A DNA stretch of 64,000 nt, from IMG/VR virus record IMGVR_UViG_3300027749_000063, positions 1 through 64,000 of that record; one strand, given 5' to 3'. Source of the stretch: a virus. The notes beneath the pieces are model-generated. The model was not told the origin of the DNA and ran no database searches. It was given only the letters and a program-made list of their open reading frames with translations. Positions 1-64,000 of this stretch are shown here, piece by piece. Positions within the stretch are counted from its first letter, which is position 1; each line of letters begins with the position of its first letter. The translations under genes and the position numbers were made by a program.

Positions 1-82
1 TTGTTTGTAATACATGATTTTTAATATTAGAGGTTAAACATAAATTAAGGCAACAACTATGCCAATTGGTAATAATTAGAAC

Positions 83-108
83 CTAGGGTAAGATCTCTCC
101 TACCCTAG
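83..108 (-). terminator. hairpin after the 114-560 gene
   Basis: Inverted repeat CTAGGGTA / TACCCTAG with a 10-nt loop lies directly downstream of the stop codon of the minus-strand gene. There is no clear U-tract, so it may be an RNA-stabilising hairpin and not a full terminator. Confidence 0.5.
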
Positions 109-113
109 ATTGA

Positions 114-560
114 TTAACGAACTACAACTTGATCTTTAGTAATAATAATACTACTAGTTCTCTCGATGTGAATGATAGTTCCGTGGAAATCTATCTTAAT
201 CATAGAATTAGCTACGTTTTCTTTGATTGTAGATAGTTTAGGAGCTACTGTAGGTGTTTGGATAGCTCCTAAAGCCATTTTATATGCTTTACGTGCTTTT
301 TGTTTCCGCAAGCGCCTTTTCGTTGCAACCATTCTTGCTGCAGGCTCACTCATTGGAATTAAACCTTGTTTAATCATTTCAGTTCTTACAAGATAAATAA
401 CACCTGCGTTTCTTAACTCAAAATACTGAGGATACTTAGCTTTTACCTCAGAAGCTTTTTTACCAGCTTTAAACTCTGTAAGTAACTCACTAATTGCCTG
501 CTCACTAAAGTTTAACTTGTGAAATGGCCTGTAATTGATTGTTTGTGTTTGGTTTTCCAT
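114..560 (-). CDS. hypothetical basic protein, 148 aa
   Basis: I do not recognise the family. The middle of the protein (about residues 75-95) is very rich in Lys and Arg (motif TKRRLRKQKARKAYK), which suggests nucleic-acid binding. The N-terminal third looks helical and has a pattern like a helix-turn-helix element (ISELLTEFKAGKKASEVKAK), and a short beta-rich segment closes the protein. It starts 30 bases from the end of the next minus-strand gene upstream and has an A-rich leader without a Shine-Dalgarno sequence. A small regulatory DNA-binding protein is possible, but this is inference. Confidence 0.75.
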   Translation of the reverse strand: MENQTQTINYRPFHKLNFSEQAISELLTEFKAGKKASEVKAKYPQYFELRNAGVIYLVRTEMIKQGLIPMSEPAARMVATKRRLRKQKARKAYKMALGAIQTPTVAPKLSTIKENVANSMIKIDFHGTIIHIERTSSIIITKDQVVVR

Positions 561-590
561 AATTTTTTGTTTTTTGTTTTTGTTATTTTG

Positions 591-1121
591 TTATTTTTCA
601 AATGAATACACTATCATTGGGCTCTTGTTAGGGCTTAGATAGCGGTAGATTTCGGTTACTTTGTATCCACTAAAGTCTTCTAATAGTTTAGGAAATACAT
701 TGTAACGAAAGTCATCAAGGTCTTTAGCTCCATAGAATTCTAATTTGTTTCCAAATAATTCTCTTTTACCTTGAATGGTTAGACAAATAGTCTTAGCTGT
801 TGAATCTTGAAAGTAAGAGATGAAGGTATTTACAAGCATTGGACTTAGATTAATACATAAGTCTAGCCATACAAAGTCATATCTGCCCTTAAGGGTAAAG
901 ATGTCTCTGTTTAAATACTCTACATTTTGTGGTTTAAACTTTCTACCACGTTTGTAAGTTTCTGTGTCTAGTTCACAACAAGTGATTTTAGCATTAGGAA
1001 ACTTAGACTCAAAGAGAAAGTTGTCAGCAGGCAGGGATAATATATCCCCACCTGTATACTTTTGACTGATAATCTCTCTGACATCTTCTTTGACTGAATA
1101 GTCTTGAAAGTTAAATGACAT
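591..1121 (-). CDS. methyltransferase-like protein, 176 aa
   Basis: The protein has the order of elements of a class I (Rossmann) methyltransferase: a first strand with GGDILSLPADN (about residues 24-34), an acidic end of strand 2 (ITCCELDTETYKRG, about 46-59), a strand ending in D before a loop (VEYLNRDIF), and the strand-4 motif YDFVWLDLC. The usual GxGxG loop is not evident, so SAM binding is not certain. It is shorter than most complete DNA methyltransferases and has no target-recognition part and no DPPY-type motif. A small-molecule, RNA or protein methyltransferase, or a degenerate fold, are all possible. It lies in a run of small minus-strand genes with short spacers. Confidence 0.55.
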   Translation of the reverse strand: MSFNFQDYSVKEDVREIISQKYTGGDILSLPADNFLFESKFPNAKITCCELDTETYKRGRKFKPQNVEYLNRDIFTLKGRYDFVWLDLCINLSPMLVNTFISYFQDSTAKTICLTIQGKRELFGNKLEFYGAKDLDDFRYNVFPKLLEDFSGYKVTEIYRYLSPNKSPMIVYSFEK

Positions 1122-1141
1122 AATTTATCTGTTAGTTTGTT

Positions 1142-1516
1142 TTAGTCTTGCCAATCAATTACTGATACAACTTCAAGTCGCTCAATAAAAGTCTTAAGAT
1201 AGTTTTTACCTACTCTAATATTACCTAGAACAATGTCTGGTATTATTTCGTAGTCTTGAGGTACAACTACTTCTTCCCGTACAGAAATGATAGTTTGTTT
1301 AGTAGGAAGCTGAGTTAAGGTCTTTAAATACCTTTTCTCATCTAAGATAGAGTCAATGGTGAGATGTTTAAACATGTTACTGATTTCAACTTCTCTAACT
1401 CTCTCTAGTTTTTTAGAGATAAATCGCTTAGTCCTTCCTTGAATAGGAAGTACATTGATAAGAGACTCAGGACTAGCTGAATACACTTTTTCTGCTTTGA
1501 TAATTCTTTTTCTCAT
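1142..1516 (-). CDS. hypothetical protein, 124 aa
   Basis: No recognisable family. The N-terminal half is basic (KRIIKAEKVYS, GRTKRFISKKLERVREVE), the C-terminal half is beta-rich and hydrophobic. No signal peptide or membrane segment is seen. The gene starts 20 bases upstream of the methyltransferase-like gene on the same strand and probably shares its transcript. It lies immediately downstream of the structured RNA locus, from which it is separated by that locus's strong terminator hairpin. Confidence 0.7.
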   Translation of the reverse strand: MRKRIIKAEKVYSASPESLINVLPIQGRTKRFISKKLERVREVEISNMFKHLTIDSILDEKRYLKTLTQLPTKQTIISVREEVVVPQDYEIIPDIVLGNIRVGKNYLKTFIERLEVVSVIDWQD

Positions 1517-1549
1517 TCTGTATAGGTTTAATTATTAGGTTTGAAATAA

Positions 1550-1617
1550 ATTAAAGCAATAAAAAAGGGAAGCTCACACTCTTCCCTTTTTACCCTAACA
1601 GATATGATTGCTTTAAT
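1550..1617 (-). terminator. double-stem terminator of structured RNA
   Basis: Minus-strand AAAAAGGGAAG - 8-nt loop - CTTCCCTTTTTT (1561-1591) is a classic intrinsic terminator. It is enclosed in a second 11-bp stem ATTAAAGCAAT/ATTGCTTTAAT (1550-1560 with 1607-1617). Because the inner stem is A-rich at its base and U-rich at its end it could work in both directions. Confidence 0.75.
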
Positions 1618-1935
1618 ATAGAAAATATGAAAAACTATAGTGTGAGTTCAGCAATAGTTTAAGATAACTAACGAGTGTTAGTTCTTGGTAGTCAAGATAA
1701 GCGCTAACTTACCTTGACTAATAAAGAAAAGCTTTAAGTTTTAAGGGTTACTGATTGAGTGCAATGAGTGACGCCTACCTACTATTAACCCTTTTTCGGT
1801 ATTTAAAACACTCTACTTCTCAATTACAGCTTAAATGCTTCTCTTTATAGTAAGAAGAAGCCCCAAAATCAGATCTTACGGTATGAAGTTGGGGACATTC
1901 TGTAGCCAAGAGATACTATCTCAAGGGGGGAACAC
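1550..1935 (-). ncRNA. candidate large structured RNA
   Basis: This stretch has no ORF of useful size but is dense with inverted repeats. Paired arms are: GAGATA/TATCTC (1910-1922), CCCCAA/TTGGGG (1861-1866 with 1889-1894), AGTCAAG/CTTGACT (1690-1696 with 1713-1719), AACTAAC/GTTAGTT with a 4-nt loop (1666-1683), and an 11-bp outer stem (1550-1560 with 1607-1617) that encloses an 11-bp terminator hairpin (1561-1591). The 8-nt loop of that hairpin (1573-1580) is perfectly complementary to 1639-1646, which would give an 8-bp pseudoknot. A host-type -7 box (TATATTTG on the minus strand, 1938-1945) lies just upstream, so transcription would start near 1930. It sits among phage tRNA genes, as ROOL and GOLLD RNAs do, but I cannot assign it to either. 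Confidence 0.6.
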
Positions 1936-1962
1936 TGCAAATATACTTAAAAACTATAAATC

Positions 1963-1976
1963 AGAGAAGAGAAAAA
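1963..1976 (-). promoter_or_regulatory. CTCTTCTCT motif, copy 1
   Basis: Minus-strand TTTTTCTCTTCTCT directly follows the hairpin GAAAGAAG/CTTCTTTC (1978-2001) at the end of the 1989-2303 gene. It lies upstream of the structured RNA, with a host-type -7 box 17 nt further on. Seven copies of the 9-mer core occur in this 4.5-kb minus-strand region. Confidence 0.5.
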
Positions 1977-1988
1977 GGAAAGAAGGGG

Positions 1989-2303
1989 TTAATCTTCTTT
2001 CAATATTGTAATCTCTGATCCTTTGTGTATATAGATAGGTCCTATATAACCGTCTTTGATGATGTATGTTCTTTCTTCTTCTGGTAACTTATAAGAGATT
2101 ACGTAGTTCCACTCAGAGAATTTAAAGACAAAGCAATCTAAGACTTTAGGAGAAGGATGTTTGCCTTCGCCTATCAGATCCTCTACAAATAATGTATCAG
2201 ATAAAGTAAGAGGCATCATACCCTCTAGACTTTTAATAGGGAATAGTTGGGCTTTCAGGTTACTGAAGCCACATACGATTAAGATTAAGAACAGTTTTTT
2301 CAT
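1989..2303 (-). CDS. small secreted protein, 104 aa
   Basis: The N-terminus is a clear Sec signal peptide: MKK, a hydrophobic core (LFLILIVCGF) and a short polar end before KAQ, typical of Bacteroidota exported proteins ending in A-Q. The mature part of about 85 residues is beta-rich and acidic, of unknown family. A role in the host periplasm or envelope, for example superinfection exclusion, is inference. It starts 4 bases from the stop of the upstream gene. A hairpin overlapping its stop codon ends the unit. Confidence 0.7.
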   Translation of the reverse strand: MKKLFLILIVCGFSNLKAQLFPIKSLEGMMPLTLSDTLFVEDLIGEGKHPSPKVLDCFVFKFSEWNYVISYKLPEEERTYIIKDGYIGPIYIHKGSEITILKED

Positions 2304-2306
2304 TAG

Positions 2307-2525
2307 TTACATGATATAATCTGTAGCTGCATGATGCAATTCTTTTAAAGATTGAGTTGCTTTCTCATACAATTCAATTAATTTAACTGAACTAGGATCG
2401 GGATTCTCATTGTTTGATTCTGTAAGAAACTCAATTCCTTCTTCTAAAGCACGTAATATTGAGCTAATCTCAAGATCTAGATTTAATACGTGTTCAAATA
2501 CATTTCCTGTTACCATTTTTACCAT
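2307..2525 (-). CDS. hypothetical acidic helical protein, 72 aa
   Basis: Unknown family. The whole protein is predicted helical from its heptad-like hydrophobic spacing, is acidic (SNNENPDPSSVKLIELYEKA), and has no membrane segment. It may form a small helical hairpin and act as an inhibitor or adaptor, but nothing in the sequence says of what. The leader is built from AAACTAAAC repeats. It lies directly downstream of the tRNA-Glu gene and may share its transcript. Confidence 0.65.
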   Translation of the reverse strand: MVKMVTGNVFEHVLNLDLEISSILRALEEGIEFLTESNNENPDPSSVKLIELYEKATQSLKELHHAATDYIM

Positions 2526-2550
2526 TTTATTTTTAGTTTAGTTTGTTTAG

Positions 2551-2622
2551 TAGCCTGTAGCGGATTCAAACCACTGTTGCCAAGATGAAATCTTGGAGTC
2601 CTAATCACTAGACGAACAGGCC
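2551..2622 (-). tRNA. tRNA-Glu(UUC)
   Basis: The minus strand folds as a complete cloverleaf of 72 nt: acceptor GGCCTGT/ACAGGCT (first pair G-U), D-arm with GTCTAGTGATTAGGAC, anticodon stem CCAAG/CTTGG with loop ATTTCAT (anticodon TTC), T-arm AGTGG - TTTGAAT - CCGCT, discriminator A. The CTTCGTCTAG-like D region resembles bacterial tRNA-Glu. The CCA end is not encoded. Confidence 0.9.
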
Positions 2623-2636
2623 ATACTTAATTAAGC

Positions 2637-2813
2637 TTATCTATACTCTAGGAATTCTCCATGATAGTAACGCTTAGATTTTTTACCACAACCATGTGGT
2701 ACATTTTTAGAAGTTGCACAACCCTCTAAACAAATACAAATTGTAATTATTAAAGAGAACCATACAAGGGCTTTGAAGGCCGTACTTTCGCTAAAAGGAT
2801 TTTCTGGCTTCAT
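2637..2813 (-). CDS. small lipoprotein-like protein, 58 aa
   Basis: This short gene reads MKPENPFSESTAFKALV, then a hydrophobic stretch (WFSLIITICICL) followed by EGCATSKN. The Cys after the hydrophobic segment resembles a lipobox, although the N-terminal part is long and not basic, so a single-pass membrane protein with a Cys-rich tail is an alternative. The start overlaps the stop of the preceding 31-codon gene by four bases, which supports both as real coupled genes. Function unknown. Confidence 0.55.
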   Translation of the reverse strand: MKPENPFSESTAFKALVWFSLIITICICLEGCATSKNVPHGCGKKSKRYYHGEFLEYR

Positions 2814-2905
2814 AGTCTTGAAATTACTAAGTAGTTAGCATAAGCATCTTCATAGGTCAAAGCCCAGATTCTGTAGCCGTCAATGATAAATAATTGTTTT
2901 TCCAT
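2810..2905 (-). CDS. hypothetical micro-protein, 31 aa
   Basis: It reads MEKQLFIIDGYRIWALTYEDAYANY and a short tail: an alternating beta-strand followed by a helix (ITYEDA-type start), a pattern of small phage proteins with a beta-alpha unit. The start lies 3 bases after the end of the 2909-3115 gene, and the stop overlaps the next ATG, as expected in a translationally coupled operon. No known function. Confidence 0.5.
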   Translation of the reverse strand: MEKQLFIIDGYRIWALTYEDAYANYLVISRL

Positions 2906-2908
2906 TTG

Positions 2909-3115
2909 TTAAGTTGTTAAAAGGTTAAGTTCGCCCTTAAGGGCATTAAAAGGATTCTGAGAGCCTACTTGATCCATTATCTCTCTTAGCTCTTGAGTAT
3001 GTTCTCTGAATTCTATTTCAGAAATAGCAGAAATCGCTTTGAGTACATCAAGTTGCATAAGTAAACGATAACCATTCTCTAGTTGGTTAATCTCTTCTTG
3101 AATTAAGTCATCCAT
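2909..3115 (-). CDS. hypothetical helical protein, 68 aa
   Basis: Unknown family. It is acidic, almost entirely helical by pattern and probably a two-helix bundle; no transmembrane segment. It is packed between two very small genes with spacers of only a few bases, so this set of short genes is likely read from one message. Confidence 0.6.
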   Translation of the reverse strand: MDDLIQEEINQLENGYRLLMQLDVLKAISAISEIEFREHTQELREIMDQVGSQNPFNALKGELNLLTT

Positions 3116-3118
3116 AGC

Positions 3119-3232
3119 TTATAAGAAGTGCCAGCTTTTAAAACCAGCAGAGTTAAGTCTTACCATAATTAATTTACCTTCCTTGTCATAAGCTCTTGCA
3201 AGGATTTTACCTAAAAGGATTTTAGGCTTCAT
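3119..3232 (-). CDS. hypothetical micro-protein, 37 aa
   Basis: It starts MKPKILLGKILARAYDKEGK and ends with a beta-like segment and aromatic residues (SWHFL). It is basic. The first 20 bases of its coding region closely match the start of the 2637-2813 gene (both ATGAAGCC...ATCCTTTTAG), so the two starts may derive from a duplication. It ends three bases before the next gene. Function unknown. Confidence 0.45.
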   Translation of the reverse strand: MKPKILLGKILARAYDKEGKLIMVRLNSAGFKSWHFL

Positions 3233-3251
3233 AACGCTTAGTACTTGTTGA

Positions 3252-3449
3252 TTAATCATTGCTCTTAGATTCTAAGTTATACAAATAAGCCATAACAGCC
3301 ATAAGACAAAGAGTTAAACACTCTACAGCAAAGATGTAATCAAAAGCATCTGTTCCTACTGCTCTAACTAAGTCAGGAATAGTAAGAAGAAATACAATAC
3401 CTGCACATACAGCGATGACAGATAAGAAAGTGGACGGTTTAATTTTCAT
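3252..3449 (-). CDS. two-helix membrane protein, 65 aa
   Basis: Two hydrophobic segments (residues 8-25 and about 38-56) separated by a short loop, with a basic N-terminus and a charged C-terminus. The layout is that of a small inner-membrane protein. It could be an inhibitor of superinfection or a holin-like protein, but it lies among early-type genes far from the endolysin, so a lysis role is unlikely. Its leader is A-rich with AAACTAAA repeats. Confidence 0.6.
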   Translation of the reverse strand: MKIKPSTFLSVIAVCAGIVFLLTIPDLVRAVGTDAFDYIFAVECLTLCLMAVMAYLYNLESKSND

Positions 3450-3473
3450 ATTTAGTTAGTTTTTGTTTTTAGT

Positions 3474-3755
3474 TTAGTTTGTTTTAAATTTAGATACTTG
3501 GTAAAGTAAATCTGCTAGTAGTTCTGGATCTAAATGATCCATAGAAAAGAACTGTTCGCTATCTTCTACATAAGTGATAGTCTTCCAAACATTATCTAGA
3601 GTTAACATTACCCAATCACCCTTAGAGTCCATAACAGTTAATTCTGCAACTTCGCTTTTATACTCACCTTCTTCATAGAATCCTAGTATTGCCATATAAC
3701 CATTTTTAAAATGTACAACAGTACCGTTTTGGTGTTTTTCAAATCCGTAATCCAT
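3474..3755 (-). CDS. hypothetical acidic protein, 93 aa
   Basis: Unknown. Beta-rich first half (GTVVHFKNGYMAILGFYEEG) and an acidic helical tail. No targeting signal. The leader has a striking run of AAACTAAC/AAACTAAAC units, and a 31-bp imperfect palindrome lies 40 bases upstream of the ATG, so this gene may be controlled separately from the RNA genes upstream. Confidence 0.65.
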   Translation of the reverse strand: MDYGFEKHQNGTVVHFKNGYMAILGFYEEGEYKSEVAELTVMDSKGDWVMLTLDNVWKTITYVEDSEQFFSMDHLDPELLADLLYQVSKFKTN

Positions 3756-3793
3756 AAGTTTAGTTTAGTTTAAGTTAGTTAGTTAGTTTAGTT

Positions 3794-3824
3794 TATACTA
3801 GTTGGTATTATACCATTAGGTATA
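3794..3824. repeat. 31-bp imperfect palindrome
   Basis: The core TGGTATTATACCA is a perfect 6+1+6 palindrome, and the flanks TATAC...GTATA extend the symmetry. It sits between the terminator of the tRNA-Leu-like transcript and the start of the 3474-3755 gene. It could be an operator for a dimeric repressor or, in RNA, a hairpin at the 5' end of the message. Confidence 0.5.
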
Positions 3825-3852
3825 AAAAAGTTAAAAGAAGTTAAAAGAAGTT

Positions 3853-3906
3853 AAAAAAACTACAAGGTCCTCTAGACGTGTTAGTAGGATAAACCATACC
3901 TTGTAG
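3853..3906 (-). terminator. terminator after tRNA-Leu-like gene
   Basis: Minus-strand CTACAAGGT / ACCTTGTAG (9 bp, 29-nt loop) followed by seven U. It lies a few bases past the 3' end of the tRNA-like gene, so that RNA ends here. Confidence 0.75.
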
Positions 3907-3909
3907 TAG

Positions 3910-4026
3910 TAGTACATTTGGGATTCAAACCCAAGATAGTATCCATCAGCTCAACGATAAGCAGATACTCCCATTGGGGTGCCGTCATTCGTTGATTGGG
4001 AACGTGTGTCACCTCGCCTATGTACT
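3910..4026 (-). tRNA. tRNA-Leu(CAA)-like, interrupted anticodon loop
   Basis: The minus strand has all parts of a type II tRNA in order: acceptor AGTACAT/ATGTACT (7 bp), D-arm GCG...CGT with GG in the loop, anticodon stem TCCCA/TGGGA, long variable arm closed by GTATC/GATAC, T-arm TTGGG - TTTGAAT - CCCAA, and discriminator A73 as in leucine tRNAs. The anticodon loop is 23 nt and not 7. It begins A-T-CAA and ends AA, so removing 16 nt (3976-3991) leaves the loop ATCAAAA with anticodon CAA. Position 8 is A and not the usual U, and CCA is not encoded. It may be an intron-bearing gene, a tRNA mimic, or a decayed tRNA. Confidence 0.6.
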
Positions 4027-4108
4027 ATTTAAGATTATTTACCTACCAAGCCAAAAGTTCGCTTAGTCTTTGTAAGGACATCTTCTGGATAAAGAAGATG
4101 GTAATAAG

Positions 4109-4117
4109 AGAGAAGAG
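4109..4117 (-). promoter_or_regulatory. CTCTTCTCT motif, copy 2
   Basis: Minus-strand CTCTTCTCT, within a longer CT-rich tract, 82 bases upstream of the tRNA-Leu-like gene. A hairpin CATCTTCT/AGAAGATG (4081-4102) follows it. No coding region starts here, so the motif is linked to an RNA gene. Confidence 0.4.
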
Positions 4118-4129
4118 AGAAGACATAAG

Positions 4130-4513
4130 AATAAGGAAGAAAGGGAAAGGGTAATCCTTTAATGTCTTTTAATGTCTTTTAAGGTTATTTAACGTAAAGT
4201 CAACAATTTATATATAACGTACCATGTCAACCCCACAATTACCCACTTTTAAGTGTTAAATAGAAGATTGAAGGGAGTGGTTTCCCACTTTCTACCACTA
4301 CATATACCCCCCAATTGTCAGTAAAAAGTTAAACATTATGACAATTGTCTCCCAAAACACGGGGTTATGACTTACAAAAGTTAAACAAAACCTAAATCAG
4401 GTAGTTTGATGACATTAGACTGACAATATACCCGCAATATAAGAGAGAGATAAGAGAGTGATAAGAGAATTTAATTTCTCTTCTTCTCACTGCTGTCTGA
4501 TTACTGTCTGATT
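4130..4513. other. non-coding region with repeats
   Basis: No gene is seen here on either strand. It holds a 10-bp tandem repeat (ATGTCTTTTA, near 4161-4185), a 9-bp inverted repeat CAATTGTCA / TGACAATTG (4312-4320 and 4339-4347) of which the second arm is part of the palindrome GACAATTGTC, and purine-rich AGAGAG tracts (4440-4475). The sequence may be an operator or replication-related control region. Confidence 0.45.
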
Positions 4514-4515
4514 TA

Positions 4516-4534
4516 GGGGGTATTTCTACCCCCC
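4516..4534 (-). terminator. hairpin after the 4541-5080 gene
   Basis: GGGGGTA - tetraloop (GAAA on the minus strand) - TACCCCC, seven base pairs, a few bases beyond the stop codon. There is no long U-tract, but the stem is strong. Confidence 0.6.
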
Positions 4535-4540
4535 TTCAGA

Positions 4541-5080
4541 TTAATCTTGCTCTACTGCTACGCTTTCTACCACATTCTCTGTGATAGCACTGAGGTCAGT
4601 CTTACGTACAAGGATGTCAAGCATCTCTGCATCGTAAGCACGAAGGAATGACTTACGGTAAATTGCTTTTCCGTTCTCGTCTGTTACCTTAGCACCTGAG
4701 CGGTCTTTCTTGTAGTTACTTTCGTAGACTACGGCTTGACCTTTGTCATTACCTACAACACCTAAAGCTACTGCTTCTGCAAGTGATGTTGTTTCGATTA
4801 CTTGAATACCATAGTTGTTGTTTACCAACTGTGATAGATTTACATCTAACTGAACAGGGGAGTCTTTGTCACCTGTAATAGTAGAAGCGTCCATTCCAAA
4901 AATCTTTGCGAACTTTTCTTCGCTAAAATTCTGAATGCAAGTCTTTGTCCATTCGCTACCTTTACCTGTAAAGACAGCCATAGGATTGTTGTTGCGAATA
5001 CCGCAAAGAACTGAGAGAGAGTTTGCTTTGTTGCGCCAAACGCTTAAAGCAATGATGGGAGAAATAGATGGGTTAAACAT
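4541..5080 (-). CDS. hypothetical protein, 179 aa
   Basis: Unknown family. It reads as an alpha/beta protein with small beta-strands (SVLCGIRNNNPMAVFTGKG) near the N-terminus, a central region with repeated hydrophobic strands and an acidic C-terminal tail (ENVVESVAVEQD). An acidic tail after a beta-rich core is typical of phage single-strand DNA-binding proteins, but no other mark of that family is visible, so this is only a hypothesis. It is the largest gene between the RNA genes and the KilA-N gene, and it has its own hairpin terminator. Confidence 0.7.
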   Translation of the reverse strand: MFNPSISPIIALSVWRNKANSLSVLCGIRNNNPMAVFTGKGSEWTKTCIQNFSEEKFAKIFGMDASTITGDKDSPVQLDVNLSQLVNNNYGIQVIETTSLAEAVALGVVGNDKGQAVVYESNYKKDRSGAKVTDENGKAIYRKSFLRAYDAEMLDILVRKTDLSAITENVVESVAVEQD

Positions 5081-5155
5081 AGTAAGGTAGATAGGAGGAA
5101 ATCACAACGAAGCAAGGAAGGAGGAGACCACGTTAAATAAGCAAAAGAAGAAGCA

Positions 5156-5296
5156 TTACGCTTCTACCCAAATAATACCTTCGCAGGTCTTTATCCTTAA
5201 CCTTTTTACAATTCCGTTAAATGATATGCGACCTAAGATTGTTCCGTATGGTAGGCTTCTGCCTACGATAGGTAATGGTTTAAGTATATTGTACAT
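5156..5296 (-). CDS. hypothetical basic micro-protein, 46 aa
   Basis: This short gene starts MYNILKPLPIVGRSLPYGTI and ends IIWVEA. It is beta-rich and basic, of unknown function. Its ATG lies exactly five bases downstream of a CTCTTCTCT motif, the same spacing seen for the 5333-5707 and 5868-6191 genes, which is the main argument that it is a real gene. Confidence 0.6.
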   Translation of the reverse strand: MYNILKPLPIVGRSLPYGTILGRISFNGIVKRLRIKTCEGIIWVEA

Positions 5297-5301
5297 AGAT
5301 T

Positions 5302-5329
5302 AGAGAAGAGAAAAAGGGGCTTTAGCCCC
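5302..5329 (-). terminator. terminator plus CTCTTCTCT motif, copy 3
   Basis: Minus-strand hairpin GGGGC-TAAA-GCCCC (5316-5329) is followed directly by TTTTTCTCTTCTCT (5302-5315). The hairpin ends the 5333-5707 unit and the motif lies five bases before the next ATG, so one compact element separates two genes. Confidence 0.65.
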
Positions 5330-5332
5330 TAA

Positions 5333-5707
5333 TTACGGATTACATGGGTCGAAAGTACTTATCTTTCTTACTGCCCAAGGATACTTTTCTTTCATCTTGT
5401 GTACAATGTGTTCAGACCAGTTTATTGCTAAGTTCTCATAAGCCCAGATAAAGTTCCTAGGATAAGTCTCAATACACTGCTCTACTGTAATTGAGTTAAG
5501 TTCAGGTTTCTTGAAGAACCAGCAATCATGACTAAGCATAGTTCTGTTACGCTTACCTGTTCTTTCTCCTTCACACCACCAATGGCTTATTCCTGTAGTT
5601 CTAATAGGTGCATTAGGTAGGTTTTCTTTAATCTGTTCTAAGTTTTGTTTTTGGTCTCTCTGAGCAATCATTGCTAGAGTTCTTTCTTGTATAGTTTGTA
5701 TATCCAT
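5333..5707 (-). CDS. hypothetical protein, 124 aa
   Basis: Unknown family with a conserved-looking core rich in Trp, Cys and His (HWWCEGER, LSHDCWFFKKPELNS, YENLAINWSEHIV). Several Cys/His residues could bind metal, but their spacing does not match a zinc-finger class I know. It is soluble, without signal peptide. The ATG lies five bases after a CTCTTCTCC variant of the regional motif, and a hairpin terminator follows the stop. Confidence 0.65.
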   Translation of the reverse strand: MDIQTIQERTLAMIAQRDQKQNLEQIKENLPNAPIRTTGISHWWCEGERTGKRNRTMLSHDCWFFKKPELNSITVEQCIETYPRNFIWAYENLAINWSEHIVHKMKEKYPWAVRKISTFDPCNP

Positions 5708-5712
5708 ACTAA

Positions 5713-5748
5713 GGAGAAGAGAAAAAACTACCCTGTTATGCAGGGTAG
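5713..5748 (-). terminator. terminator plus motif variant, copy 4
   Basis: Minus-strand hairpin CTACCCTG - 5-nt loop - CAGGGTAG (5728-5748), then a run of six U merging into the motif variant TTTTTCTCTTCTCC (5713-5726). It ends the small RNA described next and precedes the 5333-5707 gene. Confidence 0.7.
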
Positions 5749-5847
5749 TGTAGGTAGTTAACCCGCTCTTGGTCTTACGTGAACAAACTATACGTTCACC
5801 GCACTGTGGCTTTGGTAATTATAGGAGTAGGATATACCTACTAAATA
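5728..5847 (-). ncRNA. candidate small structured RNA
   Basis: About 120 nt lie between a CTCTTCTCT motif and an intrinsic terminator, and no ORF with a usual start codon fits. On the minus strand it can form AGTAGG/CCTACT, GTGAAC/GTTCAC and the terminator hairpin. An ORF without a canonical start that reads into the 5333-5707 gene is the alternative reading. Function unknown. Confidence 0.35.
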
Positions 5848-5880
5848 AGAGAAGAGAAAAAAGATGCCTATTGGGCATCT
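5848..5880 (-). terminator. terminator plus CTCTTCTCT motif, copy 5
   Basis: Hairpin AGATGCC - 5-nt loop - GGCATCT (5862-5880) overlaps the stop codon of the 5868-6191 gene and is followed by TTTTTCTCTTCTCT (5848-5861). Confidence 0.65.
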
Positions 5881-6191
5881 CTTTCTGTTCCATAGTCTAT
5901 GTATCTACCATCAGGGTAAATCTCATAGTAATGCTCTACCTCACCCTTAGAGATAAGATAGATTTGGTCACAAGTCTTAGTACGTACAGTAAGTAACAAC
6001 TTACTATCAAGGTTAATCACACAATTCTTGATGTGATTAACACTCGCCAGTATGTTCTTACATACAGTACTATCGTCAGCAGTGATAGCACCAAAGGATT
6101 TAACTACGTTAATCTTTGGCTTAGTTGTCCTGCTTACTTGACCAGAAAGGGAAGCACACAACAGGAAGGATAGGAAGAAGAAGTATTTCAT
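5868..6191 (-). CDS. small secreted protein, 107 aa
   Basis: Clear Sec signal peptide: MKYFFFLSFLLCASLSGQ, a hydrophobic core with a small-residue cleavage region. The mature part of about 88 residues has three Cys and a beta-rich C-terminal half (LLLTVRTKTCDQIYLISKG), of unknown family. It is expected in the periplasm or at the cell surface. The ATG follows a CTCTTCTCT motif at five bases. It ends with TAG inside the terminator stem. Confidence 0.7.
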   Translation of the reverse strand: MKYFFFLSFLLCASLSGQVSRTTKPKINVVKSFGAITADDSTVCKNILASVNHIKNCVINLDSKLLLTVRTKTCDQIYLISKGEVEHYYEIYPDGRYIDYGTERDAQ

Positions 6192-6196
6192 AATAA

Positions 6197-6229
6197 AGAG
6201 AAGAGAAAAAGATAACCGAAGTTATCTTT
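6197..6229 (-). terminator. terminator plus CTCTTCTCT motif, copy 6
   Basis: Hairpin AAAGATAAC - UUCG tetraloop - GTTATCTTT (6208-6229) overlapping the motif TTTTTCTCTTCTCT (6197-6210). The very stable C(UUCG)G loop supports a true terminator. It separates the 6237-6461 and 5868-6191 genes. Confidence 0.75.
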
Positions 6230-6236
6230 ATTGTCA

Positions 6237-6461
6237 TTAGAAGCATCTTACTTGTTTGATTGAGATGTTCTTCATTTCATAGTACCATGATAACAACACC
6301 ACTCCAAATAGTCCTGCACATGCTACCACGAAGGCAGCAACCACAGTCTCTTCCTTCTCCAAGTATTGTACATCAAACATCATCACAACTACAATCATCA
6401 TGATTCCAACCAGAGACAACTTCTGCTGTCTCTTGTATTTTTTTACAAGTGTATCCATCAT
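6237..6461 (-). CDS. two-helix membrane protein, 74 aa
   Basis: Two hydrophobic segments (about residues 16-31 and 39-60) with a basic N-terminus (VKKYKRQQK) and a basic C-terminus, so both ends likely face the cytoplasm. Family unknown. Two adjacent Met codons are possible starts; the motif CTCTTCTCT (6464-6472) lies two bases from the first. Confidence 0.6.
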   Translation of the reverse strand: MMDTLVKKYKRQQKLSLVGIMMIVVVMMFDVQYLEKEETVVAAFVVACAGLFGVVLLSWYYEMKNISIKQVRCF

Positions 6462-6463
6462 CT

Positions 6464-6472
6464 AGAGAAGAG
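6464..6472 (-). promoter_or_regulatory. CTCTTCTCT motif, copy 7
   Basis: The core motif lies directly upstream of the 6237-6461 gene. Unlike most copies it is not preceded by a U-run. Confidence 0.4.
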
Positions 6473-6694
6473 GATACCCATAGGCAATCTTAGTAGGGGG
6501 TACCCTCAGCTTGTTTTTTAGGGTAGGGGGGAGCAATTATGTATCCCCCACCCTCTTATAACCATAAAGAAAAGTAGGGGTCTAAAAATTTTGGGTAAAA
6601 ATTTTGGGAGGAAAATCTGTTTCAGACTTACCTTTGGTTTATGTATATAAGTAATGAATTAGAGGAAACAGCTACCTGTAAGGTTTTGGTTAGT
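6473..6694. other. non-coding region with hairpin and tandem repeat
   Basis: No gene is seen. The region holds a GC-rich inverted repeat (AGGGTAGGGGG / CCCCCACCCT, near 6519-6553), and a 13-bp perfect tandem duplication TAAAAATTTTGGG (6583-6595 and 6596-6608). It lies between the KilA-N gene and the small early genes downstream of it, so it may carry the terminator of the former and control signals of the latter. Confidence 0.4.
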
Positions 6695-7381
6695 TTAATA
6701 GGTTCTAATTAGTTTAAGAATTGCTTCTTCTGTTTCTACCCAACTATGTTCTATTGCTTTGGTTACTGTATTTTCTATTTCAGAGATTAATCTAAGTTCT
6801 TTAGCCGAGGCTAAGTTACGCATTCCTTGGATGTGTTCTCCAAATACTCGTAAATTAATCTCTCTAGCGTACTTAGGGTAATCTGGTTTTTCTAAAACTC
6901 TAGATATTGCTCCGTTCATAGGTTTGAACTTATCTCCTGCTTCCATCCTATCAAAGATTAAACTATCAGTCAACCAAATAACAACCTTAGCATATAACAT
7001 AGGATTAAGTTCCATAGCAATTAGAGTCCAGATGTAAGAATCGCATACTACGTTTCTATTTTCTCCTCTTCCTGTGGTCTTCCAAACACCTAGTTTTTTT
7101 AAGTAGTTTATAAGTCCTTGACTTTCAATCATTTCGGTAAAAACGTGAAAAGACGTTTTTATGAGATCCCTCTCATTGAGTAGGTGATATACTTTCTCTT
7201 GGGTAAATCTGAATTGTAATATATCATTAACTCTTCTTTCATTCCAGCCATGCATCCACCTAGCTTTCTCATAGGCTTGTTGAAGGTCTGTTACAGACAT
7301 AAATCCATTTTTTGTTTCTTGTCTTACCTTAATCCCAAACACTTCCCTGTCTGTAGATTGCATTGTTACATTTGTTTTCAT
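6695..7381 (-). CDS. KilA-N domain protein, 228 aa
   Basis: The protein matches phage KilA-N proteins of Bacteroidota: an N-terminal segment with VTDLQQAYEKAR and GWNERRVNDIL, followed by the characteristic run VCDSYIWTLIAMELNPMLYA and VVIWLTDSLI (about residues 112-146). KilA-N domains bind DNA and occur in phage antirepressors and regulators. The C-terminal half is helical. The gene starts at a divergent control region opposite the late genes, the usual place for a switch regulator. A weak host-type -7 box (TATATTTG on the minus strand, 7395-7402) lies 14 bases upstream of the start codon without a matching -33 element. Confidence 0.8.
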   Translation of the reverse strand: MKTNVTMQSTDREVFGIKVRQETKNGFMSVTDLQQAYEKARWMHGWNERRVNDILQFRFTQEKVYHLLNERDLIKTSFHVFTEMIESQGLINYLKKLGVWKTTGRGENRNVVCDSYIWTLIAMELNPMLYAKVVIWLTDSLIFDRMEAGDKFKPMNGAISRVLEKPDYPKYAREINLRVFGEHIQGMRNLASAKELRLISEIENTVTKAIEHSWVETEEAILKLIRTY

Positions 7382-7451
7382 AAGTTTATAAATACAAATA
7401 TATAAAGAAATTACTTTAGTTTATATTAGTTTATATTAATTTATACTTCTC

Positions 7452-7481
7452 TTGACTTAATTTCTAGATTCTCTACATTTG
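7452..7481 (+). promoter_or_regulatory. host-type promoter of the rightward genes
   Basis: TTG (7452-7454), 19-nt spacer, TACATTTG (7474-7481): a full match to the Bacteroidota pattern. It would start transcription near 7488, upstream of the leader and the 7636 gene. Confidence 0.7.
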
Positions 7482-7547
7482 TAAACGAGGAAGATCAGTG
7501 TTTGTGGAGTTACGATTTCTTTGTGACTAATTTCTTAGCCATTTTTT

Positions 7548-7610
7548 GGAGGGTAATTAGGTAGGGATCAGATCTTTCTCCTTCATTACCCTGCCTAAGC
7601 CCTCTTTTTT
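7548..7610 (+). terminator. leader terminator with alternative pairings
   Basis: GAGGG...CCCTC followed by six T (7605-7610) makes an intrinsic terminator before the first late gene. Inside it, TTAGGTAGGG (7557-7566) can pair with CCCTGCCTAA (7589-7598), while AGGGTAAT (7550-7557) can pair with ATTACCCT (7585-7592). The two pairings exclude each other, so this may be an attenuator. Confidence 0.5.
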
Positions 7611-7635
7611 ATTTTATGATATCTTAAAATACTTT

Positions 7636-8013
7636 ATGATACGTGATAACTTCTTTCTAACCCCTGGCTACTCTCAAGATTTAATAGAAGCTATTATTAA
7701 AGGCTTCTCAGAGAAGACTTATGTTTGTCCTCATGATTGGCAACAGCTTTATCAATTTAAAGAAAGGTTAGGAGTAGTCATTAGGCGAGAAAATGAGAAG
7801 TGGTTTATGCTTCTTAGAGGAGGAGATAACTATGGAGGAGAATTTGAAACTCAAGTTATCGAAAGTAAAGCGATTCCGTGTTCTAAGCCTAGATTTGAGT
7901 TCCCCTACCAGAGACAAGGATTCTTAAGATACGAAGGACAAGTACAAACAGGCCACTATCTAGAGAACGGCTATATCCTAACAGAAGAAAATCAATACAT
8001 TGTTTTTGAATAA
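7636..8013 (+). CDS. hypothetical protein, 125 aa
   Basis: First gene of the rightward block, directly before the tail fibre gene. Family unknown. It looks like a compact alpha+beta protein with aromatic and Gly-rich strands (KWFMLLRGGDNYGGEFE) and no targeting signal. The leader between it and the fibre gene consists of a repeated AAATTAATTA unit. A fibre-assembly or tail-related role is a guess from position. Confidence 0.65.
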   Translation: MIRDNFFLTPGYSQDLIEAIIKGFSEKTYVCPHDWQQLYQFKERLGVVIRRENEKWFMLLRGGDNYGGEFETQVIESKAIPCSKPRFEFPYQRQGFLRYEGQVQTGHYLENGYILTEENQYIVFE

Positions 8014-8036
8014 AATTAATTAAAATTAATTAAACT

Positions 8037-11000
8037 ATGAACTTTAAAGTATCCCAACTTAAATCCCTAACAGCAGGGCAAGTAGCAGTAGACGATTTGA
8101 TCTACGTTATAGACAGTAATCCTACAGATGGTTCTGTTAAATCTAAAAAAGTCACAGTAGGCGACTTAATTGATTCAAGGATCTACGGAATCAGTTCTAG
8201 TCAATTCGTTTTAATAACGGGTTACTATGCAGATCCTTCTTGGATCAGTTCGTTAGATTGGTCTAAGATAACAAACGCTCCTTCTTTCGTCACTTCTCTG
8301 TCAGCTTTAACAGACGTACAACTCTCAACTCCTCTTGTAGGACAAGCTTTAGTTTATAATGGAACTAAGTGGGTAAACCAAGGAATAGGAGAACTAGATA
8401 CTTTAAATTCGGTAACAACCAGAGGAAACACTACAACTAACTCTATTACTGTAGGTGGGTTGACAGTTGCTACCAGTCTAATCTACACAGACACTGTTAA
8501 TAGCAGGGTTGGTATAGGAACTACTAGTCCTTTATTTAAAGTAGACATATCAAATAGAGTAATGTTGGGGCAATACCCAGCCTCTGCAACCTATGGTGCA
8601 GTTTATTTGGGAAACATTACTCCTTCAAATACAAACTATAGTTTAACATCAAATAGTGTAGATACATACCTAAATGGAACAAGCAATATAAACTTTTCCA
8701 TAAACGATGTACTCAAGTTAAAATTAGCCTCTACAGGAAACTTTCTTATAGGAACCACAACTGACTCTGGTTACAAGTTAGATGTAAATGGTACAATCAG
8801 AAGTTCAGGAACAAACGGACTTATACTTTATGATGGAACGTATGGTGCAAAAGTTTCTATGTCTAGTTACATTTTTACCATAGAAAAAGAAGGAACTTAC
8901 GGTATATCAACGTATTTATTTAAATATAATGACGGAACTACTGCTCTATCTTTAACTGGCAACACTACTATTCTTGGAATAGGGGGCAGTGATGATGCTG
9001 TAATGCTATCTAGAAACGTATATGCAAGAGCCGATGCTGCATTTGGGTTTACTACTTACGGATCAACTACTAAGTACAAAGCAATACAAGCGATATTTAC
9101 AGACAACAGTACTAGTGGTGTAGCGTTCAACTATAAAACAGGAGGTACAGATACAGAGGCAATGAGAATTGCTTCTTCTGGAAACATAATAGTATCCAAA
9201 ACTGTAAAATCAATCTATGATAATTATTCTGACTTAGGAACAAGTGCTGAAAGATTTGCTAACTTATATTCTTTGACAGGTAGATTTACAAACGTTAGTA
9301 CAAATAATCTAGGACCTAATGGTGCAGCAACTTGGATAACTATTAGTTCAAGTGTATTTGCATTGGTTGGAGGACAATTAAACGTCAAGGGTTCAGGTTC
9401 CACATCTGCGACTACTTCTTTGTTAGTACAAAATAGTTCATCAACTCCATCTCTTACCGTATTAGACAATGGACTTGTAAGTGCAGGTACTGCTACTTCA
9501 GGAGTATTAATGAATAATAATGGAGGTTATCCTTCAATAGGATTCTGGGAAAGTATTGCAAGATGGACTATACAAAGACAAGGTAGTGATCATCTAGATT
9601 TTATAGCTGCTACTAATGGATATGCAAAAATATCTTTTGTTCCTAGCAACACTACAGGAGGAGTAGGAATAGGGAATGATCTTTACCAGTCGGCAGGTGT
9701 TTTAAAACCTGCTTCTGCTATTCTTTCCCTTTATGCGGAGTCACAAGGATTTTTACAACCAAGACTTTCTACTAGTCAAAAAAATTCTATAGCTACCCCT
9801 GCAACTGGTCTTCAAGTCTATGACTCTACATTAAATAAAAATAACTTATACAACGGAACTCTTTGGCAGAACATAGCAACAGAGACTTGGGTAGCAGCAC
9901 AAGGATACTTAACTACTGCTCCTACACTTGCTAGTGTAACTACAGCAGGGAACACCACCACCAATGCGATTACTGTAGGTGGAGTTACTAGTACTGGAAA
10001 CATAGATGTTGGAGGCAATTTTGTTGGAAACGGCACATCGCAGTACGTTCATTTTACTGGGGGTAGTGGTGAGTTTAGATTTAAAAATGGTTCTGGTGGT
10101 GGATGGTATTATACTTGGTGTCAAAATGGTTCTTTTGGAACAGAAGAAAAAATGCGATTGTCAACAAACAACAACTTGTTGATAGGCACTACTACCGATG
10201 CAGGATATAAGTTAGATGTTAATGGGACAGGAAGGTTTAGTAGTTCAATTACAGGTACTGTTTTAAAAATAGATGGTACTGGTGCTGCGACAGGTTTTGA
10301 GATTAATTCTCAACTTGACAGTGATCTGAGACCGTCTTATATGGTTTTTTCAAGAGGAGGTACACAAAAATATATAATTGGTCACAGTTATGGTAGAAGT
10401 GGGTTTTTTATATCAAATGGAAATGACACAGTCACTTATCTTAATATAAATTCAACCGGCAATGTTCTTGTAGGAACTACTATAGACAGTAATGCAAAAT
10501 TTGTAGTAGCAGGTTCAACAACTGCGGCTTCACTTATTGCAAGAGGAGTATACTTCAACAATACACTTGTAGCAGCAGCAAATAATGACGTATTAGTAGG
10601 ACTAGACATCAATCCTACATATACGTTAGGTTCATTTTCAGGAACACAGAGACATGGGGTAAGAATACAGAACTCTAGACTTTATATTACAGGTAGTTAT
10701 TCTGCTGCATCTAGTGAGGCTATTAACCCACAGTCTCTGGTCCATATTGATGCTACAATAAATGGATTAGCGGGTACTAGAGCTATTGCTGTAAGAATCA
10801 ATCCAACAATAAATATGAGTGATGCAGTTAGTCAAACTTTTGTTGCATTAGAAGTAGCTCCTACTTTTACGAACAATGCAAATAATTCTACTGCTTTAGC
10901 AATAAATAGTATTGGTCCAAACTACTTAGCTGGAGTAAATACTTTTGGTTATATTACAAATTGGCCTTTAACAGGAGGAACTTCTACATATCACTATATA

Positions 11001-12326
11001 GGAGCACCAAATGGTCAAGGATTTAGAGTACAAATAAACTCAAACATTGCAGGTTATTCTTATGAGTTTGATGGATCAGGTATTCCAACTTATACTCTTA
11101 GGAATAATAACATTGATGCACTAAAAGTTTACAGTACAGGAAATGTTGGCATTAATACAACCACAGACGCAGGATACAAACTAGATGTAAATGGTAGTGC
11201 AAGGTTTGGGGACTTAGGCAATGTGTATTACATGACATTAACAAGTGGAGGTGCAGATGGAGGTATATTGAGAGTTGGTGGGGCAAGTTATGGTTATGCT
11301 GAACTTAAGTCTTATGGGTTAACTCTTAATGGAGGACATTCTCTTTCTGGTACAGGTGGTGTCCCACAATTTGCTTTAACAAGTCAAGTATCTCCAAGTG
11401 CAGCGCAAAGTAACGCAGCTATTAAGTTTGTTGCAGATAATCCTGGCTCAGGCGGAGGTATTTGGGGAGCATACTCAACAGCACTTGCTTTTAACTTTTT
11501 GAAGAAAGAAACTGGAGGAACTTATACCTCCATACTTGCAATGAATGGAGGGACCAACTTTGTTGGTATAGGAACAACAACACCTGTCTCTAAATTAAAT
11601 GTATATGGTGGAGATATTATCTCCTCTAGTTCTACAGCAAACAGAACAACTAAGTTAAATGATACAGGACTTTACTTAAGTCGTACAAGTGATGGAACTT
11701 ATCCTAATTCAATTACTGCCGATGGTAGTATGTTTTACGATGCTCGTGGTAATCATATAATAAGAACTGATACAGTTACTATTTTTGAGTTGTCAAATGC
11801 TTATCAAAACGTAACAATTGGTTCTACCTCAATTTCGGGTGCACGATTAGTTGTTAGGGGATCTGGTTCTACTTCAGCTACAAGTTCATTGTTGGTGCAG
11901 AATAGTTCGGGGACAGAGTTATTTAAAGTTTCTGATAATCAAGTTACTTCTTTTAGAAATGGTCTTGTTCAAATAGGTGACGCAACGGGAGGAGGTCAGT
12001 CAGCACAAGCATATAAAGTTGACTTTGCCACGGGTTGGGGTTATGGGATTTCAAATCTAACAATGTCTGAATTTTATTTTGAAGTTAGAGCAACGGGTCA
12101 ATCAATTTTTGGTTCAGGTAATAATTCATACATAACGCTATCTCCGTCAGCAAAAGTTCAGATTGATTCTACAACTCAAGGATTCCTTGCTCCAAGAATG
12201 ACGACTGCTCAGATTAATGCTATTACGTCTCCAGCAGAAGGATTACAAGTTTATAATACAGACTTACACGTTATATGTTTTTATGATGGTACAGGTTGGA
12301 AAAGAGTTGTCCATCTTGCTATGTAA
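8037..12326 (+). CDS. tail fibre / receptor-binding protein, 1429 aa
   Basis: A very long Gly/Ser/Thr/Asn-rich protein built of beta-strand modules, as in trimeric phage fibres. Repeated units are visible: GYKLDVNGT-type motifs at least three times, SGSTSAT-SLLVQNSS twice, GNTTTN-ITVGG twice, and QGFL-PR...GLQVY modules at about residues 571 and 1381. The last module ends with YDGTGWKRV, a common C-terminal end of fibre and adhesin proteins in Bacteroidota phages. No endosialidase-type chaperone and no enzyme motif are seen. The N-terminal 60 residues (VDDLIYVIDSNPTDGSVK) probably attach to the tail. Likely virion surface, host recognition. Confidence 0.85.
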   Translation: MNFKVSQLKSLTAGQVAVDDLIYVIDSNPTDGSVKSKKVTVGDLIDSRIYGISSSQFVLITGYYADPSWISSLDWSKITNAPSFVTSLSALTDVQLSTPLVGQALVYNGTKWVNQGIGELDTLNSVTTRGNTTTNSITVGGLTVATSLIYTDTVNSRVGIGTTSPLFKVDISNRVMLGQYPASATYGAVYLGNITPSNTNYSLTSNSVDTYLNGTSNINFSINDVLKLKLASTGNFLIGTTTDSGYKLDVNGTIRSSGTNGLILYDGTYGAKVSMSSYIFTIEKEGTYGISTYLFKYNDGTTALSLTGNTTILGIGGSDDAVMLSRNVYARADAAFGFTTYGSTTKYKAIQAIFTDNSTSGVAFNYKTGGTDTEAMRIASSGNIIVSKTVKSIYDNYSDLGTSAERFANLYSLTGRFTNVSTNNLGPNGAATWITISSSVFALVGGQLNVKGSGSTSATTSLLVQNSSSTPSLTVLDNGLVSAGTATSGVLMNNNGGYPSIGFWESIARWTIQRQGSDHLDFIAATNGYAKISFVPSNTTGGVGIGNDLYQSAGVLKPASAILSLYAESQGFLQPRLSTSQKNSIATPATGLQVYDSTLNKNNLYNGTLWQNIATETWVAAQGYLTTAPTLASVTTAGNTTTNAITVGGVTSTGNIDVGGNFVGNGTSQYVHFTGGSGEFRFKNGSGGGWYYTWCQNGSFGTEEKMRLSTNNNLLIGTTTDAGYKLDVNGTGRFSSSITGTVLKIDGTGAATGFEINSQLDSDLRPSYMVFSRGGTQKYIIGHSYGRSGFFISNGNDTVTYLNINSTGNVLVGTTIDSNAKFVVAGSTTAASLIARGVYFNNTLVAAANNDVLVGLDINPTYTLGSFSGTQRHGVRIQNSRLYITGSYSAASSEAINPQSLVHIDATINGLAGTRAIAVRINPTINMSDAVSQTFVALEVAPTFTNNANNSTALAINSIGPNYLAGVNTFGYITNWPLTGGTSTYHYIGAPNGQGFRVQINSNIAGYSYEFDGSGIPTYTLRNNNIDALKVYSTGNVGINTTTDAGYKLDVNGSARFGDLGNVYYMTLTSGGADGGILRVGGASYGYAELKSYGLTLNGGHSLSGTGGVPQFALTSQVSPSAAQSNAAIKFVADNPGSGGGIWGAYSTALAFNFLKKETGGTYTSILAMNGGTNFVGIGTTTPVSKLNVYGGDIISSSSTANRTTKLNDTGLYLSRTSDGTYPNSITADGSMFYDARGNHIIRTDTVTIFELSNAYQNVTIGSTSISGARLVVRGSGSTSATSSLLVQNSSGTELFKVSDNQVTSFRNGLVQIGDATGGGQSAQAYKVDFATGWGYGISNLTMSEFYFEVRATGQSIFGSGNNSYITLSPSAKVQIDSTTQGFLAPRMTTAQINAITSPAEGLQVYNTDLHVICFYDGTGWKRVVHLAM

Positions 12327-12338
12327 TAGGCATCTCTC

Positions 12339-12368
12339 TTGACATTTTAATCTATTAAATTATCTTTG
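12339..12368 (+). promoter_or_regulatory. host-type promoter
   Basis: TTG (12339-12341), 19-nt spacer, TATCTTTG (12361-12368), 29 bases upstream of the next ATG. Confidence 0.75.
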
Positions 12369-12397
12369 CAACGTATACAAAAAATTAAATAATAAAC

Positions 12398-12685
12398 ATG
12401 GCAACAAAAATTAAATCCGTTAACGTACCTGGTAAAGGTGCTGGCGAGTACTTGGACTTAACAGTTCTTTCTTTTTCTCTTTTCCCTAGCAGCATCTCTT
12501 TGTACTGGGCTATTAAAGCTGAATCTATCTCTACTGACACTGAAGGAGTTGAAGTAGTAAGCGTAGGTGCCACTTTGACAGAAGGTAACTTAAGCGTTCC
12601 TGAAGCAATTGTATCCACTTGGGGTACTGATGATTCAGTAATTGCTGATTGGGCTATCGAAGAATTGGGCTTAGAAAAAGCTTAA
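12398..12685 (+). CDS. hypothetical small virion-region protein, 95 aa
   Basis: A beta-rich acidic protein without signal peptide, starting MATKIKSVNVPGKGAGEYLD. Its own host-type promoter and short monocistronic layout suggest strong late expression. Position after the fibre gene suggests a fibre- or tail-associated protein. The family is unknown to me. Confidence 0.7.
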   Translation: MATKIKSVNVPGKGAGEYLDLTVLSFSLFPSSISLYWAIKAESISTDTEGVEVVSVGATLTEGNLSVPEAIVSTWGTDDSVIADWAIEELGLEKA

Positions 12686-12697
12686 TTGTTTAGACAA

Positions 12698-12731
12698 TTT
12701 GTCATTATCTCAGCAAAAGGAATTATATTTG
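12698..12731 (+). promoter_or_regulatory. probable host-type promoter
   Basis: TATATTTG (12724-12731) is a perfect -7 box 23 bases before the next ATG. The nearest TTTG lies 22 nt upstream, three more than the usual spacer, so the -33 assignment is weak. Confidence 0.5.
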
Positions 12732-12754
12732 CATAAACCAACTAAAATAATATT

Positions 12755-13048
12755 ATGGCAACTAAGTTAACCGAACAAGAAATCGAAGCTATCAAAGGCT
12801 TCCAACAGAAAACCCAGAACGTGATTATGGATTTGGGCAAAATCGAACTTCAAATGGCTGATCTTGAGTCTGTAAAAGCTCAAGTAAAAGACGTTATGAA
12901 AGAAGTAAGCAAAGAACAAACAGAGTTCTTCAAGAACATTGAAGAGACCTATGGTAAAGGTCAAATTAACTTGGAGACTTATGAGCACATTGCTACAGAA
13001 GTTGAAGACCCTACTGTCTACCAAATGGGAGACGATGAAGTACTTTAA
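12755..13048 (+). CDS. coiled-coil protein, 97 aa
   Basis: Starts MATKLTEQEIEAIKGFQQ and shows a long amphipathic helix with heptad spacing (about residues 8-65), followed by a short acidic tail. Similar short coiled-coil proteins are common in crAss-like and other Bacteroidota phages near fibre or lysis genes, but the role is not known. It has its own promoter and a strong terminator, so it is a single-gene unit. Confidence 0.75.
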   Translation: MATKLTEQEIEAIKGFQQKTQNVIMDLGKIELQMADLESVKAQVKDVMKEVSKEQTEFFKNIEETYGKGQINLETYEHIATEVEDPTVYQMGDDEVL

Positions 13049-13091
13049 TTAGTATTACAAAGTATTACAAAGTATTAAGTAATTTATTGAG

Positions 13092-13118
13092 ACCCTCAGA
13101 GAAATCTGGGGGTTTTTT
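13092..13118 (+). terminator. intrinsic terminator
   Basis: ACCCTCAGA - GAAA - TCTGGGGGT, nine pairs with one G-U, followed by six T. It closes the fibre-associated units before the lysis genes. Confidence 0.9.
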
Positions 13119-13135
13119 GTTTTACAGTTAAGCAG

Positions 13136-13165
13136 TTGACTTATTTTTTTAAAGTTTTATCTTTG
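13136..13165 (+). promoter_or_regulatory. host-type promoter of the lysis genes
   Basis: TTG (13136-13138), 19-nt spacer, TATCTTTG (13158-13165), directly after the terminator and before the lysis block. Confidence 0.8.
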
Positions 13166-13217
13166 CCCATAACCAACCTTTTCTCGCCTCTACTATCTAT
13201 GAAAGTCCGAAGTCGCT

Positions 13218-13340
13218 TTGAACATTTTCTCAGATATCACTGTATTGGTGAGTTTAACTGTTTTTCTCACTGTCCTACTTTCTAAGTGGGTCATAGAAGA
13301 CATTATTAAATTCTTAAAGAATAAAAAAGGTAACATATGA
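13218..13340 (+). CDS. single-pass membrane micro-protein, about 40 aa
   Basis: In this frame a hydrophobic helix (ITVLVSLTVFLTVLLSKWV) is followed by a basic tail (KFLKNKKGNI). The stop TGA overlaps the ATG of the holin gene (ATGA), as in coupled lysis genes. There is no ATG; TTG at 13218 is the most upstream usable start, so the true start is open. It may act as a lysis accessory or antiholin. Confidence 0.45.
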   Translation: MNIFSDITVLVSLTVFLTVLLSKWVIEDIIKFLKNKKGNI

Positions 13341-13585
13341 AACTATTAAACTTTATTGGCGGACTCTTCAAAGATGAGAAGGGTGTTGTCTCCATGAAAC
13401 GATTGTGCGGATTAGCATGCACAGTTACACTATGCGCTACATTGTACGCTAACTCTTTTACAGAGTCTCACTTTGCTCCTTCTGTTCCTTTGGTGGATGC
13501 AGTTGCTTTGTTGGCTTTTGGTTGTCTTTCTTTGACAAGCGCAGAGAAAATTATGAAAAAACCTGGAGCTAGTTCTGAGGATTAA
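13337..13585 (+). CDS. holin-like protein, 82 aa
   Basis: Two hydrophobic segments (about residues 24-38 and 50-68) separated by a polar turn, with a charged N-terminus (GLFKDEKGVVSMKRL) and a basic/acidic tail. The pattern SMKRLCGLACTVTLC followed by VDAVALLAFGCLSLTSAEKI resembles small two-helix phage proteins of Bacteroidota annotated as holins. It lies directly before the endolysin gene, which supports a role in permeabilising the inner membrane at lysis. Confidence 0.7.
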   Translation: MKLLNFIGGLFKDEKGVVSMKRLCGLACTVTLCATLYANSFTESHFAPSVPLVDAVALLAFGCLSLTSAEKIMKKPGASSED

Positions 13586-13627
13586 TTTACTATAAACTAT
13601 AAACTATAAATTAAAATATAAAATACT

Positions 13628-14185
13628 ATGAGTTTTACTAGAGAACAAATCGAAGCAGCTGTTAAAGCTAAAGGGCACAAATACTTCGAGAACGGAGAAT
13701 TTAATATCAATGTAATTGGTATTCGTAATAGTGCTACAGGACAAAAAGTTACCAATGCATTTGATGATTGGATGACTTTGAGCTATAAAGAAGGCGGAGA
13801 ATGGAAGTTCCATATCTGGCCTTGTACCACAGATAACGGTGGTGGAACTGCTCGTGTTAAACCAGGACAATATCCAGGATCACATGGTGTAGGTCTTCAC
13901 CAAGGTAAATACAAGTGTCTTAAGCAGAAAGCTCCTCTTACTGTATTCCGTGACTATACTAAAGACGGAGTATACCAAGAAGATAAAACTGAGACTGGAG
14001 TATTTGGTATCAACATTCACAAAGCAGGAGTTGATAGTCAGCAAGTTGGCGACTGGTCACATGGTTGCCAGGTATTTAAAAAGATTGCTGATTTTGATAA
14101 ATTTCTTGCAATCTGCGAGAAAGGTGCTAAATTACAGGGAGATTCTTTTACCTACACTTTAATTAAATCAGAAGACATTAAATAA
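13628..14185 (+). CDS. endolysin, SHGC-type peptidoglycan hydrolase, 185 aa
   Basis: The central to C-terminal part carries a His (H131, in GINIHKAG) and a Ser-His-Gly-Cys motif (S144-C147, in GDWSHGCQVF). This is the layout of the L,D-transpeptidase (YkuD-like) catalytic site, used in several phages for peptide cleavage in peptidoglycan. The N-terminal helix (SFTREQIEAAVKAKG) resembles the start of many phage lysis enzymes of this group. No signal peptide is present, so export would depend on the holin just upstream. Cleavage specificity cannot be read from the sequence. Confidence 0.75.
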   Translation: MSFTREQIEAAVKAKGHKYFENGEFNINVIGIRNSATGQKVTNAFDDWMTLSYKEGGEWKFHIWPCTTDNGGGTARVKPGQYPGSHGVGLHQGKYKCLKQKAPLTVFRDYTKDGVYQEDKTETGVFGINIHKAGVDSQQVGDWSHGCQVFKKIADFDKFLAICEKGAKLQGDSFTYTLIKSEDIK

Positions 14186-14659
14186 ATGAAAGGACTTTTT
14201 GTAAGTCTTTTTCTAATTCTTTCTATTCCCTGCTTTTCTCAGATTAAAGTGATGAAGGCAGGGGATGGTTGGGATTTAAAGGTAGACTCAGCCTTAGCAT
14301 TAATTGCTCAAACAGATGTCAATGTATACATTAGATTAATAGATGTCTGCGACATAGTAGACTTTTGGATTAGTCCCTATTCTTCTAATAACATCTCTCA
14401 AGACGGAAACACTATTTACATAGCCGTAGGAGATGCAAAGATGAACTCAATAGCCAACTTAGCTTGCGTTCTAGTACATGAGAGTCTTCACTTAAACTAT
14501 TTGTTACATCCAGTAACTCAGAGTCTAGAAGAAGAAGAAGAACTTAAGTGCTACATATACGAGTTAAGTTTTATAAACAAACTACCAACCCCAGAGCCTT
14601 GGTTACAGGCAAACGCTGTAGAACAAATACACAAATTAAGTAAAATAAAAACAAAATGA
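14186..14659 (+). CDS. exported HExxH metallopeptidase-like protein, 157 aa
   Basis: A Sec signal peptide (MKGLFVSLFLILSIPCFSQ) is followed by a small domain with HESLH at residues 98-102 and an acidic helix (about residues 115-126) that can give the third zinc ligand, as in gluzincins. The start codon directly follows the stop of the endolysin gene, and the stop overlaps the next ATG, so it is in the lysis operon. It probably acts in the periplasm, perhaps on envelope proteins or peptidoglycan peptides. Similar HExxH proteins are not a standard part of phage lysis cassettes. Confidence 0.65.
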   Translation: MKGLFVSLFLILSIPCFSQIKVMKAGDGWDLKVDSALALIAQTDVNVYIRLIDVCDIVDFWISPYSSNNISQDGNTIYIAVGDAKMNSIANLACVLVHESLHLNYLLHPVTQSLEEEEELKCYIYELSFINKLPTPEPWLQANAVEQIHKLSKIKTK

Positions 14660-16557
14660 ACAAATTAATTAAAATCTTCATCGGAGTGCTCACATTGTTG
14701 GTTGGCAATGCATCAGCACAATCTTCTGCTACCTCTCCAGGTACAGGTCACTGGGTAGTAATTGACTCAGGCTATCAAGTAGCTACTAACACTGTTGGTA
14801 AAACAGTTGCTCCTCTACATTTCTATAATACTTCTACTTCAGAGAAGATCACAGGTATGCAATTCCGTGTGTTCTACGATAAAACTGCTTTTACTGCAGT
14901 TGTTCCCTCTCTTAAGATTTCTACTACAGATCAATACCTTCAGTACGTAGATAGTAACACACAAGGATTCTTAACAGTTACCTTGGCTTATACAGGTACT
15001 AATTCTACTTACAACTATTCTAATGGAGCTACATTTGATTTGACTTTTACTCACGCTGCTGAGTCTACTTGGAATACTTTAGATTCTATCAAGACCTTAA
15101 AAGTTGCAGGTGTTAAGTCGTTCTCTAACAGAGCTGCTACTAACTGGGGTAATGATACTACTTTGGTAGTTTACTCATATGGTGGACGCTTCAACCAAAA
15201 GGTATTGAGATTTGCTACTAAGTTTAAAAACGTTACAGGATCTAACGCTAAGAATCTTACAGTTAGCTTAGAGAAAAGAGCTAAGGGTTCTTCTACTTGG
15301 ACTGAAATTGCTGCACAGAAAACTAACTCTAATGGGGTTACTGTATTCCGTAAGTTCTTAGATACTACTTATTGGGATGTACGTATTGTAGTTAAAGGCG
15401 ATACAATGACTCCAGGTAACGTATTCTCTACCGCTGATGCACAGAAGATCAATCAATCTATCTTAGGTCAATACACTCCTGCAGGATTTGATTACTACAC
15501 AATGGATGTAAACGGTACTACTGGTGATATTTCTATTGCTGATGTATACTCTGTATACGGACGTTTGGCAGGTAGATTCTCTGCTTGGCCTAATTCTAAG
15601 AAAGATGTAATGTTCTTTACAGTTGCTGAATATAATTCAATCAACGGATCTGCTTCTAACTTAACTGCTACTTACTCTACTGTAAATAACTTTACTTATT
15701 CTGTAGATGGAAGAGATTCTATTACTTACTATGTAGCTGTTAAAGGAGATGCAAACTCTACAGGATTTAAGATGGCTCGTTTGACTCCTATCAAAATTAC
15801 TAATCAAGCTAATGCTAAGAAATACATTATTGATGAAACTGTAACTTATGATTTCCCAGCAGAAACTATTGAGGTAAACATGCCTAAAGTATCTGTAAAT
15901 GAAGGAAACCTAGTTAACGTTCCTGTTAAAGTTTTGACTAACGGAAAGAACTTAGGTGCACTACAGTTAGATCTTAGGTATGACACAGCTTACTTAGAAT
16001 TTAAAGGTATTGAGAACACTGAAAAGATGATGAAGTGGACTACTTACATGAACCCTTCTAATGGTATTGTTTCTTGGGGAGGTGCGGACTTAACTAACGA
16101 AAACTTACTTAATGACGGAGAACAAGCATTTACAGTTCAGTTCATTGCTAAGAAGCCCCAAGATAGTTGGGCAACTGCAGCTTTATGGACAGGTGCTAAA
16201 TACGTAGGAGACAAGGACTCTAAGGATATGAACATCATTCCTGCTATGGGTATTGTAGAAGTACGTAGAGTTAACAAAGGAACTGTTTCGCTTAATGACC
16301 TTAACTCTATTATAGTATTCCCTAATCCTACAGAAGGAGATATTCAGATTCAATTTAAAATTAAAGAAGACTCTAACGTAGACATGGCTATCTCTGATGA
16401 GGTAGGAAGACGTATACAGACCATTCTAAAACAACGTATGCCTGCAGGTAAGTACAAGTATAGTGCAAACCTAGATCGTCTCTCTGATGGCGTTTATATT
16501 CTTTCTGTAACTACTGAGACAGAAGTATTACATTCTAAAATAATCGTACAAAAATGA
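14656..16557 (+). CDS. exported cohesin/dockerin-like protein with T9SS sorting tail, 633 aa
   Basis: Signal peptide (residues 1-21, ending NASAQ). Then a cohesin-like beta domain (about 30-150), a segment with a dockerin-like calcium-repeat (STADAQKINQ at about 258 and DVNGTTGDISIADVY at about 286), a second cohesin-like domain (about 409-535, LVNVPVKVLTNGKNLGALQL), and a C-terminal domain from about residue 553: VFPNPTEGDIQIQF, DEVGRRIQ, LSDGVYILSV, KIIVQK. The last part fits the type A sorting domain of the type IX secretion system in length, motif order and position. The protein should be exported by Sec and moved across the outer membrane by the host T9SS. Confidence 0.8.
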   Translation: MNKLIKIFIGVLTLLVGNASAQSSATSPGTGHWVVIDSGYQVATNTVGKTVAPLHFYNTSTSEKITGMQFRVFYDKTAFTAVVPSLKISTTDQYLQYVDSNTQGFLTVTLAYTGTNSTYNYSNGATFDLTFTHAAESTWNTLDSIKTLKVAGVKSFSNRAATNWGNDTTLVVYSYGGRFNQKVLRFATKFKNVTGSNAKNLTVSLEKRAKGSSTWTEIAAQKTNSNGVTVFRKFLDTTYWDVRIVVKGDTMTPGNVFSTADAQKINQSILGQYTPAGFDYYTMDVNGTTGDISIADVYSVYGRLAGRFSAWPNSKKDVMFFTVAEYNSINGSASNLTATYSTVNNFTYSVDGRDSITYYVAVKGDANSTGFKMARLTPIKITNQANAKKYIIDETVTYDFPAETIEVNMPKVSVNEGNLVNVPVKVLTNGKNLGALQLDLRYDTAYLEFKGIENTEKMMKWTTYMNPSNGIVSWGGADLTNENLLNDGEQAFTVQFIAKKPQDSWATAALWTGAKYVGDKDSKDMNIIPAMGIVEVRRVNKGTVSLNDLNSIIVFPNPTEGDIQIQFKIKEDSNVDMAISDEVGRRIQTILKQRMPAGKYKYSANLDRLSDGVYILSVTTETEVLHSKIIVQK

Positions 16558-16904
16558 ACATAAAAAAAGCACTTGGTTTTACCCAAGCAGAACCAGTAGC
16601 AGTAGATTCTAAAAACAGGTTCTACTACATGCTACAACAAATGCAAGCCAATCGTTGGAGAATTACCGCTATCGTATTAGGTTTGTTTACTTTAATTATT
16701 CTCGGTATCAATGCAGCAGTATTTTTAGGAGCTTCTATTGGAGAAGACTGGAAAGAAATGCTACTTATTCTCTTAGGTGCTTTTGTAGGTAATTTAAACA
16801 AAGTAGTTGACTACTGGTTTAACTCTGAAGACAGAGACAAGATGTTAATACAGAAGGTCGATGAGGAAGACGGAGAATCACTATCAAACACAACTAATCC
16901 ATAA
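16554..16904 (+). CDS. two-helix inner membrane protein, 116 aa
   Basis: Two hydrophobic helices (about residues 36-60 and 67-82) with a short loop, a basic N-terminal region, and a charged C-terminus (NSEDRDKMLIQKVDEEDGE). The second helix with GAFVGNLNKVVDYWF resembles a group of phage holin-like membrane proteins. It overlaps the T9SS-tailed gene by four bases (ATGA). It may be a second holin or a scaffold for the exported proteins coded around it. Confidence 0.65.
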   Translation: MNIKKALGFTQAEPVAVDSKNRFYYMLQQMQANRWRITAIVLGLFTLIILGINAAVFLGASIGEDWKEMLLILLGAFVGNLNKVVDYWFNSEDRDKMLIQKVDEEDGESLSNTTNP

Positions 16905-16908
16905 TATC

Positions 16909-17229
16909 ATGTCAGAAGAAAAAGAAGAAGGCGGTATGTCCGCTATCAAAAAAACAATCATTGGAGCAATCACTACTGCTGTAACAGCAGGAGGTGCTTG
17001 GTTTGCTACTCACTTAGGTGGTGGAGAAGATGAAAAGCCAGAAACTCCAACTGCTGTAGCAGCCCCTGCACCTGTGATTAACATCACTACGAACAACGAA
17101 CAAAAGCAACAAGCAAATACTGGTGGTGGTAACACTACTATTATCAGAGAGAAGACAATTGAAAAAGCTGCTTCTCCTGCTCCTGCTCCAGCAACTAAAC
17201 CAAAGCCAGATGAAGAAGATCCTTGGTAG
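16909..17229 (+). CDS. membrane-anchored Pro/Ala-rich protein, 106 aa
   Basis: One N-terminal transmembrane helix (IIGAITTAVTAGGAWFATHL, about residues 16-35), then a Pro/Ala/Asn-rich linker and charged end. The layout (N-terminal anchor plus long extended periplasmic or cytoplasmic part, overlapping a lipoprotein gene) is like an inner-membrane spanin subunit. The downstream lipoprotein gene overlaps this one by 20 bases in another frame, as in Rz/Rz1 pairs, though that lipoprotein is far larger than Rz1. The start at 16909 is preferred because it gives a typical start (MSEEKEEGG) and avoids overlap with the gene before. Confidence 0.6.
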   Translation: MSEEKEEGGMSAIKKTIIGAITTAVTAGGAWFATHLGGGEDEKPETPTAVAAPAPVINITTNNEQKQQANTGGGNTTIIREKTIEKAASPAPAPATKPKPDEEDPW

Positions 17230-17899
17230 TCTGTTATTGACTGTTGTATTGTTTGGTTGTGGTAGTATGAAAACAACCACAGATGATGAGCCTGTAGTAT
17301 CTAAGGACATCTCAAGTGTATCTGGTTATACAGATTCTATTAAAAGAACAGTTCAAGTAGTTAGTGTAGACATGACAAAAGTCTTAAGTTTGTATCCTGC
17401 TTTACAGGAAAAGAACGTAGGCTTAGGTTTTGCAGAATCCGTATTAGACTATTTAGATGAAACAAATCGTTTTGTATTTACTGAGGAGAAGAGTGAGATC
17501 AAGGAGAGGATGGTGACTCAGTTCAAAGCTTCAAAGAAAGGTGTATTTGATGAACCCATTGATGGAAAAGGTAAGATTAAACCTGCTCAATATTTTGTGT
17601 ATGTTACTGTGGCTGATTTTGCTGTTGATGAAGACGAGCAAGCTGAAGGTCTTAAGTCAAAGGTTGCTGTCACTACCTTTATTCGCTTACAAGTTCGTTT
17701 TGTTGACGCAAAGACAGGTCAGATATACATTGGATCTGGAGAAGGCGAATCACAAAAGATAGGCGAATCTTTCTTAAAGTCTCTTGACGATATGAAGTTT
17801 TCTCAAAGTACTGTCGGTAAAGCTACCAGAAAGTCTCTAGAAACTGCTTGTACTAATGTGATTCAAAATCTCATTAAGGCAGGTGTATTTAAAAACTAA
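17210..17899 (+). CDS. CsgG-like outer-membrane lipoprotein, 229 aa
   Basis: The chosen start gives a lipoprotein signal peptide MKKILGSLLLTVVLFGCGS with lipobox LFGC. An upstream ATG in the same frame adds a Leu/Gln-rich stretch that is a shadow of the previous gene. The mature part follows the CsgG family pattern: RFVFTEEKSEIKERM after a helix, a strand VYVTVADFAV, the RLQVRFVDAKTGQIYI strand pair, and a C-terminal helix (KATRKSLETACTNVIQNLI). CsgG forms the outer-membrane pore of the curli secretion system. Here it would be a lipoprotein ring or pore coded in a phage exported-protein block. Pore formation is inference. Confidence 0.65.
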   Translation: MKKILGSLLLTVVLFGCGSMKTTTDDEPVVSKDISSVSGYTDSIKRTVQVVSVDMTKVLSLYPALQEKNVGLGFAESVLDYLDETNRFVFTEEKSEIKERMVTQFKASKKGVFDEPIDGKGKIKPAQYFVYVTVADFAVDEDEQAEGLKSKVAVTTFIRLQVRFVDAKTGQIYIGSGEGESQKIGESFLKSLDDMKFSQSTVGKATRKSLETACTNVIQNLIKAGVFKN

Positions 17900-17933
17900 A
17901 ATATTATTAATCTTTTGCATACTAGCTCTGTCC

Positions 17934-17949
17934 CTAAAAGGTCAGAGCT
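17934..17949 (+). terminator. hairpin after the CsgG-like gene
   Basis: AGCTCTG and CAGAGCT (7 bp, short loop) followed by TTTATG, in the gap before the homing endonuclease gene. The U-tract is weak, so partial termination is likely. Confidence 0.45.
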
Positions 17950-17966
17950 TTATGTATTAAAAATCT

Positions 17967-18608
17967 ATGGCAATTGTATACTCACATACTAGACTTGATA
18001 CTCAAGAATTGTTTTATATTGGTATAGGTAAAACAGAAAAACGAGCATATTCAAAACATGCTAGAAATAAGTATTGGAATCATATTGTAAATAAAACCGA
18101 ATATCAGGTAAAAATTTTGTATACAGATTTAACTTGGAAAGAAGCTTGTAAGAAAGAAATAGAATTAATCAATCAATATAAAAGAAAGATAGAAGGAGGA
18201 ATACTAGTAAACTTAACTTTAGGAGGTGACGGAAATACTTCTCCTTGTACAGAGGAAACTAAAAGAAGAATATCTGCATCTTGGAAGGGTAGAACTAGTG
18301 GTAGAAAAGGTAAAAAGTATGAAGATTGGTATTCAGAGAAAGAAATAAAAACTAAAAAAGAAGAATTAAGAGGTAGGATGGCTGGAACTAATAATCCTAT
18401 GTATGGAAAAGAAAGATCAGAACAAGTAAAAGATAAAATAAGAGAAAAATTAAAAGGAAAACCTGTATCTACAGAACAAGCTATTAGAAATAGAACAGTA
18501 TGTTTGGGTAGAAAGTATATAAGTAAAGAGGGTATTAAAAAGAAAGTTATACCTGAAGAAGTAGAAAAATATTTAAAAGAGGGATGGAAACTTGGACAAA
18601 AACACTAA
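17967..18608 (+). CDS. GIY-YIG homing endonuclease, 213 aa
   Basis: The N-terminus has the GIY-YIG core in the form VYSH...FYIGIG (about residues 4-21), followed by a conserved helix with KHARNKYWNHI. The C-terminal half holds NUMOD3-type DNA-binding motifs (GTNNPMYGKERSEQVKDKI, about residues 140-158, and KGKPVSTEQ). It is a free-standing selfish endonuclease that cuts a related allele and spreads by repair. It is more Lys- and A-rich than its neighbours, consistent with separate ancestry, and overlaps the next gene by 25 bases. Confidence 0.9.
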   Translation: MAIVYSHTRLDTQELFYIGIGKTEKRAYSKHARNKYWNHIVNKTEYQVKILYTDLTWKEACKKEIELINQYKRKIEGGILVNLTLGGDGNTSPCTEETKRRISASWKGRTSGRKGKKYEDWYSEKEIKTKKEELRGRMAGTNNPMYGKERSEQVKDKIREKLKGKPVSTEQAIRNRTVCLGRKYISKEGIKKKVIPEEVEKYLKEGWKLGQKH

Positions 18609-20068
18609 GAGTTATTTTTATTTTAATTTTTTTAGTCTGTAGTCCCCTTGCAGCCCAACAATTTGTATACCAGTACACAGATCCGTGTACACAAGAGTTA
18701 AAATTTATTAACGCAAATATGTCTAGTCCTATAGTAATTGCTTACTATGGACAAGTCCAAACTTTCTCTTACACAGAATTAACAGACGGAACATTTGATA
18801 ATTGGATAAATAGTGTATATTTGAAGTATAAAAATACATCACCCTGTCAAGGAGTTGGAGTAACAACTACAACAACAACGACTACAAATGCAACCTTAAA
18901 CATTGTAAGTAATGTTATGAACTTAGGGGCTATATCAAATGTAGGAAGTGTTAACGTAGATGTAGGCTCTAGTACTTCTTCAGGAACTAACGTAGGAACC
19001 AACAATAAAACCAATAACAATGACAATCGAACTAACTCTCGGAATCGTACTAGCAGTAGCTCTAGTAATTCTAATTCTTCTGGCAGCTCGTCAGGAGAAA
19101 GTGGACAATCAAACGGTGGATCTAACTCCTCAGAAACCTCAGGAACCTCAAGTGGAAATTCCCCAGATCCCAATTCAGGAAGCAGCGGAGATGGTGCTTC
19201 AGGAAGCAGTGGCTCCAGCTCCAGTAGTGGAAGTAGTAGCGGAAGCAGTAGTGGAAGCTCCAGTGGTAGCAGTGGAAGCAGAAGTGGCTCAGGAAGTAGT
19301 GGTAAAACCGAAGAAAAAACGGAAGTACAAACCGAGAAACCCTCAGAACAAAAAGTAGAAGAAACTAAAACTGAGCAACAAAAGTCTCAGTCTAGTGGTA
19401 CTGCAAAAGCAGCCAATAAAGCTAAAGCCGAAGTTGCTAAGCCTGCGATCTTAGTAACTGGTGATTTAGTTGGTATTCAGACTAAGTCTGATGGAGCACA
19501 AGATGCAAGAGGTACTGCTTCCTTTACAAGAGTAAAAGGGGATGGTACTTCTTCTCTTGGGTTTTCAGCCGATTACATGCTTAATGCTAAGATCGGTAAT
19601 ATCTCATGCGTACGCTCGTGGATAGGGGCAAACAAAAAAGGCAACAAACACATTAGTGTAGTATCAGATGGAATGAGTCTGATGCCTAAAGCCTTCTCTA
19701 ACACAGCTCTGTTTGTTAGAGTAAATTCAGTCAAGAACTTTACAGCACTCTATGGAGCTGCTGGAACTTATGGTAAACTCTATGGAGAACAGATGATCTC
19801 TACTATTGTTATAGGAGGTTTTATGTATAAGGGAAAACTTACTAAGCATATAGACGCTACAGTTATTATGGCTGGTATCTATTCTCCTTACTCTAAATAT
19901 TATACAGAGTCTTTATTTAAAGCTAAACCTATTGTAATTCCTTTTGTAAACCTTACCTGGAAGATGACTAAGACATTTGGTATAGGAGTTACAGGAGGAG
20001 GAACCTATGTAGCTGGTCAAGACATTCTTAACTTTCAACTATTAATGGGAGCAAAGTTATTAATATGA
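18584..20068 (+). CDS. exported outer-membrane barrel-like protein, 494 aa
   Basis: Signal peptide at about residues 9-25 (RVIFILIFLVCSPLAAQ), a 60-residue domain with three Cys, a Thr/Asn stretch, then a long Ser/Gly-rich low-complexity linker (about 140-245), a charged KTEEKTEVQTEK segment, and a C-terminal part (about 285-494) of alternating strands with Gly and aromatic residues ending LLMGAKLLI, like a small outer-membrane beta-barrel. The start overlaps the homing endonuclease gene. The linker DNA also carries a second open frame (19020-19358). A surface role such as blocking receptors or anchoring is inference. Confidence 0.65.
   Translation: METWTKTLRVIFILIFLVCSPLAAQQFVYQYTDPCTQELKFINANMSSPIVIAYYGQVQTFSYTELTDGTFDNWINSVYLKYKNTSPCQGVGVTTTTTTTTNATLNIVSNVMNLGAISNVGSVNVDVGSSTSSGTNVGTNNKTNNNDNRTNSRNRTSSSSSNSNSSGSSSGESGQSNGGSNSSETSGTSSGNSPDPNSGSSGDGASGSSGSSSSSGSSSGSSSGSSSGSSGSRSGSGSSGKTEEKTEVQTEKPSEQKVEETKTEQQKSQSSGTAKAANKAKAEVAKPAILVTGDLVGIQTKSDGAQDARGTASFTRVKGDGTSSLGFSADYMLNAKIGNISCVRSWIGANKKGNKHISVVSDGMSLMPKAFSNTALFVRVNSVKNFTALYGAAGTYGKLYGEQMISTIVIGGFMYKGKLTKHIDATVIMAGIYSPYSKYYTESLFKAKPIVIPFVNLTWKMTKTFGIGVTGGGTYVAGQDILNFQLLMGAKLLI
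19020..19358 (+). CDS. possible embedded overlapping gene, 112 aa
   Basis: This frame lies wholly inside the Ser/Gly linker of the 18584-20068 gene in another frame. It starts with ATG and gives a strong transmembrane helix (TLGIVLAVALVILILLAA), a Pro/Gln/Val/Ala-rich middle and a Lys/Arg-rich end (KPKKKRKYKPRNPQNKK). Ser/Asn-rich DNA read out of frame tends to give Leu/Val/Ile, so a chance origin is possible. But the linker uses AGC and TCC codons that are rare elsewhere in this AT-rich genome, as expected if both frames are selected. Anchor plus extended arm is a spanin-like layout. Confidence 0.35.
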   Translation: MTIELTLGIVLAVALVILILLAARQEKVDNQTVDLTPQKPQEPQVEIPQIPIQEAAEMVLQEAVAPAPVVEVVAEAVVEAPVVAVEAEVAQEVVVKPKKKRKYKPRNPQNKK

Positions 20069-21267
20069 GATGGGTTGTTATTCTATTCTTCTTTGTGAAC
20101 TCACTGAGTGCACAATTCACCTATTCTGGATACTTGTATAGTGCAAATGGTTCAGGTGCCTCTAACGTCCCTGTAAAGCTTTATAAGAGTACAGCAGGTG
20201 CTACTACTAAGTCAGGTACTTTTGCTAAGATAACATCAGGTATTCCTTCAGATAGAGGAAGAGGAACCTCAGTACTTTTTTCTACTGCTAATACAGATGA
20301 AACATCTGTTGCTGTTACATTTCCTTCTGGATTTAGTCCTTCTTACGCAGGCACTACCTATTCATCAGGTCACGTAAATGCTAACTCATGGTTTACTTTT
20401 GGAACAGGTTCTAGTTCTGGATATAATGGAAATGCTACCAATCCTAACCAACCAACTATTCATATTGGTTCGGTAGATAATAGCTCTACAGATAATAATG
20501 TTTCTTATATTTCAACTGAAAGTTATACAGATGCAACTTACGGAGATGTGTTTAGAGTAAGATATGAAGGTAACTGTAAATATTCAGGAACTGGAGTGAA
20601 CTACACCTGGGATTTGTACTTTATTAAAAGCCAAGCTTCAAAACAAATAGTAGTTTGGAGAACATTCACCGCAGATGGTTCTAACCAAGAAATAATGGGT
20701 ATATCTACAGGTAGTGCTTGGTTAGCAAGTACACTAGTTACTTCAGGTTCTTTTTCTGGTACTAGTTGGGAAATAAATACATCCTCAAGTACTACAACAT
20801 CATCTACCTCATTAGATGCTACCTCAAATACAAACTCATCAGGATACTATTCTTTTTCAAGAACTACAGTAACCGGAGATCAATTTACAATTCAAGTAGA
20901 TGCTCCAACCAGAATACAGGCTTATACTACAACAGACATTCAAGCAGTATCCGACCTCATTCTTAATAAAACAGCTAAGACTGGTTTGACGTTTCAAATG
21001 TTTGATGTCAATGATGATTCTAAAATAACTGTGGCAGATAAATACTACGTAGCAGCAAGAAAGGCAGGAAGGTTTTCTAAATGGAGAATAGCTCCTGATG
21101 TGAGGATCTTTACAACTGCACAATACAATTCAATTGTAGCAGCAACGACAAATGTAAGAACAACTTACCCAGGAGTTACTAATCATACAACTTCTACTTT
21201 AACTAGTGGAGGAACTTTAAATCTATATCTAATAGCTCCTGGATACTCTGGAGCAGTAACTTATTAA
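20065..21267 (+). CDS. exported dockerin-like protein, 400 aa
   Basis: Signal peptide (MRWVVILFFFVNSLSAQ), a short beta-sandwich-like start (SGYLYSANGSGASNVPVKLY), a large Ser/Thr/Gly-rich beta domain (about 60-250) and a C-terminal region related to the T9SS-tailed protein: FDVNDDSKITVADKYYVAARKAGRFSKW (split over residues about 313-340) and IFTTAQYNSI. These positions match DVNGTTGDISIADVYSVYGR, AGRFSAW and FFTVAEYNSI in the other protein. The DxNxDxxI pattern suggests a calcium-binding dockerin-type repeat. No T9SS tail is present. It overlaps the barrel-like gene by four bases. Confidence 0.65.
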   Translation: MRWVVILFFFVNSLSAQFTYSGYLYSANGSGASNVPVKLYKSTAGATTKSGTFAKITSGIPSDRGRGTSVLFSTANTDETSVAVTFPSGFSPSYAGTTYSSGHVNANSWFTFGTGSSSGYNGNATNPNQPTIHIGSVDNSSTDNNVSYISTESYTDATYGDVFRVRYEGNCKYSGTGVNYTWDLYFIKSQASKQIVVWRTFTADGSNQEIMGISTGSAWLASTLVTSGSFSGTSWEINTSSSTTTSSTSLDATSNTNSSGYYSFSRTTVTGDQFTIQVDAPTRIQAYTTTDIQAVSDLILNKTAKTGLTFQMFDVNDDSKITVADKYYVAARKAGRFSKWRIAPDVRIFTTAQYNSIVAATTNVRTTYPGVTNHTTSTLTSGGTLNLYLIAPGYSGAVTY

Positions 21268-21278
21268 CTATTAAAACT

Positions 21279-21725
21279 ATGAAAAAACTATTTATACTTT
21301 CCGCTTTAGTCACTATGATGACTTCTTTGAGTGCTCAATGCTACAAAATTGACACTGTAACTTCAATTGCTACTGTAACAGAGATAGGAGGAAGACCTAT
21401 AATCTTTGGAGCACAAACAACTCTAGAAGAGATTGCTTCTTCAAAGTACCAATTATGTAATGAGGGCAGTCCTATTTCAGGAACAATCAAATCCATTGCA
21501 ATGCCTGAACAACTTGTAAATATTGTAGGTTTACAGTTTCTGAAAAGAGAATATATTGTAAGTACAGAAATTAACGTAAATGGAATTCTTCTTCAAGGAG
21601 AAGCTAGTAAAGTAGTTTACGTTAATGCTATGTTTATTTCTGTAGAAGGTATTCCTCATAACAGAAAAGCTTATTCTAAGGCTTTAGAGAAGTCGTTTAA
21701 GAATGGGTTTGAAAGTTTAAAATAG
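21279..21725 (+). CDS. exported protein of unknown family, 148 aa
   Basis: Signal peptide MKKLFILSALVTMMTSLSAQ with the usual Bacteroidota A-Q end. The mature part is beta-rich with two Cys and a basic C-terminal helix (KAYSKALEKSFKNGFESL). It closes the exported-protein block and ends with TAG. No family is recognised. Confidence 0.65.
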   Translation: MKKLFILSALVTMMTSLSAQCYKIDTVTSIATVTEIGGRPIIFGAQTTLEEIASSKYQLCNEGSPISGTIKSIAMPEQLVNIVGLQFLKREYIVSTEINVNGILLQGEASKVVYVNAMFISVEGIPHNRKAYSKALEKSFKNGFESLK

Positions 21726-22063
21726 GATAGGTTCCTTCTCTCTTCGAGAAGTAGTCTATTTTGACTTTCTATTCTAACTTATATTACAGCAGTTTTTAAC
21801 CAAATAGCCTCTCAGAAGCTAAGTCTCTATTCTGTCCACTTATTGCCTACGGTCTATTAATTGTAGGTTAGAGCACTGTAAACTTTATTAGAACATTTTG
21901 ACACTATCGGAGAAACCTCTTTTCACCTCTGAGGGCTACTCATACAATCCAACTTCTAGCAGATTACTTTTTAATCCTCGTCTGCGAACACAAAGATGTG
22001 ATGTCACTACGAAGGTAATGTCACTTTTAGATAAGTAGTCTCGTGTGTTGATAAATTGTGGAA
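21726..22063. other. 338-base gap between convergent genes
   Basis: No ORF of note. Short inverted repeats are seen: CTTCTC/GAGAAG with a 5-nt loop (21735-21751), CCTAC/GTAGG (21846-21867), repeated TGTCAC units near 21998-22024, and the palindrome GGAATTAAATTCC (22060-22072) overlapping the end of the minus-strand gene. None has a clear U-tract. It could hold terminators for both directions or an unannotated RNA. Confidence 0.4.
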
Positions 22064-22336
22064 TTAAATTCCTGCTGACTTCTGAGCATGCATGTAGTCA
22101 GTCTGTTGCATAGGTTGATCTTCGTCTAAAAGTTCTGTTAAAGCCTCTTCAATGTAGTCAAATAGCATCTCTTCGTTATACTTCTTACGATAAGTAAATG
22201 CTTTAAAGCCATCATAGAGAGCTAATTTAAATCCTCCTATATCTCCTTCTAGCTTTACCTGCTCATCTTGGAGTGCTAGTAAGAAAATATCAAATACTTC
22301 CTGGGCATTTGGTTTTTTAATTTTATCCATCGACAT
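22064..22336 (-). CDS. isolated acidic hypothetical protein, 90 aa
   Basis: The only minus-strand gene between the fibre and the packaging block. It is helical and acidic (YIEEALTELLDEDQPMQQ), with no targeting signal and no recognised family. Unlike most genes here it has a strong Shine-Dalgarno sequence AGGAGG (22344-22349) seven bases before its ATG, and a TATATTTG box (22354-22361) directly upstream, so its leader would be very short. The TATATTTG box would place the transcription start almost at the ribosome site. Its opposite direction and different initiation signal suggest separate control or recent acquisition. Confidence 0.65.
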   Translation of the reverse strand: MSMDKIKKPNAQEVFDIFLLALQDEQVKLEGDIGGFKLALYDGFKAFTYRKKYNEEMLFDYIEEALTELLDEDQPMQQTDYMHAQKSAGI

Positions 22337-22479
22337 AACAAATCCTCCTTGTACAAATATAATCTTTAATTATTTTTTGTCTAGACATAGTTTTTCACTA
22401 AAATAACCATAGGTGTTAAGAGTTGGGTTAACACGGTTAATATCTTAAGTTAAAAGTATTCTTTGAGTTAACATATAAC

Positions 22480-22509
22480 TTGACTTTTTTTGTTAAGATA
22501 GTATATTTG
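22480..22509 (+). promoter_or_regulatory. host-type promoter of the packaging block
   Basis: TTG (22480-22482), 19-nt spacer, TATATTTG (22502-22509), 23 bases upstream of the first gene of the block. Confidence 0.8.
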
Positions 22510-22532
22510 TTCATGTTAAACCAAACCAACCA

Positions 22533-22886
22533 ATGAAAGTAGCACGTAAATACGAAGAAGGAGTTAAGTTACATCAGGCATACATTGATGTACTACTAAG
22601 ACTTGCGGGATATAGATTATCCGATCTATACACCAGTATATTAGCCCATAGTTCATTTTACGGTACTTTAGATAAAGTAGTAAAAGAAAGAATCGCCAGT
22701 GAGTTTGACACATCAATACAAGTTATCTCTAATGGGATAACGAAGTTAAGAAAGATGGGCATCTTAGAAAAGAATGCGGTCAACCCAAGATTGTGTCCTA
22801 CTAGCAAGCAAGGTGTCACACTTACTCTGGTTCTTTCTACTTTAGATCAACCTGTTCTTAAACAAGAAGCTCTAGCAACTGCATGA
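22533..22886 (+). CDS. winged-helix DNA-binding protein, 117 aa
   Basis: A winged helix-turn-helix pattern is seen at about residues 50-82: KERIASEFDTSIQVISNGI as helices 2 and 3, then TKLRKMGILEKN as the start of the wing. The first third is helical. It is the first gene of the packaging block, before an IHF-like protein and close to TerL, so it may be the DNA-recognition (small terminase-like) component or a late regulator. The stop TGA overlaps the next ATG. Confidence 0.65.
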   Translation: MKVARKYEEGVKLHQAYIDVLLRLAGYRLSDLYTSILAHSSFYGTLDKVVKERIASEFDTSIQVISNGITKLRKMGILEKNAVNPRLCPTSKQGVTLTLVLSTLDQPVLKQEALATA

Positions 22887-23428
22887 ACTCGATAAGAGAT
22901 ACATACGAAACTATTGAAATTAAGACTTACGCTGCTTACTCTGATGTAGCAAAAGAAATGGGTCTTACTATTGATAAGGTAAGTACTGTATACGAATGGT
23001 ATCTAAAAAAGACCATAGAGGATATAGTAGAACTACCTACAGTTAAAGTAAGATTATCTGGATTAGGAGTTTTAGTATTTAACCCTTCTAGAGCAATCAA
23101 ATTAATAGCTAAGAAACTTAAGTCAGAGTATCTGTTAACTTATGAAACAGAAAGACAAGGACTCACAGCAATCAGAGGTTATGCTAACTACTACATGCTA
23201 GAAGATTGGCTTAAACTATTTAAAGACAGATACGAAAGAGGACAATCCAAAAAACTCTACAACCAACAAACTATAGAGTATATGGACAGAACATATCAGA
23301 CACAATTATTAAACCACCAGAAATTATATGAATCCTTACAAAGAGTACATGGACCTGAGCCTGAAGGGGCTAAAGAATTTGAACAAAGTATTGGAGGGAG
23401 TAGCAACGAAGACAGCGAATCAGTTTAA
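22883..23428 (+). CDS. IHF/HU-like protein, 181 aa
   Basis: Residues about 20-85 show the order of an HU/IHF fold: two helices (VAKEMGLTIDKVSTVYEWYL), then strand - loop - strand with VKVRLSGLGVLVF, where LGxxxF is typical. The remaining half is helical and ends in an acidic tail. crAss-like phages carry IHF-like genes, and bending proteins can act in packaging or replication. The zinc-finger gene starts within its last 101 bases in another frame. Confidence 0.55.
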   Translation: MNSIRDTYETIEIKTYAAYSDVAKEMGLTIDKVSTVYEWYLKKTIEDIVELPTVKVRLSGLGVLVFNPSRAIKLIAKKLKSEYLLTYETERQGLTAIRGYANYYMLEDWLKLFKDRYERGQSKKLYNQQTIEYMDRTYQTQLLNHQKLYESLQRVHGPEPEGAKEFEQSIGGSSNEDSESV

Positions 23429-23705
23429 ATTACTAAGCAATGAAAAACAGAACATTATCGCAGACAGAATGGACATTTGTATTAATTGTCCCTACAATTC
23501 GAGAAACGCAGTCACTTCTACCGAGTATGTACAACTCACAGGCAAGCACTACAGCACTGACAGAAGTGAACTTCACTGTTCGTTTTGTGGCTGCATCTGT
23601 ACCTACAAAACGGCATCTCTATCTTCAGATTGTGGAATAGCAGATTGGAACGCAGATCATCCCTTACATAAAATAGAATTAAAATGGAAAAGCACAGAAA
23701 AGTAA
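23328..23705 (+). CDS. Cys-rich zinc-binding protein, 125 aa
   Basis: After a helical part (about residues 1-48) the protein has CINCPYN (CxxC), then LHCSFCGCIC (CxxCxC) and DCGIADWNADH, a pattern of two zinc knuckles. The same order occurs in small proteins near TerL in many Bacteroidota phages. Starting at the first Met makes a 101-base overlap with the gene before; the helical N-terminal part continues smoothly into the knuckles, so I keep the long form. A start at Met-48 is the alternative. Function unknown, nucleic-acid binding likely. Confidence 0.65.
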   Translation: MNPYKEYMDLSLKGLKNLNKVLEGVATKTANQFKLLSNEKQNIIADRMDICINCPYNSRNAVTSTEYVQLTGKHYSTDRSELHCSFCGCICTYKTASLSSDCGIADWNADHPLHKIELKWKSTEK

Positions 23706-23812
23706 CCATCAAGAATGGTTGCGACAAAAGACCAGGTAGCAAGTGTGGAGTTCAGATCTACTTCTTGCCTGCCGACAAACCTTTAACTAAGGTTTCTTCT
23801 AAAGCAAAATAA
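23684..23812 (+). CDS. small basic protein, 42 aa
   Basis: It reads MEKHRKVTIKNGCDKRPGSK, CGVQIYFLPAD and a Lys-rich end. It overlaps the zinc-finger gene by 22 bases and is followed by the next ATG after one base, so the spacing supports a true gene. Function unknown. Confidence 0.5.
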   Translation: MEKHRKVTIKNGCDKRPGSKCGVQIYFLPADKPLTKVSSKAK

Positions 23813-23813
23813 G

Positions 23814-24017
23814 ATGATAGACAACCAACCAACCTCCCAGCCCTATGTAAACTTTACTTTGCAAGATAACTTATTCGAGACGTTTAAGATATTTTGGAAA
23901 GCAGGGTACTCATATAGTAAAACAGGCAGAGATGAAGACTTCTATGCACGTGTACTAGAAGACATCATGAATATGTCTCAAGAAGAATTTTTAAAGAAAT
24001 ACTCAAATGGCCGTTAA
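23814..24017 (+). CDS. hypothetical protein, 67 aa
   Basis: Small soluble helical protein (FETFKIFWKAGYSYSKTG, EDIMNMSQEEFLKKYS) of unknown family. Its last 11 bases overlap the start of the next gene. The tight packing before TerL suggests a role in packaging or head assembly, but the sequence shows nothing specific. Confidence 0.6.
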   Translation: MIDNQPTSQPYVNFTLQDNLFETFKIFWKAGYSYSKTGRDEDFYARVLEDIMNMSQEEFLKKYSNGR

Positions 24018-24324
24018 GAAAAATAGTTACGTAGAATTTGAATTAGATTGGCTTCAAGAAAAAGCTGATCAATTAAAAGCTTATGTAGACAATAATCCTT
24101 TTCATGAGTTAGTCGATAGACTTGCTTGGAAATCTACTGCTAATGGGGGACAAATGCCCTTAGTAGTGGCAACTATTGAAGCACAGATAAAATCTCTTAC
24201 ACAAGCTTTAAAAGACTATGCTCAAATTATTGAGGTAATAGATAAACTAAGAGAGAAAGAAGAGCAGAAAGCAGAAGCTAGAGGTTCTCAAGAGATTAAC
24301 GGTAAGATGAAACAATTCAATTAA
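24007..24324 (+). CDS. helical coiled-coil protein, 105 aa
   Basis: Long helices with heptad spacing (ELDWLQEKADQLKAYV and SLTQALKDYAQIIEVIDKLR) and a charged C-terminal tail. It ends one base before TerL. Its position and its helical-hairpin character are like a small terminase oligomerisation part, but no DNA-binding motif is visible, so the call stays open. Confidence 0.6.
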   Translation: MAVKKNSYVEFELDWLQEKADQLKAYVDNNPFHELVDRLAWKSTANGGQMPLVVATIEAQIKSLTQALKDYAQIIEVIDKLREKEEQKAEARGSQEINGKMKQFN

Positions 24325-24325
24325 T

Positions 24326-26335
24326 ATGCACGCTAATCTAGAAAGTCCAGAATTCTTTATTAATGTTAAGTCCTTCCCTGAGATTGGCTCAGAGGAGTAT
24401 GATGCATTTTGGGAGAACGAAGACAAAAAGATTACAGAAGGTGTAACTATTAATGGATTCTATTTCTCGCCTTTTATTTATTGGCATTTAAACTACTGGT
24501 CTATATACATAGATACAGTGGTAGGTAAGCGTCAAATTAGAAAGCTAGACAAACCTCAGCTTTGGGATACCTACTTAGCAGTAGACGAAACTATCCACAA
24601 AGCAGAAAATCACGTAGACGGAAAGAAAGGAGTTGTGATGGTAGGATCAAGACGTATCTCTAAGTCAGTTTTAACTTCTTCTTATATGGCTCACAAAGCC
24701 ATTACACAGAAAGGTTCTGACAATTTGATATCTGCGCTTAACCAACCTGACTTAAAAGTAATCACAGACTATGTAGACTTAGGTATTAGAAACCTTCCTG
24801 ACTACTTTAGATTTCCTCGTATTGAAGATGACTGGAAGAGACAGGTAACTTTAGGATTCAAAGACAAGAGAACTAACTCTCGTAATGAGTGGTCTAAGTT
24901 TCACGTACGTAACTTTGATGAAGGCAACAATACGGAAGCAGCGGCAGGTCTTACTCTATCTTCGTTTCTTTTGGAAGAAGGAGGAAAAGGAAAGATCCTT
25001 TCTTGCTTAGCGGCAACTACTCCTTGTTTTGACAGTCCTTATGGCTGGCGTTGTTCTCCTTTCGTAATTGGAACTTCTGGAGATATGACTAAGGCAGCAG
25101 ACCTAGAAGAACTCTTTAACAATCCTGAAGCCTATAACTTTCTTCCTGTAGAATCTAATGAGACAGGAAAGTCTTATGGACTATTTATTCCAGGTACACG
25201 TTCTTTGAAAGTTCCAAAGCAAGAAACTCCCCTAGGACTTTACTTAGGTAAGGAAGAAGCTTCTGAGTTAGATATAATTAAGATCTGGGTAGCAGACGAA
25301 GAGAAAGGAAAAGAACTTATCTTAAAGTCTAGAGAACAGACTAAGAAATCAAACGGATTAGAGGCTTACTTAAAAGAAGTAATGTACTATCCTTTGAATC
25401 ACGAAGAGTGTTTCTTAGAACTATCTCAGAACATATTCCCTGTAGACTTACTTCAAGAACAACTACAGAAACTAAGTGCTCAAGAAATTCAAGCAGACAA
25501 CGTAGAACTTTTCATTAACTCTGAAGGAAAGATAAGACACAAGTTTACAGACAAGAAGCCTATTATTAACTTCCCTGTTAAGTCCACAGATCCTATTGAG
25601 GGTTGTGTTCAGATTTGGGAATATCCTCTGTCAGAAGCCCCCTATGGACTTTATACAGCAGGAACGGATCCATACAAACAGTCACAGGCACACTACTCAA
25701 CTTCTTTGGGTTCTACTTATATTTATAAGAGGGTTCATAATCTAAGTGGAGAAGGATGGCAGAACATAGTTGTAGCTTGTTACACAGGTCGTCCTAAGAA
25801 GATTGAGACTTGGTATGAGATGACTAAGATGCTTCTTAAATATTACAATGCTAAGACTCTTTGTGAAAACATGGACTATGGTTTTATCCAGCATTGTGTA
25901 GATAAGAATGAATCTCCCAAAGTTCTAGAGAAGACCCCTAAGTTTCTGAATGACATCCACCCTAACTCTACAGTAAACCGTGACTACGGTATTCACATGA
26001 CCAAAGACATTAAAAACTATTTGATGTCTCTTATCATCGAGTACATAACCGAGGTAATAGAAGTAGAGAGGGATGAAGACGGAGCTATCATAAAAGAAAG
26101 ACTAGGTGTAACTAGAATACTAGATCCTCTCTTGATTAAGGAGTTAATTAAGTTTACTCCTAAGTTAAACGTTGACCGAGTTATTTCATTTGGATTAACT
26201 TTAGCTATGGCTAAAACTCTTACTACACAGGTTGTCATCTCAAACTCTAGTGACGACAATAGAATACAAGCTTACTTCAGAGAGAAGAAAGGAAACTCTT
26301 TATTCCGTACAACCTCATCCCCCTTCCGATACTAA
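24326..26335 (+). CDS. terL: terminase large subunit, 669 aa
   Basis: The ATPase-nuclease motor that packages phage DNA into the prohead. An ATPase P-loop of the terminase type is seen at about residues 107-114 (VGSRRISKS), and the Walker B region at about 213-220 (SFLLEEGGKG). The nuclease domain begins near residue 450 with YTAGTDPYKQSQ, giving the first catalytic Asp. Length is normal for crAss-like TerL. It directly precedes the portal gene as expected. No intein or intron is visible. Confidence 0.95.
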   Translation: MHANLESPEFFINVKSFPEIGSEEYDAFWENEDKKITEGVTINGFYFSPFIYWHLNYWSIYIDTVVGKRQIRKLDKPQLWDTYLAVDETIHKAENHVDGKKGVVMVGSRRISKSVLTSSYMAHKAITQKGSDNLISALNQPDLKVITDYVDLGIRNLPDYFRFPRIEDDWKRQVTLGFKDKRTNSRNEWSKFHVRNFDEGNNTEAAAGLTLSSFLLEEGGKGKILSCLAATTPCFDSPYGWRCSPFVIGTSGDMTKAADLEELFNNPEAYNFLPVESNETGKSYGLFIPGTRSLKVPKQETPLGLYLGKEEASELDIIKIWVADEEKGKELILKSREQTKKSNGLEAYLKEVMYYPLNHEECFLELSQNIFPVDLLQEQLQKLSAQEIQADNVELFINSEGKIRHKFTDKKPIINFPVKSTDPIEGCVQIWEYPLSEAPYGLYTAGTDPYKQSQAHYSTSLGSTYIYKRVHNLSGEGWQNIVVACYTGRPKKIETWYEMTKMLLKYYNAKTLCENMDYGFIQHCVDKNESPKVLEKTPKFLNDIHPNSTVNRDYGIHMTKDIKNYLMSLIIEYITEVIEVERDEDGAIIKERLGVTRILDPLLIKELIKFTPKLNVDRVISFGLTLAMAKTLTTQVVISNSSDDNRIQAYFREKKGNSLFRTTSSPFRY

Positions 26336-26373
26336 TACTACTAATACTACTAAACTAAAACAAATATACTAAA

Positions 26374-28827
26374 ATGATTATTGAAGCATTTAAAGAGCAT
26401 GTAGATCCCGTTAATCATGCCTACTTCTACCCTGAGCAATTTGTAAGCCTGGAGTATAAGCAGTCTGAAAAATGGATAAAGTCTACTATGGACTACTTTG
26501 CAAATATTGCATTTGCACAATACAAGCAGAACGTAGAATTTAGAAAGAACTACCGTTTACTTAACGGTGAATTTAACTTTACTGACTATACAAACGTAGC
26601 AGATTATCAGGAGCTAATCAGCTACTTAGAAGATGTTCCTAACCAGGATCCAGATGTTCCTCAGCACTTAAAGCACTATCCAATAGTTAACCCTCCTATC
26701 AATCAGTTAAAGGGAGAGTTGATTAACCGTCCTCACAAATACAAAGTAAAAGCTGTAGATGATGAAGCGATTAACGAAACTATTGACTTTAGAACTGACT
26801 TAATCAAGGAACACTTCTTAAAAAATCTTCAAGCTCAGCTAGAAGGACAAGAGATTGATCCTGAACAAAGAGCACAGATGGAGCAAGACATTCAGAATAA
26901 AATCTTGGATTATACTTCAGTTGCTGAAGAGTGGGGTAACAAAACTCTTAATGCTCTTAAATATCATTTTAACTTTAAAGAAAAGTCTCAACAGTCATTC
27001 CTAGATTTCTTGGTAACAGGTAAAGAGTTTCACCACTTTTATCCTGATAACTCTCGCTTAGGATTTAATTATAAAGTAGAGAACCCTTCTAACGTATGGT
27101 ACTTAGGTAACCGTAATGCTCAGTACACTTCTGATTGTTGGGCATTAGGTCTTATTGAAGTTCTTTCAATGACTGAGATTGTAGATCGTTACAACTTAAC
27201 AGGAGAAGAAATAGAACACTTGAAAGTTCGTTCTCTTCAGAACTTAAGAAATAACGAATACTCTCCTATGGCTCCTGCACTTCCAGATCCTAATGATCCT
27301 TTGTGGCAGTTGACTTTTGAGAACGTAGGTGACTTTGCTAACGGGGGTATTGATCACAACGTATTTTCATTTAACTCTCAGCATGCTTATACCGTAATTA
27401 CCGCTTACTGGCAGTCTAAGAAAAAGATCTTTAAAAGAACTTACTTAGATGAAGAAGGATACCAACAAGAAATGTTTGTATCTGAAGATTATAAGTTAAA
27501 CAAAGATCTAGGAGATATTTCTATTGAAGAACTTTGGATAAATGAGTGGTGGAGGGGAATTAAAATTGGAGCAAATATTTACGTAAACGTAGAACCTCTA
27601 GAGTTTATTCAAGATTGTCCTCTAGTAGGAATTATTAATACTTCTCGTAACACTCAAGGTAAATCTCTTTTAGATCTTCTTAAACCTTACCAGGTTCTTT
27701 ATAACATTTGTATGAACCAGTTATGGGAATTACTAGAAAAAGAAATTGGAGTAGTGTTCTTAGGTGACCTTAAAGTAGTTCCTAAGAAAGACTCTCAGGA
27801 TCCTATTGAGACAATGTTGTGGAATGCTAAGAACAGAGGTACTCTCTTGATTGACACTTCGATTGAGAATACAGGAGGGGCTGTACAATTTAACCAGTTC
27901 TCTCGTATTGACCTTACACGTTCTCAAGAAATTCAAGCACGTATTCAATTAGCTCAACAACTTCGCTTAGAGGCTTATGAGTTAGTGGGTATTACTCGTC
28001 AACGTTTAGGTAACTCACAGGCATCAGATACAGCAACAGCTGCTAACAATGCTTTGATTCAATCTTTTGCTCAGACAGAAACTTGGTTTGCTTGGCATGA
28101 CAACGTACTTCAGAAAGTATATCAGTCTATTCTAGACATGTCTCAGTATATTGAATTGCAGAAACCTACTTCTACTCTTAATTACCTTAACTCTGAACTA
28201 GAGAGTGTATTCCTAAGAGTAAGCAAGAACGAACTACTTCATGAGTTGTTTGTATTTGTATCCTCTTACGCAGAAGACAAAGTAACCCTAGAACAGTTAA
28301 AGCAATTGGCTCAGCCTGCTATGCAGAATGGAGCAGAGCTTTCTGAGATGGTAGACTTGTTTACAGCTAACTCTGAAAGAAGTCTTCGTAAGACTTTAGG
28401 TGATGTACAGAAACGTAAAGAAGAAATTCGTCAACAAGAGCAAGCTCTTAAACAACAACAGCTGGATCAACAACAACAACAGTTTGAACAGAAGATGCAG
28501 ATGGATGCTGCTCAGAGAGCAGAAGACGCTAAACGTGATGACATGAATAAACAGTTAGATCGTGAGAACAAGATTCAGATTGTACAACTTCAAGGTATTG
28601 CTAACGAAGGTTCTTATAATCCTGACGTAGATACTACTGGACTTTTAATTGAACAAACTAAAATAGCTCAAGATATTTCTAAGAGTCAATTTGATAAAAT
28701 AACTAAAGATAAAGAGATGGGTTTGAGAGAGAAAGAACTAGCACTCAAGGAGAAAGACATAGATAACAAACTAAAAATAGCTCAAACAAATAAAAATAAG
28801 TACGATTCTGGCTCAAAAAAGCGCTAG
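26374..28827 (+). CDS. portal protein, 817 aa
   Basis: Forms the twelve-subunit ring at the capsid vertex through which DNA passes and to which tail parts attach. It is identified by its position after TerL, its length, and its layout: alpha/beta wing region, central stem-forming helices (LEKEIGVVFLGDLK, IQLAQQLRLEAYELVGI), and a long Gln/Lys-rich coiled coil at the C-terminus (about residues 685-810, with EQALKQQQLDQQQQQFEQ). The glutamine-rich end is like the barrel or internal extension of crAss-like portals. It ends with TAG before a strong terminator. Confidence 0.9.
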   Translation: MIIEAFKEHVDPVNHAYFYPEQFVSLEYKQSEKWIKSTMDYFANIAFAQYKQNVEFRKNYRLLNGEFNFTDYTNVADYQELISYLEDVPNQDPDVPQHLKHYPIVNPPINQLKGELINRPHKYKVKAVDDEAINETIDFRTDLIKEHFLKNLQAQLEGQEIDPEQRAQMEQDIQNKILDYTSVAEEWGNKTLNALKYHFNFKEKSQQSFLDFLVTGKEFHHFYPDNSRLGFNYKVENPSNVWYLGNRNAQYTSDCWALGLIEVLSMTEIVDRYNLTGEEIEHLKVRSLQNLRNNEYSPMAPALPDPNDPLWQLTFENVGDFANGGIDHNVFSFNSQHAYTVITAYWQSKKKIFKRTYLDEEGYQQEMFVSEDYKLNKDLGDISIEELWINEWWRGIKIGANIYVNVEPLEFIQDCPLVGIINTSRNTQGKSLLDLLKPYQVLYNICMNQLWELLEKEIGVVFLGDLKVVPKKDSQDPIETMLWNAKNRGTLLIDTSIENTGGAVQFNQFSRIDLTRSQEIQARIQLAQQLRLEAYELVGITRQRLGNSQASDTATAANNALIQSFAQTETWFAWHDNVLQKVYQSILDMSQYIELQKPTSTLNYLNSELESVFLRVSKNELLHELFVFVSSYAEDKVTLEQLKQLAQPAMQNGAELSEMVDLFTANSERSLRKTLGDVQKRKEEIRQQEQALKQQQLDQQQQQFEQKMQMDAAQRAEDAKRDDMNKQLDRENKIQIVQLQGIANEGSYNPDVDTTGLLIEQTKIAQDISKSQFDKITKDKEMGLREKELALKEKDIDNKLKIAQTNKNKYDSGSKKR

Positions 28828-28841
28828 AATGATCTGAAATT

Positions 28842-28873
28842 GGGGGGTTTGTGAGCTACAAAATCCCCCTTTT
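28842..28873 (+). terminator. terminator after portal gene
   Basis: GGGGG(G)TTTGT ... ACAAAATCCCCC with two stacked stem parts followed by TTTT. It separates TerL-portal from the capsid unit. Confidence 0.75.
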
Positions 28874-28912
28874 CAACATATTGTATATAACGTATCATAA
28901 ATAATTAATCTC

Positions 28913-28942
28913 TTGTGTTAATTTTTTAAAATACTATTTTTG
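28913..28942 (+). promoter_or_regulatory. host-type promoter of the capsid unit
   Basis: TTG (28913-28915), 19-nt spacer, TATTTTTG (28935-28942), 21 bases upstream of the ATG. Confidence 0.75.
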
Positions 28943-28963
28943 AATTAAACCAAACTAACCATT

Positions 28964-30121
28964 ATGACTAATGATAATCCATTAGAGAACTTAGAGTTCT
29001 TTGACAGTTTTTCCGTGGATGATCCTTTCGAGGATGCCCCAGAAGATCCCAATGCCAACGTCAAACCAGACATCTTAAATGGGGAAGATTACGATCCCTT
29101 AAACGAAGAAGAAGCAGAACCAGCAGGTTCTGAAGACCCCTTAGGAGATGATGATTTACCTTTACCTAAAAAGAAAACTACTCCTGCACCTGCAGAAGAA
29201 GAAGAGGAAGAAGAAGTAAACCTAGAGGATGACGAAGATGAAGAAGGAGAAGAGAATCAATTTGAGGTTTTTGCCAATGGTCTGATACAAGCAGGAATGC
29301 TTAACGTAGAAGAAGGCGAAGAAATCGAATGGAATGAACAAACCTTCTTAGCTAAGATGAATGATACCATCGAAGACAAGGCTTGGAATCAACTAGAGCA
29401 ACTTGCAACAGAGACCTACGGAGAAGCAGGAGTACAGATGATCGAAGATATCTTCATCAATAAAGTTCCAGTACAAGAATACCTACAGAAGTTCTCTAAC
29501 GAACAGATTGTAGAAAATGTAGACTTGAGTGTAGAAGCAAATCAGGAAAGAGTTTTCCGTTTGTATCTAGCTAAAACAGGAATGGACGAAGATGAAATCC
29601 AAGATCAACTTAACTACGCTAGGGACAATGATCGCTTAGAAGCCTACTCTCAAAAATACCACACTAAGTTGGTAGAGAAAATGCAACAGGAAAGAGCAGT
29701 ACTTGCTCAAGAAAGTGAAGCAAGGGTTCAAGTGATGAAACAGAAAGAAGAAGAAAGAGAACAGTTATATGCAGACGTATTAGATAAAGCAATTGCTTCT
29801 GGTACTATTGAAGGTTATCCTTTAAACGAACAAGCTGCAAACGAACTATTTGATTTCGTTTTATCTAAGCCTCACGTTCTTCCAAACGGACAACGTATTA
29901 GTGAGTTTGAATACAAACTAGCTAAAATGCGTCAAGAGGATCCTAGTAAGTTCTTAGCTGTAGCAAAACTAGTTCAAAGCAATTTGGACTTGTCTCCTGT
30001 AAAAAGAAAAGCAGTAACAGAAGAAACCAATTCTCTGTTCAATAACCTTAAAACTAAGAGCAAGAAGTCTTCACCGTCTAACAAGTCAAACGAAGATGCA
30101 TTCTCAAAGTATTTCAAATAA
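28964..30121 (+). CDS. scaffold-like acidic protein, 385 aa
   Basis: A very acidic N-terminal third (Asp/Glu-rich, with EEEEEEEVNLEDDEDEEGEE within residues about 73-96), a helical middle with coiled-coil character (ARVQVMKQKEEEREQLYADV), and a short basic tail (KTKSKKSSPSNK, ending FSKYFK). Acidic helical proteins with a basic C-terminal hook, directly upstream of the major capsid gene, usually act as scaffolds in prohead assembly. No protease motif is seen. A minor capsid role is the alternative. Confidence 0.7.
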   Translation: MTNDNPLENLEFFDSFSVDDPFEDAPEDPNANVKPDILNGEDYDPLNEEEAEPAGSEDPLGDDDLPLPKKKTTPAPAEEEEEEEVNLEDDEDEEGEENQFEVFANGLIQAGMLNVEEGEEIEWNEQTFLAKMNDTIEDKAWNQLEQLATETYGEAGVQMIEDIFINKVPVQEYLQKFSNEQIVENVDLSVEANQERVFRLYLAKTGMDEDEIQDQLNYARDNDRLEAYSQKYHTKLVEKMQQERAVLAQESEARVQVMKQKEEEREQLYADVLDKAIASGTIEGYPLNEQAANELFDFVLSKPHVLPNGQRISEFEYKLAKMRQEDPSKFLAVAKLVQSNLDLSPVKRKAVTEETNSLFNNLKTKSKKSSPSNKSNEDAFSKYFK

Positions 30122-30150
30122 ACAAAACAAAACAAAAATAAATTACTACT

Positions 30151-31680
30151 ATGCCTAATCAAAGTATTCCAAGGGTTAACGGGAGAGTTATAGCTAACGC
30201 CCACATGACCAGCTCATTCTATTCTAAGAATGGTTTGGGTAAATTGACTGACAAGAATTTTGTAGAAACTATGTTGCGCACTAAGCCTGACCAGTATGAC
30301 AAAATGATGATCCGTCTATTCACTGACACTAAATTGTATTCTAACGATTTGATCGACCTAGTTATGAAAAGCGGTAAGCCTTTCATGGTTAACGATCCTA
30401 ATGGTGTGTTCACCTACAAAATCAAGAAGCGTGCTGAATTGCCTAAAGTTATTGTTAACTTGGCTTCTAGCATTGCTAAACCTGGTATTGATGGACAAGA
30501 GTTCGAGATTGTGTTTGACAAAAATGTATTCGTTGTAAACGATATCATCACTGCACATCGTTATGAGCAAGAAACTCAGATCCAGATTGTGAGCGAAGGT
30601 GAGAAATATCAGAATGGCTTTAAGTTCCGTGCTCGTGCAATTGGTGCTTCTGGTTCTGATTTCGTTAACCAACGTTTCTTACAAGTAGGTACTGAGTACT
30701 TCAAGATTGGTAACATCTTGGGTGAGTACACCACTTCTTTCTCTAGCTTGGGATTGTTTGATGGTAACTTAGAAGTTATGGCTGATGTATTGCAACAGTA
30801 TGGTGTTGAACACACTATCACTGACTGGGCTGATGCAACCAAATTGGGTGTGCAAACTGACGCTTCAGGTAATCCTTTGGACATCACTTACTACTCTGTA
30901 ACTGATCCTATGGCTATGGGTGAAAAGACCAAGATTGTTGGTTGGGAGCCTACAGTATCTCGTTTGCTTCGTATGGAGATGATGCGTATGAAGGCCAACA
31001 CATTGATGTGGGGTCGTCAAGGTAACGCTAAAGATGAAAAAGGTCGTCCAACTCGTGCTAAGCAAGGTTTGTGGCAACAACTTCACTTGGGTAACGTTAT
31101 CTATTATGATCGTGGTCAGTTCTCTTTGAACTTGATTCGTGCTGCTGTTGGAGATTTGTTCTACAACCGTGTGTTGATCAAAGATCGTAGCGTTAAAATC
31201 TACACTAACCGTTCTGGTATGGAATTAGCAGCTACTGCTATCCGTAAAGATTTCAACGGTCAGAACTTCATGGTAGATGCAGGTAAGTTCATGGATGGTA
31301 AAGATCGTTTGAAGCAAGGTTATGCTTTCCAATTCGATCACTTCATGACTACTGAAACTGGTCCAGTTGAGTTCGTAGAACTAGAGCAATTGAACGAGCA
31401 TGCAACTTTCTTGGAATTGGGTCCTAACAAGAAGACTCCTCCTATCTTCATCATTTTGGATATCAGTGGTCAAGATGACGCTGGAATCCGTGAAGTGAAA
31501 TTGGCTACTCGTCCTAACATGTACTATCAGTATATCCCAGGTTCAGTAGGATTCGGAAGCCAACAAACTGTTGTTGCTAGCAAAGATCCTTACTCCACCT
31601 ACATGATGAAAGATTTCGCAGGTATCTTCTTGGAAGATCCTACTAAGTCAGTAATCATTAAAGAATTCCCTCGTCTTTAA
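30151..31680 (+). CDS. major capsid protein, 509 aa
   Basis: Forms the icosahedral shell. It is identified by position (after portal and scaffold-like gene), length, and the typical crAss-like N-terminus (MPNQSIPRVNGRVIANAHMT). Codon choice supports very high expression: leucine is mostly TTG here while neighbouring genes use TTA and CTT. It is followed by a strong hairpin, so it can be made in excess over the next gene. A capsid protease site is not evident. Confidence 0.9.
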   Translation: MPNQSIPRVNGRVIANAHMTSSFYSKNGLGKLTDKNFVETMLRTKPDQYDKMMIRLFTDTKLYSNDLIDLVMKSGKPFMVNDPNGVFTYKIKKRAELPKVIVNLASSIAKPGIDGQEFEIVFDKNVFVVNDIITAHRYEQETQIQIVSEGEKYQNGFKFRARAIGASGSDFVNQRFLQVGTEYFKIGNILGEYTTSFSSLGLFDGNLEVMADVLQQYGVEHTITDWADATKLGVQTDASGNPLDITYYSVTDPMAMGEKTKIVGWEPTVSRLLRMEMMRMKANTLMWGRQGNAKDEKGRPTRAKQGLWQQLHLGNVIYYDRGQFSLNLIRAAVGDLFYNRVLIKDRSVKIYTNRSGMELAATAIRKDFNGQNFMVDAGKFMDGKDRLKQGYAFQFDHFMTTETGPVEFVELEQLNEHATFLELGPNKKTPPIFIILDISGQDDAGIREVKLATRPNMYYQYIPGSVGFGSQQTVVASKDPYSTYMMKDFAGIFLEDPTKSVIIKEFPRL

Positions 31681-31695
31681 TTAACGATTCTATAA

Positions 31696-31719
31696 GGGAG
31701 GGGTTTAATAGCCCCTCCC
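31696..31719 (+). terminator. hairpin after major capsid gene
   Basis: GGGAGGGG / CCCCTCCC, eight perfect GC-rich pairs with an 8-nt loop. There is no U-run, so it may rather stabilise the 3' end of the capsid message. Confidence 0.65.
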
Positions 31720-31763
31720 AAATAGATAAAAATTAAAACCCAAAAAACCAAAAACCAAACCAA

Positions 31764-32702
31764 ATGAGTAACAACAACATCAAGGGTATGCGCATTATTC
31801 GCCCTTACAAGAAAGAACCCTCTAACATGCGTACGTTAGAAGGATCATTGTATCAGAATGGATATTCATTCATTCCAGGAACAACAAGAAAGTTTTATCC
31901 TCGTGTAGATTCACGTGGAGTTATTAGGACAGGATTAGATGAGAACTCTCCAAAAATCAGAGCCATCTTTGATCCTAAAGTAAAAGAAGCTGAGGTACAA
32001 CGAATCAAGCAATTGAAAGATTACTATGAGTCAATCCTTGACGAATCTTTAGAGCCTAATAGTACGTTCTATGACGAAATGAAAGAAAACGGAATTACTC
32101 TAGAAGATGGTGAAAACATCTTTAACATGGAGAATCCCCGTGAAGCTGTAAATTTCTATTGGGTTATGGAGACTGATATGGTAGCCAATTCATTAGATGA
32201 CATTGAAAGTGGAAAAGTAGACACCTCAATTGTAAAATTCTATGTTTACAATGGAGAAGTTGAAACAAAGGTAACCTTTGAACGCAAGAAGAAGATCAAC
32301 AGCGCTATTGCATCTCTTGATAAGATGACTGCAGTTAAGCGTAAGAAGATTCAGAAACTTATCGGCTTAGGATTGCCAATGGATAGTACAGAAGAAGAAG
32401 TTTACAATGCTATAGATGAATTCTTACGTACACCTGCTAGTGCAATGGACAGAGATCCTATTGAACAGTTTGCAAAGATCACTTCTTATAGTGATGACTT
32501 GCTTGATGTTAAGGCTCTTGTTAAAGACTTAGTAGATAAAAACATAGTAAGAATTAAAGGTTCTATTGTATACGAAGGTGAGCATGTATGGGCTAAGTCA
32601 ATTGAAGAGTTTGAACTTTTCTTAACTGACCCTAAGCACACTGAAGAATATGATTCCTTTAAGGACAAGTTAAAGAATAAAGCTAGAATTGACGCTCTCT
32701 AA
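31764..32702 (+). CDS. structural-block protein, 312 aa
   Basis: Starts MSNNNIKGMRIIRPYKKEPS, with an extended basic N-terminal arm, then helices and an acidic centre (DDIESGKVDTSIVKFYVYNGE) and a C-terminal helical part. It follows the major capsid gene and is separated by an A-rich leader. Position suggests a capsid-associated or connector protein conserved in the crAss-like structural block. Which virion part it forms cannot be told from the sequence. Confidence 0.65.
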   Translation: MSNNNIKGMRIIRPYKKEPSNMRTLEGSLYQNGYSFIPGTTRKFYPRVDSRGVIRTGLDENSPKIRAIFDPKVKEAEVQRIKQLKDYYESILDESLEPNSTFYDEMKENGITLEDGENIFNMENPREAVNFYWVMETDMVANSLDDIESGKVDTSIVKFYVYNGEVETKVTFERKKKINSAIASLDKMTAVKRKKIQKLIGLGLPMDSTEEEVYNAIDEFLRTPASAMDRDPIEQFAKITSYSDDLLDVKALVKDLVDKNIVRIKGSIVYEGEHVWAKSIEEFELFLTDPKHTEEYDSFKDKLKNKARIDAL

Positions 32703-32714
32703 TAAACACAAACT

Positions 32715-33431
32715 ATGATCTCAGTTGAGGAACTCATCTATGAGTTTAAACTAACCATAAACAAAGTCAACCGTCAGGATAACATTGATATCCCGATTGA
32801 AGACATTATGGTTTATCTCAACAAAGCTCAAGTTAGTTGGGTTAAAACTAAACTTAATCCTAACAACGTTTATAGAGTAGGGTATGATTCTATCAGAAAA
32901 CGGATTGACGACTTACAAGTCTTAAAACAATCTAATATTCTTTTACAACCAATTAAAACAAACGATCTCTTTCACCTTGGCTATGACTGCCCTTTGAAAG
33001 ATGCAGTAAACTATATGTTCTATATTTCGTCTTACGCTATAGCTAAAGAAAACAAATGTTCTGAGCCAATAACTATAGACTTAATTAGACACGGAGAACT
33101 TACTACTAAGTATCTAGATGATAATTATAACCCTTCGTTTAAGTGGAGAACTACAATAGCCACACTGGGGAACGATAATTTGACAGTCTATACTGATGGT
33201 AAGTTTACAGTTGACCAGGTCTACATTACATACTTACGTTATCCCCTTAGCATAGATGTCCAGGGTTACGTAAAGTTTGATGGAAGTAACTCTGTTAATC
33301 AAGACTGTGAACTCCCTGAATATGCTAAGTCAGACGTTGTCGACCTAGCTGTTAAGTTTGCTGCTCAATCAAATGACAATCAAGCACAAGCTGTGTTTGC
33401 CGAAGATCGTCTAACTAAAAACTCTGAATAA
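32715..33431 (+). CDS. probable ring/connector protein, 238 aa
   Basis: The N-terminal helices (VEELIYEFKLTINKVNRQ, YLNKAQVSWVKTKL), central beta strands (TVDQVYITYLRYPLSIDV) and a C-terminal helix starting LPEYAKSDVVDLAVKFAAQ give the layout of head-tail connector proteins, in which helices surround a small beta-sheet. The same layout occurs in the 38809 and 39956 genes. In crAss-like virions several such proteins form stacked rings below the portal. This assignment rests on fold pattern and position. Confidence 0.6.
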   Translation: MISVEELIYEFKLTINKVNRQDNIDIPIEDIMVYLNKAQVSWVKTKLNPNNVYRVGYDSIRKRIDDLQVLKQSNILLQPIKTNDLFHLGYDCPLKDAVNYMFYISSYAIAKENKCSEPITIDLIRHGELTTKYLDDNYNPSFKWRTTIATLGNDNLTVYTDGKFTVDQVYITYLRYPLSIDVQGYVKFDGSNSVNQDCELPEYAKSDVVDLAVKFAAQSNDNQAQAVFAEDRLTKNSE

Positions 33432-33442
33432 AACATAAAATT

Positions 33443-35005
33443 ATGAATCACAAAATCACACAAATTTTCGTGCCTACAGCAGTATCTACTTCTGCTAGCA
33501 CTGATGCTTTGGCAACTCAACAGTTGGCCATTTATGACGGAAAATTGACTACTAACTTAGGTGCTACTCCTTCAGCTACTGAAGGTTACATCGTAATTGG
33601 TTCTGGTCAATCTAAGTTTGGTTCTTTCAAATCTGGTTTGATCAAAAAATCAAACGTTTTGAAAATTACTAAAACTGTTCCTGATAACACTACTAAACAA
33701 CAAATCACTTACATTGGTTTTGATGAAGTTAACGATGGTAAATCTCCTAGCTTCTCTTGCGATGAAGAGTATGTTGTTACTTTGAAAATCAGCGAATACT
33801 GGAGTAAAGGTATTTTCCAACCTATGATCCAAGAATCAGTAAGTGTTAAAACTGCTTGCTGTGCTGACTGTGCAGGTGGATGTGACTCTTTGGGTTGCTC
33901 TACTTACATGTCTACTTTGGCTGACAAAATCAATGCTTCCCCATTGTTGAGCAAGTATGTAACTGCTAGCTACGTTTACAAAGGTACTTTGCCTACTTAT
34001 AAGTACACTTTGACACTTCCTGATCCAGGTACAAACGTAGGTGGTGTTTCTACTTTCACTTCTTCAGGTGCTAGTACTACTAACGGAACTTATACTGCTG
34101 TTGCTGCTACAGGTGGAACAGGAAGTTCTGCTACCTTTACTGTAGTTATTGCAGGTGGTGTTGTAACTTCTATTACTAACGTTGCTGCAGGTACTGGCTA
34201 TACTATTGGAGATAGTTTGACTATCCCTTCTGCTAGTGTGGGTTCAGGTGGTGCTATCACTCTTGTATTAACTGCTACTACTGGTCCAGAAGGTACTTTA
34301 TTGAATGCTTTGAAAGCTTATTACCCAGCTGCAACTTATGGTGCAATTACTTTTACTGCTGATGTTGATGGTGATCCAGATGCAGATGCTTTGAATAATA
34401 GTATGTTTGAAATTGCAACTCCTTTGATTTCTGATATTACTTTAATGCCTGTTTATAATAACATTGCATGGGAGAAAGTATTGGTGACCGCTGCTGCTGT
34501 AACTGCTTGTGGTGTTAAAATTACTGGTAATACTTTGGATGAATTCGGAAACGCTTGTGTTCCTGATGCAGTTCCTTATGTATTCAACTTGGTACGTTTC
34601 AAGGTAAACATCCACGAAGGTCCTTACAACACTCAAGATTTCGACATTGAAAACTTCTGTTCTGCTATCCCTGTAACCACTACTCAAGAGATTAAGTATC
34701 CTATTGGTGCTGGTAAGGCTATGGCTGAAATGGAGCGTCACTACTTCACTAACAACTTGCCTGCTGTTGCTGAAGCTCGCTACTATTGGAATCCTATCTA
34801 CAACGAGGACGTTAAGTTTTACGTAGATAACACCAAATTGTACAATGCTTATGAGTTGACCTACGAAGAAGGTTCAGTTGATGGCTTTGAAAAGAAGACT
34901 ACAAATGCTCACTCTGTATTGGTTTTGGTTGACTCTACTGCTAGCTCAGTTATCACTGCTGTAGAAAACTTGTTTACCAACTTCACTGGGTTGTCATTCT
35001 CCTAA
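33443..35005 (+). CDS. abundant virion protein with inserted Gly-rich domain, 520 aa
   Basis: The outer parts (about 1-190 and 285-520) form one beta-rich protein with several Cys clusters (CCADCAGGCDSLGC at about 138-151). A Gly/Thr/Ser-rich segment is inserted at about 195-285 (TGGTGSSATFTVVIAGG, GTGYTIGDSLTIPSASVG). This insert also occurs in the 36763 gene. Codon choice is like the major capsid protein (TTG for Leu), so it is probably made in many copies. An auxiliary capsid, tail-hub or head-fibre base protein is possible. Confidence 0.65.
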   Translation: MNHKITQIFVPTAVSTSASTDALATQQLAIYDGKLTTNLGATPSATEGYIVIGSGQSKFGSFKSGLIKKSNVLKITKTVPDNTTKQQITYIGFDEVNDGKSPSFSCDEEYVVTLKISEYWSKGIFQPMIQESVSVKTACCADCAGGCDSLGCSTYMSTLADKINASPLLSKYVTASYVYKGTLPTYKYTLTLPDPGTNVGGVSTFTSSGASTTNGTYTAVAATGGTGSSATFTVVIAGGVVTSITNVAAGTGYTIGDSLTIPSASVGSGGAITLVLTATTGPEGTLLNALKAYYPAATYGAITFTADVDGDPDADALNNSMFEIATPLISDITLMPVYNNIAWEKVLVTAAAVTACGVKITGNTLDEFGNACVPDAVPYVFNLVRFKVNIHEGPYNTQDFDIENFCSAIPVTTTQEIKYPIGAGKAMAEMERHYFTNNLPAVAEARYYWNPIYNEDVKFYVDNTKLYNAYELTYEEGSVDGFEKKTTNAHSVLVLVDSTASSVITAVENLFTNFTGLSFS

Positions 35006-35012
35006 AATTAAC

Positions 35013-35037
35013 GGGGGAGTTAATTGCTCCCCCTTTA
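35013..35037 (+). terminator. intrinsic terminator
   Basis: GGGGGAG - TTAATTG - CTCCCCC followed by TTTATTTT. Confidence 0.8.
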
Positions 35038-35064
35038 TTTTAACCTTAATTAAATAAAACAAAA

Positions 35065-35511
35065 ATGAAAGATATTATTCTAAAATCAGGTACATACCTT
35101 AAGGAGACTAAGACATCACATACAAACTCTATCCCAGGAGAATCTTTGGAGAACTTTGTAATAAGTGTATTGGCTAACCCTACTTGCTGTGTAAAAAACG
35201 TTTCTTTGACTAAAGGAACTGTTACTCAAGCTTCAAGTCGTTCTACTGCTGTTACTTTGAATGCACCTGCTGGAGTTATCACTACTGATACTACCAACAT
35301 TGCAATTGCAGGTAATGCTGTATTCACTGTAAACAACTCTTATGTAAAAGCAGATTCAGTTATCTTGTTGACTATCAACACTACTGGATTGGCTGCTTAC
35401 TCTATCCACTTGGCTGTGGAGAGTGTTGCTGCAGGCTCATTTGCTGTTCGCATCTACAATGCTACTGGTGCAACTTTGTCAGCAATTAAAATTAATTACG
35501 CAATCCTTTAA
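35065..35511 (+). CDS. head-fibre / surface-exposed virion protein, 148 aa
   Basis: A short N-terminal anchor (about 1-45), then a collar (KGTVTQASSRSTAVTLNAPAG) and a beta-rich domain with IAGNAVFTVNNSYVKADSVI and AGSFAVRIYNATGATLSAIK. This last domain is common in phage surface fibres and capsid-decorating spikes, where trimers project from the shell. TTG-rich leucine codons and flanking terminators on both sides suggest high and separate expression. Its place in the capsid block supports a head fibre over a tail fibre. Confidence 0.7.
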   Translation: MKDIILKSGTYLKETKTSHTNSIPGESLENFVISVLANPTCCVKNVSLTKGTVTQASSRSTAVTLNAPAGVITTDTTNIAIAGNAVFTVNNSYVKADSVILLTINTTGLAAYSIHLAVESVAAGSFAVRIYNATGATLSAIKINYAIL

Positions 35512-35518
35512 TTAAATA

Positions 35519-35542
35519 GGGGAGGTAATACTCCCCTTTTTT
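35519..35542 (+). terminator. intrinsic terminator
   Basis: GGGGAG - GTAATA - CTCCCC followed by six T. The next ATG starts only five bases after the U-run, so downstream genes probably depend on readthrough or on an RNA end formed here. Confidence 0.8.
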
Positions 35543-35547
35543 AAACC

Positions 35548-36054
35548 ATGAATGTACAACTAAACATAGAAGCATTAAAAGCCAAAGACTGCGCTTTCTT
35601 ATCTATCTTGGATAACTCTTTATATCCAGTAGCTCCAACTAGTGCAGAAATCAATATCACTCTACCAGGGTTTTCGGATCCATATAATTTTGACTTTATC
35701 TTAGGCGAAGTAAATACATTTACCGCTTATTCTTTTGGTCTTACAGTAGAGGGAACAGATAGCTTTACTCCACTTCCTGATGGTGTGTACAGATTAGAAT
35801 TTGCTCCCTGCCCTAACGTAGGAGTAGCTAACAGGTACCATTTGCGTACTTGTAAAATTGATTGTCGTCTTGGAGTTCAGTGGGCTAAATATGTAGACTG
35901 CTGTGATGATGAGAAGATGTTATATTACTTAGACAAAATTGAGTTTTTGCTAAAGGGAGCTGAGGCACATGCTGATCTTTGCAACCCTGCAAAAGCTACT
36001 GAATTATATATAAAAGCCGATGACCTACTCAGAAGAATTGAGCTTGACTGTTAA
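35548..36054 (+). CDS. structural-block protein, 168 aa
   Basis: The first two thirds are beta-rich, like an immunoglobulin-type sandwich (INITLPGFSDPYNFDF, PDGVYRLEFAP), the last third helical with a Cys-rich hinge (CKIDCRLGVQW, YVDCCDDE). The pair beta-sandwich plus helical tail recurs in crAss-like structural genes of this position. It may be part of the tail hub or fibre attachment. The last 35 bases overlap the next gene. Confidence 0.6.
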   Translation: MNVQLNIEALKAKDCAFLSILDNSLYPVAPTSAEINITLPGFSDPYNFDFILGEVNTFTAYSFGLTVEGTDSFTPLPDGVYRLEFAPCPNVGVANRYHLRTCKIDCRLGVQWAKYVDCCDDEKMLYYLDKIEFLLKGAEAHADLCNPAKATELYIKADDLLRRIELDC

Positions 36055-36208
36055 GAAGAAACTAGCTATGGCTGCCTACAAGGAACTACAGCATATCAAG
36101 TACTTAACAAAACCCTATTACAAAAAGTCTAGAGCATTAGCACGCTTTCTTAAGTATGCTGATTGTTTAGACTGCGATACACGTGCAACCCTAAAAATTA
36201 AATTGTAA
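36020..36208 (+). CDS. small basic protein, 62 aa
   Basis: Helical and Lys-rich (KKKLAMAAYKELQHIKYL, KPYYKKSRALARFLKYAD) with two Cys near the end. It begins inside the previous gene; a second Met at 36068 would remove the overlap and leave 46 residues. Two and a half copies of an ATTAAATTGTA unit follow the stop codon. Function unknown; a packing protein or fibre adaptor is possible. Confidence 0.5.
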   Translation: MTYSEELSLTVKKKLAMAAYKELQHIKYLTKPYYKKSRALARFLKYADCLDCDTRATLKIKL

Positions 36209-36234
36209 TTAAATTGTAATTAAATTGTAAGAAA

Positions 36235-36759
36235 ATGACTAAATGCTGCCCTACCAATAATTGTGTTGAGATCGTTCCTTCTGGGTGCGTCAAATACACT
36301 GGTACTCCTACAGTAGGAGGACTTATAGATTCTTTTGATTCTTGTGATCCTTACCTAAATGACTTGCTTAAGTTATTAGATGATAAGGTAGTTAACTTAG
36401 ATGCTCGTGTAGGATTAAATAAAACTGCATTTGACAATGCTAATACAGCATGTGGACTTACTTCGGTAATCTCTACAACAGGTCTTACAGTTACAGATGA
36501 TAAATATTACTCTTCTGAGGTTGTACTTAAACTTGTAGGAGTTATCTGCGAATTGCGTTCTCGCATGAACTACTTGTCTTCTGGAAATATTAACTCCAAT
36601 CTTGGAAATGTTTATTGGGAAGACTTAGCATTAAGTCCTGATTTTATACTTTACCTTAAAACTAAATGTTTAGGTGATGATCCTTGTGGTGGTGGATTAC
36701 CTACTACACTTGGAGGATTGCTTAGAACTATTATTAACAAACTTTGTACTTGCTGCTAA
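36235..36759 (+). CDS. Cys-rich tail/fibre-associated protein, 174 aa
   Basis: Starts MTKCCPTNNCVEIVPSGCVK and ends KLCTCC, with a helical centre containing coiled-coil-like stretches and short beta strands. The N-terminal pattern (Cys pairs, then VKYTG) is shared with the next gene (CISTNYGKCITYSG), so the two probably attach to the same site. A tail-fibre adaptor is likely from position. It ends three bases before the next start. Confidence 0.6.
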   Translation: MTKCCPTNNCVEIVPSGCVKYTGTPTVGGLIDSFDSCDPYLNDLLKLLDDKVVNLDARVGLNKTAFDNANTACGLTSVISTTGLTVTDDKYYSSEVVLKLVGVICELRSRMNYLSSGNINSNLGNVYWEDLALSPDFILYLKTKCLGDDPCGGGLPTTLGGLLRTIINKLCTCC

Positions 36760-36762
36760 CCT

Positions 36763-38649
36763 ATGTCTACTTGTATTGATTGCTACGGAACTACTTCTAT
36801 TGACCCTTGTGGAACTACAGGGTGTATCTCTACCAACTATGGTAAGTGTATAACCTATTCAGGTGCAGATCTTTTTTGTGCTACAGGTGCTGTTAAAACT
36901 TTTAGTGTAACTGGAGTAGCAGTAAACCCTACTGTACTTACTGAGTACACTGTATCTCCAACAGGAGGAGCAGGAAGTTCTTTAAGTGTTAAGGTAACTC
37001 GTACTCCAGGTTCTACTACCTACACAGTGACTTTGGTTTCTGCAGGTTCAGGCTATGCTATTAATGACGTAGTAACTGTTGCAGGAGCTAGCTTAGGGGG
37101 AACTACTCCAGCTAATAACTTATCTTTAGTTATTACCGCATTGGTTCCTTTAATCTCTTCAGTAAATACTATTGACGAAGTTATTGCTAATATTAACTCT
37201 AGACTATGTACTTTAACTTCTGTAGGATTAAACTACTCAGGATTTAACTATGCTTGTCTACGTGTAGGCGGTAACTTAAATAGTATAGGAACTTCTATTA
37301 CAACTGCTCAACAGTTTGCTGAATCTACTTCTGCTGCTTTGTGTTCTTTGAATACTAGAACTCTTGCATTAGAAACTCCTACGTTTGTTGCTGCTTGTGT
37401 ATCTGGGATTACTTCAGGTACTTCTACTCTAAGTCAAATCTTGACTGCTTATGGAACTAAAATATGTTCTATTAACACAAGTGTAGATATGACTGGGGTT
37501 ACAAACAATCCTTGTATCTCGTACTCATTTACTACTAAGCCTTCTACCACTGTAGTTTCAGATTATATTAACTGGGTCACAACTAACATGTGTGGCATGT
37601 TCCAGACTTTAAATACAAGTATTGTTACTGTAACTACTGCAGCAGCTGCTCTTAAGACTTATATCTCAGGGGGGTCTGCTGTTCCTGCATCTATTAATAC
37701 TTCTTGTATTTCAGGAGGATCTGCTACAAGCACTTTGAGTGCAGCAGCTATCTTGTTTACTAGTCAGATTTGTGCAATCAACACTACTTTAGCTTCTATC
37801 CCTGCTTCTAGTTATGCTCTAACTTGGGCTACAAACTTTGGATCAACTCCTTACTATGGTTATACTTTTGGTTTTACTAACAGTTCAGATACTTTAGCTA
37901 ACCAGTTAGGTAAGATTGTTTCTACCTTAGGTAGATTAAAACTTAAGTTAAACTCTGGTGACTTTGTTGCTACTAGTGATTCAGATGGATTAAATGTAGC
38001 TTTGGCTTCAGGAGTAAGATTTGCTTGTTCTCAATTGAGTACTTGTTCTATCTCTGCTTTATCTGATGTAACTACAAGTTCTCCTGCAACCTACCACACT
38101 TTGTTCTGGAATGGTTCTGAGTTTGTAAACAAAGAACTTATCTTTACTTCAACAGGAGGAACAGTAACAGTTACTCGTACTGATAACGTAGGTAATGTAA
38201 CTATTAATTTAGAGTCTTCTGGATCAAGTGGAACAGCTACAGCTGCTACTTTGGTTGCAGGAACTTTGACCAATGCAGTAGTTGCTGCTTCGTTAAGATT
38301 CCCAAGTGGATCTTTACCTAGAGTATCTAAGTTTGGTAAAACAATAACAATTGTAGGAAGTTTGGCTGTTAATGCTACAGGTTCTTTTGCTTGGGCACAT
38401 GGTCAATCTTTAATATTTGCAACAGTTCCTGCAGGATATCTTCCTTTATACCTTCCAGTATTTAACGTATTGATTCTTAAGTATACAACAACTTCAGGTA
38501 CTAACTCGACTGTTGTATATCAAGGAGTAGCATACATAAATAGTAGTGACTTAAGTATAGAGTTGAATAACCCAGCAAGTCCAATATCTTTATCTGTTGG
38601 AGAATCTCTTGAGATATTTATCGGAGGAAATTCTTACGCAGCAATTTAA
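36763..38649 (+). CDS. tail fibre-type protein, 628 aa
   Basis: A Cys-rich attachment segment (about 1-45), a Gly-rich domain (about 45-125, with GSGYAINDVVTVAGASLGG) homologous to the insert in the 33443 gene, long helical/Ser-Thr-rich repeats with regularly spaced Cys (about 130-420), a module FACSQLSTCSISALSDVTTS, and a C-terminal beta domain (about 500-628) like those at fibre tips. Likely a trimeric second fibre or a spike on the tail or capsid. No enzyme motif is seen. Confidence 0.7.
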   Translation: MSTCIDCYGTTSIDPCGTTGCISTNYGKCITYSGADLFCATGAVKTFSVTGVAVNPTVLTEYTVSPTGGAGSSLSVKVTRTPGSTTYTVTLVSAGSGYAINDVVTVAGASLGGTTPANNLSLVITALVPLISSVNTIDEVIANINSRLCTLTSVGLNYSGFNYACLRVGGNLNSIGTSITTAQQFAESTSAALCSLNTRTLALETPTFVAACVSGITSGTSTLSQILTAYGTKICSINTSVDMTGVTNNPCISYSFTTKPSTTVVSDYINWVTTNMCGMFQTLNTSIVTVTTAAAALKTYISGGSAVPASINTSCISGGSATSTLSAAAILFTSQICAINTTLASIPASSYALTWATNFGSTPYYGYTFGFTNSSDTLANQLGKIVSTLGRLKLKLNSGDFVATSDSDGLNVALASGVRFACSQLSTCSISALSDVTTSSPATYHTLFWNGSEFVNKELIFTSTGGTVTVTRTDNVGNVTINLESSGSSGTATAATLVAGTLTNAVVAASLRFPSGSLPRVSKFGKTITIVGSLAVNATGSFAWAHGQSLIFATVPAGYLPLYLPVFNVLILKYTTTSGTNSTVVYQGVAYINSSDLSIELNNPASPISLSVGESLEIFIGGNSYAAI

Positions 38650-38696
38650 TAAAAATCTTGGCAGGATTTTTTGGTTGGTTTTCCTGTCATCTTGCT

Positions 38697-38735
38697 AGTA
38701 GGAGCCTGCGAAAGTGGGCTCTTCTAGTTTTAAAA
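38697..38735 (+). terminator. hairpin after fibre-type gene
   Basis: GAGCC / GGCTC with extended partly paired flanks (CTAG...CTAG) followed by TTTT. It closes the capsid/fibre unit. Confidence 0.6.
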
Positions 38736-38741
38736 TAACCC

Positions 38742-38772
38742 TTGACTTAAACTTAAAATTAAATTATATTTG
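38742..38772 (+). promoter_or_regulatory. host-type promoter of the tail unit
   Basis: TTG (38742-38744), 20-nt spacer, TATATTTG (38765-38772), 36 bases before the first tail gene. Confidence 0.8.
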
Positions 38773-38808
38773 TAATGAACCTTAAATTAACCCAAACTAT
38801 ATCCTGAG

Positions 38809-39450
38809 ATGTACACAAATTCAGAATTAATCGGTAGAGTTAAGAGTGCTAACAAGTTTGTTAGTGACGATGACTTAATAACTGATCGTTATATTTATGG
38901 TTTATTAAAAACAAAAGCAGCTACTTTACTACGTAGAGAGATCAATTTGAGAAGGTTGCTTACTTCAGATAATGTTTATCAATCGTATGAGTGTGTACAC
39001 TTGATTGAAGCTAAGGGATCGGAGTGTGATTTGAATTGTCCTATTCGTAGAACCAAATACAAACTACCAAACATAGATGAAGGTTTATATTCATATTTCA
39101 TTCAGGGGGTATTCAATACTTCGAACTCAGAAGAACTTTTCCCCACGACTATTAGAGATTACATCAATCATACCCGCTTACGTTTTAAGACCCCTAAAAA
39201 GTACTACACCATTCGTAATGGATATTTGTATGTTTTAGACCCTGACGTAGAATGTGTTAATATGTACGCTTACTTCACCGAGTCTATAGAAGACTTAGAT
39301 GGTACAGAATGCATGAGTATGTATGATAAACAATTTAAGTTTCCAGGTTATCTAACAGACGCATTAATTGAAATATGTACTCAGTCATTGATGAACTATC
39401 AAAGAATCCCTCAAGATTTGGAAGATAACAACAGAGACGAACCCAACTAA
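38809..39450 (+). CDS. probable ring protein, 213 aa
   Basis: N-terminal helices (SELIGRVKSANKFVSDDD, KTKAATLLRREINLRRLL) are followed by beta strands and a final helix (YLTDALIEICTQSLMNYQR). This is the same arrangement as in the 32715 and 39956 proteins and as in connector or tail-stabilising ring proteins of crAss-like phages. The acidic tail ends with an Asn/Glu-rich stretch. Position at the head of the tail unit fits. Confidence 0.65.
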   Translation: MYTNSELIGRVKSANKFVSDDDLITDRYIYGLLKTKAATLLRREINLRRLLTSDNVYQSYECVHLIEAKGSECDLNCPIRRTKYKLPNIDEGLYSYFIQGVFNTSNSEELFPTTIRDYINHTRLRFKTPKKYYTIRNGYLYVLDPDVECVNMYAYFTESIEDLDGTECMSMYDKQFKFPGYLTDALIEICTQSLMNYQRIPQDLEDNNRDEPN

Positions 39451-39452
39451 TT

Positions 39453-39944
39453 ATGTCGAAAGACTTCATAAGAAAAAACCAGCAACCCAAAGTAAGACAA
39501 AAAGAGAAAGACACAGCTTCAGATACGAACTATGTCTGTCTTGGTGCTTACGAAATGTTCTTAAGAGAAACCAAACGTAAAGATATCACCTACAGAGAAT
39601 TCTGTGGCATTCCTAAAAGGATACACTTAAAACTTATGGAGAGATTGTTACGTGGTAGATATGCAATTAGATTTCCAAACTTAGGTTCCATTAAAGTTGT
39701 AAAGACAGAAAATGCAATTCCAAAAGGTAAACATACGATTATTAACTGGAAACTCTACCACGAAACTGGTGTCAAAGTGCCTTATAGAAACACACATACC
39801 AATGGTGCCGTCTATAAGTTTCACTTGTATCCTTACTATAAAAGGGTAGTACAGTTTGGCTTCTACGATTTAAGAGTGTCTAACAAACACAAAGCAGTAC
39901 TAGCACAAGCTATAAGAGAAAACAAAATAGACATACAGTCTTAA
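39453..39944 (+). CDS. basic IHF-like structural-block protein, 163 aa
   Basis: The centre (about 45-90) has a helix pair followed by RGRYAIRFPNLGSIKVVK, like the LG turn of IHF/HU proteins, and the whole protein is rich in Lys and Arg. It lies two bases after the previous gene, between two ring-protein candidates. It may bind DNA in the virion neck, or be an assembly factor. The family name is tentative. Confidence 0.55.
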   Translation: MSKDFIRKNQQPKVRQKEKDTASDTNYVCLGAYEMFLRETKRKDITYREFCGIPKRIHLKLMERLLRGRYAIRFPNLGSIKVVKTENAIPKGKHTIINWKLYHETGVKVPYRNTHTNGAVYKFHLYPYYKRVVQFGFYDLRVSNKHKAVLAQAIRENKIDIQS

Positions 39945-39955
39945 AATATAAAAAC

Positions 39956-40792
39956 ATGAATTACGATAACACTAACTTTATTTCATCTGAGCCCTTAATT
40001 GCGGAAGTAAAGCAAGAGTTAAAGTCGTACTTTGAGGCAGGTGCAATAAGTGAAGTGATGATTCCTACTTACATAGATCAATCACTTCGTAAGCTTAGAG
40101 TAATGGTCTTAAAACCAGAAGAATTGGTTTTGTCTTTTCACGATTACAAGTCAGAACTTCCTTGCGACTTTGGGCTACTAGACTACGCTATATACTATGA
40201 CTCCGAGATTTTCTGGTCTCAAGGAGTTAACTCTGTTAGAGGTAGTTGGTATAAGTCTATTCAATGTACTAATGGTTGTACAGATTGCGGACTTAAAGAA
40301 GAGATGTATGAAACAGTATCTGTTGCTACTCCTGGCTTTAAGATTACAATGAAACAACCTACTTGGATTAAGGTTTACTATGGATCTAAGGCTCTCTGTG
40401 TAGAGGACTGTCCTAACCTTAGTACTTCTTCAAATGATGTTATTCAAATTCATCCTAATAAGACTGTCACATCTACGTTTGAAACTGGTTGCATATACGT
40501 TAGATATTTCTCACGTCCAATGGACGATGATAACCTACCTATGGTTCCAGAAATTCTTGAAGTTGAAGAGTATATCAAGTCTTATCTTAAGTTTAAGTTT
40601 TTTGAACAACTTTGGCATTCAGTAGTAGACGAGAGTCAACGTCAGGTAGAAGCTAAGTTTCAGTACTACAGACAAGATCAATTAAACAAGTTGCAAGCAG
40701 CTAACGGTTACTTGTTGACTTATACCAAACAACAGATGGCAGATAACGTAGCTAAGATGCGTAATCGCTTTATTAGATTCCATATTCAATAA
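39956..40792 (+). CDS. probable ring protein, 278 aa
   Basis: Opening helices (LIAEVKQELKSYFEAGA, PTYIDQSLRKLRVMV), a beta-sheet middle with a Cys-rich insertion (CTNGCTDCG), a strand GCIYVRYFSRPM and a long C-terminal helix pair (KSYLKFKFFEQLWHSVVDE, QRQVEAKFQYYRQ). The helix-sheet-helix order is that of connector and tail-tube A-like proteins. It directly precedes the giant muzzle gene, as expected for the ring that carries it. Confidence 0.7.
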   Translation: MNYDNTNFISSEPLIAEVKQELKSYFEAGAISEVMIPTYIDQSLRKLRVMVLKPEELVLSFHDYKSELPCDFGLLDYAIYYDSEIFWSQGVNSVRGSWYKSIQCTNGCTDCGLKEEMYETVSVATPGFKITMKQPTWIKVYYGSKALCVEDCPNLSTSSNDVIQIHPNKTVTSTFETGCIYVRYFSRPMDDDNLPMVPEILEVEEYIKSYLKFKFFEQLWHSVVDESQRQVEAKFQYYRQDQLNKLQAANGYLLTYTKQQMADNVAKMRNRFIRFHIQ

Positions 40793-40797
40793 ACTTA

Positions 40798-43700
40798 ATG
40801 GAGAATAAAATTAATCAGAACATTGCTGGGTTAAATTTAGATTCAGTTAACTACCAGATAAAGGAGAACATGATTACGTTTGCTTTAAACGCAAATGTTC
40901 AATCTCATGATGGTAACTCAACTACCTATACTAATGAGCCTTCCAATCAGATCTGTTATAATTTTATCAATTTATATCCTGGATTTAAAATTACAGGAAC
41001 CTTAAGTATTACTGAGCAATCTAAGTTAGTTGTTTTTTTAGCACACCCTGATGGACGTTCTCTTATTGGAGTAGTTACAGATTTAAGAAAAGACTGTACT
41101 AGTTTGGTAGAAAGTGAAACAGACTGTGGTTGTGTATCAGGTACTGCACTATCTAGTACGGTAGACTTAGCTGAGGGTTGTTGTACTTTTACTCCTTTAG
41201 TTGTAGACAACTGTTGTGATTGTTCTGACTGTTACGAATACTCAGTAGAAAGCATTTCTAAATCTCCTTACATAGTAAATTATATAGACTGTTCTGGATT
41301 AGAAACTAATATTACTTTTCCTGCAGGACAGGTAGGAGTATTTAGAGCTAGAAAAGATAAGTACACATTAACTTCAGATACAAGTATTGTTTCAGAACGT
41401 TTTATATCTCAGGGAATCTGCGTACCTAAGTCTAGTAAGTGTTGTTTAGGTTTGAGTCCGGACTATCCTGTATACTCTGAATATCGTATAGATAATTGTA
41501 ATACTAAAATATATTTTATTGCTAAGAACATTACTCCTAGATTCTTCTCTTTAGAGGAACCTTATGGTAAAGATCAATGTGGAATATTGTCTGATTGTCT
41601 TTCTGATTCTTGTGAGAGACTAAAATTGTTTCCTGACTTCTGTCAAGCAGACATATATCCTACCTCAATTAACTCAGGTGGATCATTAAAGGGAGGAGTT
41701 TATTCCTTCTCTATTGCTTATGCAGATGAGAAAGGAAAAGAACTTACTGACTATGTAGATTTTTGTAATCCTATTCCAATTTTTGAGAGGTACATTACAG
41801 AACAAACTGAGTATGTAACTTCTAAATCTATTAGAGTTGCTATAGAACACAGTACTGCTATCTTTAATTACTTTAACTTAGTAGTAGCTGAAAACATAAA
41901 TGAAGTAACTACATACCAACTAGTAGGTACTTACAGAGTTAATCAGACTACTAACAAAGATTCTTTAATCTATACAGGAGAATACACTTCTACATTCTCT
42001 TCTATTGTTCCTCTTATTCGTACTCCTCATTATACTAGTGCAGGAATTATTGATAAGCAAACTGACATGTTAATGTTAGCGGATTTAACAGAAACGCCTA
42101 AGTATAACTTTCAGTTACTTGCAAACAATATTAAGTTACGTTGGGAAACAGTGGAGATGCCTGCTGATCAAAAGTTTGATTACTCTAATCCAGAGATTGC
42201 TTATTTCTTCCGTACATATCAAAGAGATGAAGTTTATCCATTTGGAATTAAGTTTAGATTAAAGAACGGAAAGTATACAGATGTATTCCATATTCCAGGA
42301 AGAGTTGCTTCTGGTTCTGATACAGCTACCTTATCAAAAGGATCTAGTTTAGATGTATTTACTGTTGCAAACGATTGTACTGTAGAGAAAGATCTTCCTA
42401 CTTGGAAAGTATATAACACAGCTACTGCAGGTCTCACACCTCCTAGTAATGAACCTTCTATACAAGAAGCTCAGTACAGTTGTAAGATTACTGTAAAAGA
42501 CTCAGGAGAGTTTGCTTATTGGGAATCTACTGAGACTTATCCTTGTTACACAGAAGTATGGGGAGCATTAGCTGAACAACCTATAAGATTTCATAAGTTT
42601 CCTGAGAATGCAATTTCTCACATACATGCAGACAGTAAAGATTTAATTTACCCTATTGGAGTACGTATCCTTGAGAGTTTGTTTGAAGCAGACTTAAATA
42701 CATTTACAGTATACGATCCTTTAAACACTTATGGTAATAATCAGATTCCTGTTAAGGAACTTATCTGTGGCTACGAGTTAGTAAGAGGTAATCGTGTAAA
42801 CAATAAATCAGTTATTGCTAAAGGTCTTATTTACGATGTCGGAACTTTTGAAGATGTTAAATCAGGTAAGAAGTTTTACTACCCTAACTATCCTTACAAC
42901 GATATTAGGGAAGATGGTTATATTAAATCTAACCCAGATTGGTACAATGCAGCAGATAGAGGAGAAAAGAATAATAGCATTCCAGGAATGAGTCTCCACA
43001 AAGGATTCAATACTATTGGATCTCGTTATACATTCCACTCTCCTGATACACATTTCCAACTTCCTAAAATTGGTACAGAACTTAAAATAGAAACTTTAGA
43101 GTTTGGTAAAGTACAGGGAAAGTTTGTTCCTGTATTAGATCATCCTCAATATAAGTTTTTAACTAAAGCTGACTATGCTTTGTCTGCTGTTTTATCAAAT
43201 GCACTTTCTTTAGCTTTTGAAAGCAAAGCTACGGTTGCTGACGCAGGAAGTATTATTAAGACAGATGCACTTTCAATTCTAACTAACAATCAAATATTTA
43301 TAGATCTGATTGAGAGACTAATTCCTAATACAAACTTTGCTTATCAGTTTAACTCCGTAGGAAAGTATACAAGTTTTAGACCTATAACTACTAGAGGAAA
43401 CAGAAGACGTTTCTTGGATATTGGACTTTATGCTAATGATAAGATAGTAGAGTTAAATGATGACAAACCTTTACATAATCGTCTAAGAGAAACTTCAGTT
43501 TATCTCAAGACTAGTGCTGGATTCTCTCAAGAGTTTACGTCTATCCAAGATAACACTCGTTACACAATAGGAGAAAAAGGATTAGAAGATAATCCAGAAA
43601 AAGTAACAGAAAGCGATACAAGAGCTTACTACGCTTCTATTAAAAGAGAATTCCCAAATCAGTATGGACAGATAGAAAACATTAGATATATTTCTACAGG

Positions 43701-45804
43701 TTATATCTGTGATGTAACTCTTAGTCTAGGAGGTACTGCAAAGATTCTTAAGAAGTATTATCCTGCTTTTGGTGGAGATACTTATATTAATAAGTTTGCT
43801 CTTAAACGTAAACACTCTTTTTTTACTCGTAATTTAGCTAATCTTCCTGCTAAAGTAAATAACGTTCCTTTTGATTATTGGTTGTTTCCTAACTTAGGAT
43901 ATCCTACTTACTACATAGGAGAGTCTCCAGAAGAACTGGATGCTGCTATTATCTCAAGTGCAGTAACAGGAATTGGAGCAGCAGCAGCTACCGCAATAGC
44001 TGCCGCACTTACAGGAGCAGCTAGTGGAATTGCTCTTAATGCTATTATTTCTGGAGCACTTGGTACTATTTATAGCTTGTTTGTAAAGAAAAATAACTTA
44101 GATGCAGATCCTCAAGAGTTCTTCTATCAGAAAGGATTCTTCTACACAGCATCTTATGGTATTCCAGTATTCTACGTAGAGTCTGACATTAACGTAGACT
44201 TACGTCATGGAAGAAATGACCTAGAAGAAAACTTCTACCCTAATGTAGGAGATGGTATTCCTGACGATTGGTTGCATGAAGTAAACGTACCTATTAAGTT
44301 TGATAACTTCTACAGCTACAACGCTACTTACTCTGCACAGAACTTAAGTCCTAACTTCCCTTATAGATTAAAGTATCCTTCTTTAGAGTGTCTTACTTAT
44401 CATCAGAATAGAGTTATCTATTCTGATCCTGCAAATGCTTCTAACTATCTTTCAGATGCTTGGAGAGTATTCCGTTCTGGTAATTTTTATGATTTTCCTA
44501 AGCAAGGAGGTCGCTTAATAGATTTGAATGCAGGAGAGAACGAAAGAGTATATGCTAGGTTTGAAAATACAACTAAAGTATACAACTCTCGTATTACACT
44601 AAGCACTACTTCGCCTTATCAGTTAGAGATTGGTAATGCAGAAATGTTTAAACAAAAACCTGTAGAACTTTCTAAGACAGACTTAGGTTATATAGGAACT
44701 CAACACAAAGCTTATGTTAAGTGTGAGTATGGAACATTCTGGGTAGATGCTAAGCGTGGTCACATCTATCAAATTACAGGAGATGGATTTAACGAGATTA
44801 AAACAGAGAATAACTTTAACTGGTTTAAAAATAATTTACCTTTTAATATCCTTAAGAACTTTCCTGATGCAGACATAGATAATCCACAGTCAGGATTAGG
44901 TATTGTAATGGGATGGGATGAAAGATACGAAAGAGTATTTATTACTAAGTTAGATTATTTAGTACGGAAAGATCTAGTAGGTATTATAACTTACGAAGAT
45001 AGAAAGTTTTACTACCAAGAAATAAACTTAAGGATAGAAGTCCAGTTAACAGATCCTACTTACTTTGAGAATAAGTCTTGGACAGTTGCCTACTCTCCTA
45101 AACTTAAAAACTTTATTTCATTCTATTCTTTCCTTCCTAACTTCTTTGTTCCTTTGTTAGGTCATTTCCAAACTATTATCAACACAGGAACAGGTTCAAG
45201 TCTTTGGAACCATAACCTTTCTGTTTATACTTATCAGACTTATTACGGAATCTTGTACCCTTATATTCTAGAGTATTGTGTAAACTCTTTTCCAGTAGCT
45301 TCATCTATTAACTCAGTAACTATCTTAGAAGATATCCAAGAGTACTATTCAGACTATGAGTACTATTCTTTAGGAACCACAAATAATACTAACTTAGCAA
45401 ACTTTACTAAGGCTATTATTTATAATAAAGAACAGTCTTCTGGAGTTATTAAGTTGATTCCTGAGATCTTTGGTAACACAAGACAAAAGATAACCTATCC
45501 TAGAATGACAGCAACAGGCATAGAAGCGCTTATCTCTCGTAGAGAACACGTGAGTACCTTCAATGGATTTTGGAACGTTGCAGCGCAAGGAAATGGACAA
45601 CCTTTATGGTCTACTCAGTGGAGTGACTTAGTAACTCAATATCCAATTGATAAAGTTCCTAATACAAAGAGTGTAAGACCTGTGTCTGTATCTTACCAGA
45701 AGAGTAAAATTAAATCAGACTTTGCTAGAATTAGACTAATACAAGATGCTTACTCTAGATTTAAGTTTATCAATACAATCCAAATAACACAAACCAATCC
45801 ATAA
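40798..45804 (+). CDS. muzzle / tail-tube B-like protein, 1668 aa
   Basis: A giant mostly beta-structured protein in the place of the crAss-like muzzle, the nozzle that closes the tail. Starts MENKINQNIAGLNLDSVNYQ. Cys-rich patches occur at about 100-165 and 215-290. A highly hydrophobic Ala/Gly-rich segment lies at about 1050-1097 (AAAATAIAAALTGAASGIAL). The C-terminal third has many aromatic residues and propeller-like strands. In T7-like tails the corresponding nozzle protein is a beta-propeller; here the protein is about twice as long. Confidence 0.75.
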   Translation: MENKINQNIAGLNLDSVNYQIKENMITFALNANVQSHDGNSTTYTNEPSNQICYNFINLYPGFKITGTLSITEQSKLVVFLAHPDGRSLIGVVTDLRKDCTSLVESETDCGCVSGTALSSTVDLAEGCCTFTPLVVDNCCDCSDCYEYSVESISKSPYIVNYIDCSGLETNITFPAGQVGVFRARKDKYTLTSDTSIVSERFISQGICVPKSSKCCLGLSPDYPVYSEYRIDNCNTKIYFIAKNITPRFFSLEEPYGKDQCGILSDCLSDSCERLKLFPDFCQADIYPTSINSGGSLKGGVYSFSIAYADEKGKELTDYVDFCNPIPIFERYITEQTEYVTSKSIRVAIEHSTAIFNYFNLVVAENINEVTTYQLVGTYRVNQTTNKDSLIYTGEYTSTFSSIVPLIRTPHYTSAGIIDKQTDMLMLADLTETPKYNFQLLANNIKLRWETVEMPADQKFDYSNPEIAYFFRTYQRDEVYPFGIKFRLKNGKYTDVFHIPGRVASGSDTATLSKGSSLDVFTVANDCTVEKDLPTWKVYNTATAGLTPPSNEPSIQEAQYSCKITVKDSGEFAYWESTETYPCYTEVWGALAEQPIRFHKFPENAISHIHADSKDLIYPIGVRILESLFEADLNTFTVYDPLNTYGNNQIPVKELICGYELVRGNRVNNKSVIAKGLIYDVGTFEDVKSGKKFYYPNYPYNDIREDGYIKSNPDWYNAADRGEKNNSIPGMSLHKGFNTIGSRYTFHSPDTHFQLPKIGTELKIETLEFGKVQGKFVPVLDHPQYKFLTKADYALSAVLSNALSLAFESKATVADAGSIIKTDALSILTNNQIFIDLIERLIPNTNFAYQFNSVGKYTSFRPITTRGNRRRFLDIGLYANDKIVELNDDKPLHNRLRETSVYLKTSAGFSQEFTSIQDNTRYTIGEKGLEDNPEKVTESDTRAYYASIKREFPNQYGQIENIRYISTGYICDVTLSLGGTAKILKKYYPAFGGDTYINKFALKRKHSFFTRNLANLPAKVNNVPFDYWLFPNLGYPTYYIGESPEELDAAIISSAVTGIGAAAATAIAAALTGAASGIALNAIISGALGTIYSLFVKKNNLDADPQEFFYQKGFFYTASYGIPVFYVESDINVDLRHGRNDLEENFYPNVGDGIPDDWLHEVNVPIKFDNFYSYNATYSAQNLSPNFPYRLKYPSLECLTYHQNRVIYSDPANASNYLSDAWRVFRSGNFYDFPKQGGRLIDLNAGENERVYARFENTTKVYNSRITLSTTSPYQLEIGNAEMFKQKPVELSKTDLGYIGTQHKAYVKCEYGTFWVDAKRGHIYQITGDGFNEIKTENNFNWFKNNLPFNILKNFPDADIDNPQSGLGIVMGWDERYERVFITKLDYLVRKDLVGIITYEDRKFYYQEINLRIEVQLTDPTYFENKSWTVAYSPKLKNFISFYSFLPNFFVPLLGHFQTIINTGTGSSLWNHNLSVYTYQTYYGILYPYILEYCVNSFPVASSINSVTILEDIQEYYSDYEYYSLGTTNNTNLANFTKAIIYNKEQSSGVIKLIPEIFGNTRQKITYPRMTATGIEALISRREHVSTFNGFWNVAAQGNGQPLWSTQWSDLVTQYPIDKVPNTKSVRPVSVSYQKSKIKSDFARIRLIQDAYSRFKFINTIQITQTNP

Positions 45805-45807
45805 CCT

Positions 45808-46203
45808 ATGAGCTCCTTTAACATGAAAGAAAAAGAATTATTCACAACAATTAAGCCTGAGATCTTTATCGGCCAATTGTTCCAGTCACGTGATATGATG
45901 CACTTGACTCACCTTCAAACTGTAAACTATGCAGAACACAAAGCATTAAACGCTTACTATGATGGTATCCTTGATCTTACTGACTCTCTTACCGAAACTT
46001 ACTTTGGTACAATCGGAAAACGTCTTAACATCAAGATCCCTGCATCAGAGTACATGAACTCTAGAACCCACTTAACTTACTTGAAAGATTATATTTTCAA
46101 GCACAGAGGAGTATTGGGTATGGAGAACACTCACATTCAAAACATTATTGATGAGATCCTTGGTCTTATTACTGAGACTCTTTACTTGTTGACACTATCT
46201 TAA
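45808..46203 (+). CDS. hypothetical helical protein, 131 aa
   Basis: A soluble helical protein with conserved-looking aromatic and His residues (FQSRDMMHLTHLQTVNYAEH, FKHRGVLGMENTHIQN). Such small helical proteins follow the muzzle gene in other crAss-like genomes. A virion or assembly role is possible, but no domain is recognised. Confidence 0.65.
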   Translation: MSSFNMKEKELFTTIKPEIFIGQLFQSRDMMHLTHLQTVNYAEHKALNAYYDGILDLTDSLTETYFGTIGKRLNIKIPASEYMNSRTHLTYLKDYIFKHRGVLGMENTHIQNIIDEILGLITETLYLLTLS

Positions 46204-46214
46204 AATAAAAATAT

Positions 46215-46598
46215 ATGAATCGTTTAAAAGAAGCTTACGCTGGCTGCATGAATTGCGGAGGTAAGGTAAAAATGAAATCTGGAGGTAAATGGATCCAGTC
46301 TGCAATTAAAAATCCAGGATCTTTTACAAAGCAAGCACAAGCTGCAGGTATGTCTGTTACAGGATTCCGTAATAAAGTACTTAGCAATAAAGGTGCTTAC
46401 TCTTCTACTACTGTTAAGAGAGCTAACTTAGCTAAGACTCTTTCTAAGATGCGTAAAGGAGCAGCAGGTATGTCTGTATCTGAGTATGGAGGCATGGAAA
46501 AATATGCTTCTAAAAGTGCTATGAAAAAACACGAGTCAAAGGAAAGTAAAAAAACGGAGGCTAAAGAAGAATCTAAATTTATTAAAAGAAGAAAGTAA
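46215..46598 (+). CDS. basic protein with CxxC and Lys-rich tail, 127 aa
   Basis: An N-terminal CMNCGGKVKMKSGGKW, a helical region (about 35-85) with KWIQSAIKNPGSFTKQ, and a strongly Lys/Glu-rich tail ending KRRK. Several proteins of this region share GGKxxx and MKxGG motifs, which suggests a common short targeting or packing signal. Probably a DNA-associated virion protein. Its stop overlaps the next ATG. Confidence 0.6.
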   Translation: MNRLKEAYAGCMNCGGKVKMKSGGKWIQSAIKNPGSFTKQAQAAGMSVTGFRNKVLSNKGAYSSTTVKRANLAKTLSKMRKGAAGMSVSEYGGMEKYASKSAMKKHESKESKKTEAKEESKFIKRRK

Positions 46599-46876
46599 TG
46601 TTTGTCCCAGGGGTTAACGGTTCTATAATTGCAAATTCTAATGCACTTACAGGTTCAAGACTTAAGGGTGCGTACAAGAATTCTAAGAAATTTGCTAAAG
46701 GAGGTAAAGCCTCTGACGATAAACAAATGGTTAATGGAGTAGCAAGTATTCTACGTAGAGTAAAAGATCCTAAGAACAGATTGCAATTAGCTAATCAACT
46801 TTCAAAGCAATTCAATAGAGAAAAAGTAAAGTATGACTTAGCTTCTTTTTTAAATAAATCTAAAGTAAAGAAATGA
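46598..46876 (+). CDS. basic protein, 92 aa
   Basis: Starts MFVPGVNGSIIANSNALTGS, close to the N-terminus of the major capsid protein (RVNGRVIANAHMTSS), and then becomes Lys-rich with a helical domain (VNGVASILRRVKDPKNRLQL). The similar N-terminal motif may mark a shared interaction. Overlaps the previous and next genes by a few bases. Confidence 0.6.
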   Translation: MFVPGVNGSIIANSNALTGSRLKGAYKNSKKFAKGGKASDDKQMVNGVASILRRVKDPKNRLQLANQLSKQFNREKVKYDLASFLNKSKVKK

Positions 46877-47445
46877 AACAGATGATAAAACGCAAAGATG
46901 GATCTTATTCACAACGAGGTTTGTATGATAACATCCGTGCAAAGAGAGGTTCTGGAAAGAAGCCTACTCCAGAGATGCTTAAGCAAGAACGTAAGATTAA
47001 ACGTGAAATGGCTGATGGTGGTAAGATGCCTACAGCTGTTGCTAAAGCAAGATTCGTAGCAGCTAATAAAGGAAATGTATCTGAAGCTAGACAAGATGCT
47101 TCTAAGTACGGATACAAGTTTATGTCAGGAGGAAGACTTAAGATGGCTTACATGGCTAAAGGAGGAAACATTTCTCACACAACTAAAGGAGCAGGTGCTA
47201 ACTACCGTCCTACTAAGTCAGGAGCAGGTATGACTCAAAAAGGAGTTATGGCTTATCGTAGAGCTAACCCTGGATCTAAATTAAGTACAGCAGTAACAGG
47301 TAAAGTTAAAGCAGGTAGCAAAGCAGCTGGTCGTAGAAAATCTTATTGTGCTCGTTCATTAGGACAGTTACGTGGATCTAAACAATCTACACAGAATGAT
47401 CCTAACAGCAGAATACGTCAAGCACGTAGACGCTGGAAATGTTAA
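46873..47445 (+). CDS. basic protein with RRKSYCAR motif, 190 aa
   Basis: Very rich in Lys, Arg and Gly. The middle contains Gly-rich segments (MSGGRLKMAYMAKGGNIS) and the C-terminus holds RRKSYCARSLGQL (about residue 155) and RQARRRWKC. A similar RRKSFCAR-type motif is known from small proteins of phages and large DNA viruses without assigned function. Likely a DNA-binding virion component. Confidence 0.65.
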   Translation: MKQMIKRKDGSYSQRGLYDNIRAKRGSGKKPTPEMLKQERKIKREMADGGKMPTAVAKARFVAANKGNVSEARQDASKYGYKFMSGGRLKMAYMAKGGNISHTTKGAGANYRPTKSGAGMTQKGVMAYRRANPGSKLSTAVTGKVKAGSKAAGRRKSYCARSLGQLRGSKQSTQNDPNSRIRQARRRWKC

Positions 47446-47470
47446 ACTAAAATAAACTAAAACTAAATAC

Positions 47471-47623
47471 ATGGCAGCTAAAGCATCTAAATCAAATACA
47501 TCTTCATCTTCAAAGTTTACAGTTAAACCTAAAGTAAAAAGAAAGGGAGTTGTAGCAAAGACTAAGGCATCTAGGTCAAAGTCTAGCAAAAATTACATCA
47601 AGCGAAGTAAGGGTCAGGGTTAA
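47471..47623 (+). CDS. small Lys/Ser-rich protein, 50 aa
   Basis: Reads MAAKASKSNTSSSSKFTVKP and ends SKNYIKRSKGQG. The ending YIKRSKGQG resembles a short tail motif of small basic crAss-like proteins. It is the last gene of the basic-protein cluster and is followed by a terminator. It may be a histone-like packing peptide. Confidence 0.6.
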   Translation: MAAKASKSNTSSSSKFTVKPKVKRKGVVAKTKASRSKSSKNYIKRSKGQG

Positions 47624-47644
47624 GAAATCAACCCTTGCTTTTTT
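47616..47644 (+). terminator. intrinsic terminator
   Basis: AGGGTT / AACCCT (6 bp, 8-nt loop) with a U-run after three bases. It overlaps the stop codon of the small basic gene. Confidence 0.7.
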
Positions 47645-47664
47645 ATATTAATCTTGTATATTTG
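47635..47664 (+). promoter_or_regulatory. host-type promoter of the cargo unit
   Basis: TTG (47635-47637), 19-nt spacer, TATATTTG (47657-47664). It overlaps the terminator of the previous unit. Confidence 0.75.
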
Positions 47665-47727
47665 TATAACTAGCTTAAACTCAAGCAGTTATTAACCTTC
47701 TATGTTAATAACATAAATAATTAAAAC

Positions 47728-50142
47728 ATGTTAAGAAATCGTTTATTCAAGAAATTTGGCAATGGTGGGGTAGACGATATCCCTAAAAAAGGTATTAGTA
47801 CTTCTACTGCTACTCCTACTTCTCCTCAACCTGAAAAGATTACTAATGAAGGAGGACTTAACATTCCTACAGCAGAAGAACTTAATTCGATATTACAAAA
47901 GAATATTGCTCAACCTAACTCTGATGTATTTGGAAAGCCCTTTGCTCCTAAGGGCAGTTATAGGAGTTCTTTAATGCCTGAGGGTACAATTACCTCAGAA
48001 GGAACTACTTATGAGCCTGGAACATTTAACGATGCTTCTAAGACTCTTAATTTTCTTTATAGTAATACAGGTACTAAAGCAAATGAAGGTCAACCTAAGC
48101 CTGAAGACAATCAAGACAACCAAACAAGAGATGCAGTTTCTTTAGGACTTCTAGGATTAGATGCAGGACTTGCATACAATCAAGACCTAAAGAATGAACG
48201 TACTCTTAACGAATCAATTCAACAACGAAAGTCAAAGCCTCTTTATGATTATAACTATATGTATGGTCGTACATCAAGTGGAGGTACAGAATATCAACCT
48301 ACAATTAAAGCAGAAATGGGTGCACAAATAAAAAAACGTTATGCTTCTAATGGAGCAAATGATGTAGAAATTGAAGGTGGAGAATTTATCCAACTTCCAA
48401 ACTTTGAAACAGAAATGGCTACAGGCCCTTCTCACTCTAATGGGGGGATACCTACAAACCTTCCTGACCAAACTAAAGTATACTCTAACAATCTAAAGCC
48501 AGAAGGTTCTAAAAAGACCTTTGCTCAGATTGCTAAGAAGTACGATACTACTTCTTACAAGAAGACAATAGATAATCCTTTTGCTAAGCAGGTAGACAAA
48601 GACACTGCTAGCATTATGATGCAACGTAATCAAAAAATCCTTGATGATTTATTTAATGATCAACAGGCTCTTAATGGAAATTCTAACGGAGAGGTGGAAG
48701 CAAAGAATGGAGCAAGCATTAACAATGCAGGCTTCAGAGCACTTCCCCAAAATGTGCAAGATAAAATACTTGCAGAAATGCAGTATGGAGGATATGCTAA
48801 AAGAGAAGCTGCATCATTAGAGATGCAAGATGGAGGTACTGATATAAATGATATAACTAATCCTTACGAAAAAGGAAACTTTCCTCCTAAGTCAACATAT
48901 CCTTATGACCCAAAGAAGGCTGGTATGCCTGCATACACAGCAGACGAAACTACATTTTTAACAGGTATGGATTCTAGGTTGGCTCCTAGTCAAGAGATGG
49001 TTCCTGGAATACAACCAGGATCTGCTAGTGGTGTTTATGGAGATCAAGATAATATGGCTACGTTTAATAAGAACTATGATTGGTATCTTAAAGATCTAGC
49101 TGCTAAAGGAGAGACTTACGATCCTAAAAGAAAAGGAGATTCTTACAAAGCACAGGTTGCTTTTAATGAGGAGGCTTACAATAGATTTAGAAAACAAGGC
49201 TTAGGAGAAGAAGATGCACGTAAAAGAGTAAACGAGATTGGCTTTGATGTTAAGACAGGATTACAAAACTCGTTAGATGACAAGTTAGGAAAGTATACAG
49301 CAACACGTATACTACCTGATGGAACTCCTGTTACTCCTGTTACTCCAATAGGTACTTCAGGTATACCTCCAGGTACAACTCCAGAGAAAGGTAAAAGTAC
49401 GACTCCTAATACAGAACCTAATAAAGAACCTATAAAAGATCCTGTTACAGGTAGAACTTTTACAGGAGTAGGAGAACCTAATAAAGGAAAGTATATTCCA
49501 GGACAGTTTCCTTTGTATCAAGCTATTCCAGAAGCTATGGGACTTGCTCAATCACAAGAAATTTATCCTTATGCTATTCCTGAGATAGATGCGCCTTATC
49601 TTCGCCCTCAGACTTTAAACATTCAAAGTCAGTTACAAGATATAGATAGTATGGCAACAGCAAGTCAAAGAGCAGGAGGAGATCCCCTAACTACTTACAT
49701 AGCAGGACTAGATGCTAAGCAAAGAGCATTTGGAGCTAAGCAAAACTATGATGCAAATGCACGTGCTGCTGCAGATCAAGCTAATGCTTCTATGCAGTTT
49801 AATGCTGACCGAGTTAACATGAATGCTTTTGATCAAGTTTATAATACTCAAATAGCTAATGCAAGAGATGCTCAGTCTTACGAAAAGAATAAACAAGTCA
49901 ATAGTTTAGTTAATAAGAAAGCTCAGTTTACTCAAGAAGAAAATAAAAAATCTGCTTACATTAACAACTTAATTGAGAACTATGATGTTGATTCTAAAGG
50001 TAACTTTACTTTGAAGCCAGGTAAGAATCCAATTATAAACAATACACCTAGTAAAAACGTAGATGCTTCTACTACAGCTATTCCTCCAACCAAAGCTAAG
50101 ACTAAAGGTAAGAACGGAATGTATAAAAAATCTAAATATTAA
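47728..50142 (+). CDS. virion cargo-type protein, 804 aa
   Basis: Low-complexity Thr/Pro/Asn-rich N-terminal region, then a conserved-looking module at about 190-255: VEIEGGEFIQLPNFETE, GPSHSNGGIPTNLPD and TKVYSNNLK. This EGGE - GPSH - GGI - LP order recurs in large proteins of crAss-like phages. The C-terminal third is helical and coiled (AFDQVYNTQIANARDAQSYE). Together with the next genes it belongs to the set of proteins packed in the head and ejected with the DNA. The exact role is not known. Confidence 0.65.
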   Translation: MLRNRLFKKFGNGGVDDIPKKGISTSTATPTSPQPEKITNEGGLNIPTAEELNSILQKNIAQPNSDVFGKPFAPKGSYRSSLMPEGTITSEGTTYEPGTFNDASKTLNFLYSNTGTKANEGQPKPEDNQDNQTRDAVSLGLLGLDAGLAYNQDLKNERTLNESIQQRKSKPLYDYNYMYGRTSSGGTEYQPTIKAEMGAQIKKRYASNGANDVEIEGGEFIQLPNFETEMATGPSHSNGGIPTNLPDQTKVYSNNLKPEGSKKTFAQIAKKYDTTSYKKTIDNPFAKQVDKDTASIMMQRNQKILDDLFNDQQALNGNSNGEVEAKNGASINNAGFRALPQNVQDKILAEMQYGGYAKREAASLEMQDGGTDINDITNPYEKGNFPPKSTYPYDPKKAGMPAYTADETTFLTGMDSRLAPSQEMVPGIQPGSASGVYGDQDNMATFNKNYDWYLKDLAAKGETYDPKRKGDSYKAQVAFNEEAYNRFRKQGLGEEDARKRVNEIGFDVKTGLQNSLDDKLGKYTATRILPDGTPVTPVTPIGTSGIPPGTTPEKGKSTTPNTEPNKEPIKDPVTGRTFTGVGEPNKGKYIPGQFPLYQAIPEAMGLAQSQEIYPYAIPEIDAPYLRPQTLNIQSQLQDIDSMATASQRAGGDPLTTYIAGLDAKQRAFGAKQNYDANARAAADQANASMQFNADRVNMNAFDQVYNTQIANARDAQSYEKNKQVNSLVNKKAQFTQEENKKSAYINNLIENYDVDSKGNFTLKPGKNPIINNTPSKNVDASTTAIPPTKAKTKGKNGMYKKSKY

Positions 50143-50145
50143 ACC

Positions 50146-51882
50146 ATGCCAATTTCAGCTAACCATAATAGATTTGCAGACTCCCAGTACATATCTGCTT
50201 TACCTGCAGATGATCTTATTAACCTAGCAGTTAAGAAGCAAGAAATGTACACTGAGGGACTTACTAAAGTTCAACAGAGTGTAGACGCTTACGGACAACT
50301 TAGAAACAATATCAAGACTGATGTAGAACGTGAGTACTTTGATAAGACAATGGACAATCTAGTAAAGACTATTAACAGTAGTGCTGGATTAGACTTTTCT
50401 ATGAAGGGTAATGTACAAGCAGTCCTAAACATAGGTAAGCCTTTAGAAAGAGATCAGTACATTACTACTGCTATTTCTAACGGGAATGAAATTACTCGTA
50501 GACAGGAAACTTTAGGTAAACTTAAATCCGATGAAAGAAGTGCTGCTAATGATGCTGATTACTTTGAGGATGTACAAGACTACATGAAGAGTGGTAAACT
50601 AGGATACAAACTAGGAAGTAAAGAATATACTCCTTACATTGATATCTCAAAAGAAATCAATGAGCGTATGAAGGGGGCTAAAGAAAATGGTACAGTAGAT
50701 ATTATGATGGATGGCAAGTACATCAAAACAGAATCTACAAAAGGTTTAACTGATCTTCAAGTTGGTGCTAAAATTAGAGCAGGACTAGGAGCTAAGGAAA
50801 ATAATCAACTTCGTATAGATGCAATGTATGACCTCAAACAAAGGGGAGTAGAACAGGGCCATGCTGAAGTAGTTGGTTATTATACTAATCTTAAACAAAC
50901 AAGTGAGGCTATCCTACTTCAAAGTCAAAATCAGTTAAAAGCAGCACAAGACGCTTACGCTAAAACTCCTACAGAAAGTGCAAGACTAGACCTTGAAGCT
51001 GTTAGAGGACCGTTAGAAGAAGCAAGAGTTCAAGTAGAAGTTGCTAATAAGAATTTAACTACAGTATCTGATCCAGCTAACTTTAACCCTAATCAATATG
51101 TTAGTTTGTTTACTGATAAATTTATTGCTAATCAAGCTAATGCCTATGCTTATAAACAAGTAGAAACAAAGATTCAAGCAGATCCTTATGGAGTACAAGC
51201 ATCAGCTTCTAACAATGCAATGAAGTTGGCTTCATACAATAGTCAATTACGTAGAGAAGAGTTTCAAGTAAAGTCAGATATCGTAGGAACTAAGTTACCT
51301 ACTGATGCTCGTGTGCTTTCTGGAAATGATAATCTTCAGTTAAACTTTAAACCTACTCAAGGTTTAAATGATTTAGCAAACTATTACAAAGAGACTGGTA
51401 TTACTATTGACGGAAAAGATAATGCAAGTACAGTAGGAAAAGAAGTTAGAGAAGCTAACTCTGCTTTTACTAGTGCGGATATAAAAACTCCTGAAGGACA
51501 AAAAGCAATACAAGATGCAGTTAATAAACTTAATACTTCTTATAAGATTACTGGTGATACAAACTTAAGAGACGTAGCTGCTAAGGCTGCTTCTGTATTA
51601 CAGGCTTATAAAACATATCAAACTAAAACAACAGGAGAAAAAAGTGTAACTAAGGATGGAGAGTTTGTAGAAGTCAACACAGGAAAACGTTCTATGCCTG
51701 CAGATGAATTCTTTAATCAACCATTTAATAGTCTGTTAGAAACATCTCAGACACAAGTGTATAGTCGCCCAAGGAGAAGTATGAATCAATTAGAACAGAT
51801 GATGCAAATGAAAATGTTAGATTCTGATAATAGTTCTACTACTACTACTACTCCAACTGATAACACTGATAATCCTGGTTAA
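50146..51882 (+). CDS. helical cargo-type protein, 578 aa
   Basis: Almost entirely helical with long charged helices (SQNQLKAAQDAYAKTPTESA) and a Thr/Asp-rich C-terminal tail. The N-terminus (MPISANHNRFADSQYISALP) is typical of internal phage proteins that bind other cargo. No membrane segment or enzyme motif. It is separated from its neighbours by three and two bases, so the cargo genes are read together. Confidence 0.65.
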   Translation: MPISANHNRFADSQYISALPADDLINLAVKKQEMYTEGLTKVQQSVDAYGQLRNNIKTDVEREYFDKTMDNLVKTINSSAGLDFSMKGNVQAVLNIGKPLERDQYITTAISNGNEITRRQETLGKLKSDERSAANDADYFEDVQDYMKSGKLGYKLGSKEYTPYIDISKEINERMKGAKENGTVDIMMDGKYIKTESTKGLTDLQVGAKIRAGLGAKENNQLRIDAMYDLKQRGVEQGHAEVVGYYTNLKQTSEAILLQSQNQLKAAQDAYAKTPTESARLDLEAVRGPLEEARVQVEVANKNLTTVSDPANFNPNQYVSLFTDKFIANQANAYAYKQVETKIQADPYGVQASASNNAMKLASYNSQLRREEFQVKSDIVGTKLPTDARVLSGNDNLQLNFKPTQGLNDLANYYKETGITIDGKDNASTVGKEVREANSAFTSADIKTPEGQKAIQDAVNKLNTSYKITGDTNLRDVAAKAASVLQAYKTYQTKTTGEKSVTKDGEFVEVNTGKRSMPADEFFNQPFNSLLETSQTQVYSRPRRSMNQLEQMMQMKMLDSDNSSTTTTTPTDNTDNPG

Positions 51883-51884
51883 TA

Positions 51885-54800
51885 ATGCCAAACGATCCTA
51901 AATACCCTACACTTGCTCCTAACGTAGGAAGATTTTCTTCCAAAACAGTAAAGTTAGGAAATACTGCCCAGTCTCAAGCTTTGGCAAACGAAGGAATTAT
52001 TGCTCAAAATAATTCTATCTTTCTTGCTCAACAAAAACAACAACAGGAAGCACTTAGAAGTAAAGCAGCTAACGATGCTAAGATTGATGGAGCATTGACA
52101 ACTGCAGCACAAATTAATTTAGAAAGCGTAGGATCACTTAGACCAGGAATGTTCTTTTCTCCTCCGTCTACTAAAGGAACAATGGGTCCTCAGTTGACTA
52201 CAGAGTATCAGTTAGTTAACCAAGAGAAAAATAGATCTAAACAAATTCTTACAGAAAGCTTTGGAGAGAAAGATCCTATCTCAGAAGAGTTAGATAAAAA
52301 ACTAGGTCAAGCAGAAGATGAATTAAATACTTTTACTTCTAGAAAACAACAAGGTTCTGCTATTACCAGTGTAGGAGCAGAAGCAGGAGGAGGAGCAGGA
52401 GGATTTTTACAAGACTTTATTGCAGAGAAGGCTTTAGGACAAGACACTAGTTTAAATAAAGAACAAGAATTAAAGAATACTATTGCTAATCTTAAACAGA
52501 GTCAAGCAACTATAAACTCTTTTAAATCCGATCTACAACTAAAGAAATTTACTACAGATTATCTTACTGAGTTAAAAGGACAAGGTAAGAAGTTTGGAGA
52601 ACAAGAAGCAGCAACTCTAATGCAGAAAGCAAAAGAGATTACAGCAAACCAAAGACATCTTACCAGAGGAGACGATTTGTATGATGACAACACATACAAT
52701 ACTTATATAAAAGACTTTCAGGGAAAGAATGATTTCTTTGACTGGAGACATACAGACATAAGTTTAGGTAATGCAATAAACTCTGTTTACAATCAAGTAA
52801 AATCTGCACAAGGTCCTGAGAGAGAAGAGTTGGTAGGAGTTCTTAACCAATTACAAGGTTATAGTAAAAGACATGAGGGTTCTAACAAAGACGCTTACGA
52901 TCATTACTACGGGGGATCAAAACAATACTACAAAGAAAATACTCCTTGGAAAACTTATTTAGGTAACCAAATTGGAGGGGGAGTTGGAGAAGGATTATAC
53001 AATGCTTTAGGTACAATAGTTAGTACTTCTCAAGATCTACTAGGATACCACTCTGCTGCATTTGCTTCTAGACAAGCTAAGGATAAATACTTTTCAGCTG
53101 ATATGCTTCAAGCGGACTTAGATGGAGATGGTAGGATTACAGAAAGAGATCAAGACATTAATGGTCAATATCAGTACATTGGAAAGAATGTTACTTATAT
53201 AAAAGCAGGAGATGGACCAGATAAAAAAGGAAAGGGTGATGTAGGTTTTATTGGGCAATCTGTTTTAGGAGCTTCTGTAAGAACTCTTGCAGAAATGGCA
53301 CCTACTTTATTACTTACTAGGGGTATGATGGCAGCAGGTGCTGGCATGCGAATAGCAACCTTTGCTCCAGTTGCTTTAACTTCTACTATTCGTTCTTATG
53401 AAGAGAATCGTAAGTGGTTCAAAGATAAAGGCACTGCAGCTTTAGTAAGTGGTATTCAAGGAATTATTGAAGGAGCAACTGAATCTATTGTTCCAGACAT
53501 TAGTTACTTTATGGGTAACAAGTCTTTAGGAACAAAAGCTTTAAACAATAGTAGTAGAAAATATTTTACAGCTCAAACTTTAGTTCCTGAGTTTACAACA
53601 CTTTCTAATGCGGGTAAAAACTTTCTTTTAGGAACAGTCTATGCAGGAAAAGCTTTAGGTAAACAAACTTTACAAGAAGGTGCTGAAGAAGAACTTTCGA
53701 TGTTTGCTAACTATATCTTAGATAAACAACTTGAAACAAAAGATGATCTTTATGGAAAGAGAGAACAGGAGTTAGATGATAGCAGTGTAGAAGGATTCTT
53801 TAAGTCAGTAGCAAAAACATTTGTTGAGTCTGCAGCTGCAGGATTACTTATGTCTGGTACTGCTATAGGAAGTTCTCGTACAGAAGATAGGAACTATATG
53901 CGATTTAACATTGCAAATAATCCTGACCAATTTAAAACAGAACTAAAAAGCCAACTAGAAGCAAAGAAGATTACACAAGATCAGTATAATAAAGGAATTT
54001 TGGAGACAGGTCGCTTAAGTCAATTACAAGAACAAGCGACAAGTACTATGATGAATCTAGTAGACTCAGAAAATCTATTAGAAGATCATGACAAACAATA
54101 CGAATACTTTTCTAAATTACTTACTAGAGATGATCTATTAACTAAAGTAGATTACAATGCTTTGTCTGAAACAGAAAAAGCAGAATACGTTAAGAAAGTA
54201 GAGACTGTAGAAAAAGAGATAGATAGCTTTGAAAATTCAGCAAGACAGTATGCAAACATGCCTAAAGAAGAGAAAGAAGGCATACTGGCTAAAATGTTTC
54301 AGAAGAATCTTGAAACTGTAAAGAACACAAACAATCCTGCAGTACTTGCAAAAAACTTAAAAGCCATTACAGATGCAATTGAAATAGGAGAGAAAACAGG
54401 TAAAGGTTCTCAAGTAGCAATCTCAGGAAGACAGCAAGTAAGAGAAGCTTTAGTAGGACAGATAGAAAGACTTCAAACTGTAGAGGATAATGGGAACACT
54501 GTATATGAGAATCAATTATTAAATACTCCTATAGAATCTGCTGGAGAGTCTATGCAGATAAGTAATGCTGTTAAGTTAGAAAACCTATTGACTGAGAATA
54601 AAAACTTAGTCAGCCCTGCAGTAAGACAACAGTTACTTGGTAAGATTGCTCAGGCTTCTAGTGTTGCAAGAGAAAGACTTAATAGCCTTTCTAAGAAAGA
54701 ACAGAAGAAAGTTATTGCTAGAGAATTAGCAAGAGTAGAATTAATATACCCTGGTACTGCTTTTAATAAAGAAAGATTAAAGACATTATTTGGTCAAGAC

Positions 54801-56597
54801 TTAACTCAAGAAGAACACTCAGAAGTAATACAGCAAGCTTCAGTTATAACTGCTAGAGAGAAGGAAACTCTTAAGGACGAAGACATATTACAACCTCAAG
54901 ACGAGGATATAACATTAAACTCTTTACTTAAATCTATTGAAGCTACTCCTGCAGAGATTCAAGTAGAGAATGAGATGGGTAATGTAGAAACAAAAAGAAA
55001 TGAAGAAAGAGTTACTAGGGAGCGTAGAGCTGTTATGTCTATTCCTAGAGCTAAATCTAAAGAACAAGCAAGAGGTAGAGTTAAAGCTATCTTTAAGGTA
55101 CTAGGTTATGATACTGAACAAATAAATAAAGCTTTAGAAGATCTTAACAAAGTATTTGATAATCAAGAAGTTACAAGTCCAGGTGAAATCTATGAAGGAT
55201 TTCTTCGCTTCCTTGACTCAAACTTATTACGTTCTTTACCTGATAGAGCTATTACAACTTCAGAAGATATATTAGCTGAAGAACCTATAGTAACAGAAAC
55301 AGTAACTCCTCCTATAGTAACTGAAACACAGACTTCTGTTGTATCTGAAGAGGATGCTTTATTTGGAACTAATGAAGAGATTGATGCTCGTAGAGGAGCA
55401 GCAGAAGTTGTTGTAGAAGGTCCTACAATAGATGCAGCAGACGAAGTGATAACTGAAACTCCTATTCCTGTAGTGGATCCATTAGATGGTTTAGAAGTAG
55501 TTGCTGCAAAGAGTATAGATTCCCCTAATCTAGTGGCAACTGTTCCTACAGTATTTACAAATAGTAATGCAGTAGTACAAAGTTCTATTATGAGAACGAT
55601 CAGTCAATCCTTAGAGTCTTTTAATCTAAAAGTAGTAGATATGTTCTCTTTTATAAGAGAGACTTTAGGAGAGTCAGCTATGCCTACCTTAGAGAACATC
55701 TATAATAATCTAACAGAGGCGCTTAAAACAAACGACACAGAAGCTATTGCTAGACTTAAAGAAGAGTACTTAGCTGTATTTAGTGGTAGTACATTTGCTA
55801 ATGAGCAGTTAGAATATATCTGGAAAGCACAATACGTAAACGGAAAACCTGATGCTTCCATTCCTTTCCAAGACTTAGCTTATGTTACCAATGGACAGTT
55901 TGCTACAGCATACCAAGGAGACGAAGTAATTGTTACTGCAGTAAAAAAAGAGACAGGAGAAGTGTTTACTTATAATGCAACTGTAACAGGCAAAGTAAAT
56001 GAATCAAACCAAATCGAAGTAAAGACTCGTAAGGGTAATATAGTTTATATTAAGAAGAGCAACCTCCAAACTATTGCTCCTAGAACAATAAGTGTAAGAG
56101 CAAACTTTAATCAAACTAACTCTATTATGATGACTGCAGTAGATAGAACTACTGGAGAGATTGCTAAGTTTAATTCTAACGGAAAAAGAGATGCTCAAGG
56201 AGATACACAGTTAAATACATTTGTTCCTAGAGAGAATGACGCTATGAAAGAAGTAAGAAAAAGTCTTGCTTCAGGTCAACCTGTTGCTCACACTCTTCCT
56301 ATACATGCAGGAGCAAGAATCAATAGTGCTTTTGCTTATGAAAAGGGAAAGACTTCTGTTTACTTAACAGCTTCAGTTACAGGAATTAACACTGACATAC
56401 AAACAGTAGCACCTGTAGAATTAGATGTAGTATCTGAAGAAATAGTAGAACCACAAGTAACTTCTACCTTAAGTAAAGACGAATTAGACATTCTTTCTTT
56501 TGATACTAGTCAGATAGACAACCTAGAGATTTCTGAAAATCCTATAAATCAAAGTGATGCGAAAGAGATAGAGGATGCAGCAAGCTGTAAACTATAA
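51885..56597 (+). CDS. DNA-ejection-type cargo protein, 1570 aa
   Basis: A giant internal protein. Helical Gln-rich N-terminal region, an EF-hand-like loop at about residue 411 (DLDGDGRITERDQD), hydrophobic and possibly membrane-inserting segments at about 456-500 (SVRTLAEMAPTLLLTRGMMA, MRIATFAPVALTS) and near 640-660 (VESAAAGLLMSGTAIGSS), a long coiled-coil middle, and beta-rich C-terminal modules (about 1290-1500). Membrane segments within a large internal protein fit an ejection channel, as in T7 gp14-gp16-type proteins. No lytic transglycosylase motif is recognised. It ends shortly before the polymerase gene. Confidence 0.65.
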   Translation: MPNDPKYPTLAPNVGRFSSKTVKLGNTAQSQALANEGIIAQNNSIFLAQQKQQQEALRSKAANDAKIDGALTTAAQINLESVGSLRPGMFFSPPSTKGTMGPQLTTEYQLVNQEKNRSKQILTESFGEKDPISEELDKKLGQAEDELNTFTSRKQQGSAITSVGAEAGGGAGGFLQDFIAEKALGQDTSLNKEQELKNTIANLKQSQATINSFKSDLQLKKFTTDYLTELKGQGKKFGEQEAATLMQKAKEITANQRHLTRGDDLYDDNTYNTYIKDFQGKNDFFDWRHTDISLGNAINSVYNQVKSAQGPEREELVGVLNQLQGYSKRHEGSNKDAYDHYYGGSKQYYKENTPWKTYLGNQIGGGVGEGLYNALGTIVSTSQDLLGYHSAAFASRQAKDKYFSADMLQADLDGDGRITERDQDINGQYQYIGKNVTYIKAGDGPDKKGKGDVGFIGQSVLGASVRTLAEMAPTLLLTRGMMAAGAGMRIATFAPVALTSTIRSYEENRKWFKDKGTAALVSGIQGIIEGATESIVPDISYFMGNKSLGTKALNNSSRKYFTAQTLVPEFTTLSNAGKNFLLGTVYAGKALGKQTLQEGAEEELSMFANYILDKQLETKDDLYGKREQELDDSSVEGFFKSVAKTFVESAAAGLLMSGTAIGSSRTEDRNYMRFNIANNPDQFKTELKSQLEAKKITQDQYNKGILETGRLSQLQEQATSTMMNLVDSENLLEDHDKQYEYFSKLLTRDDLLTKVDYNALSETEKAEYVKKVETVEKEIDSFENSARQYANMPKEEKEGILAKMFQKNLETVKNTNNPAVLAKNLKAITDAIEIGEKTGKGSQVAISGRQQVREALVGQIERLQTVEDNGNTVYENQLLNTPIESAGESMQISNAVKLENLLTENKNLVSPAVRQQLLGKIAQASSVARERLNSLSKKEQKKVIARELARVELIYPGTAFNKERLKTLFGQDLTQEEHSEVIQQASVITAREKETLKDEDILQPQDEDITLNSLLKSIEATPAEIQVENEMGNVETKRNEERVTRERRAVMSIPRAKSKEQARGRVKAIFKVLGYDTEQINKALEDLNKVFDNQEVTSPGEIYEGFLRFLDSNLLRSLPDRAITTSEDILAEEPIVTETVTPPIVTETQTSVVSEEDALFGTNEEIDARRGAAEVVVEGPTIDAADEVITETPIPVVDPLDGLEVVAAKSIDSPNLVATVPTVFTNSNAVVQSSIMRTISQSLESFNLKVVDMFSFIRETLGESAMPTLENIYNNLTEALKTNDTEAIARLKEEYLAVFSGSTFANEQLEYIWKAQYVNGKPDASIPFQDLAYVTNGQFATAYQGDEVIVTAVKKETGEVFTYNATVTGKVNESNQIEVKTRKGNIVYIKKSNLQTIAPRTISVRANFNQTNSIMMTAVDRTTGEIAKFNSNGKRDAQGDTQLNTFVPRENDAMKEVRKSLASGQPVAHTLPIHAGARINSAFAYEKGKTSVYLTASVTGINTDIQTVAPVELDVVSEEIVEPQVTSTLSKDELDILSFDTSQIDNLEISENPINQSDAKEIEDAASCKL

Positions 56598-56605
56598 TAA
56601 TTAAG

Positions 56606-56635
56606 TTTTAAAAGTATCAAACTAAAGTATATTTG
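56606..56635 (+). promoter_or_regulatory. probable promoter of the polymerase gene
   Basis: TATATTTG (56628-56635) five bases before the ATG, with TTT at the -33 position (19-nt spacer). The start of transcription would fall at or inside the first codons, so a leaderless or near-leaderless message is implied; the match could also be chance. Confidence 0.4.
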
Positions 56636-56640
56636 TAAAG

Positions 56641-59600
56641 ATGGCAAAAATAAACTGTCCTGATAGGGGTAATAAAGATTTCTTAGATTTAAGTAATGCA
56701 CTAGGCAGTGATGCTTTAGCTAAATTTATATGGTATAAGAATAGCAACCTTCCTTTGAATCAAACAGAGGACGCAGAAGGAAACATTGTACCTAGTGAAG
56801 TATATGATCGTATATTAAATGAAGTTGCAGAAGGTAATGAGGCACAAGCTTTAGCTATGGTCTCTACTATGTATCTTCCTAGTTTCCAAGAAAAGTACAG
56901 AGAAGAAGATCCAGCCTTTACAGTTGACTACATAAAACAAGAAGTACAAGATCATCAAGACAAAGCAGCTAAGAGACAAGGACAACTTATAGAGGAAAAG
57001 ATAATTCCAGGTACAAAAACTCTTTACATTCAAACACCTGAAGGAGACATTGTATACACTCAAGAAGAGGGTAAGGAAATCTTTGACAGCTTAGAGTATT
57101 TATTGGCTACAAAGAAAAGTTGGAAAAGTACTATTGATGCTTTGAAAGAAAGATTCGAAGACATTAGAACTAAAGTAAAAAACTCTACTGTAGATCCTAA
57201 TGTTATAGTTACACCCCAAGATACTCTAGTAGGAAAAAACCTTGTTAACATTTTAAAGAACTGGCCTCAAGTAAAAGCTTGGTATCTAAGTCAAGAATCT
57301 GTATTTGGATTAGAAGCAATAGATGATGAGGTTAATCAAGAGATAGGTAACAGTCCTTACAATAAGAATGCGCATGACTCAAGTCAGATGGATTTGGCTT
57401 CATCCCAAGTTATCAAACTAGTACAAGCTTTACCTAAGTACAATAAACTAACTACACAAGATAGAAAAGATATTAAGTCAGGTAAGAAAAGTATATCTGA
57501 CTTTCAAGTAATAAGTAACATTACTGGATTTCCTGTAGTAGGGAACTTCTCTACTAACTGGAATGTACTTACTTCAAGTCTATCAGGAATAACTGAATAC
57601 CCTAAAATTCTTGCAGAGTTAGCGGTAGTAGCACAAGAGTATCCACAGTTTAATGATATGGTTTCTTTGCTTCCTGAAGAGGATGTGCAAGACGTAGATC
57701 TAAACACAGCAAACTTTGTAGCTTCTTTTGTACAGACAGTCTCTATGCCAGAGATTCTTGCATACCAACTATCTGTTAAAAAACTTACAGGTTCTACTGA
57801 ATCAAGTAACTTGGTTAGTAAAGTATTCCAACTAGGTACTAGAACAACTGATAACCTAGTTAGATACTTTGATGAGGATTACTTTAAGTCTAATCCTAAA
57901 TACGGAACTGTAAATGACAAAGGTGAGACAGTTTTAAATGTACCTAAGTTATTAGAAGATTTTAGTTACATAAAGAACATCAAACAATTCTTTGCAGGAC
58001 GTAATAAACTTACAAATGAGAAGGGAGATTATACTCCAGAAGGCAAAGAGTTATTACAAGGGATACATAAGTTCTACAATGCCTTAGGTATTATTCCTAC
58101 TAATGCACTTTACCAAAAAGATAAGAAAGCGCTTTATGACTTTTTATCTGATACTACTTTTACTGTAAGAGAACTGTATGACAAATTAGAAGAGAGTATA
58201 GATAACACTTCTATTACTCAACCTTTACAATTTTTAGGTAAGTCACAAGGATCAGGTAAAGCACTAGGACCTAAGTTTGATGCTATTAATGCAGTTGTAG
58301 GATACTATGGTAAATTTGAAAGAGAGTTTGCTTCAGGTTCTTACTTTAACTCTGAAGATAAACTTCAGTACAATAAAGTACAGTACTTCTACCTTACTCA
58401 AGTAACTAATGCTTTAAACTCTGTAAAGAGTTATAACGAACTTATAGCTAAGCCAGAGTTTGCTCACCTTGATGTTAGATTGAATCCTAATATTATAGGA
58501 TCTCTTTGGTTAGAAAAAATGTTTGGTATTACTGTTAAGGATAAAACCTTACCTCAGTTATACAAAGAACTTAATTCAGGTAAACAGTTTCCTAGACTTA
58601 AAACACAGTTTAGTAAACAAGACTTTAAGATTAACATTGTAAACTTCTCAGGAGTTAAGGTTGAAGCAGATTTAAAAGACGGTGTAACTACTACCGAACT
58701 TACTTCTGAAGATAAAATTATACAGGATTTTGCTTCTTTCTTCCAAGAAGGTATGACAGAGAACATCCGCTTTGGAGACAAAGGAACTTCTTATGCTACC
58801 ATGACCTCAGGTAAAGTAGAAGAAAGAATGTACGTACCTTTAGATCCTGCAGTATTAGGTAGTAGTGAAAAGTCTACTGTAGTAGAAAAAGTACTAGCAG
58901 ACCAATTCAAGGCTTACCTAACTTCAGAGGTAGCAAGAGTACTCAACATTCTAAATAGCGATAAGAAGCACGTATACAATACAAAAGGAAAAGAGTTGTT
59001 TATATTCAAAGACATCCTTCCTAAAGAAGATTATGCTGACTTAACTAGTAACGACAAAGCAACTGTTATAGCAGCCTTTACTCGTGTTAGTGATCAATTA
59101 CCTACTCACTTGAGTAAGTACTTTGAAACACAAACTGCTCTCTACAAACAACGTCTAATAGAATCTACACTAGGAGACAAGAGTGCTATTACTGATAACT
59201 CTACTGAACAACAGAAGGATCAAGACTTAGCAAATATGTTAAATGCTTTAAACTTTGCTAATCCTGCCTTGTTTAAAAAGAATAAGATTACTCCACAAAA
59301 CTTAGACTACGTTATAGCTAACTACTTAAAGAATGATTTCATTCATAAGGTAGAGTTTATGAAAGTCTTTGTAGGAGACATTGCTAACTTCCAAGTTAAG
59401 GGAGACTTTCGTGAGGTATTTAAACGTATTCCTTTTACTTCTTCTCCTGGATTTGTATTCCAAGACAATGCTGCTGTAATGGCTTATTTAAATAATAGTG
59501 GGAACACTAATGGTTTATACAAAGCATTAAGAGGAGCAACTCAGAAGTTTCGTAAGACAGTTAGAACAGTTGTCTTTAATGATGTAAATACATTTAGTAA

Positions 59601-62600
59601 AGAAGACTGGCCTACTTACAGAGCAGCTTTAGGACTTCCTGATACATTAGAGTACCAAGAGTATGTCAACTCTCCTAAAGAAGCAGATGCTCAGGGTTTA
59701 GTTAGTTTAGATTTTTATCGTAACTACATACTAGGATTAGGTCAATGGTCTCAAGAACAAGAAAACGCTTACTTAAATGAGATTGAAATATTTAAAATCT
59801 TAAACAAGAAAGATAAAACTGAAGAGGACTATGCAAAGATGCAAGAACTCAAGGACAGTACAAACTATGTAGGATTTCCTCCACTTAAGTTAGGTCACTA
59901 CGGAGCTATTGTAGAGGATCCCAAGTTAACTGCCTTACATAAGTATTCTTTGGCTCCAATGATTCCTTCTATGATTGCAGGAACTCAATTAGAGGAGTTG
60001 AATAAGCAAATGATTGCTAAGCAAATTGACTATGCAACATTTAACTCAGGTTCTAAAGCTTCTAACTATGGAGATGCCTTAGACTTTTATGTACCAGATG
60101 CAGACAATGCAGGTACACTTAAAGTAAACCCTAGTATTAAAGGAAACAACATTACGTCTTTACACTTAAAGAATCTTAAACAACAGCAATACATTGCTCC
60201 TAAATTTAAGAATGAGGCTACACTTTCTACACAGATGGTTAAGCTTATCTTTGGTGACTTTTTTACTGCAGGAAACCTAAGCAACTTGAATGCAGGTACA
60301 GCTAAGACAGTCCAAGATTTATACAAAGAGTACGATCAAGTGCTTGGTAATATCATTGGAATAGAAGAAGCAAACTTATTTAATAAGATAGGTTTGACAA
60401 GAGATTCTAGTGGAGCTATATTAGGATTTGATAATAAGAAGTTCTATAACTTCCTAAAGAGTGAGATGGAAAAAAGAGACACTAGTCAGTCTCTTAGGCG
60501 TTACATCCAATTAGATGCAGCAGGAAACTTAAAATATCCCTTAGACGCTACTAAGAATAGAGCAGAGATAGAAAACATCTTATTGTCTATTATTAATAAC
60601 AAGATTATCTCACAGAAACTTCACGGAGAGTCTTACATCCAGATGGCTTCTACAGCTCAGGGAAGTACTAGATTTACTAAACCTACTGAAGAACAGATTA
60701 AGAAGTTTGGAATTAATGGCTTAAGATTCTATCGCAAAGGGGTAAATGGTACAGAGCCTGCAGATGTTAAGATTGCGTTTAATCCTAAGAAGCATGCTCC
60801 TCTATTAAACTTAACCTTTAAAGGACAAAAGATTGGTACAGTAGAAAGACTTAATAAAATTCTAAAGTCTAATAACAAAGAAGCAACTGATTGGGTAGAT
60901 CAACATACAAAACAACTTACTTTAGTAGGAGTACGTATTCCTGTACAGGGTTTAAATTCTATGGAGTATTTTAGAGTAAGAGAGTTCTTATCTACTAGTG
61001 CAGGTCCTGTAATTGTAGTTCCTCCTCAAATTATTGTTAAGGCTGGTTCTGACTTTGATATAGATAAGTTAACTATGTTTGAACCTAAATTGGATCAAAA
61101 TGGTCAATTAATTAATGATGCAGGTTTTACATTAGAAAATTATAATAAAGCATTACCAACTAAAGCTGAGTCTGTACGAATATTAAAAACTTTAAGAGCA
61201 GCTAAACAATCTCTAGTTGAGACCTTAGAAACTATTCCTTCTTATTTAAACAAGAAAGAATTAGAGAAAGAGATAAAAGAACTTAACGAATCTATGTCTT
61301 CTACCGAGGAGAACATAGGCAAGTTTGCTAATACAAAAATGAACTTAGAAGAACTTCAGGCTTTAATGTCAGAAGGATCTACTGAGAAAGAAGACTTGAT
61401 TAAACAAAAGATAGAAGAAGTTAAAGCGTTAAGTAAGTCTGGAGAATTAGCGGGTGCATTATCTGCATTGAAAGCACTCAAAAATGAAATTGGAGATTAC
61501 TCATCTGCTGTGTCTAACGTAAACAACTTTAAGGACGGTAACGTTAACAGACTTATAGATGTGTTTACTTCAGTTATCTCAATGCCTGAGAACTATAACA
61601 AGTTAGTTCTTCCTAATACAAACACAATCTTAACAGAGATCTCTGACAAGTTAAATCAGAATCCAATTACTTCTACTGGTTTGTTTAGTCCTCTTACATC
61701 TAATCGTGTATATGGAGACAATATCGAGTCTAAGAAAGCTTTGGGTATTGACGCTAAACTTAACACTATGCAGAAGGAGTTCCAAATTGCAGGCTTAGTT
61801 TACAATAACGAACTCTCTGGATTTTATCCTTTTGATGCAAACAGAGTAAACGGAGGTATTAGCTTAGGAGAACAAACTCTTACAGATGGAACTGTTATCT
61901 CTAGGGTAATCAGTGAAACAATTAACGGGCACGTAGATATTGCAAAAGAAGATTGGATTATTCTTTTAGGTTTAGATAAAGCTAAGACTCCTCTTTTTCA
62001 TGCTATGATTCTTGCAGGTACTCCTGTAAGAACTGCTTTAGATTTTTTGAACAAGCCTTTAGTTAAGTATGTACTTAAAGAATCTAACAGAGGTCTGTTG
62101 TTTAAACAAATTGGAATGAGAAGAGGAAGACCAGTTAGTATGACATTTAAGAATGTAATGGTGCAAACATTAAAAGACTTAAATGTATCCGACAACACTA
62201 AGTCTTACATTAATATTGCAATAGATACTTTTAGTAATAAAGATGTAGTTAAGTTTAAACCTTTGATGATGGATTTAAATCGTTTCATCACTGAAGGTGG
62301 AGTTAACAATGAATCAGATAAACAACAACTAGAAGATTTGTTTAACTTGTATATAATTAAAGAGTTACAAGGATCAGTTCAACAGTTAACTAGTTTAGTA
62401 GATTACAACACTAAGAGATTCCAAAACTCCTATCAAGTAAAAGCAGATGCAATTACTTACGGCAGAGTAGTAGAAAGTTTTAATAGAGACGGTTTAAATA
62501 AACTTACTCAACAGTCTGCTTTATCTAACTTTAACCAAGCAGGAACAGTTCTTTCCCTCATGCCACAAGTATTTGATGTATCTAATCATCCTTCAGTATT

Positions 62601-63756
62601 AGATGCTATTTCTCAATACACTAATAGAGCAGGAAAATATACTGACGATGACTTAGTAAAAGCATCTAAAAAGATTAAAGACAATTATCTAGTAGCAATG
62701 GTTCAACTTTTTGGTGTAGATCAAACAGGTACTAAGTTACAAGACAAGTTTTTCTCTGCTGCTGGATTGTTTAATAAAACCAATCCTAATAACATAGCAA
62801 AGAAACTTGCTGACCTTACAGAAAAGTATAGTGATCTATCTAAGAATCAGATAATTGCTAACCTTTACACTGCTGAGAATTCGTCAAAGAATATTATATT
62901 TAAGCTTAGAAATGCTAATCTAGATGCTTATCTAGTAGGTGAGTATGAGAAAGCATTTATAGAAGGACTTAATGATGTGAGAGAAGATGTAAGCGAGTTA
63001 TTTAAGAACATTGGTCTGGGTACATTCTTACAGTTTGGCTTTAGCAATAACTCTTATGGCTTATCTCAAGTAATTCCTTACGAGACTTACGTAGACCAAA
63101 CGACTAAAGCAGTAAACAAACTTAAGTTAATGCAGGGGAACAAAATAGTATCTGAACAACTCGCTGGATATATTTCTCAGATGACTTATTTTAATGACAG
63201 CAAAGATGTTCCTACTTTAGTCTTAGATAAGAACGTAGCTAAGAGAGAGCATGAGCCAGACTTTAATGTTAGATTACTTTTGATAGAAGAAAAAATAGAT
63301 AGTGCTCTTAGAGGAATTCTAACTTTCCAAACTAAAAACTATACAAATCTTGAAAATCTTAAGTCTACAAATAGATTCAGAGGACTTCGTATAGAGTTTG
63401 TAGACAAATTATCTACTAGTAAAAATACTCCAGTTGCTATGCGAAACTCTAACGGAGTTATACAAATAGCAGAGAAAGACTTACTTAATAAGTTTAACGA
63501 TAAAGCATGGACTAAGTCAGCTAAACAAAAAGATGACAGTTATTCTACTCCTTTAGCTTCAGATGAGTTTAAATCCTTTGAAGAGTTTTTAACTTTTGCT
63601 TTGATACATGAAGTAAAACATGAGACTATAAAGAAGTCAGAAGACCAAACAATAGGTCAGTACGAAGATCAGATCAATGAAGCAGCTTTAGTTGATCTTA
63701 GAAACAACTACAAGCAAGAAAAGTTTGATGATGTAGTAGATCCATTTAAATGTTAA
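56641..63756 (+). CDS. virion-packaged RNA polymerase with C-terminal HExxH domain, 2371 aa
   Basis: The catalytic metal-binding loop DFDID lies at residues 1471-1475 in the context KAGSDFDIDKLTMF. This is the active-site motif of the single-chain crAss-like virion polymerase (phi14:2 gp66, about 2180 aa), which carries both double-psi barrels in one polypeptide and transcribes early phage genes after entry. The length and place behind the cargo genes fit. A coiled-coil insertion follows at about 1520-1620. At the C-terminus HEVKH (2323-2327) with E2342 or E2347 forms a likely zinc-peptidase site, an additional domain. The N-terminal 90 residues (CPDRGNKDFLDLSNALG) look like a module found in other giant cargo proteins. 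Confidence 0.9.
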   Translation: MAKINCPDRGNKDFLDLSNALGSDALAKFIWYKNSNLPLNQTEDAEGNIVPSEVYDRILNEVAEGNEAQALAMVSTMYLPSFQEKYREEDPAFTVDYIKQEVQDHQDKAAKRQGQLIEEKIIPGTKTLYIQTPEGDIVYTQEEGKEIFDSLEYLLATKKSWKSTIDALKERFEDIRTKVKNSTVDPNVIVTPQDTLVGKNLVNILKNWPQVKAWYLSQESVFGLEAIDDEVNQEIGNSPYNKNAHDSSQMDLASSQVIKLVQALPKYNKLTTQDRKDIKSGKKSISDFQVISNITGFPVVGNFSTNWNVLTSSLSGITEYPKILAELAVVAQEYPQFNDMVSLLPEEDVQDVDLNTANFVASFVQTVSMPEILAYQLSVKKLTGSTESSNLVSKVFQLGTRTTDNLVRYFDEDYFKSNPKYGTVNDKGETVLNVPKLLEDFSYIKNIKQFFAGRNKLTNEKGDYTPEGKELLQGIHKFYNALGIIPTNALYQKDKKALYDFLSDTTFTVRELYDKLEESIDNTSITQPLQFLGKSQGSGKALGPKFDAINAVVGYYGKFEREFASGSYFNSEDKLQYNKVQYFYLTQVTNALNSVKSYNELIAKPEFAHLDVRLNPNIIGSLWLEKMFGITVKDKTLPQLYKELNSGKQFPRLKTQFSKQDFKINIVNFSGVKVEADLKDGVTTTELTSEDKIIQDFASFFQEGMTENIRFGDKGTSYATMTSGKVEERMYVPLDPAVLGSSEKSTVVEKVLADQFKAYLTSEVARVLNILNSDKKHVYNTKGKELFIFKDILPKEDYADLTSNDKATVIAAFTRVSDQLPTHLSKYFETQTALYKQRLIESTLGDKSAITDNSTEQQKDQDLANMLNALNFANPALFKKNKITPQNLDYVIANYLKNDFIHKVEFMKVFVGDIANFQVKGDFREVFKRIPFTSSPGFVFQDNAAVMAYLNNSGNTNGLYKALRGATQKFRKTVRTVVFNDVNTFSKEDWPTYRAALGLPDTLEYQEYVNSPKEADAQGLVSLDFYRNYILGLGQWSQEQENAYLNEIEIFKILNKKDKTEEDYAKMQELKDSTNYVGFPPLKLGHYGAIVEDPKLTALHKYSLAPMIPSMIAGTQLEELNKQMIAKQIDYATFNSGSKASNYGDALDFYVPDADNAGTLKVNPSIKGNNITSLHLKNLKQQQYIAPKFKNEATLSTQMVKLIFGDFFTAGNLSNLNAGTAKTVQDLYKEYDQVLGNIIGIEEANLFNKIGLTRDSSGAILGFDNKKFYNFLKSEMEKRDTSQSLRRYIQLDAAGNLKYPLDATKNRAEIENILLSIINNKIISQKLHGESYIQMASTAQGSTRFTKPTEEQIKKFGINGLRFYRKGVNGTEPADVKIAFNPKKHAPLLNLTFKGQKIGTVERLNKILKSNNKEATDWVDQHTKQLTLVGVRIPVQGLNSMEYFRVREFLSTSAGPVIVVPPQIIVKAGSDFDIDKLTMFEPKLDQNGQLINDAGFTLENYNKALPTKAESVRILKTLRAAKQSLVETLETIPSYLNKKELEKEIKELNESMSSTEENIGKFANTKMNLEELQALMSEGSTEKEDLIKQKIEEVKALSKSGELAGALSALKALKNEIGDYSSAVSNVNNFKDGNVNRLIDVFTSVISMPENYNKLVLPNTNTILTEISDKLNQNPITSTGLFSPLTSNRVYGDNIESKKALGIDAKLNTMQKEFQIAGLVYNNELSGFYPFDANRVNGGISLGEQTLTDGTVISRVISETINGHVDIAKEDWIILLGLDKAKTPLFHAMILAGTPVRTALDFLNKPLVKYVLKESNRGLLFKQIGMRRGRPVSMTFKNVMVQTLKDLNVSDNTKSYINIAIDTFSNKDVVKFKPLMMDLNRFITEGGVNNESDKQQLEDLFNLYIIKELQGSVQQLTSLVDYNTKRFQNSYQVKADAITYGRVVESFNRDGLNKLTQQSALSNFNQAGTVLSLMPQVFDVSNHPSVLDAISQYTNRAGKYTDDDLVKASKKIKDNYLVAMVQLFGVDQTGTKLQDKFFSAAGLFNKTNPNNIAKKLADLTEKYSDLSKNQIIANLYTAENSSKNIIFKLRNANLDAYLVGEYEKAFIEGLNDVREDVSELFKNIGLGTFLQFGFSNNSYGLSQVIPYETYVDQTTKAVNKLKLMQGNKIVSEQLAGYISQMTYFNDSKDVPTLVLDKNVAKREHEPDFNVRLLLIEEKIDSALRGILTFQTKNYTNLENLKSTNRFRGLRIEFVDKLSTSKNTPVAMRNSNGVIQIAEKDLLNKFNDKAWTKSAKQKDDSYSTPLASDEFKSFEEFLTFALIHEVKHETIKKSEDQTIGQYEDQINEAALVDLRNNYKQEKFDDVVDPFKC

Positions 63757-63767
63757 AATAAGAAGAC

Positions 63768-64000
63768 ATGGCAACTTGTAACGTAAGAACAACAAACAAA
63801 GAGTATATGGTTAGTAAGGGAGCCCTAGAGAATGGGTCTGCTAAAGTAAAAAATGAACGTCTATTTGATGTGCATAATGCAGAGATAAGAGATGCAGCAA
63901 ACCAACGCTATAACCTAAAGACTGAAGAACTTCCTTTCTCTAAGGCAGTAAGAGATATTCCTAGAAGTGGTAGAACAGCTTCTAATTATTTCATAGAGTG
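63768..64000 (+). CDS. next cargo/transcription-block gene, N-terminal part
   Basis: Starts MATCNVRTTNKEYMVSKGAL eleven bases after the polymerase stop and remains open to the window edge (77 codons). It has a helical pattern and resembles in style the starts of large cargo proteins (Cys near the start, as in MAKINCPD of the polymerase). The product cannot be named from this part. Confidence 0.7.
   Translation, partial: MATCNVRTTNKEYMVSKGALENGSAKVKNERLFDVHNAEIRDAANQRYNLKTEELPFSKAVRDIPRSGRTASNYFIE

What the first reader, a model, noticed from the sequence alone, without database searches (positions are those of the whole stretch)
1545..1965. Structured RNA with a predicted pseudoknot near phage tRNAs
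About 390 nt without a gene hold at least six separate inverted repeats, an 11-bp outer stem around an 11-bp terminator hairpin, and an 8-nt terminator loop that is perfectly complementary to an upstream segment (1573-1580 with 1639-1646). A host-type -7 box starts it and a terminator ends it. Large ornate RNAs such as ROOL and GOLLD occur beside phage tRNAs; this may be a relative or a new class.
Basis: partly seen in the sequence, partly recalled or inferred. Interest (0 to 1): 0.75.

Follow-up and report, generated by a model that had tools for sequence, protein, structure and literature searches.

The report
Phage RNA mimicking a bacterial antitoxin
A short non-coding RNA of a virus that infects Bacteroidota carries a copy of the RNA 'safety catch' that keeps a bacterial suicide toxin (AbiF, an ancestor of Cas13) switched off, which suggests that the virus uses RNA mimicry to disarm this defence.

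Summary
The structured non-coding RNA is real. It lies on the minus strand, about 375 nt, between a host-type TATATTTG box (1938-1945) and a terminator (1562-1591). The predicted terminator-loop pseudoknot (1573-1580 with 1639-1646) exists and is conserved; its covariation rests on one two-clade difference, plus an analogous pairing of different sequence in a distant relative. The RNA is not a ROOL/GOLLD relative (no Rfam match) but a modular RNA operon whose parts are swapped between related phages.
One part can be identified. A hairpin at 1852-1899 carries the 16-nt core CAUACCGUAAGAUCUG. In 54 of 70 sites in bacterial genomes this hairpin precedes an Abi_2/AbiF toxin gene, where the RNA antitoxin is expected. 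A covariance model built only from such bacterial hairpins finds the window copy as its sole match in the 99-kb phage record (E about 1e-7). In viral contigs the hairpin is an orphan: 1 of 120 loci has Abi_2, and 0 of 25 phage records. Its stem covaries strongly while the core persists. A second, unrelated AbiF RNA type is also an orphan in 25 viral stretches, in tandem with the first in 16.
Most likely function: antitoxin mimicry against host AbiF. Binding is inferred, not shown. The other modules are unexplained.

The parts
1938..1945 (-). TATATTTG, Bacteroidota-type -7 box at the 5' end of the RNA
   Evidence: a TAnnTTTG box 28-106 nt upstream of the AbiF-type hairpin in 8 of 10 arrays printed (window included); absent within 130 nt in L005 and L006
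1906..1926 (-). H0 hairpin CCUUGAGAUAGUAUCUCUUGG, 5' of the AbiF-type hairpin; same place and shape, other stem letters, in many phage copies
   Evidence: read by eye, not counted; folding alone not better than chance in the window (z -0.41)
1852..1899 (-). M1: AbiF-antitoxin-type hairpin; G-C, bulged U, six-pair stem, internal loop, CAUACCGUAAGAUCUG core (1870-1885) with a GUAA tetraloop, U-rich tail
   Evidence: model R1 from bacterial AbiF-linked hairpins: 38.3 bits, E 1.1e-7, the only match in the 99-kb record at E up to 10; covariation; unforced fold gives the same structure
1723..1846 (-). M2: ~124-nt domain, 96% mean column identity over 8 phage copies, closed by a 10-bp stem; function unknown
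   Evidence: z -2.64
1689..1720 (-). M3: long perfect hairpin; other stem letters in relatives; followed by ACCA in the window
   Evidence: z -7.26
1666..1683 (-). small hairpin AACUAAC-ACUC-GUUAGUU
1607..1655 (-). 3' domain: helix 1650-1655/1607-1612 around an inner hairpin 1635-1639/1617-1621
   Evidence: one double change in each of the two helices between two clades
1639..1646 (-). CUCACACU, upstream strand of the pseudoknot
   Evidence: CUUACACU in L010 and L012-L015
1562..1591 (-). intrinsic terminator hairpin, 8-nt loop AGUGUGAG (1573-1580) pairing with 1639-1646
   Evidence: loop AGUGUAAG in the second clade; in L005/L011-type arrays loops UUAUUGGG/GUAUUGGA face an upstream hairpin loop CCAAUA (by eye)
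1142..1516 (-). 124-aa gene downstream of the RNA, unknown function; used to find the relatives

Best explanation
The region is a short phage RNA operon, transcribed from the minus strand and ended by a pseudoknotted terminator. Its identifiable working part is a hairpin that copies the RNA antitoxin of a clade of Bacteroidota AbiF (Abi_2, HEPN RNase) toxin systems. During infection the RNA would bind host AbiF as its own antitoxin does and hold the toxin inactive after the host's RNA supply collapses, so that abortive infection fails. SHOWN here: the hairpin's structure, its link to AbiF in bacteria, its orphan state in phages, and its tandem arrangement with a second AbiF RNA type in other phages. 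INFERRED: transcription, binding to AbiF, neutralisation and benefit to the phage. UNKNOWN: the roles of M2, M3, H0 and the 3' pseudoknot; a protective 3' end is my guess for the last.
For: Bacterial side: the 18-mer GCATACCGTAAGATCTGC hits 69 stretches in genome contigs, 68 of them Bacteroidota by title (lineages from my own knowledge). An Abi_2 gene lies within 1.5 kb downstream on the same strand at 53 of 70 sites as scripted, 54 after correcting L162, mostly starting 35-50 nt after the core's first base. 49 of 64 downstream ORFs match Pfam Abi_2; 7 of 7 tested match PADLOC AbiD, E 1e-65 or better. The family has a solved AbiF-RNA complex, 8vz6. Transfer to the phage: model R1, built only from bacterial AbiF-linked hairpins, finds the window copy (E 1.1e-7) and 13 of 15 relatives that were found by a neighbouring gene, not by the motif. 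Orphan state: no Abi_2 in this record, in 119 of 120 viral loci, or in 25 phage records, while the control contig L112 is found. Selection: in 23 distinct viral hairpins 96.6% of cells pair (shuffles 75.8%), 7 of 9 pairs have double changes, 0 of 500 shuffles reach the covariation score. Second line: other Bacteroidota AbiF genes carry a different RNA upstream; its pattern hits 25 viral stretches, none of the 26 loci tested has Abi_2, and an M1-like core lies 102-237 nt downstream in 16 of 25. Precedents: RCd22 neutralises AbiF in trans (PMC12373285, abstract and named sections read); phage pseudo-ToxI (PMC3475682, abstract); RNA anti-CRISPRs (PMC10651486, passages).
Against: No transcript, binding or protection data. 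16 of 70 bacterial sites lack Abi_2 nearby (2 at contig ends; 4 precede a type I restriction gene), so the motif may have another use there. L197 and L199 are counted as linked, but their toxin gene has its own second RNA type between it and the hairpin. The window copy is one of the weaker phage matches (38.3 bits against 57.4 in L014) and L003 and L010 give no match. The exact 16-mer search favours conserved cores; in phages found otherwise one to several core letters differ. M1-type AbiF is uncommon: one of 28 Abi_2-bearing genomes in a 296-genome sample had a strong R1 match. The host of this phage, and whether it has AbiF, are unknown. M1 is a small part of the RNA.
Confidence: 0.72

Rival explanations
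1. M1 is a general Bacteroidota terminator or RNA-processing hairpin, used by AbiF leaders and by phage genes alike; no mimicry.
For: In many phages M1 follows a stop codon directly and is followed by a U-run (L023, L025, L110). AbiF RNAs themselves end in terminators (PMC12373285).
Against: The core is rare in bacteria (69 stretches among 84,980 species genomes) and mostly before Abi_2. A terminator needs no fixed 16-nt core. The second AbiF RNA type recurs beside it in phages.
Confidence: 0.12
2. Remnant of a phage-borne AbiF toxin-antitoxin module whose toxin was lost; the RNA is a relic.
For: AbiF does occur in prophages (C. difficile prophages, PMC12373285; L112 here is a contig classed as viral with Abi_2).
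Against: 0 of 25 phage records have Abi_2; stems covary under selection; two RNA types sit in tandem. Relics would decay.
Confidence: 0.06
3. A large ornate RNA (ROOL/GOLLD-like) with a structural role of its own, in which M1 is incidental.
For: Size, strong folding, conserved pseudoknot, association of phage M1 with tRNAs (31 of 95 within 600 nt, 0.108 at random positions).
Against: No Rfam match; module content differs between close relatives; M1 also occurs alone.
Confidence: 0.06
4. Decayed tRNA cluster: leftovers of phage tRNA genes.
For: Relatives have tRNA-Leu-like elements with odd inserts in the same array.
Against: The window copy holds none; M1, M2 and the 3' domain are not tRNA-like and are conserved.
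Confidence: 0.04

Closest known systems
AbiF RNA antitoxins (AbiFr; RCd22; Rfam RF03085 abiF)
   Same: Short hairpin upstream of Abi_2; outer stem, inner short stem, U-run; RCd22 works in trans (PMC12373285)
   Different: The M1 core is not matched by RF03085; in the phage there is no toxin gene, and the hairpin sits in a multi-module RNA
Pseudo-ToxI of phage PhiTE
   Same: Phage-encoded copy of a type III RNA antitoxin without the toxin (PMC3475682, abstract)
   Different: Other toxin family; here it appears standing and widespread in phages rather than an escape expansion; no functional test
RNA anti-CRISPRs (Racrs)
   Same: Orphan phage RNA imitating the RNA ligand of a defence protein (PMC10651486, passages)
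   Different: Target is an AbiF toxin, not a Cas complex
abiF sRNA in cyanophage S-CREM1
   Same: AbiF-type RNA in a lytic phage (PMC9964418, passages)
   Different: RF03085 type, cyanophage, single copy; in the passages seen no antitoxin-mimic function is proposed
ROOL and GOLLD RNAs
   Different: No match to any Rfam family

Membership tests
Bacteroidota AbiF antitoxin hairpin (M1 type, defined here) | Stem with bulged U plus CAUACCGUAAGAUCUG core, as modelled from AbiF-linked copies | tested here: met
   R1, 38.3 bits, E 1.1e-7
Bacteroidota AbiF antitoxin hairpin (M1 type, defined here) | Lies directly upstream of an Abi_2 gene | tested here: not met
   No Abi_2 in the 99-kb record: an orphan, so 'antitoxin-like', not a TA system
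Bacteroidota AbiF antitoxin hairpin (M1 type, defined here) | Binds and neutralises AbiF | not testable with these tools
   needs binding and toxicity assays
Rfam RF03085 abiF | Score above the family's gathering threshold | tested here: not met
   No match in the window at gathering, nor in 1-5000 at E up to 5
Second Bacteroidota AbiF RNA type (model R2) | Match to R2 in the window | tested here: not met
   No window match at E up to 5
ROOL / GOLLD | Match to the Rfam model | tested here: not met
RNA-based anti-defence mimic (pseudo-ToxI, Racr kind) | Phage RNA shares the ligand structure of a host defence RNA, without its partner gene | tested here: met
RNA-based anti-defence mimic (pseudo-ToxI, Racr kind) | Expressed in infection and protects the phage | not testable with these tools
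   no RNA-seq or plaque data
tRNA gene cluster | tRNA genes inside the RNA | tested here: not met
   only tRNA-Glu at 2550-2622

The most novel reading that the evidence does not exclude
Bacteroidota phages carry swappable RNA cassettes in which several modules (two AbiF antitoxin types, tRNA-Leu-like decoys, M2 and others) each imitate the RNA ligand or substrate of a different RNA-gated or RNA-cutting host defence: a multi-target RNA counter-defence operon of which the window holds one version.
Probability: 0.35. Interest if true: 0.92.

Novelty: new variant of a known kind. Interest (0 to 1): 0.8.

Why it matters
AbiF is a type III toxin-antitoxin system held to be the ancestor of Cas13 (PMC12737573, PMC12373285). 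Orphan copies of its antitoxin in many uncultivated phages, in two sequence types often in tandem, would mean that AbiF exerts real pressure on phages and that RNA mimicry is a common answer in Bacteroidota. It gives a concrete starting point for decoding phage RNA arrays, and the loop-stem rules give candidate AbiF inhibitors to test in laboratory strains.

Tried and rejected
ROOL/GOLLD relative: no Rfam match. Isolated phages or plasmids with the RNA: only chance-level matches. M2 as antisense to host exbD: one of 395 genomes matched antisense to exbD (L263), but 20 of 20 other ExbD-family regions gave scores within the range of 100 shuffles (most are another paralogue); treated as chance. 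M2 and the L262 190-nt module in bacterial genomes: 2 of 395 weak matches each; L264, L315 and L316 were not examined. The phage-only terminator core of form 2: 0 of 395 genomes, 24 viral stretches. Phage sk1, where a DNA region was reported to protect against AbiF (title seen in a reference list): no abiF match at E up to 10. The neighbouring 176-aa protein found nothing in isolated phages, and the genes next to the RNA had no PHROG. A first reading of 'the core is invariant' was dropped: in phages found without the core one to several letters differ.

Rows dropped: eight loci judged chance hits by eye (no stem: L019, L031, L058, L068, L069, L070, L076, L123) and L112 were left out; L123 was kept, and R1 later gave it 46.5 bits. 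One search used 23 of 29 viral sequences of the 11-nt geometry; six of another form were left out by eye. One search used the 23 distinct bacterial hairpins not on a by-hand list of 16 loci without Abi_2 found. One search covered 100 of the viral loci then held.

Full report
What is there. The window is part of a 99,219-base virus record with terminase, portal and major head proteins (PHROGs). The genes flanking the finding are on the minus strand. Between the 104-aa gene (1989-2303) and the 124-aa gene (1142-1516) lies a gap that starts, reading the minus strand, with TATATTTG (1938-1945) and ends with a terminator hairpin (1562-1591). The minus strand folds at -105 kcal/mol, z -4.84; the plus strand z is -3.33. 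Rfam reports nothing above threshold in the window.

Relatives. The 124-aa gene finds 15 viral loci, three at 95-97% and twelve at 50-55% identity. Upstream of it, in the eight loci printed, is a gene-poor RNA stretch whose content changes: an M1 hairpin, tRNA-Leu-like elements with long inserts, a ~124-nt domain M2, a long hairpin M3, and a terminator domain. The window copy resembles L002 with the tRNA-like element missing. This is a modular RNA operon, not a fixed large RNA.

The pseudoknot. In six distinct 3' domains all 138 cells of a 23-pair model are paired, and each of four helices, the loop pairing included, has one double change. The six fall into two clades, so each is probably one event: support, not proof. 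In the L005/L011/L109 type the sequence is entirely different, yet a hairpin loop CCAAUA faces terminator loops UUAUUGGG or GUAUUGGA (by eye).

Identity of M1. In bacterial genomes the 18-mer gave 69 stretches, all but one titled as Bacteroidota (lineages from my own knowledge). Downstream, mostly 35-50 nt after the core's first base, starts a ~300-aa gene: 49 of 64 ORFs taken match Pfam Abi_2, 7 of 7 tested match PADLOC AbiD, and one matches PDB 8vz6 at E 2.6e-42, the AbiF-RNA complex described in PMC12737573 and PMC12373285 (passages and named sections). By tblastn 53 of 70 sites have Abi_2 within 1.5 kb; one L162 site was miscounted, so 54. Of the 16 others, two are at contig ends and four precede a type I restriction gene. 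L197 and L199 are inside the 54 although their toxin gene has its own RNA of another type.

AbiF RNAs in general. In an even sample of 296 Bacteroidota genomes 28 had strong Abi_2. Most of their upstream regions show a hairpin of another sequence (ACGCUUCCC...AGCGYACC type), some close to Rfam abiF. M1 is thus the RNA of one AbiF clade, apart from Rfam RF03085, which does not match it.

Transfer to the phage. Model R1 was built from 23 distinct bacterial hairpins. It matches the window at 1852-1899(-), 38.3 bits, E 1.1e-7, and 13 of 15 relatives, not L003 and L010. It is the only match in the 99-kb record at E up to 10. In 100 viral loci, nearly all chosen by motif, it gives 91 matches at E up to 0.01, 46 of them below 1e-6; L256, L257 and L262, found by the 3' domain, are included with one core change each. 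In 18 further loci found by a phage terminator core, 11 match below 1e-3, and several others show more changed cores.

Orphan state. Abi_2 is absent from the window's record, from 119 of 120 viral loci, and from 25 of 26 viral records searched whole; the one with Abi_2 is L112, a 17-kb contig kept as control. The completeness of these records is not known.

Selection. For 23 distinct viral hairpins 96.6% of 207 cells pair (shuffled 75.8, sd 1.8; slid 24.8-46.4), 7 of 9 pairs have double changes, and the covariation score is 0.588 against 0.180 (0 of 500). An unforced fold of the window hairpin gives the same outer and inner stems with a GUAA tetraloop. In L012, L013 and L015 the tetraloop is replaced by a longer hairpin while the rest of the core stays.

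A second AbiF RNA in phages. The other bacterial type was turned into a pattern and scanned: 25 viral stretches. None of 26 loci (the 25 plus L324) has an Abi_2 gene by tblastn with 18 query proteins. In 16 of 25 an M1-like core lies 102-237 nt downstream on the same strand; in L039 it is 7.4 kb away; 8 have none in the DNA held, L340 being cut short. Two RNAs defined by two different toxin clades thus sit in tandem in phage contigs where neither toxin was found. The window itself has only M1.

Mechanism. AbiF is a HEPN RNase neutralised by an RNA hairpin; RCd22 of C. difficile does so in trans (PMC12373285, abstract and sections 7 and 13). A phage that stops host transcription would release AbiF once the host RNA decays; a phage copy would keep AbiF bound. 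This is the pseudo-ToxI logic (PMC3475682, abstract). Every biochemical step is inferred.

What stays open. M2 is found in phage contigs only (8 stretches; no convincing bacterial copy in 395 genomes). M3, H0 and the tRNA-like elements have no tested role. That all modules are defence decoys is my bold reading.

Print status. Searches and 111 of the held open-access library listed no paper that, by title and abstract start, treats orphan AbiF antitoxins in Bacteroidota phages. The key paper (Zilberzwige-Tal 2025, Cell) was seen only as a reference and may mention some. PMC9964418 reports an RF03085 abiF sRNA in a lytic cyanophage (passages).

Noticed in passing
L002, L004, L010-L014, L109, L134, L256, L262: tRNA-Leu-like elements (AGTCAGGTGGCGG...GGTAGACGC...ACAGGTTCAAATCCTGTCCTGACTAC) with long odd inserts in place of the anticodon region recur in phage RNA arrays; possible decoys. 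The D-arm motif was within 600 nt of M1 in 16 of 95 viral sites on the same strand, 0 on the other.
   Followed up: partly
window 1723-1846 (-) and L002, L004, L012, L014, L140, L141, L142: M2, a ~124-nt RNA domain almost identical between phages whose neighbouring protein is only about 50% alike; in L140-L142 it sits beside tRNA-like sequence.
   Followed up: partly
L148, L185, L191, L202: M1 hairpin upstream of a type I restriction (HsdR-like) gene instead of AbiF; in L153, L198, L199 and L209 AbiF is followed by such a gene (by eye).
   Followed up: no
L045, L011, L256, L262, L317-L334: A phage RNA of another build: H0-like hairpin, M1 often with CUCACU 3' of the core, GUUACU/AGUAAC hairpin, terminator with interior GUAAGNNUGNYUGRUCAAYAGNAACUGCU (24 viral stretches, 0 of 395 bacterial genomes).
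   Followed up: partly
L262 about 600-790 (-); L005 about 3590-3780: A further ~190-nt RNA module with long matching ends, next to a normal tRNA-Leu in the same array.
   Followed up: partly
L220 upstream of its Abi_2 gene: Two AbiF-type hairpins of different sequence in tandem before one toxin gene.
   Followed up: no
L136 1234-1293 (-): Sub-threshold hammerhead type III match (36.1 bits, E 3.6e-4; gathering 48.5) in a phage contig with M1.
   Followed up: no
L134 780-1248 (-): tmRNA match above threshold (54 bits) in a phage contig with M1 and tRNA-like elements.
   Followed up: no
window 4541-5080 (-): Weak PHROG match to a MazF-like growth inhibitor (E 0.0047).
   Followed up: no

Follow-up and report, generated by a model that had tools for sequence, protein, structure and literature searches.

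Protein A, which a crAss-like phage encodes and which carries a T9SS domain, is not a lone protein but forms the constant part of a conserved envelope cassette of several genes. We propose, with a probability of about 0.5, that the cassette serves for surface display, in which A would be anchored through the type IX secretion system (T9SS) of the host, the tip of a second phage protein, B, would be held at the cell surface, and the masking of receptors would be the most likely purpose. Display is supported by the T9SS domain of A, by a cohesin that is recognised both by Pfam and by its fold, by the linkage of A to B, by the swapping of tips in B and by the presence of the cassette in unrelated phages of Flavobacterium-like bacteria.

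The window, that is the whole stretch of 64,000 nucleotides that was analysed, is part of an IMG/VR record of 99,219 bases. The phage is crAss-like, as its terminase, portal and major head protein are related to those of this group (phrog_6681, phrog_6547, phrog_11589), and many crAss-like records share a similar portal with it. The features of the cassette and the domains of its two main proteins are listed in Table 1.

Table 1. Genes of the cassette and domains of proteins A and B, with positions in the window.
Feature	Position	Strand	Basis
Secreted HExxH-type protein, immediately 5' of A and overlapping its start	14186..14659	+	HESLH motif; 37/41 long loci
Protein A, predicted T9SS cargo with a cohesin, proposed constant anchor of the cassette	14656..16557	+	Pfam, NCBIfam, conservation
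Signal-peptide-like N-terminus of A, residues 1-22	14656..14721	+	sequence pattern
First cohesin-like beta-sandwich of A, residues 23-175	14722..15180	+	predicted strands; profile match in immuto gene 14
Transthyretin-like segment of A, residues 176-250	15181..15405	+	profile match 2igl/2g2n; weak Pfam PF00576
Dockerin-like module of A, residues 251-370, common to B	15406..15765	+	hhalign of A against B
Second cohesin of A, residues 386-535	15811..16260	+	PF00963; profile match 6kg8/6kgc; Foldseek
T9SS type A sorting domain of A, residues 554-633	16315..16554	+	PF18962, TIGR04183; seven predicted strands
Small protein with hydrophobic, membrane-like segments, start overlapping the end of A	16554..16904	+	sequence; 38/41 long loci
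Small protein with a single hydrophobic segment and an acidic, disordered tail	16909..17229	+	sequence; 40/41 long loci
Lipobox protein, weakly CsgG-like	17210..17899	+	PF03783 E 0.016, sub-threshold; 45% identical relative in immuto
GIY-YIG/NUMOD3-type endonuclease gene, optional insert	17967..18608	+	PF07460 5.1e-10
Secreted protein with Ser/Gly-rich middle and C-terminal predicted 12-strand outer-membrane barrel	18584..20068	+	model and Foldseek
Protein B, signal-like start, dockerin-like end, exchangeable tip	20065..21267	+	profile, hhalign, linkage
Swapped tip region of B, fourth (unassigned) type in the window	20176..20930	+	DNA identity against L004
148-aa secreted protein at the end of the cassette	21279..21725	+	41/41 long loci, immuto included

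The open reading frame of A starts with an ATG and encodes exactly the 633 residues described in the initial annotation. Its N-terminus is signal-like, showing the pattern typical of a Sec signal peptide, which is retained in the homologues. In the alignment of the homologues, this start is the least conserved block and is followed by a strongly conserved mature start, and Gln22 is invariant. The C-terminus, which had been read from the sequence as a T9SS type A sorting domain, is recognised as such by two profiles: PF18962 matches residues 554-631 with an E-value of 1.3e-10 and 41.9 bits, where the gathering score is 27, and residues 554-632 cover the full length of TIGR04183 with 40.5 bits against a cut-off of 23. 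The predicted model, which is of modest confidence and was read for the strand pattern only, has exactly the seven strands anticipated for such a tail, at residues 553-630. The profile of the A family matches the solved T9SS tails 8glk and 8glj weakly (E 0.006-0.02). Eight residues do not vary across 30 homologues (P556-N557-P558, G584, L609, G612, Y614, K628), and dN/dS in the tail is low, both of which argue that the match is beyond chance. In the pairwise comparisons where it could be computed, dN/dS is 0.04-0.30 in the tail versus 0.03-0.18 in the other domains; the tail is under purifying selection, but its constraint is looser than in the rest of A, and it is the most variable part of the protein after the signal-like start. 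All of the 33 phage records searched contain exactly one T9SS tail above the cut-off.

The initial annotation also proposed two cohesin-like domains and a dockerin-like repeat. The second cohesin is well supported, with a match to PF00963 at E=2.9e-13 and 50.7 bits against a curated cut-off of 24.1 (best stretch 405-526), and Foldseek searches with the model of A return cohesins, many of which are taken from cohesin-dockerin complexes, with a target TM-score of about 0.7. This model was built from a shallow alignment, has a mean pLDDT of 53 and was used for the strand pattern and the fold class only. The first domain (approximately residues 23-175) is a beta sandwich, with weak similarity to cohesins. 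It is followed by the transthyretin-like segment at residues 176-250, which the initial annotation did not include, and by a module for which the term dockerin-like is retained in the loose sense: Pfam gives no match to it on A from the window, and the best values in relatives, 0.0066 for B of L013 and 0.0031 for A of L175, do not reach the cut-off of the type I dockerin family (Dockerin_1, PF00404). A and B share this transthyretin/dockerin-like module (hhalign 99.6%, E 3.8e-24), and no cohesin or dockerin-like module was found in the other proteins of the record. With a loose pattern for calcium-loop repeats, a loop-like second repeat is present in 83 of the 85 distinct B proteins, while the first repeat is degenerate.

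A scan with A identified relatives among viral contigs, of which the best 80 of 95 were retained, with 58-96% identity among the matches listed. A distant homolog with 28.5% identity is encoded by the cultured Flavobacterium phage immuto. The gene, which was to be sought in related genomes, is thus present in at least 80 viral contigs and in immuto, and these data support A as a T9SS-domain protein of a crAss-like phage that is maintained by selection in many phages. No PHROGs family was found for A, B or the barrel protein. One contig, the sole one seen with A split over three frames, may reflect a sequencing error or gene decay (L067:1036-2806, on the same contig as L117).

Each of the 94 loci with complete flanks, which comprise 55 distinct sequences, contains the cohesin and the T9SS tail of A, protein B and the predicted barrel protein, and the lipobox protein was counted with them. 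Further loci were gathered by scans with the lipobox protein and with a fragment of A from immuto. All 41 loci longer than 15 kb carry the block together with A, and the lipobox protein, the Ser/Gly-rich barrel-end protein and the 148-aa secreted protein are always there. The best match for B in the table of long loci was sometimes A itself, and B was therefore checked apart by profile. Four-base overlaps between the HExxH-type gene and A, between A and the small membrane-like gene and between the barrel gene and B suggest that these genes are co-expressed. The second of the two small proteins appears to be related to gene 16 of immuto. The barrel end of the Ser/Gly-rich protein contains 12 long strands in a low-confidence model (shallow alignment with rows from the window and IMG/VR loci only, mean pLDDT 42), which was used for the strand pattern and the fold class, and all 50 Foldseek matches listed are outer-membrane barrel proteins. 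The NUMOD3 endonuclease gene sits inside the cassette of the window, is missing from most relatives, occurs at other positions in some of them and is outside the conserved set.

The lipobox protein resembles the curli channel CsgG over most of the PF03783 profile, but the similarity is weak and below threshold (14.9 bits versus a cut-off of 20.8). An identification as CsgG was rejected, as neither hhalign against CsgG from E. coli nor a profile search of the PDB gave support.

A secreted DNA/RNA non-specific endonuclease (PF01223) adjoins the cassette or lies near it in L084 (9935-10513) and in L080 (16044-16619), the former being immuto. Judged by its domain, such a periplasmic nuclease could block incoming phage DNA.

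Protein B lacks a T9SS tail and varies in its middle, which is one of four unrelated tips: a C-type lectin, PA14, GEVED, or the fourth type present in the window. A comparison of the window with L004, in which A is 96% identical, shows that the DNA matches on both sides of the tip of B and is unrelated within it. The 85 distinct B proteins contain 43 lectin tips (three of them with laminin-G), 20 tips of the fourth type, 11 of PA14 and 11 of GEVED, and the tree of A (56 rows) implies 13 or more tip changes. In animal C-type lectins, the EPN and WND motifs hold calcium and sugars of the mannose type. Both motifs are kept in 42 of the 43 lectin tips. The tip-swapping B is likely to be the ligand-binding part of the cassette, and its ligand is probably a sugar. 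No catalytic or enzyme domain was found in A, B or the B types. The lineage of immuto has the same four tips, which are mostly about 52-88% alike per block of 25 residues, versus 20-60% for the dockerin-like ends. That the tips are more alike than the ends is expected under an exchange of tips, or under stronger constraint on the tips.

In two distant groups, a laminin-G-like domain is inserted in the C-type lectin tip (L175:11220-12968 and L176:6695-8389). Two B genes with different tips, a lectin and the fourth type, stand in tandem in L166 (4549-6822), perhaps as a step in tip exchange. B in L051 (4631-5425) has a large deletion in the lectin tip, and most of the region of the sugar site is missing. 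A diversity-generating retroelement was considered as the source of the tip variation, but the swapping of whole domains argues against it.

In immuto and related contigs, A is encoded by two genes, A1 and A2. The product of the first has a signal-like start, cohesin-like and dockerin-like parts and no tail, and the product of the second has a signal-like start of its own, a cohesin (PF00963 5.9e-9) and a T9SS tail (PF18962 2.4e-8). From this split form, the T9SS-sorted cohesin would seem to serve for the capture of dockerin-like proteins encoded apart from it. The cassette is present in crAss-like phages with portals that are 73-98% identical to that of the window, as well as in a group with 29-32% identity. 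It is also found in contigs in which an immuto-like helicase is present and a portal of this kind is missing, although many records are fragments, so that for any given contig a missing portal says little. Some of these contigs encode an A that is 78-79% identical to that of the window. The occurrence in both types of phages and the high identity of A suggest that the cassette has probably moved between unrelated phages.

We suggest that Sec would take A across the inner membrane and that the T9SS of the host, recognising its C-terminal domain, would take it across the outer one. At the surface, the cohesin of A may hold B by its dockerin-like end; B would likewise be exported, and its interchangeable middle domain probably binds glycans. 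The barrel protein of the cassette could provide the route of B over the outer membrane. Infected cells would then bear a lectin layer chosen by the phage, likely to cover glycans or receptors of the host surface, so that competitor phages would fail to adsorb and progeny would not be lost on the cell or its debris. A constant anchor combined with a tip that is repeatedly replaced is our reason for preferring receptor masking as the purpose. Several observations count against display. The dockerin-like module is below threshold and is also present on A, and it may thus be structural rather than a partner of the cohesin. B is without a T9SS tail, the tip in the window is of an unassigned type, and the structure models are of low confidence. 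Finally, the frequent position beside lysis genes would equally fit a role in lysis.

In such a role, the envelope proteins would breach the outer membrane or reduce its strength late in infection, replacing spanins, with A and B sent to the surface for that end. The cassette often adjoins holin-like and endolysin genes, on either side and in many lineages, and it holds small membrane proteins, a lipobox protein and a barrel protein, all of which would suit this function. However, the cassette lies beside replication or nucleotide genes instead in immuto and its relatives L168 and L172, and the repeated swapping of binding tips is left unexplained, for which reasons we regard a lysis aid as unlikely. 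It is also rather unlikely that A is exported by the T9SS and displays B for adhesion or nutrition, with cells sticking to polysaccharide, to algae or to each other and the phage gaining a larger burst or more contact with hosts. The C-type lectin, PA14, GEVED and laminin-G domains are typical for adhesion and glycan binding, and the hosts are probably polysaccharide-using Bacteroidota, but A and B have no catalytic domain that we could find, and long-term adhesion is of little gain to a lytic phage, even if clumping could aid its spread.

Lectin-like domains are known from virions, and the swapping of tips is typical for the parts of virions that recognise hosts. A and B might therefore be exported or released at lysis and decorate particles, helping them to stick to surfaces or hosts. 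We consider this improbable, as virions assemble in the cytoplasm, yet A and B have signal-like starts, and the record encodes no further protein with a cohesin or dockerin-like module on which they could dock. Bacteroidota hosts commonly encode cohesin domains and T9SS tails, and A could in principle have been taken recently from a host, or owe its place to faulty binning, and have no function in the phage. The chance of this is very slight, since A is found in many viral contigs and a cultured phage, is strictly linked to its neighbors and is under purifying selection. The genome scan gave one close bacterial match, L085, with an A that is 90% identical, in a MAG labelled as Sphingomonadaceae, which is probably a misbinned phage contig.

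Among known systems, A resembles the T9SS type A cargo of Bacteroidota (TIGR04183/PF18962) in its signal-like N-terminus and in a C-terminal domain with a PNP start, a G-rich turn and L-x-x-G-x-Y. It differs in that it is encoded by a phage, occurs once per genome in the records searched and is tied to a fixed set of envelope genes. Receptor-blocking phage proteins, such as the lipoprotein Llp of T5, which acts on a single protein receptor, are alike in the proposed purpose, namely the protection of the infected cell and of the progeny by a phage protein that is exported, although a displayed lectin is proposed here instead. The organization also recalls the scaffoldins and dockerins of the cellulosome, where a cohesin on a surface-anchored protein meets dockerin-like ends on partners with exchangeable domains, features that are here predicted from sequence. 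Unlike in the cellulosome, the phage partners carry binding tips, no enzymes were found in the B types, and anchoring would be by the T9SS. A broader view of the display cassette, as a mobile multi-gene system that borrows the T9SS of the host to build a two-part lectin coat from a constant cohesin anchor and exchangeable sugar-binding heads, in effect a cellulosome-like plug-in display that would alter which phages attach, is put forward tentatively.

The initial annotation stated that no standard phage module of this kind was known. This does not hold for phage T9SS cargo as such, which was reported in 2019 and 2020, but no account of this cassette was found in the literature searched (which covered few subscription papers), including work on phages with dockerin or CsgG. 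The ‘Cryophage’ has three T9SS-tailed genes, with the tail on variable proteins (endoglucanase, GH39, PA14), for which the authors suggest superinfection exclusion (Bellas et al. 2020, PMC7468147). It is thus similar in having T9SS-tailed phage proteins, one of them with PA14, and strong variation among phage variants. In the present cassette, however, the tail is on a constant cohesin protein, and the variation is on a separate, tail-less partner. De Jonge et al. (2019, PMC6949934) also described T9SS sorting domains in some gut phages with BACON repeats, close to the head genes. These phages are likewise related to crAssphage and have the sorting domains upstream of the head genes, but they differ by the BACON repeats, and no cassette of a cohesin protein and B was described for them. 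While occasional T9SS-tailed phage genes were known before, with no system stated behind them, the new finding is a conserved cassette in unrelated Bacteroidota phages in which a T9SS-sorted anchor is combined with a tip-swapping partner that probably binds sugars. Should the cassette work as proposed, it would be a new route for lytic phages to remodel the surface of the host. The cassette makes it possible to test the use of the T9SS by phages, the pairing of cohesins and dockerins beyond cellulosomes in flavobacteria and the role of surface glycans in the competition among phages, and a cultured pair, immuto on Flavobacterium sp. LMO8, is on hand.

A separate observation concerns L002 (8351-12075; record positions 72351-76075), which encodes two adjacent fibre-like proteins with a near-identical N-terminus (MATLFNTKIKDTYQSLLKLEDNTILTTTTKN) that differ in the rest of their sequences.
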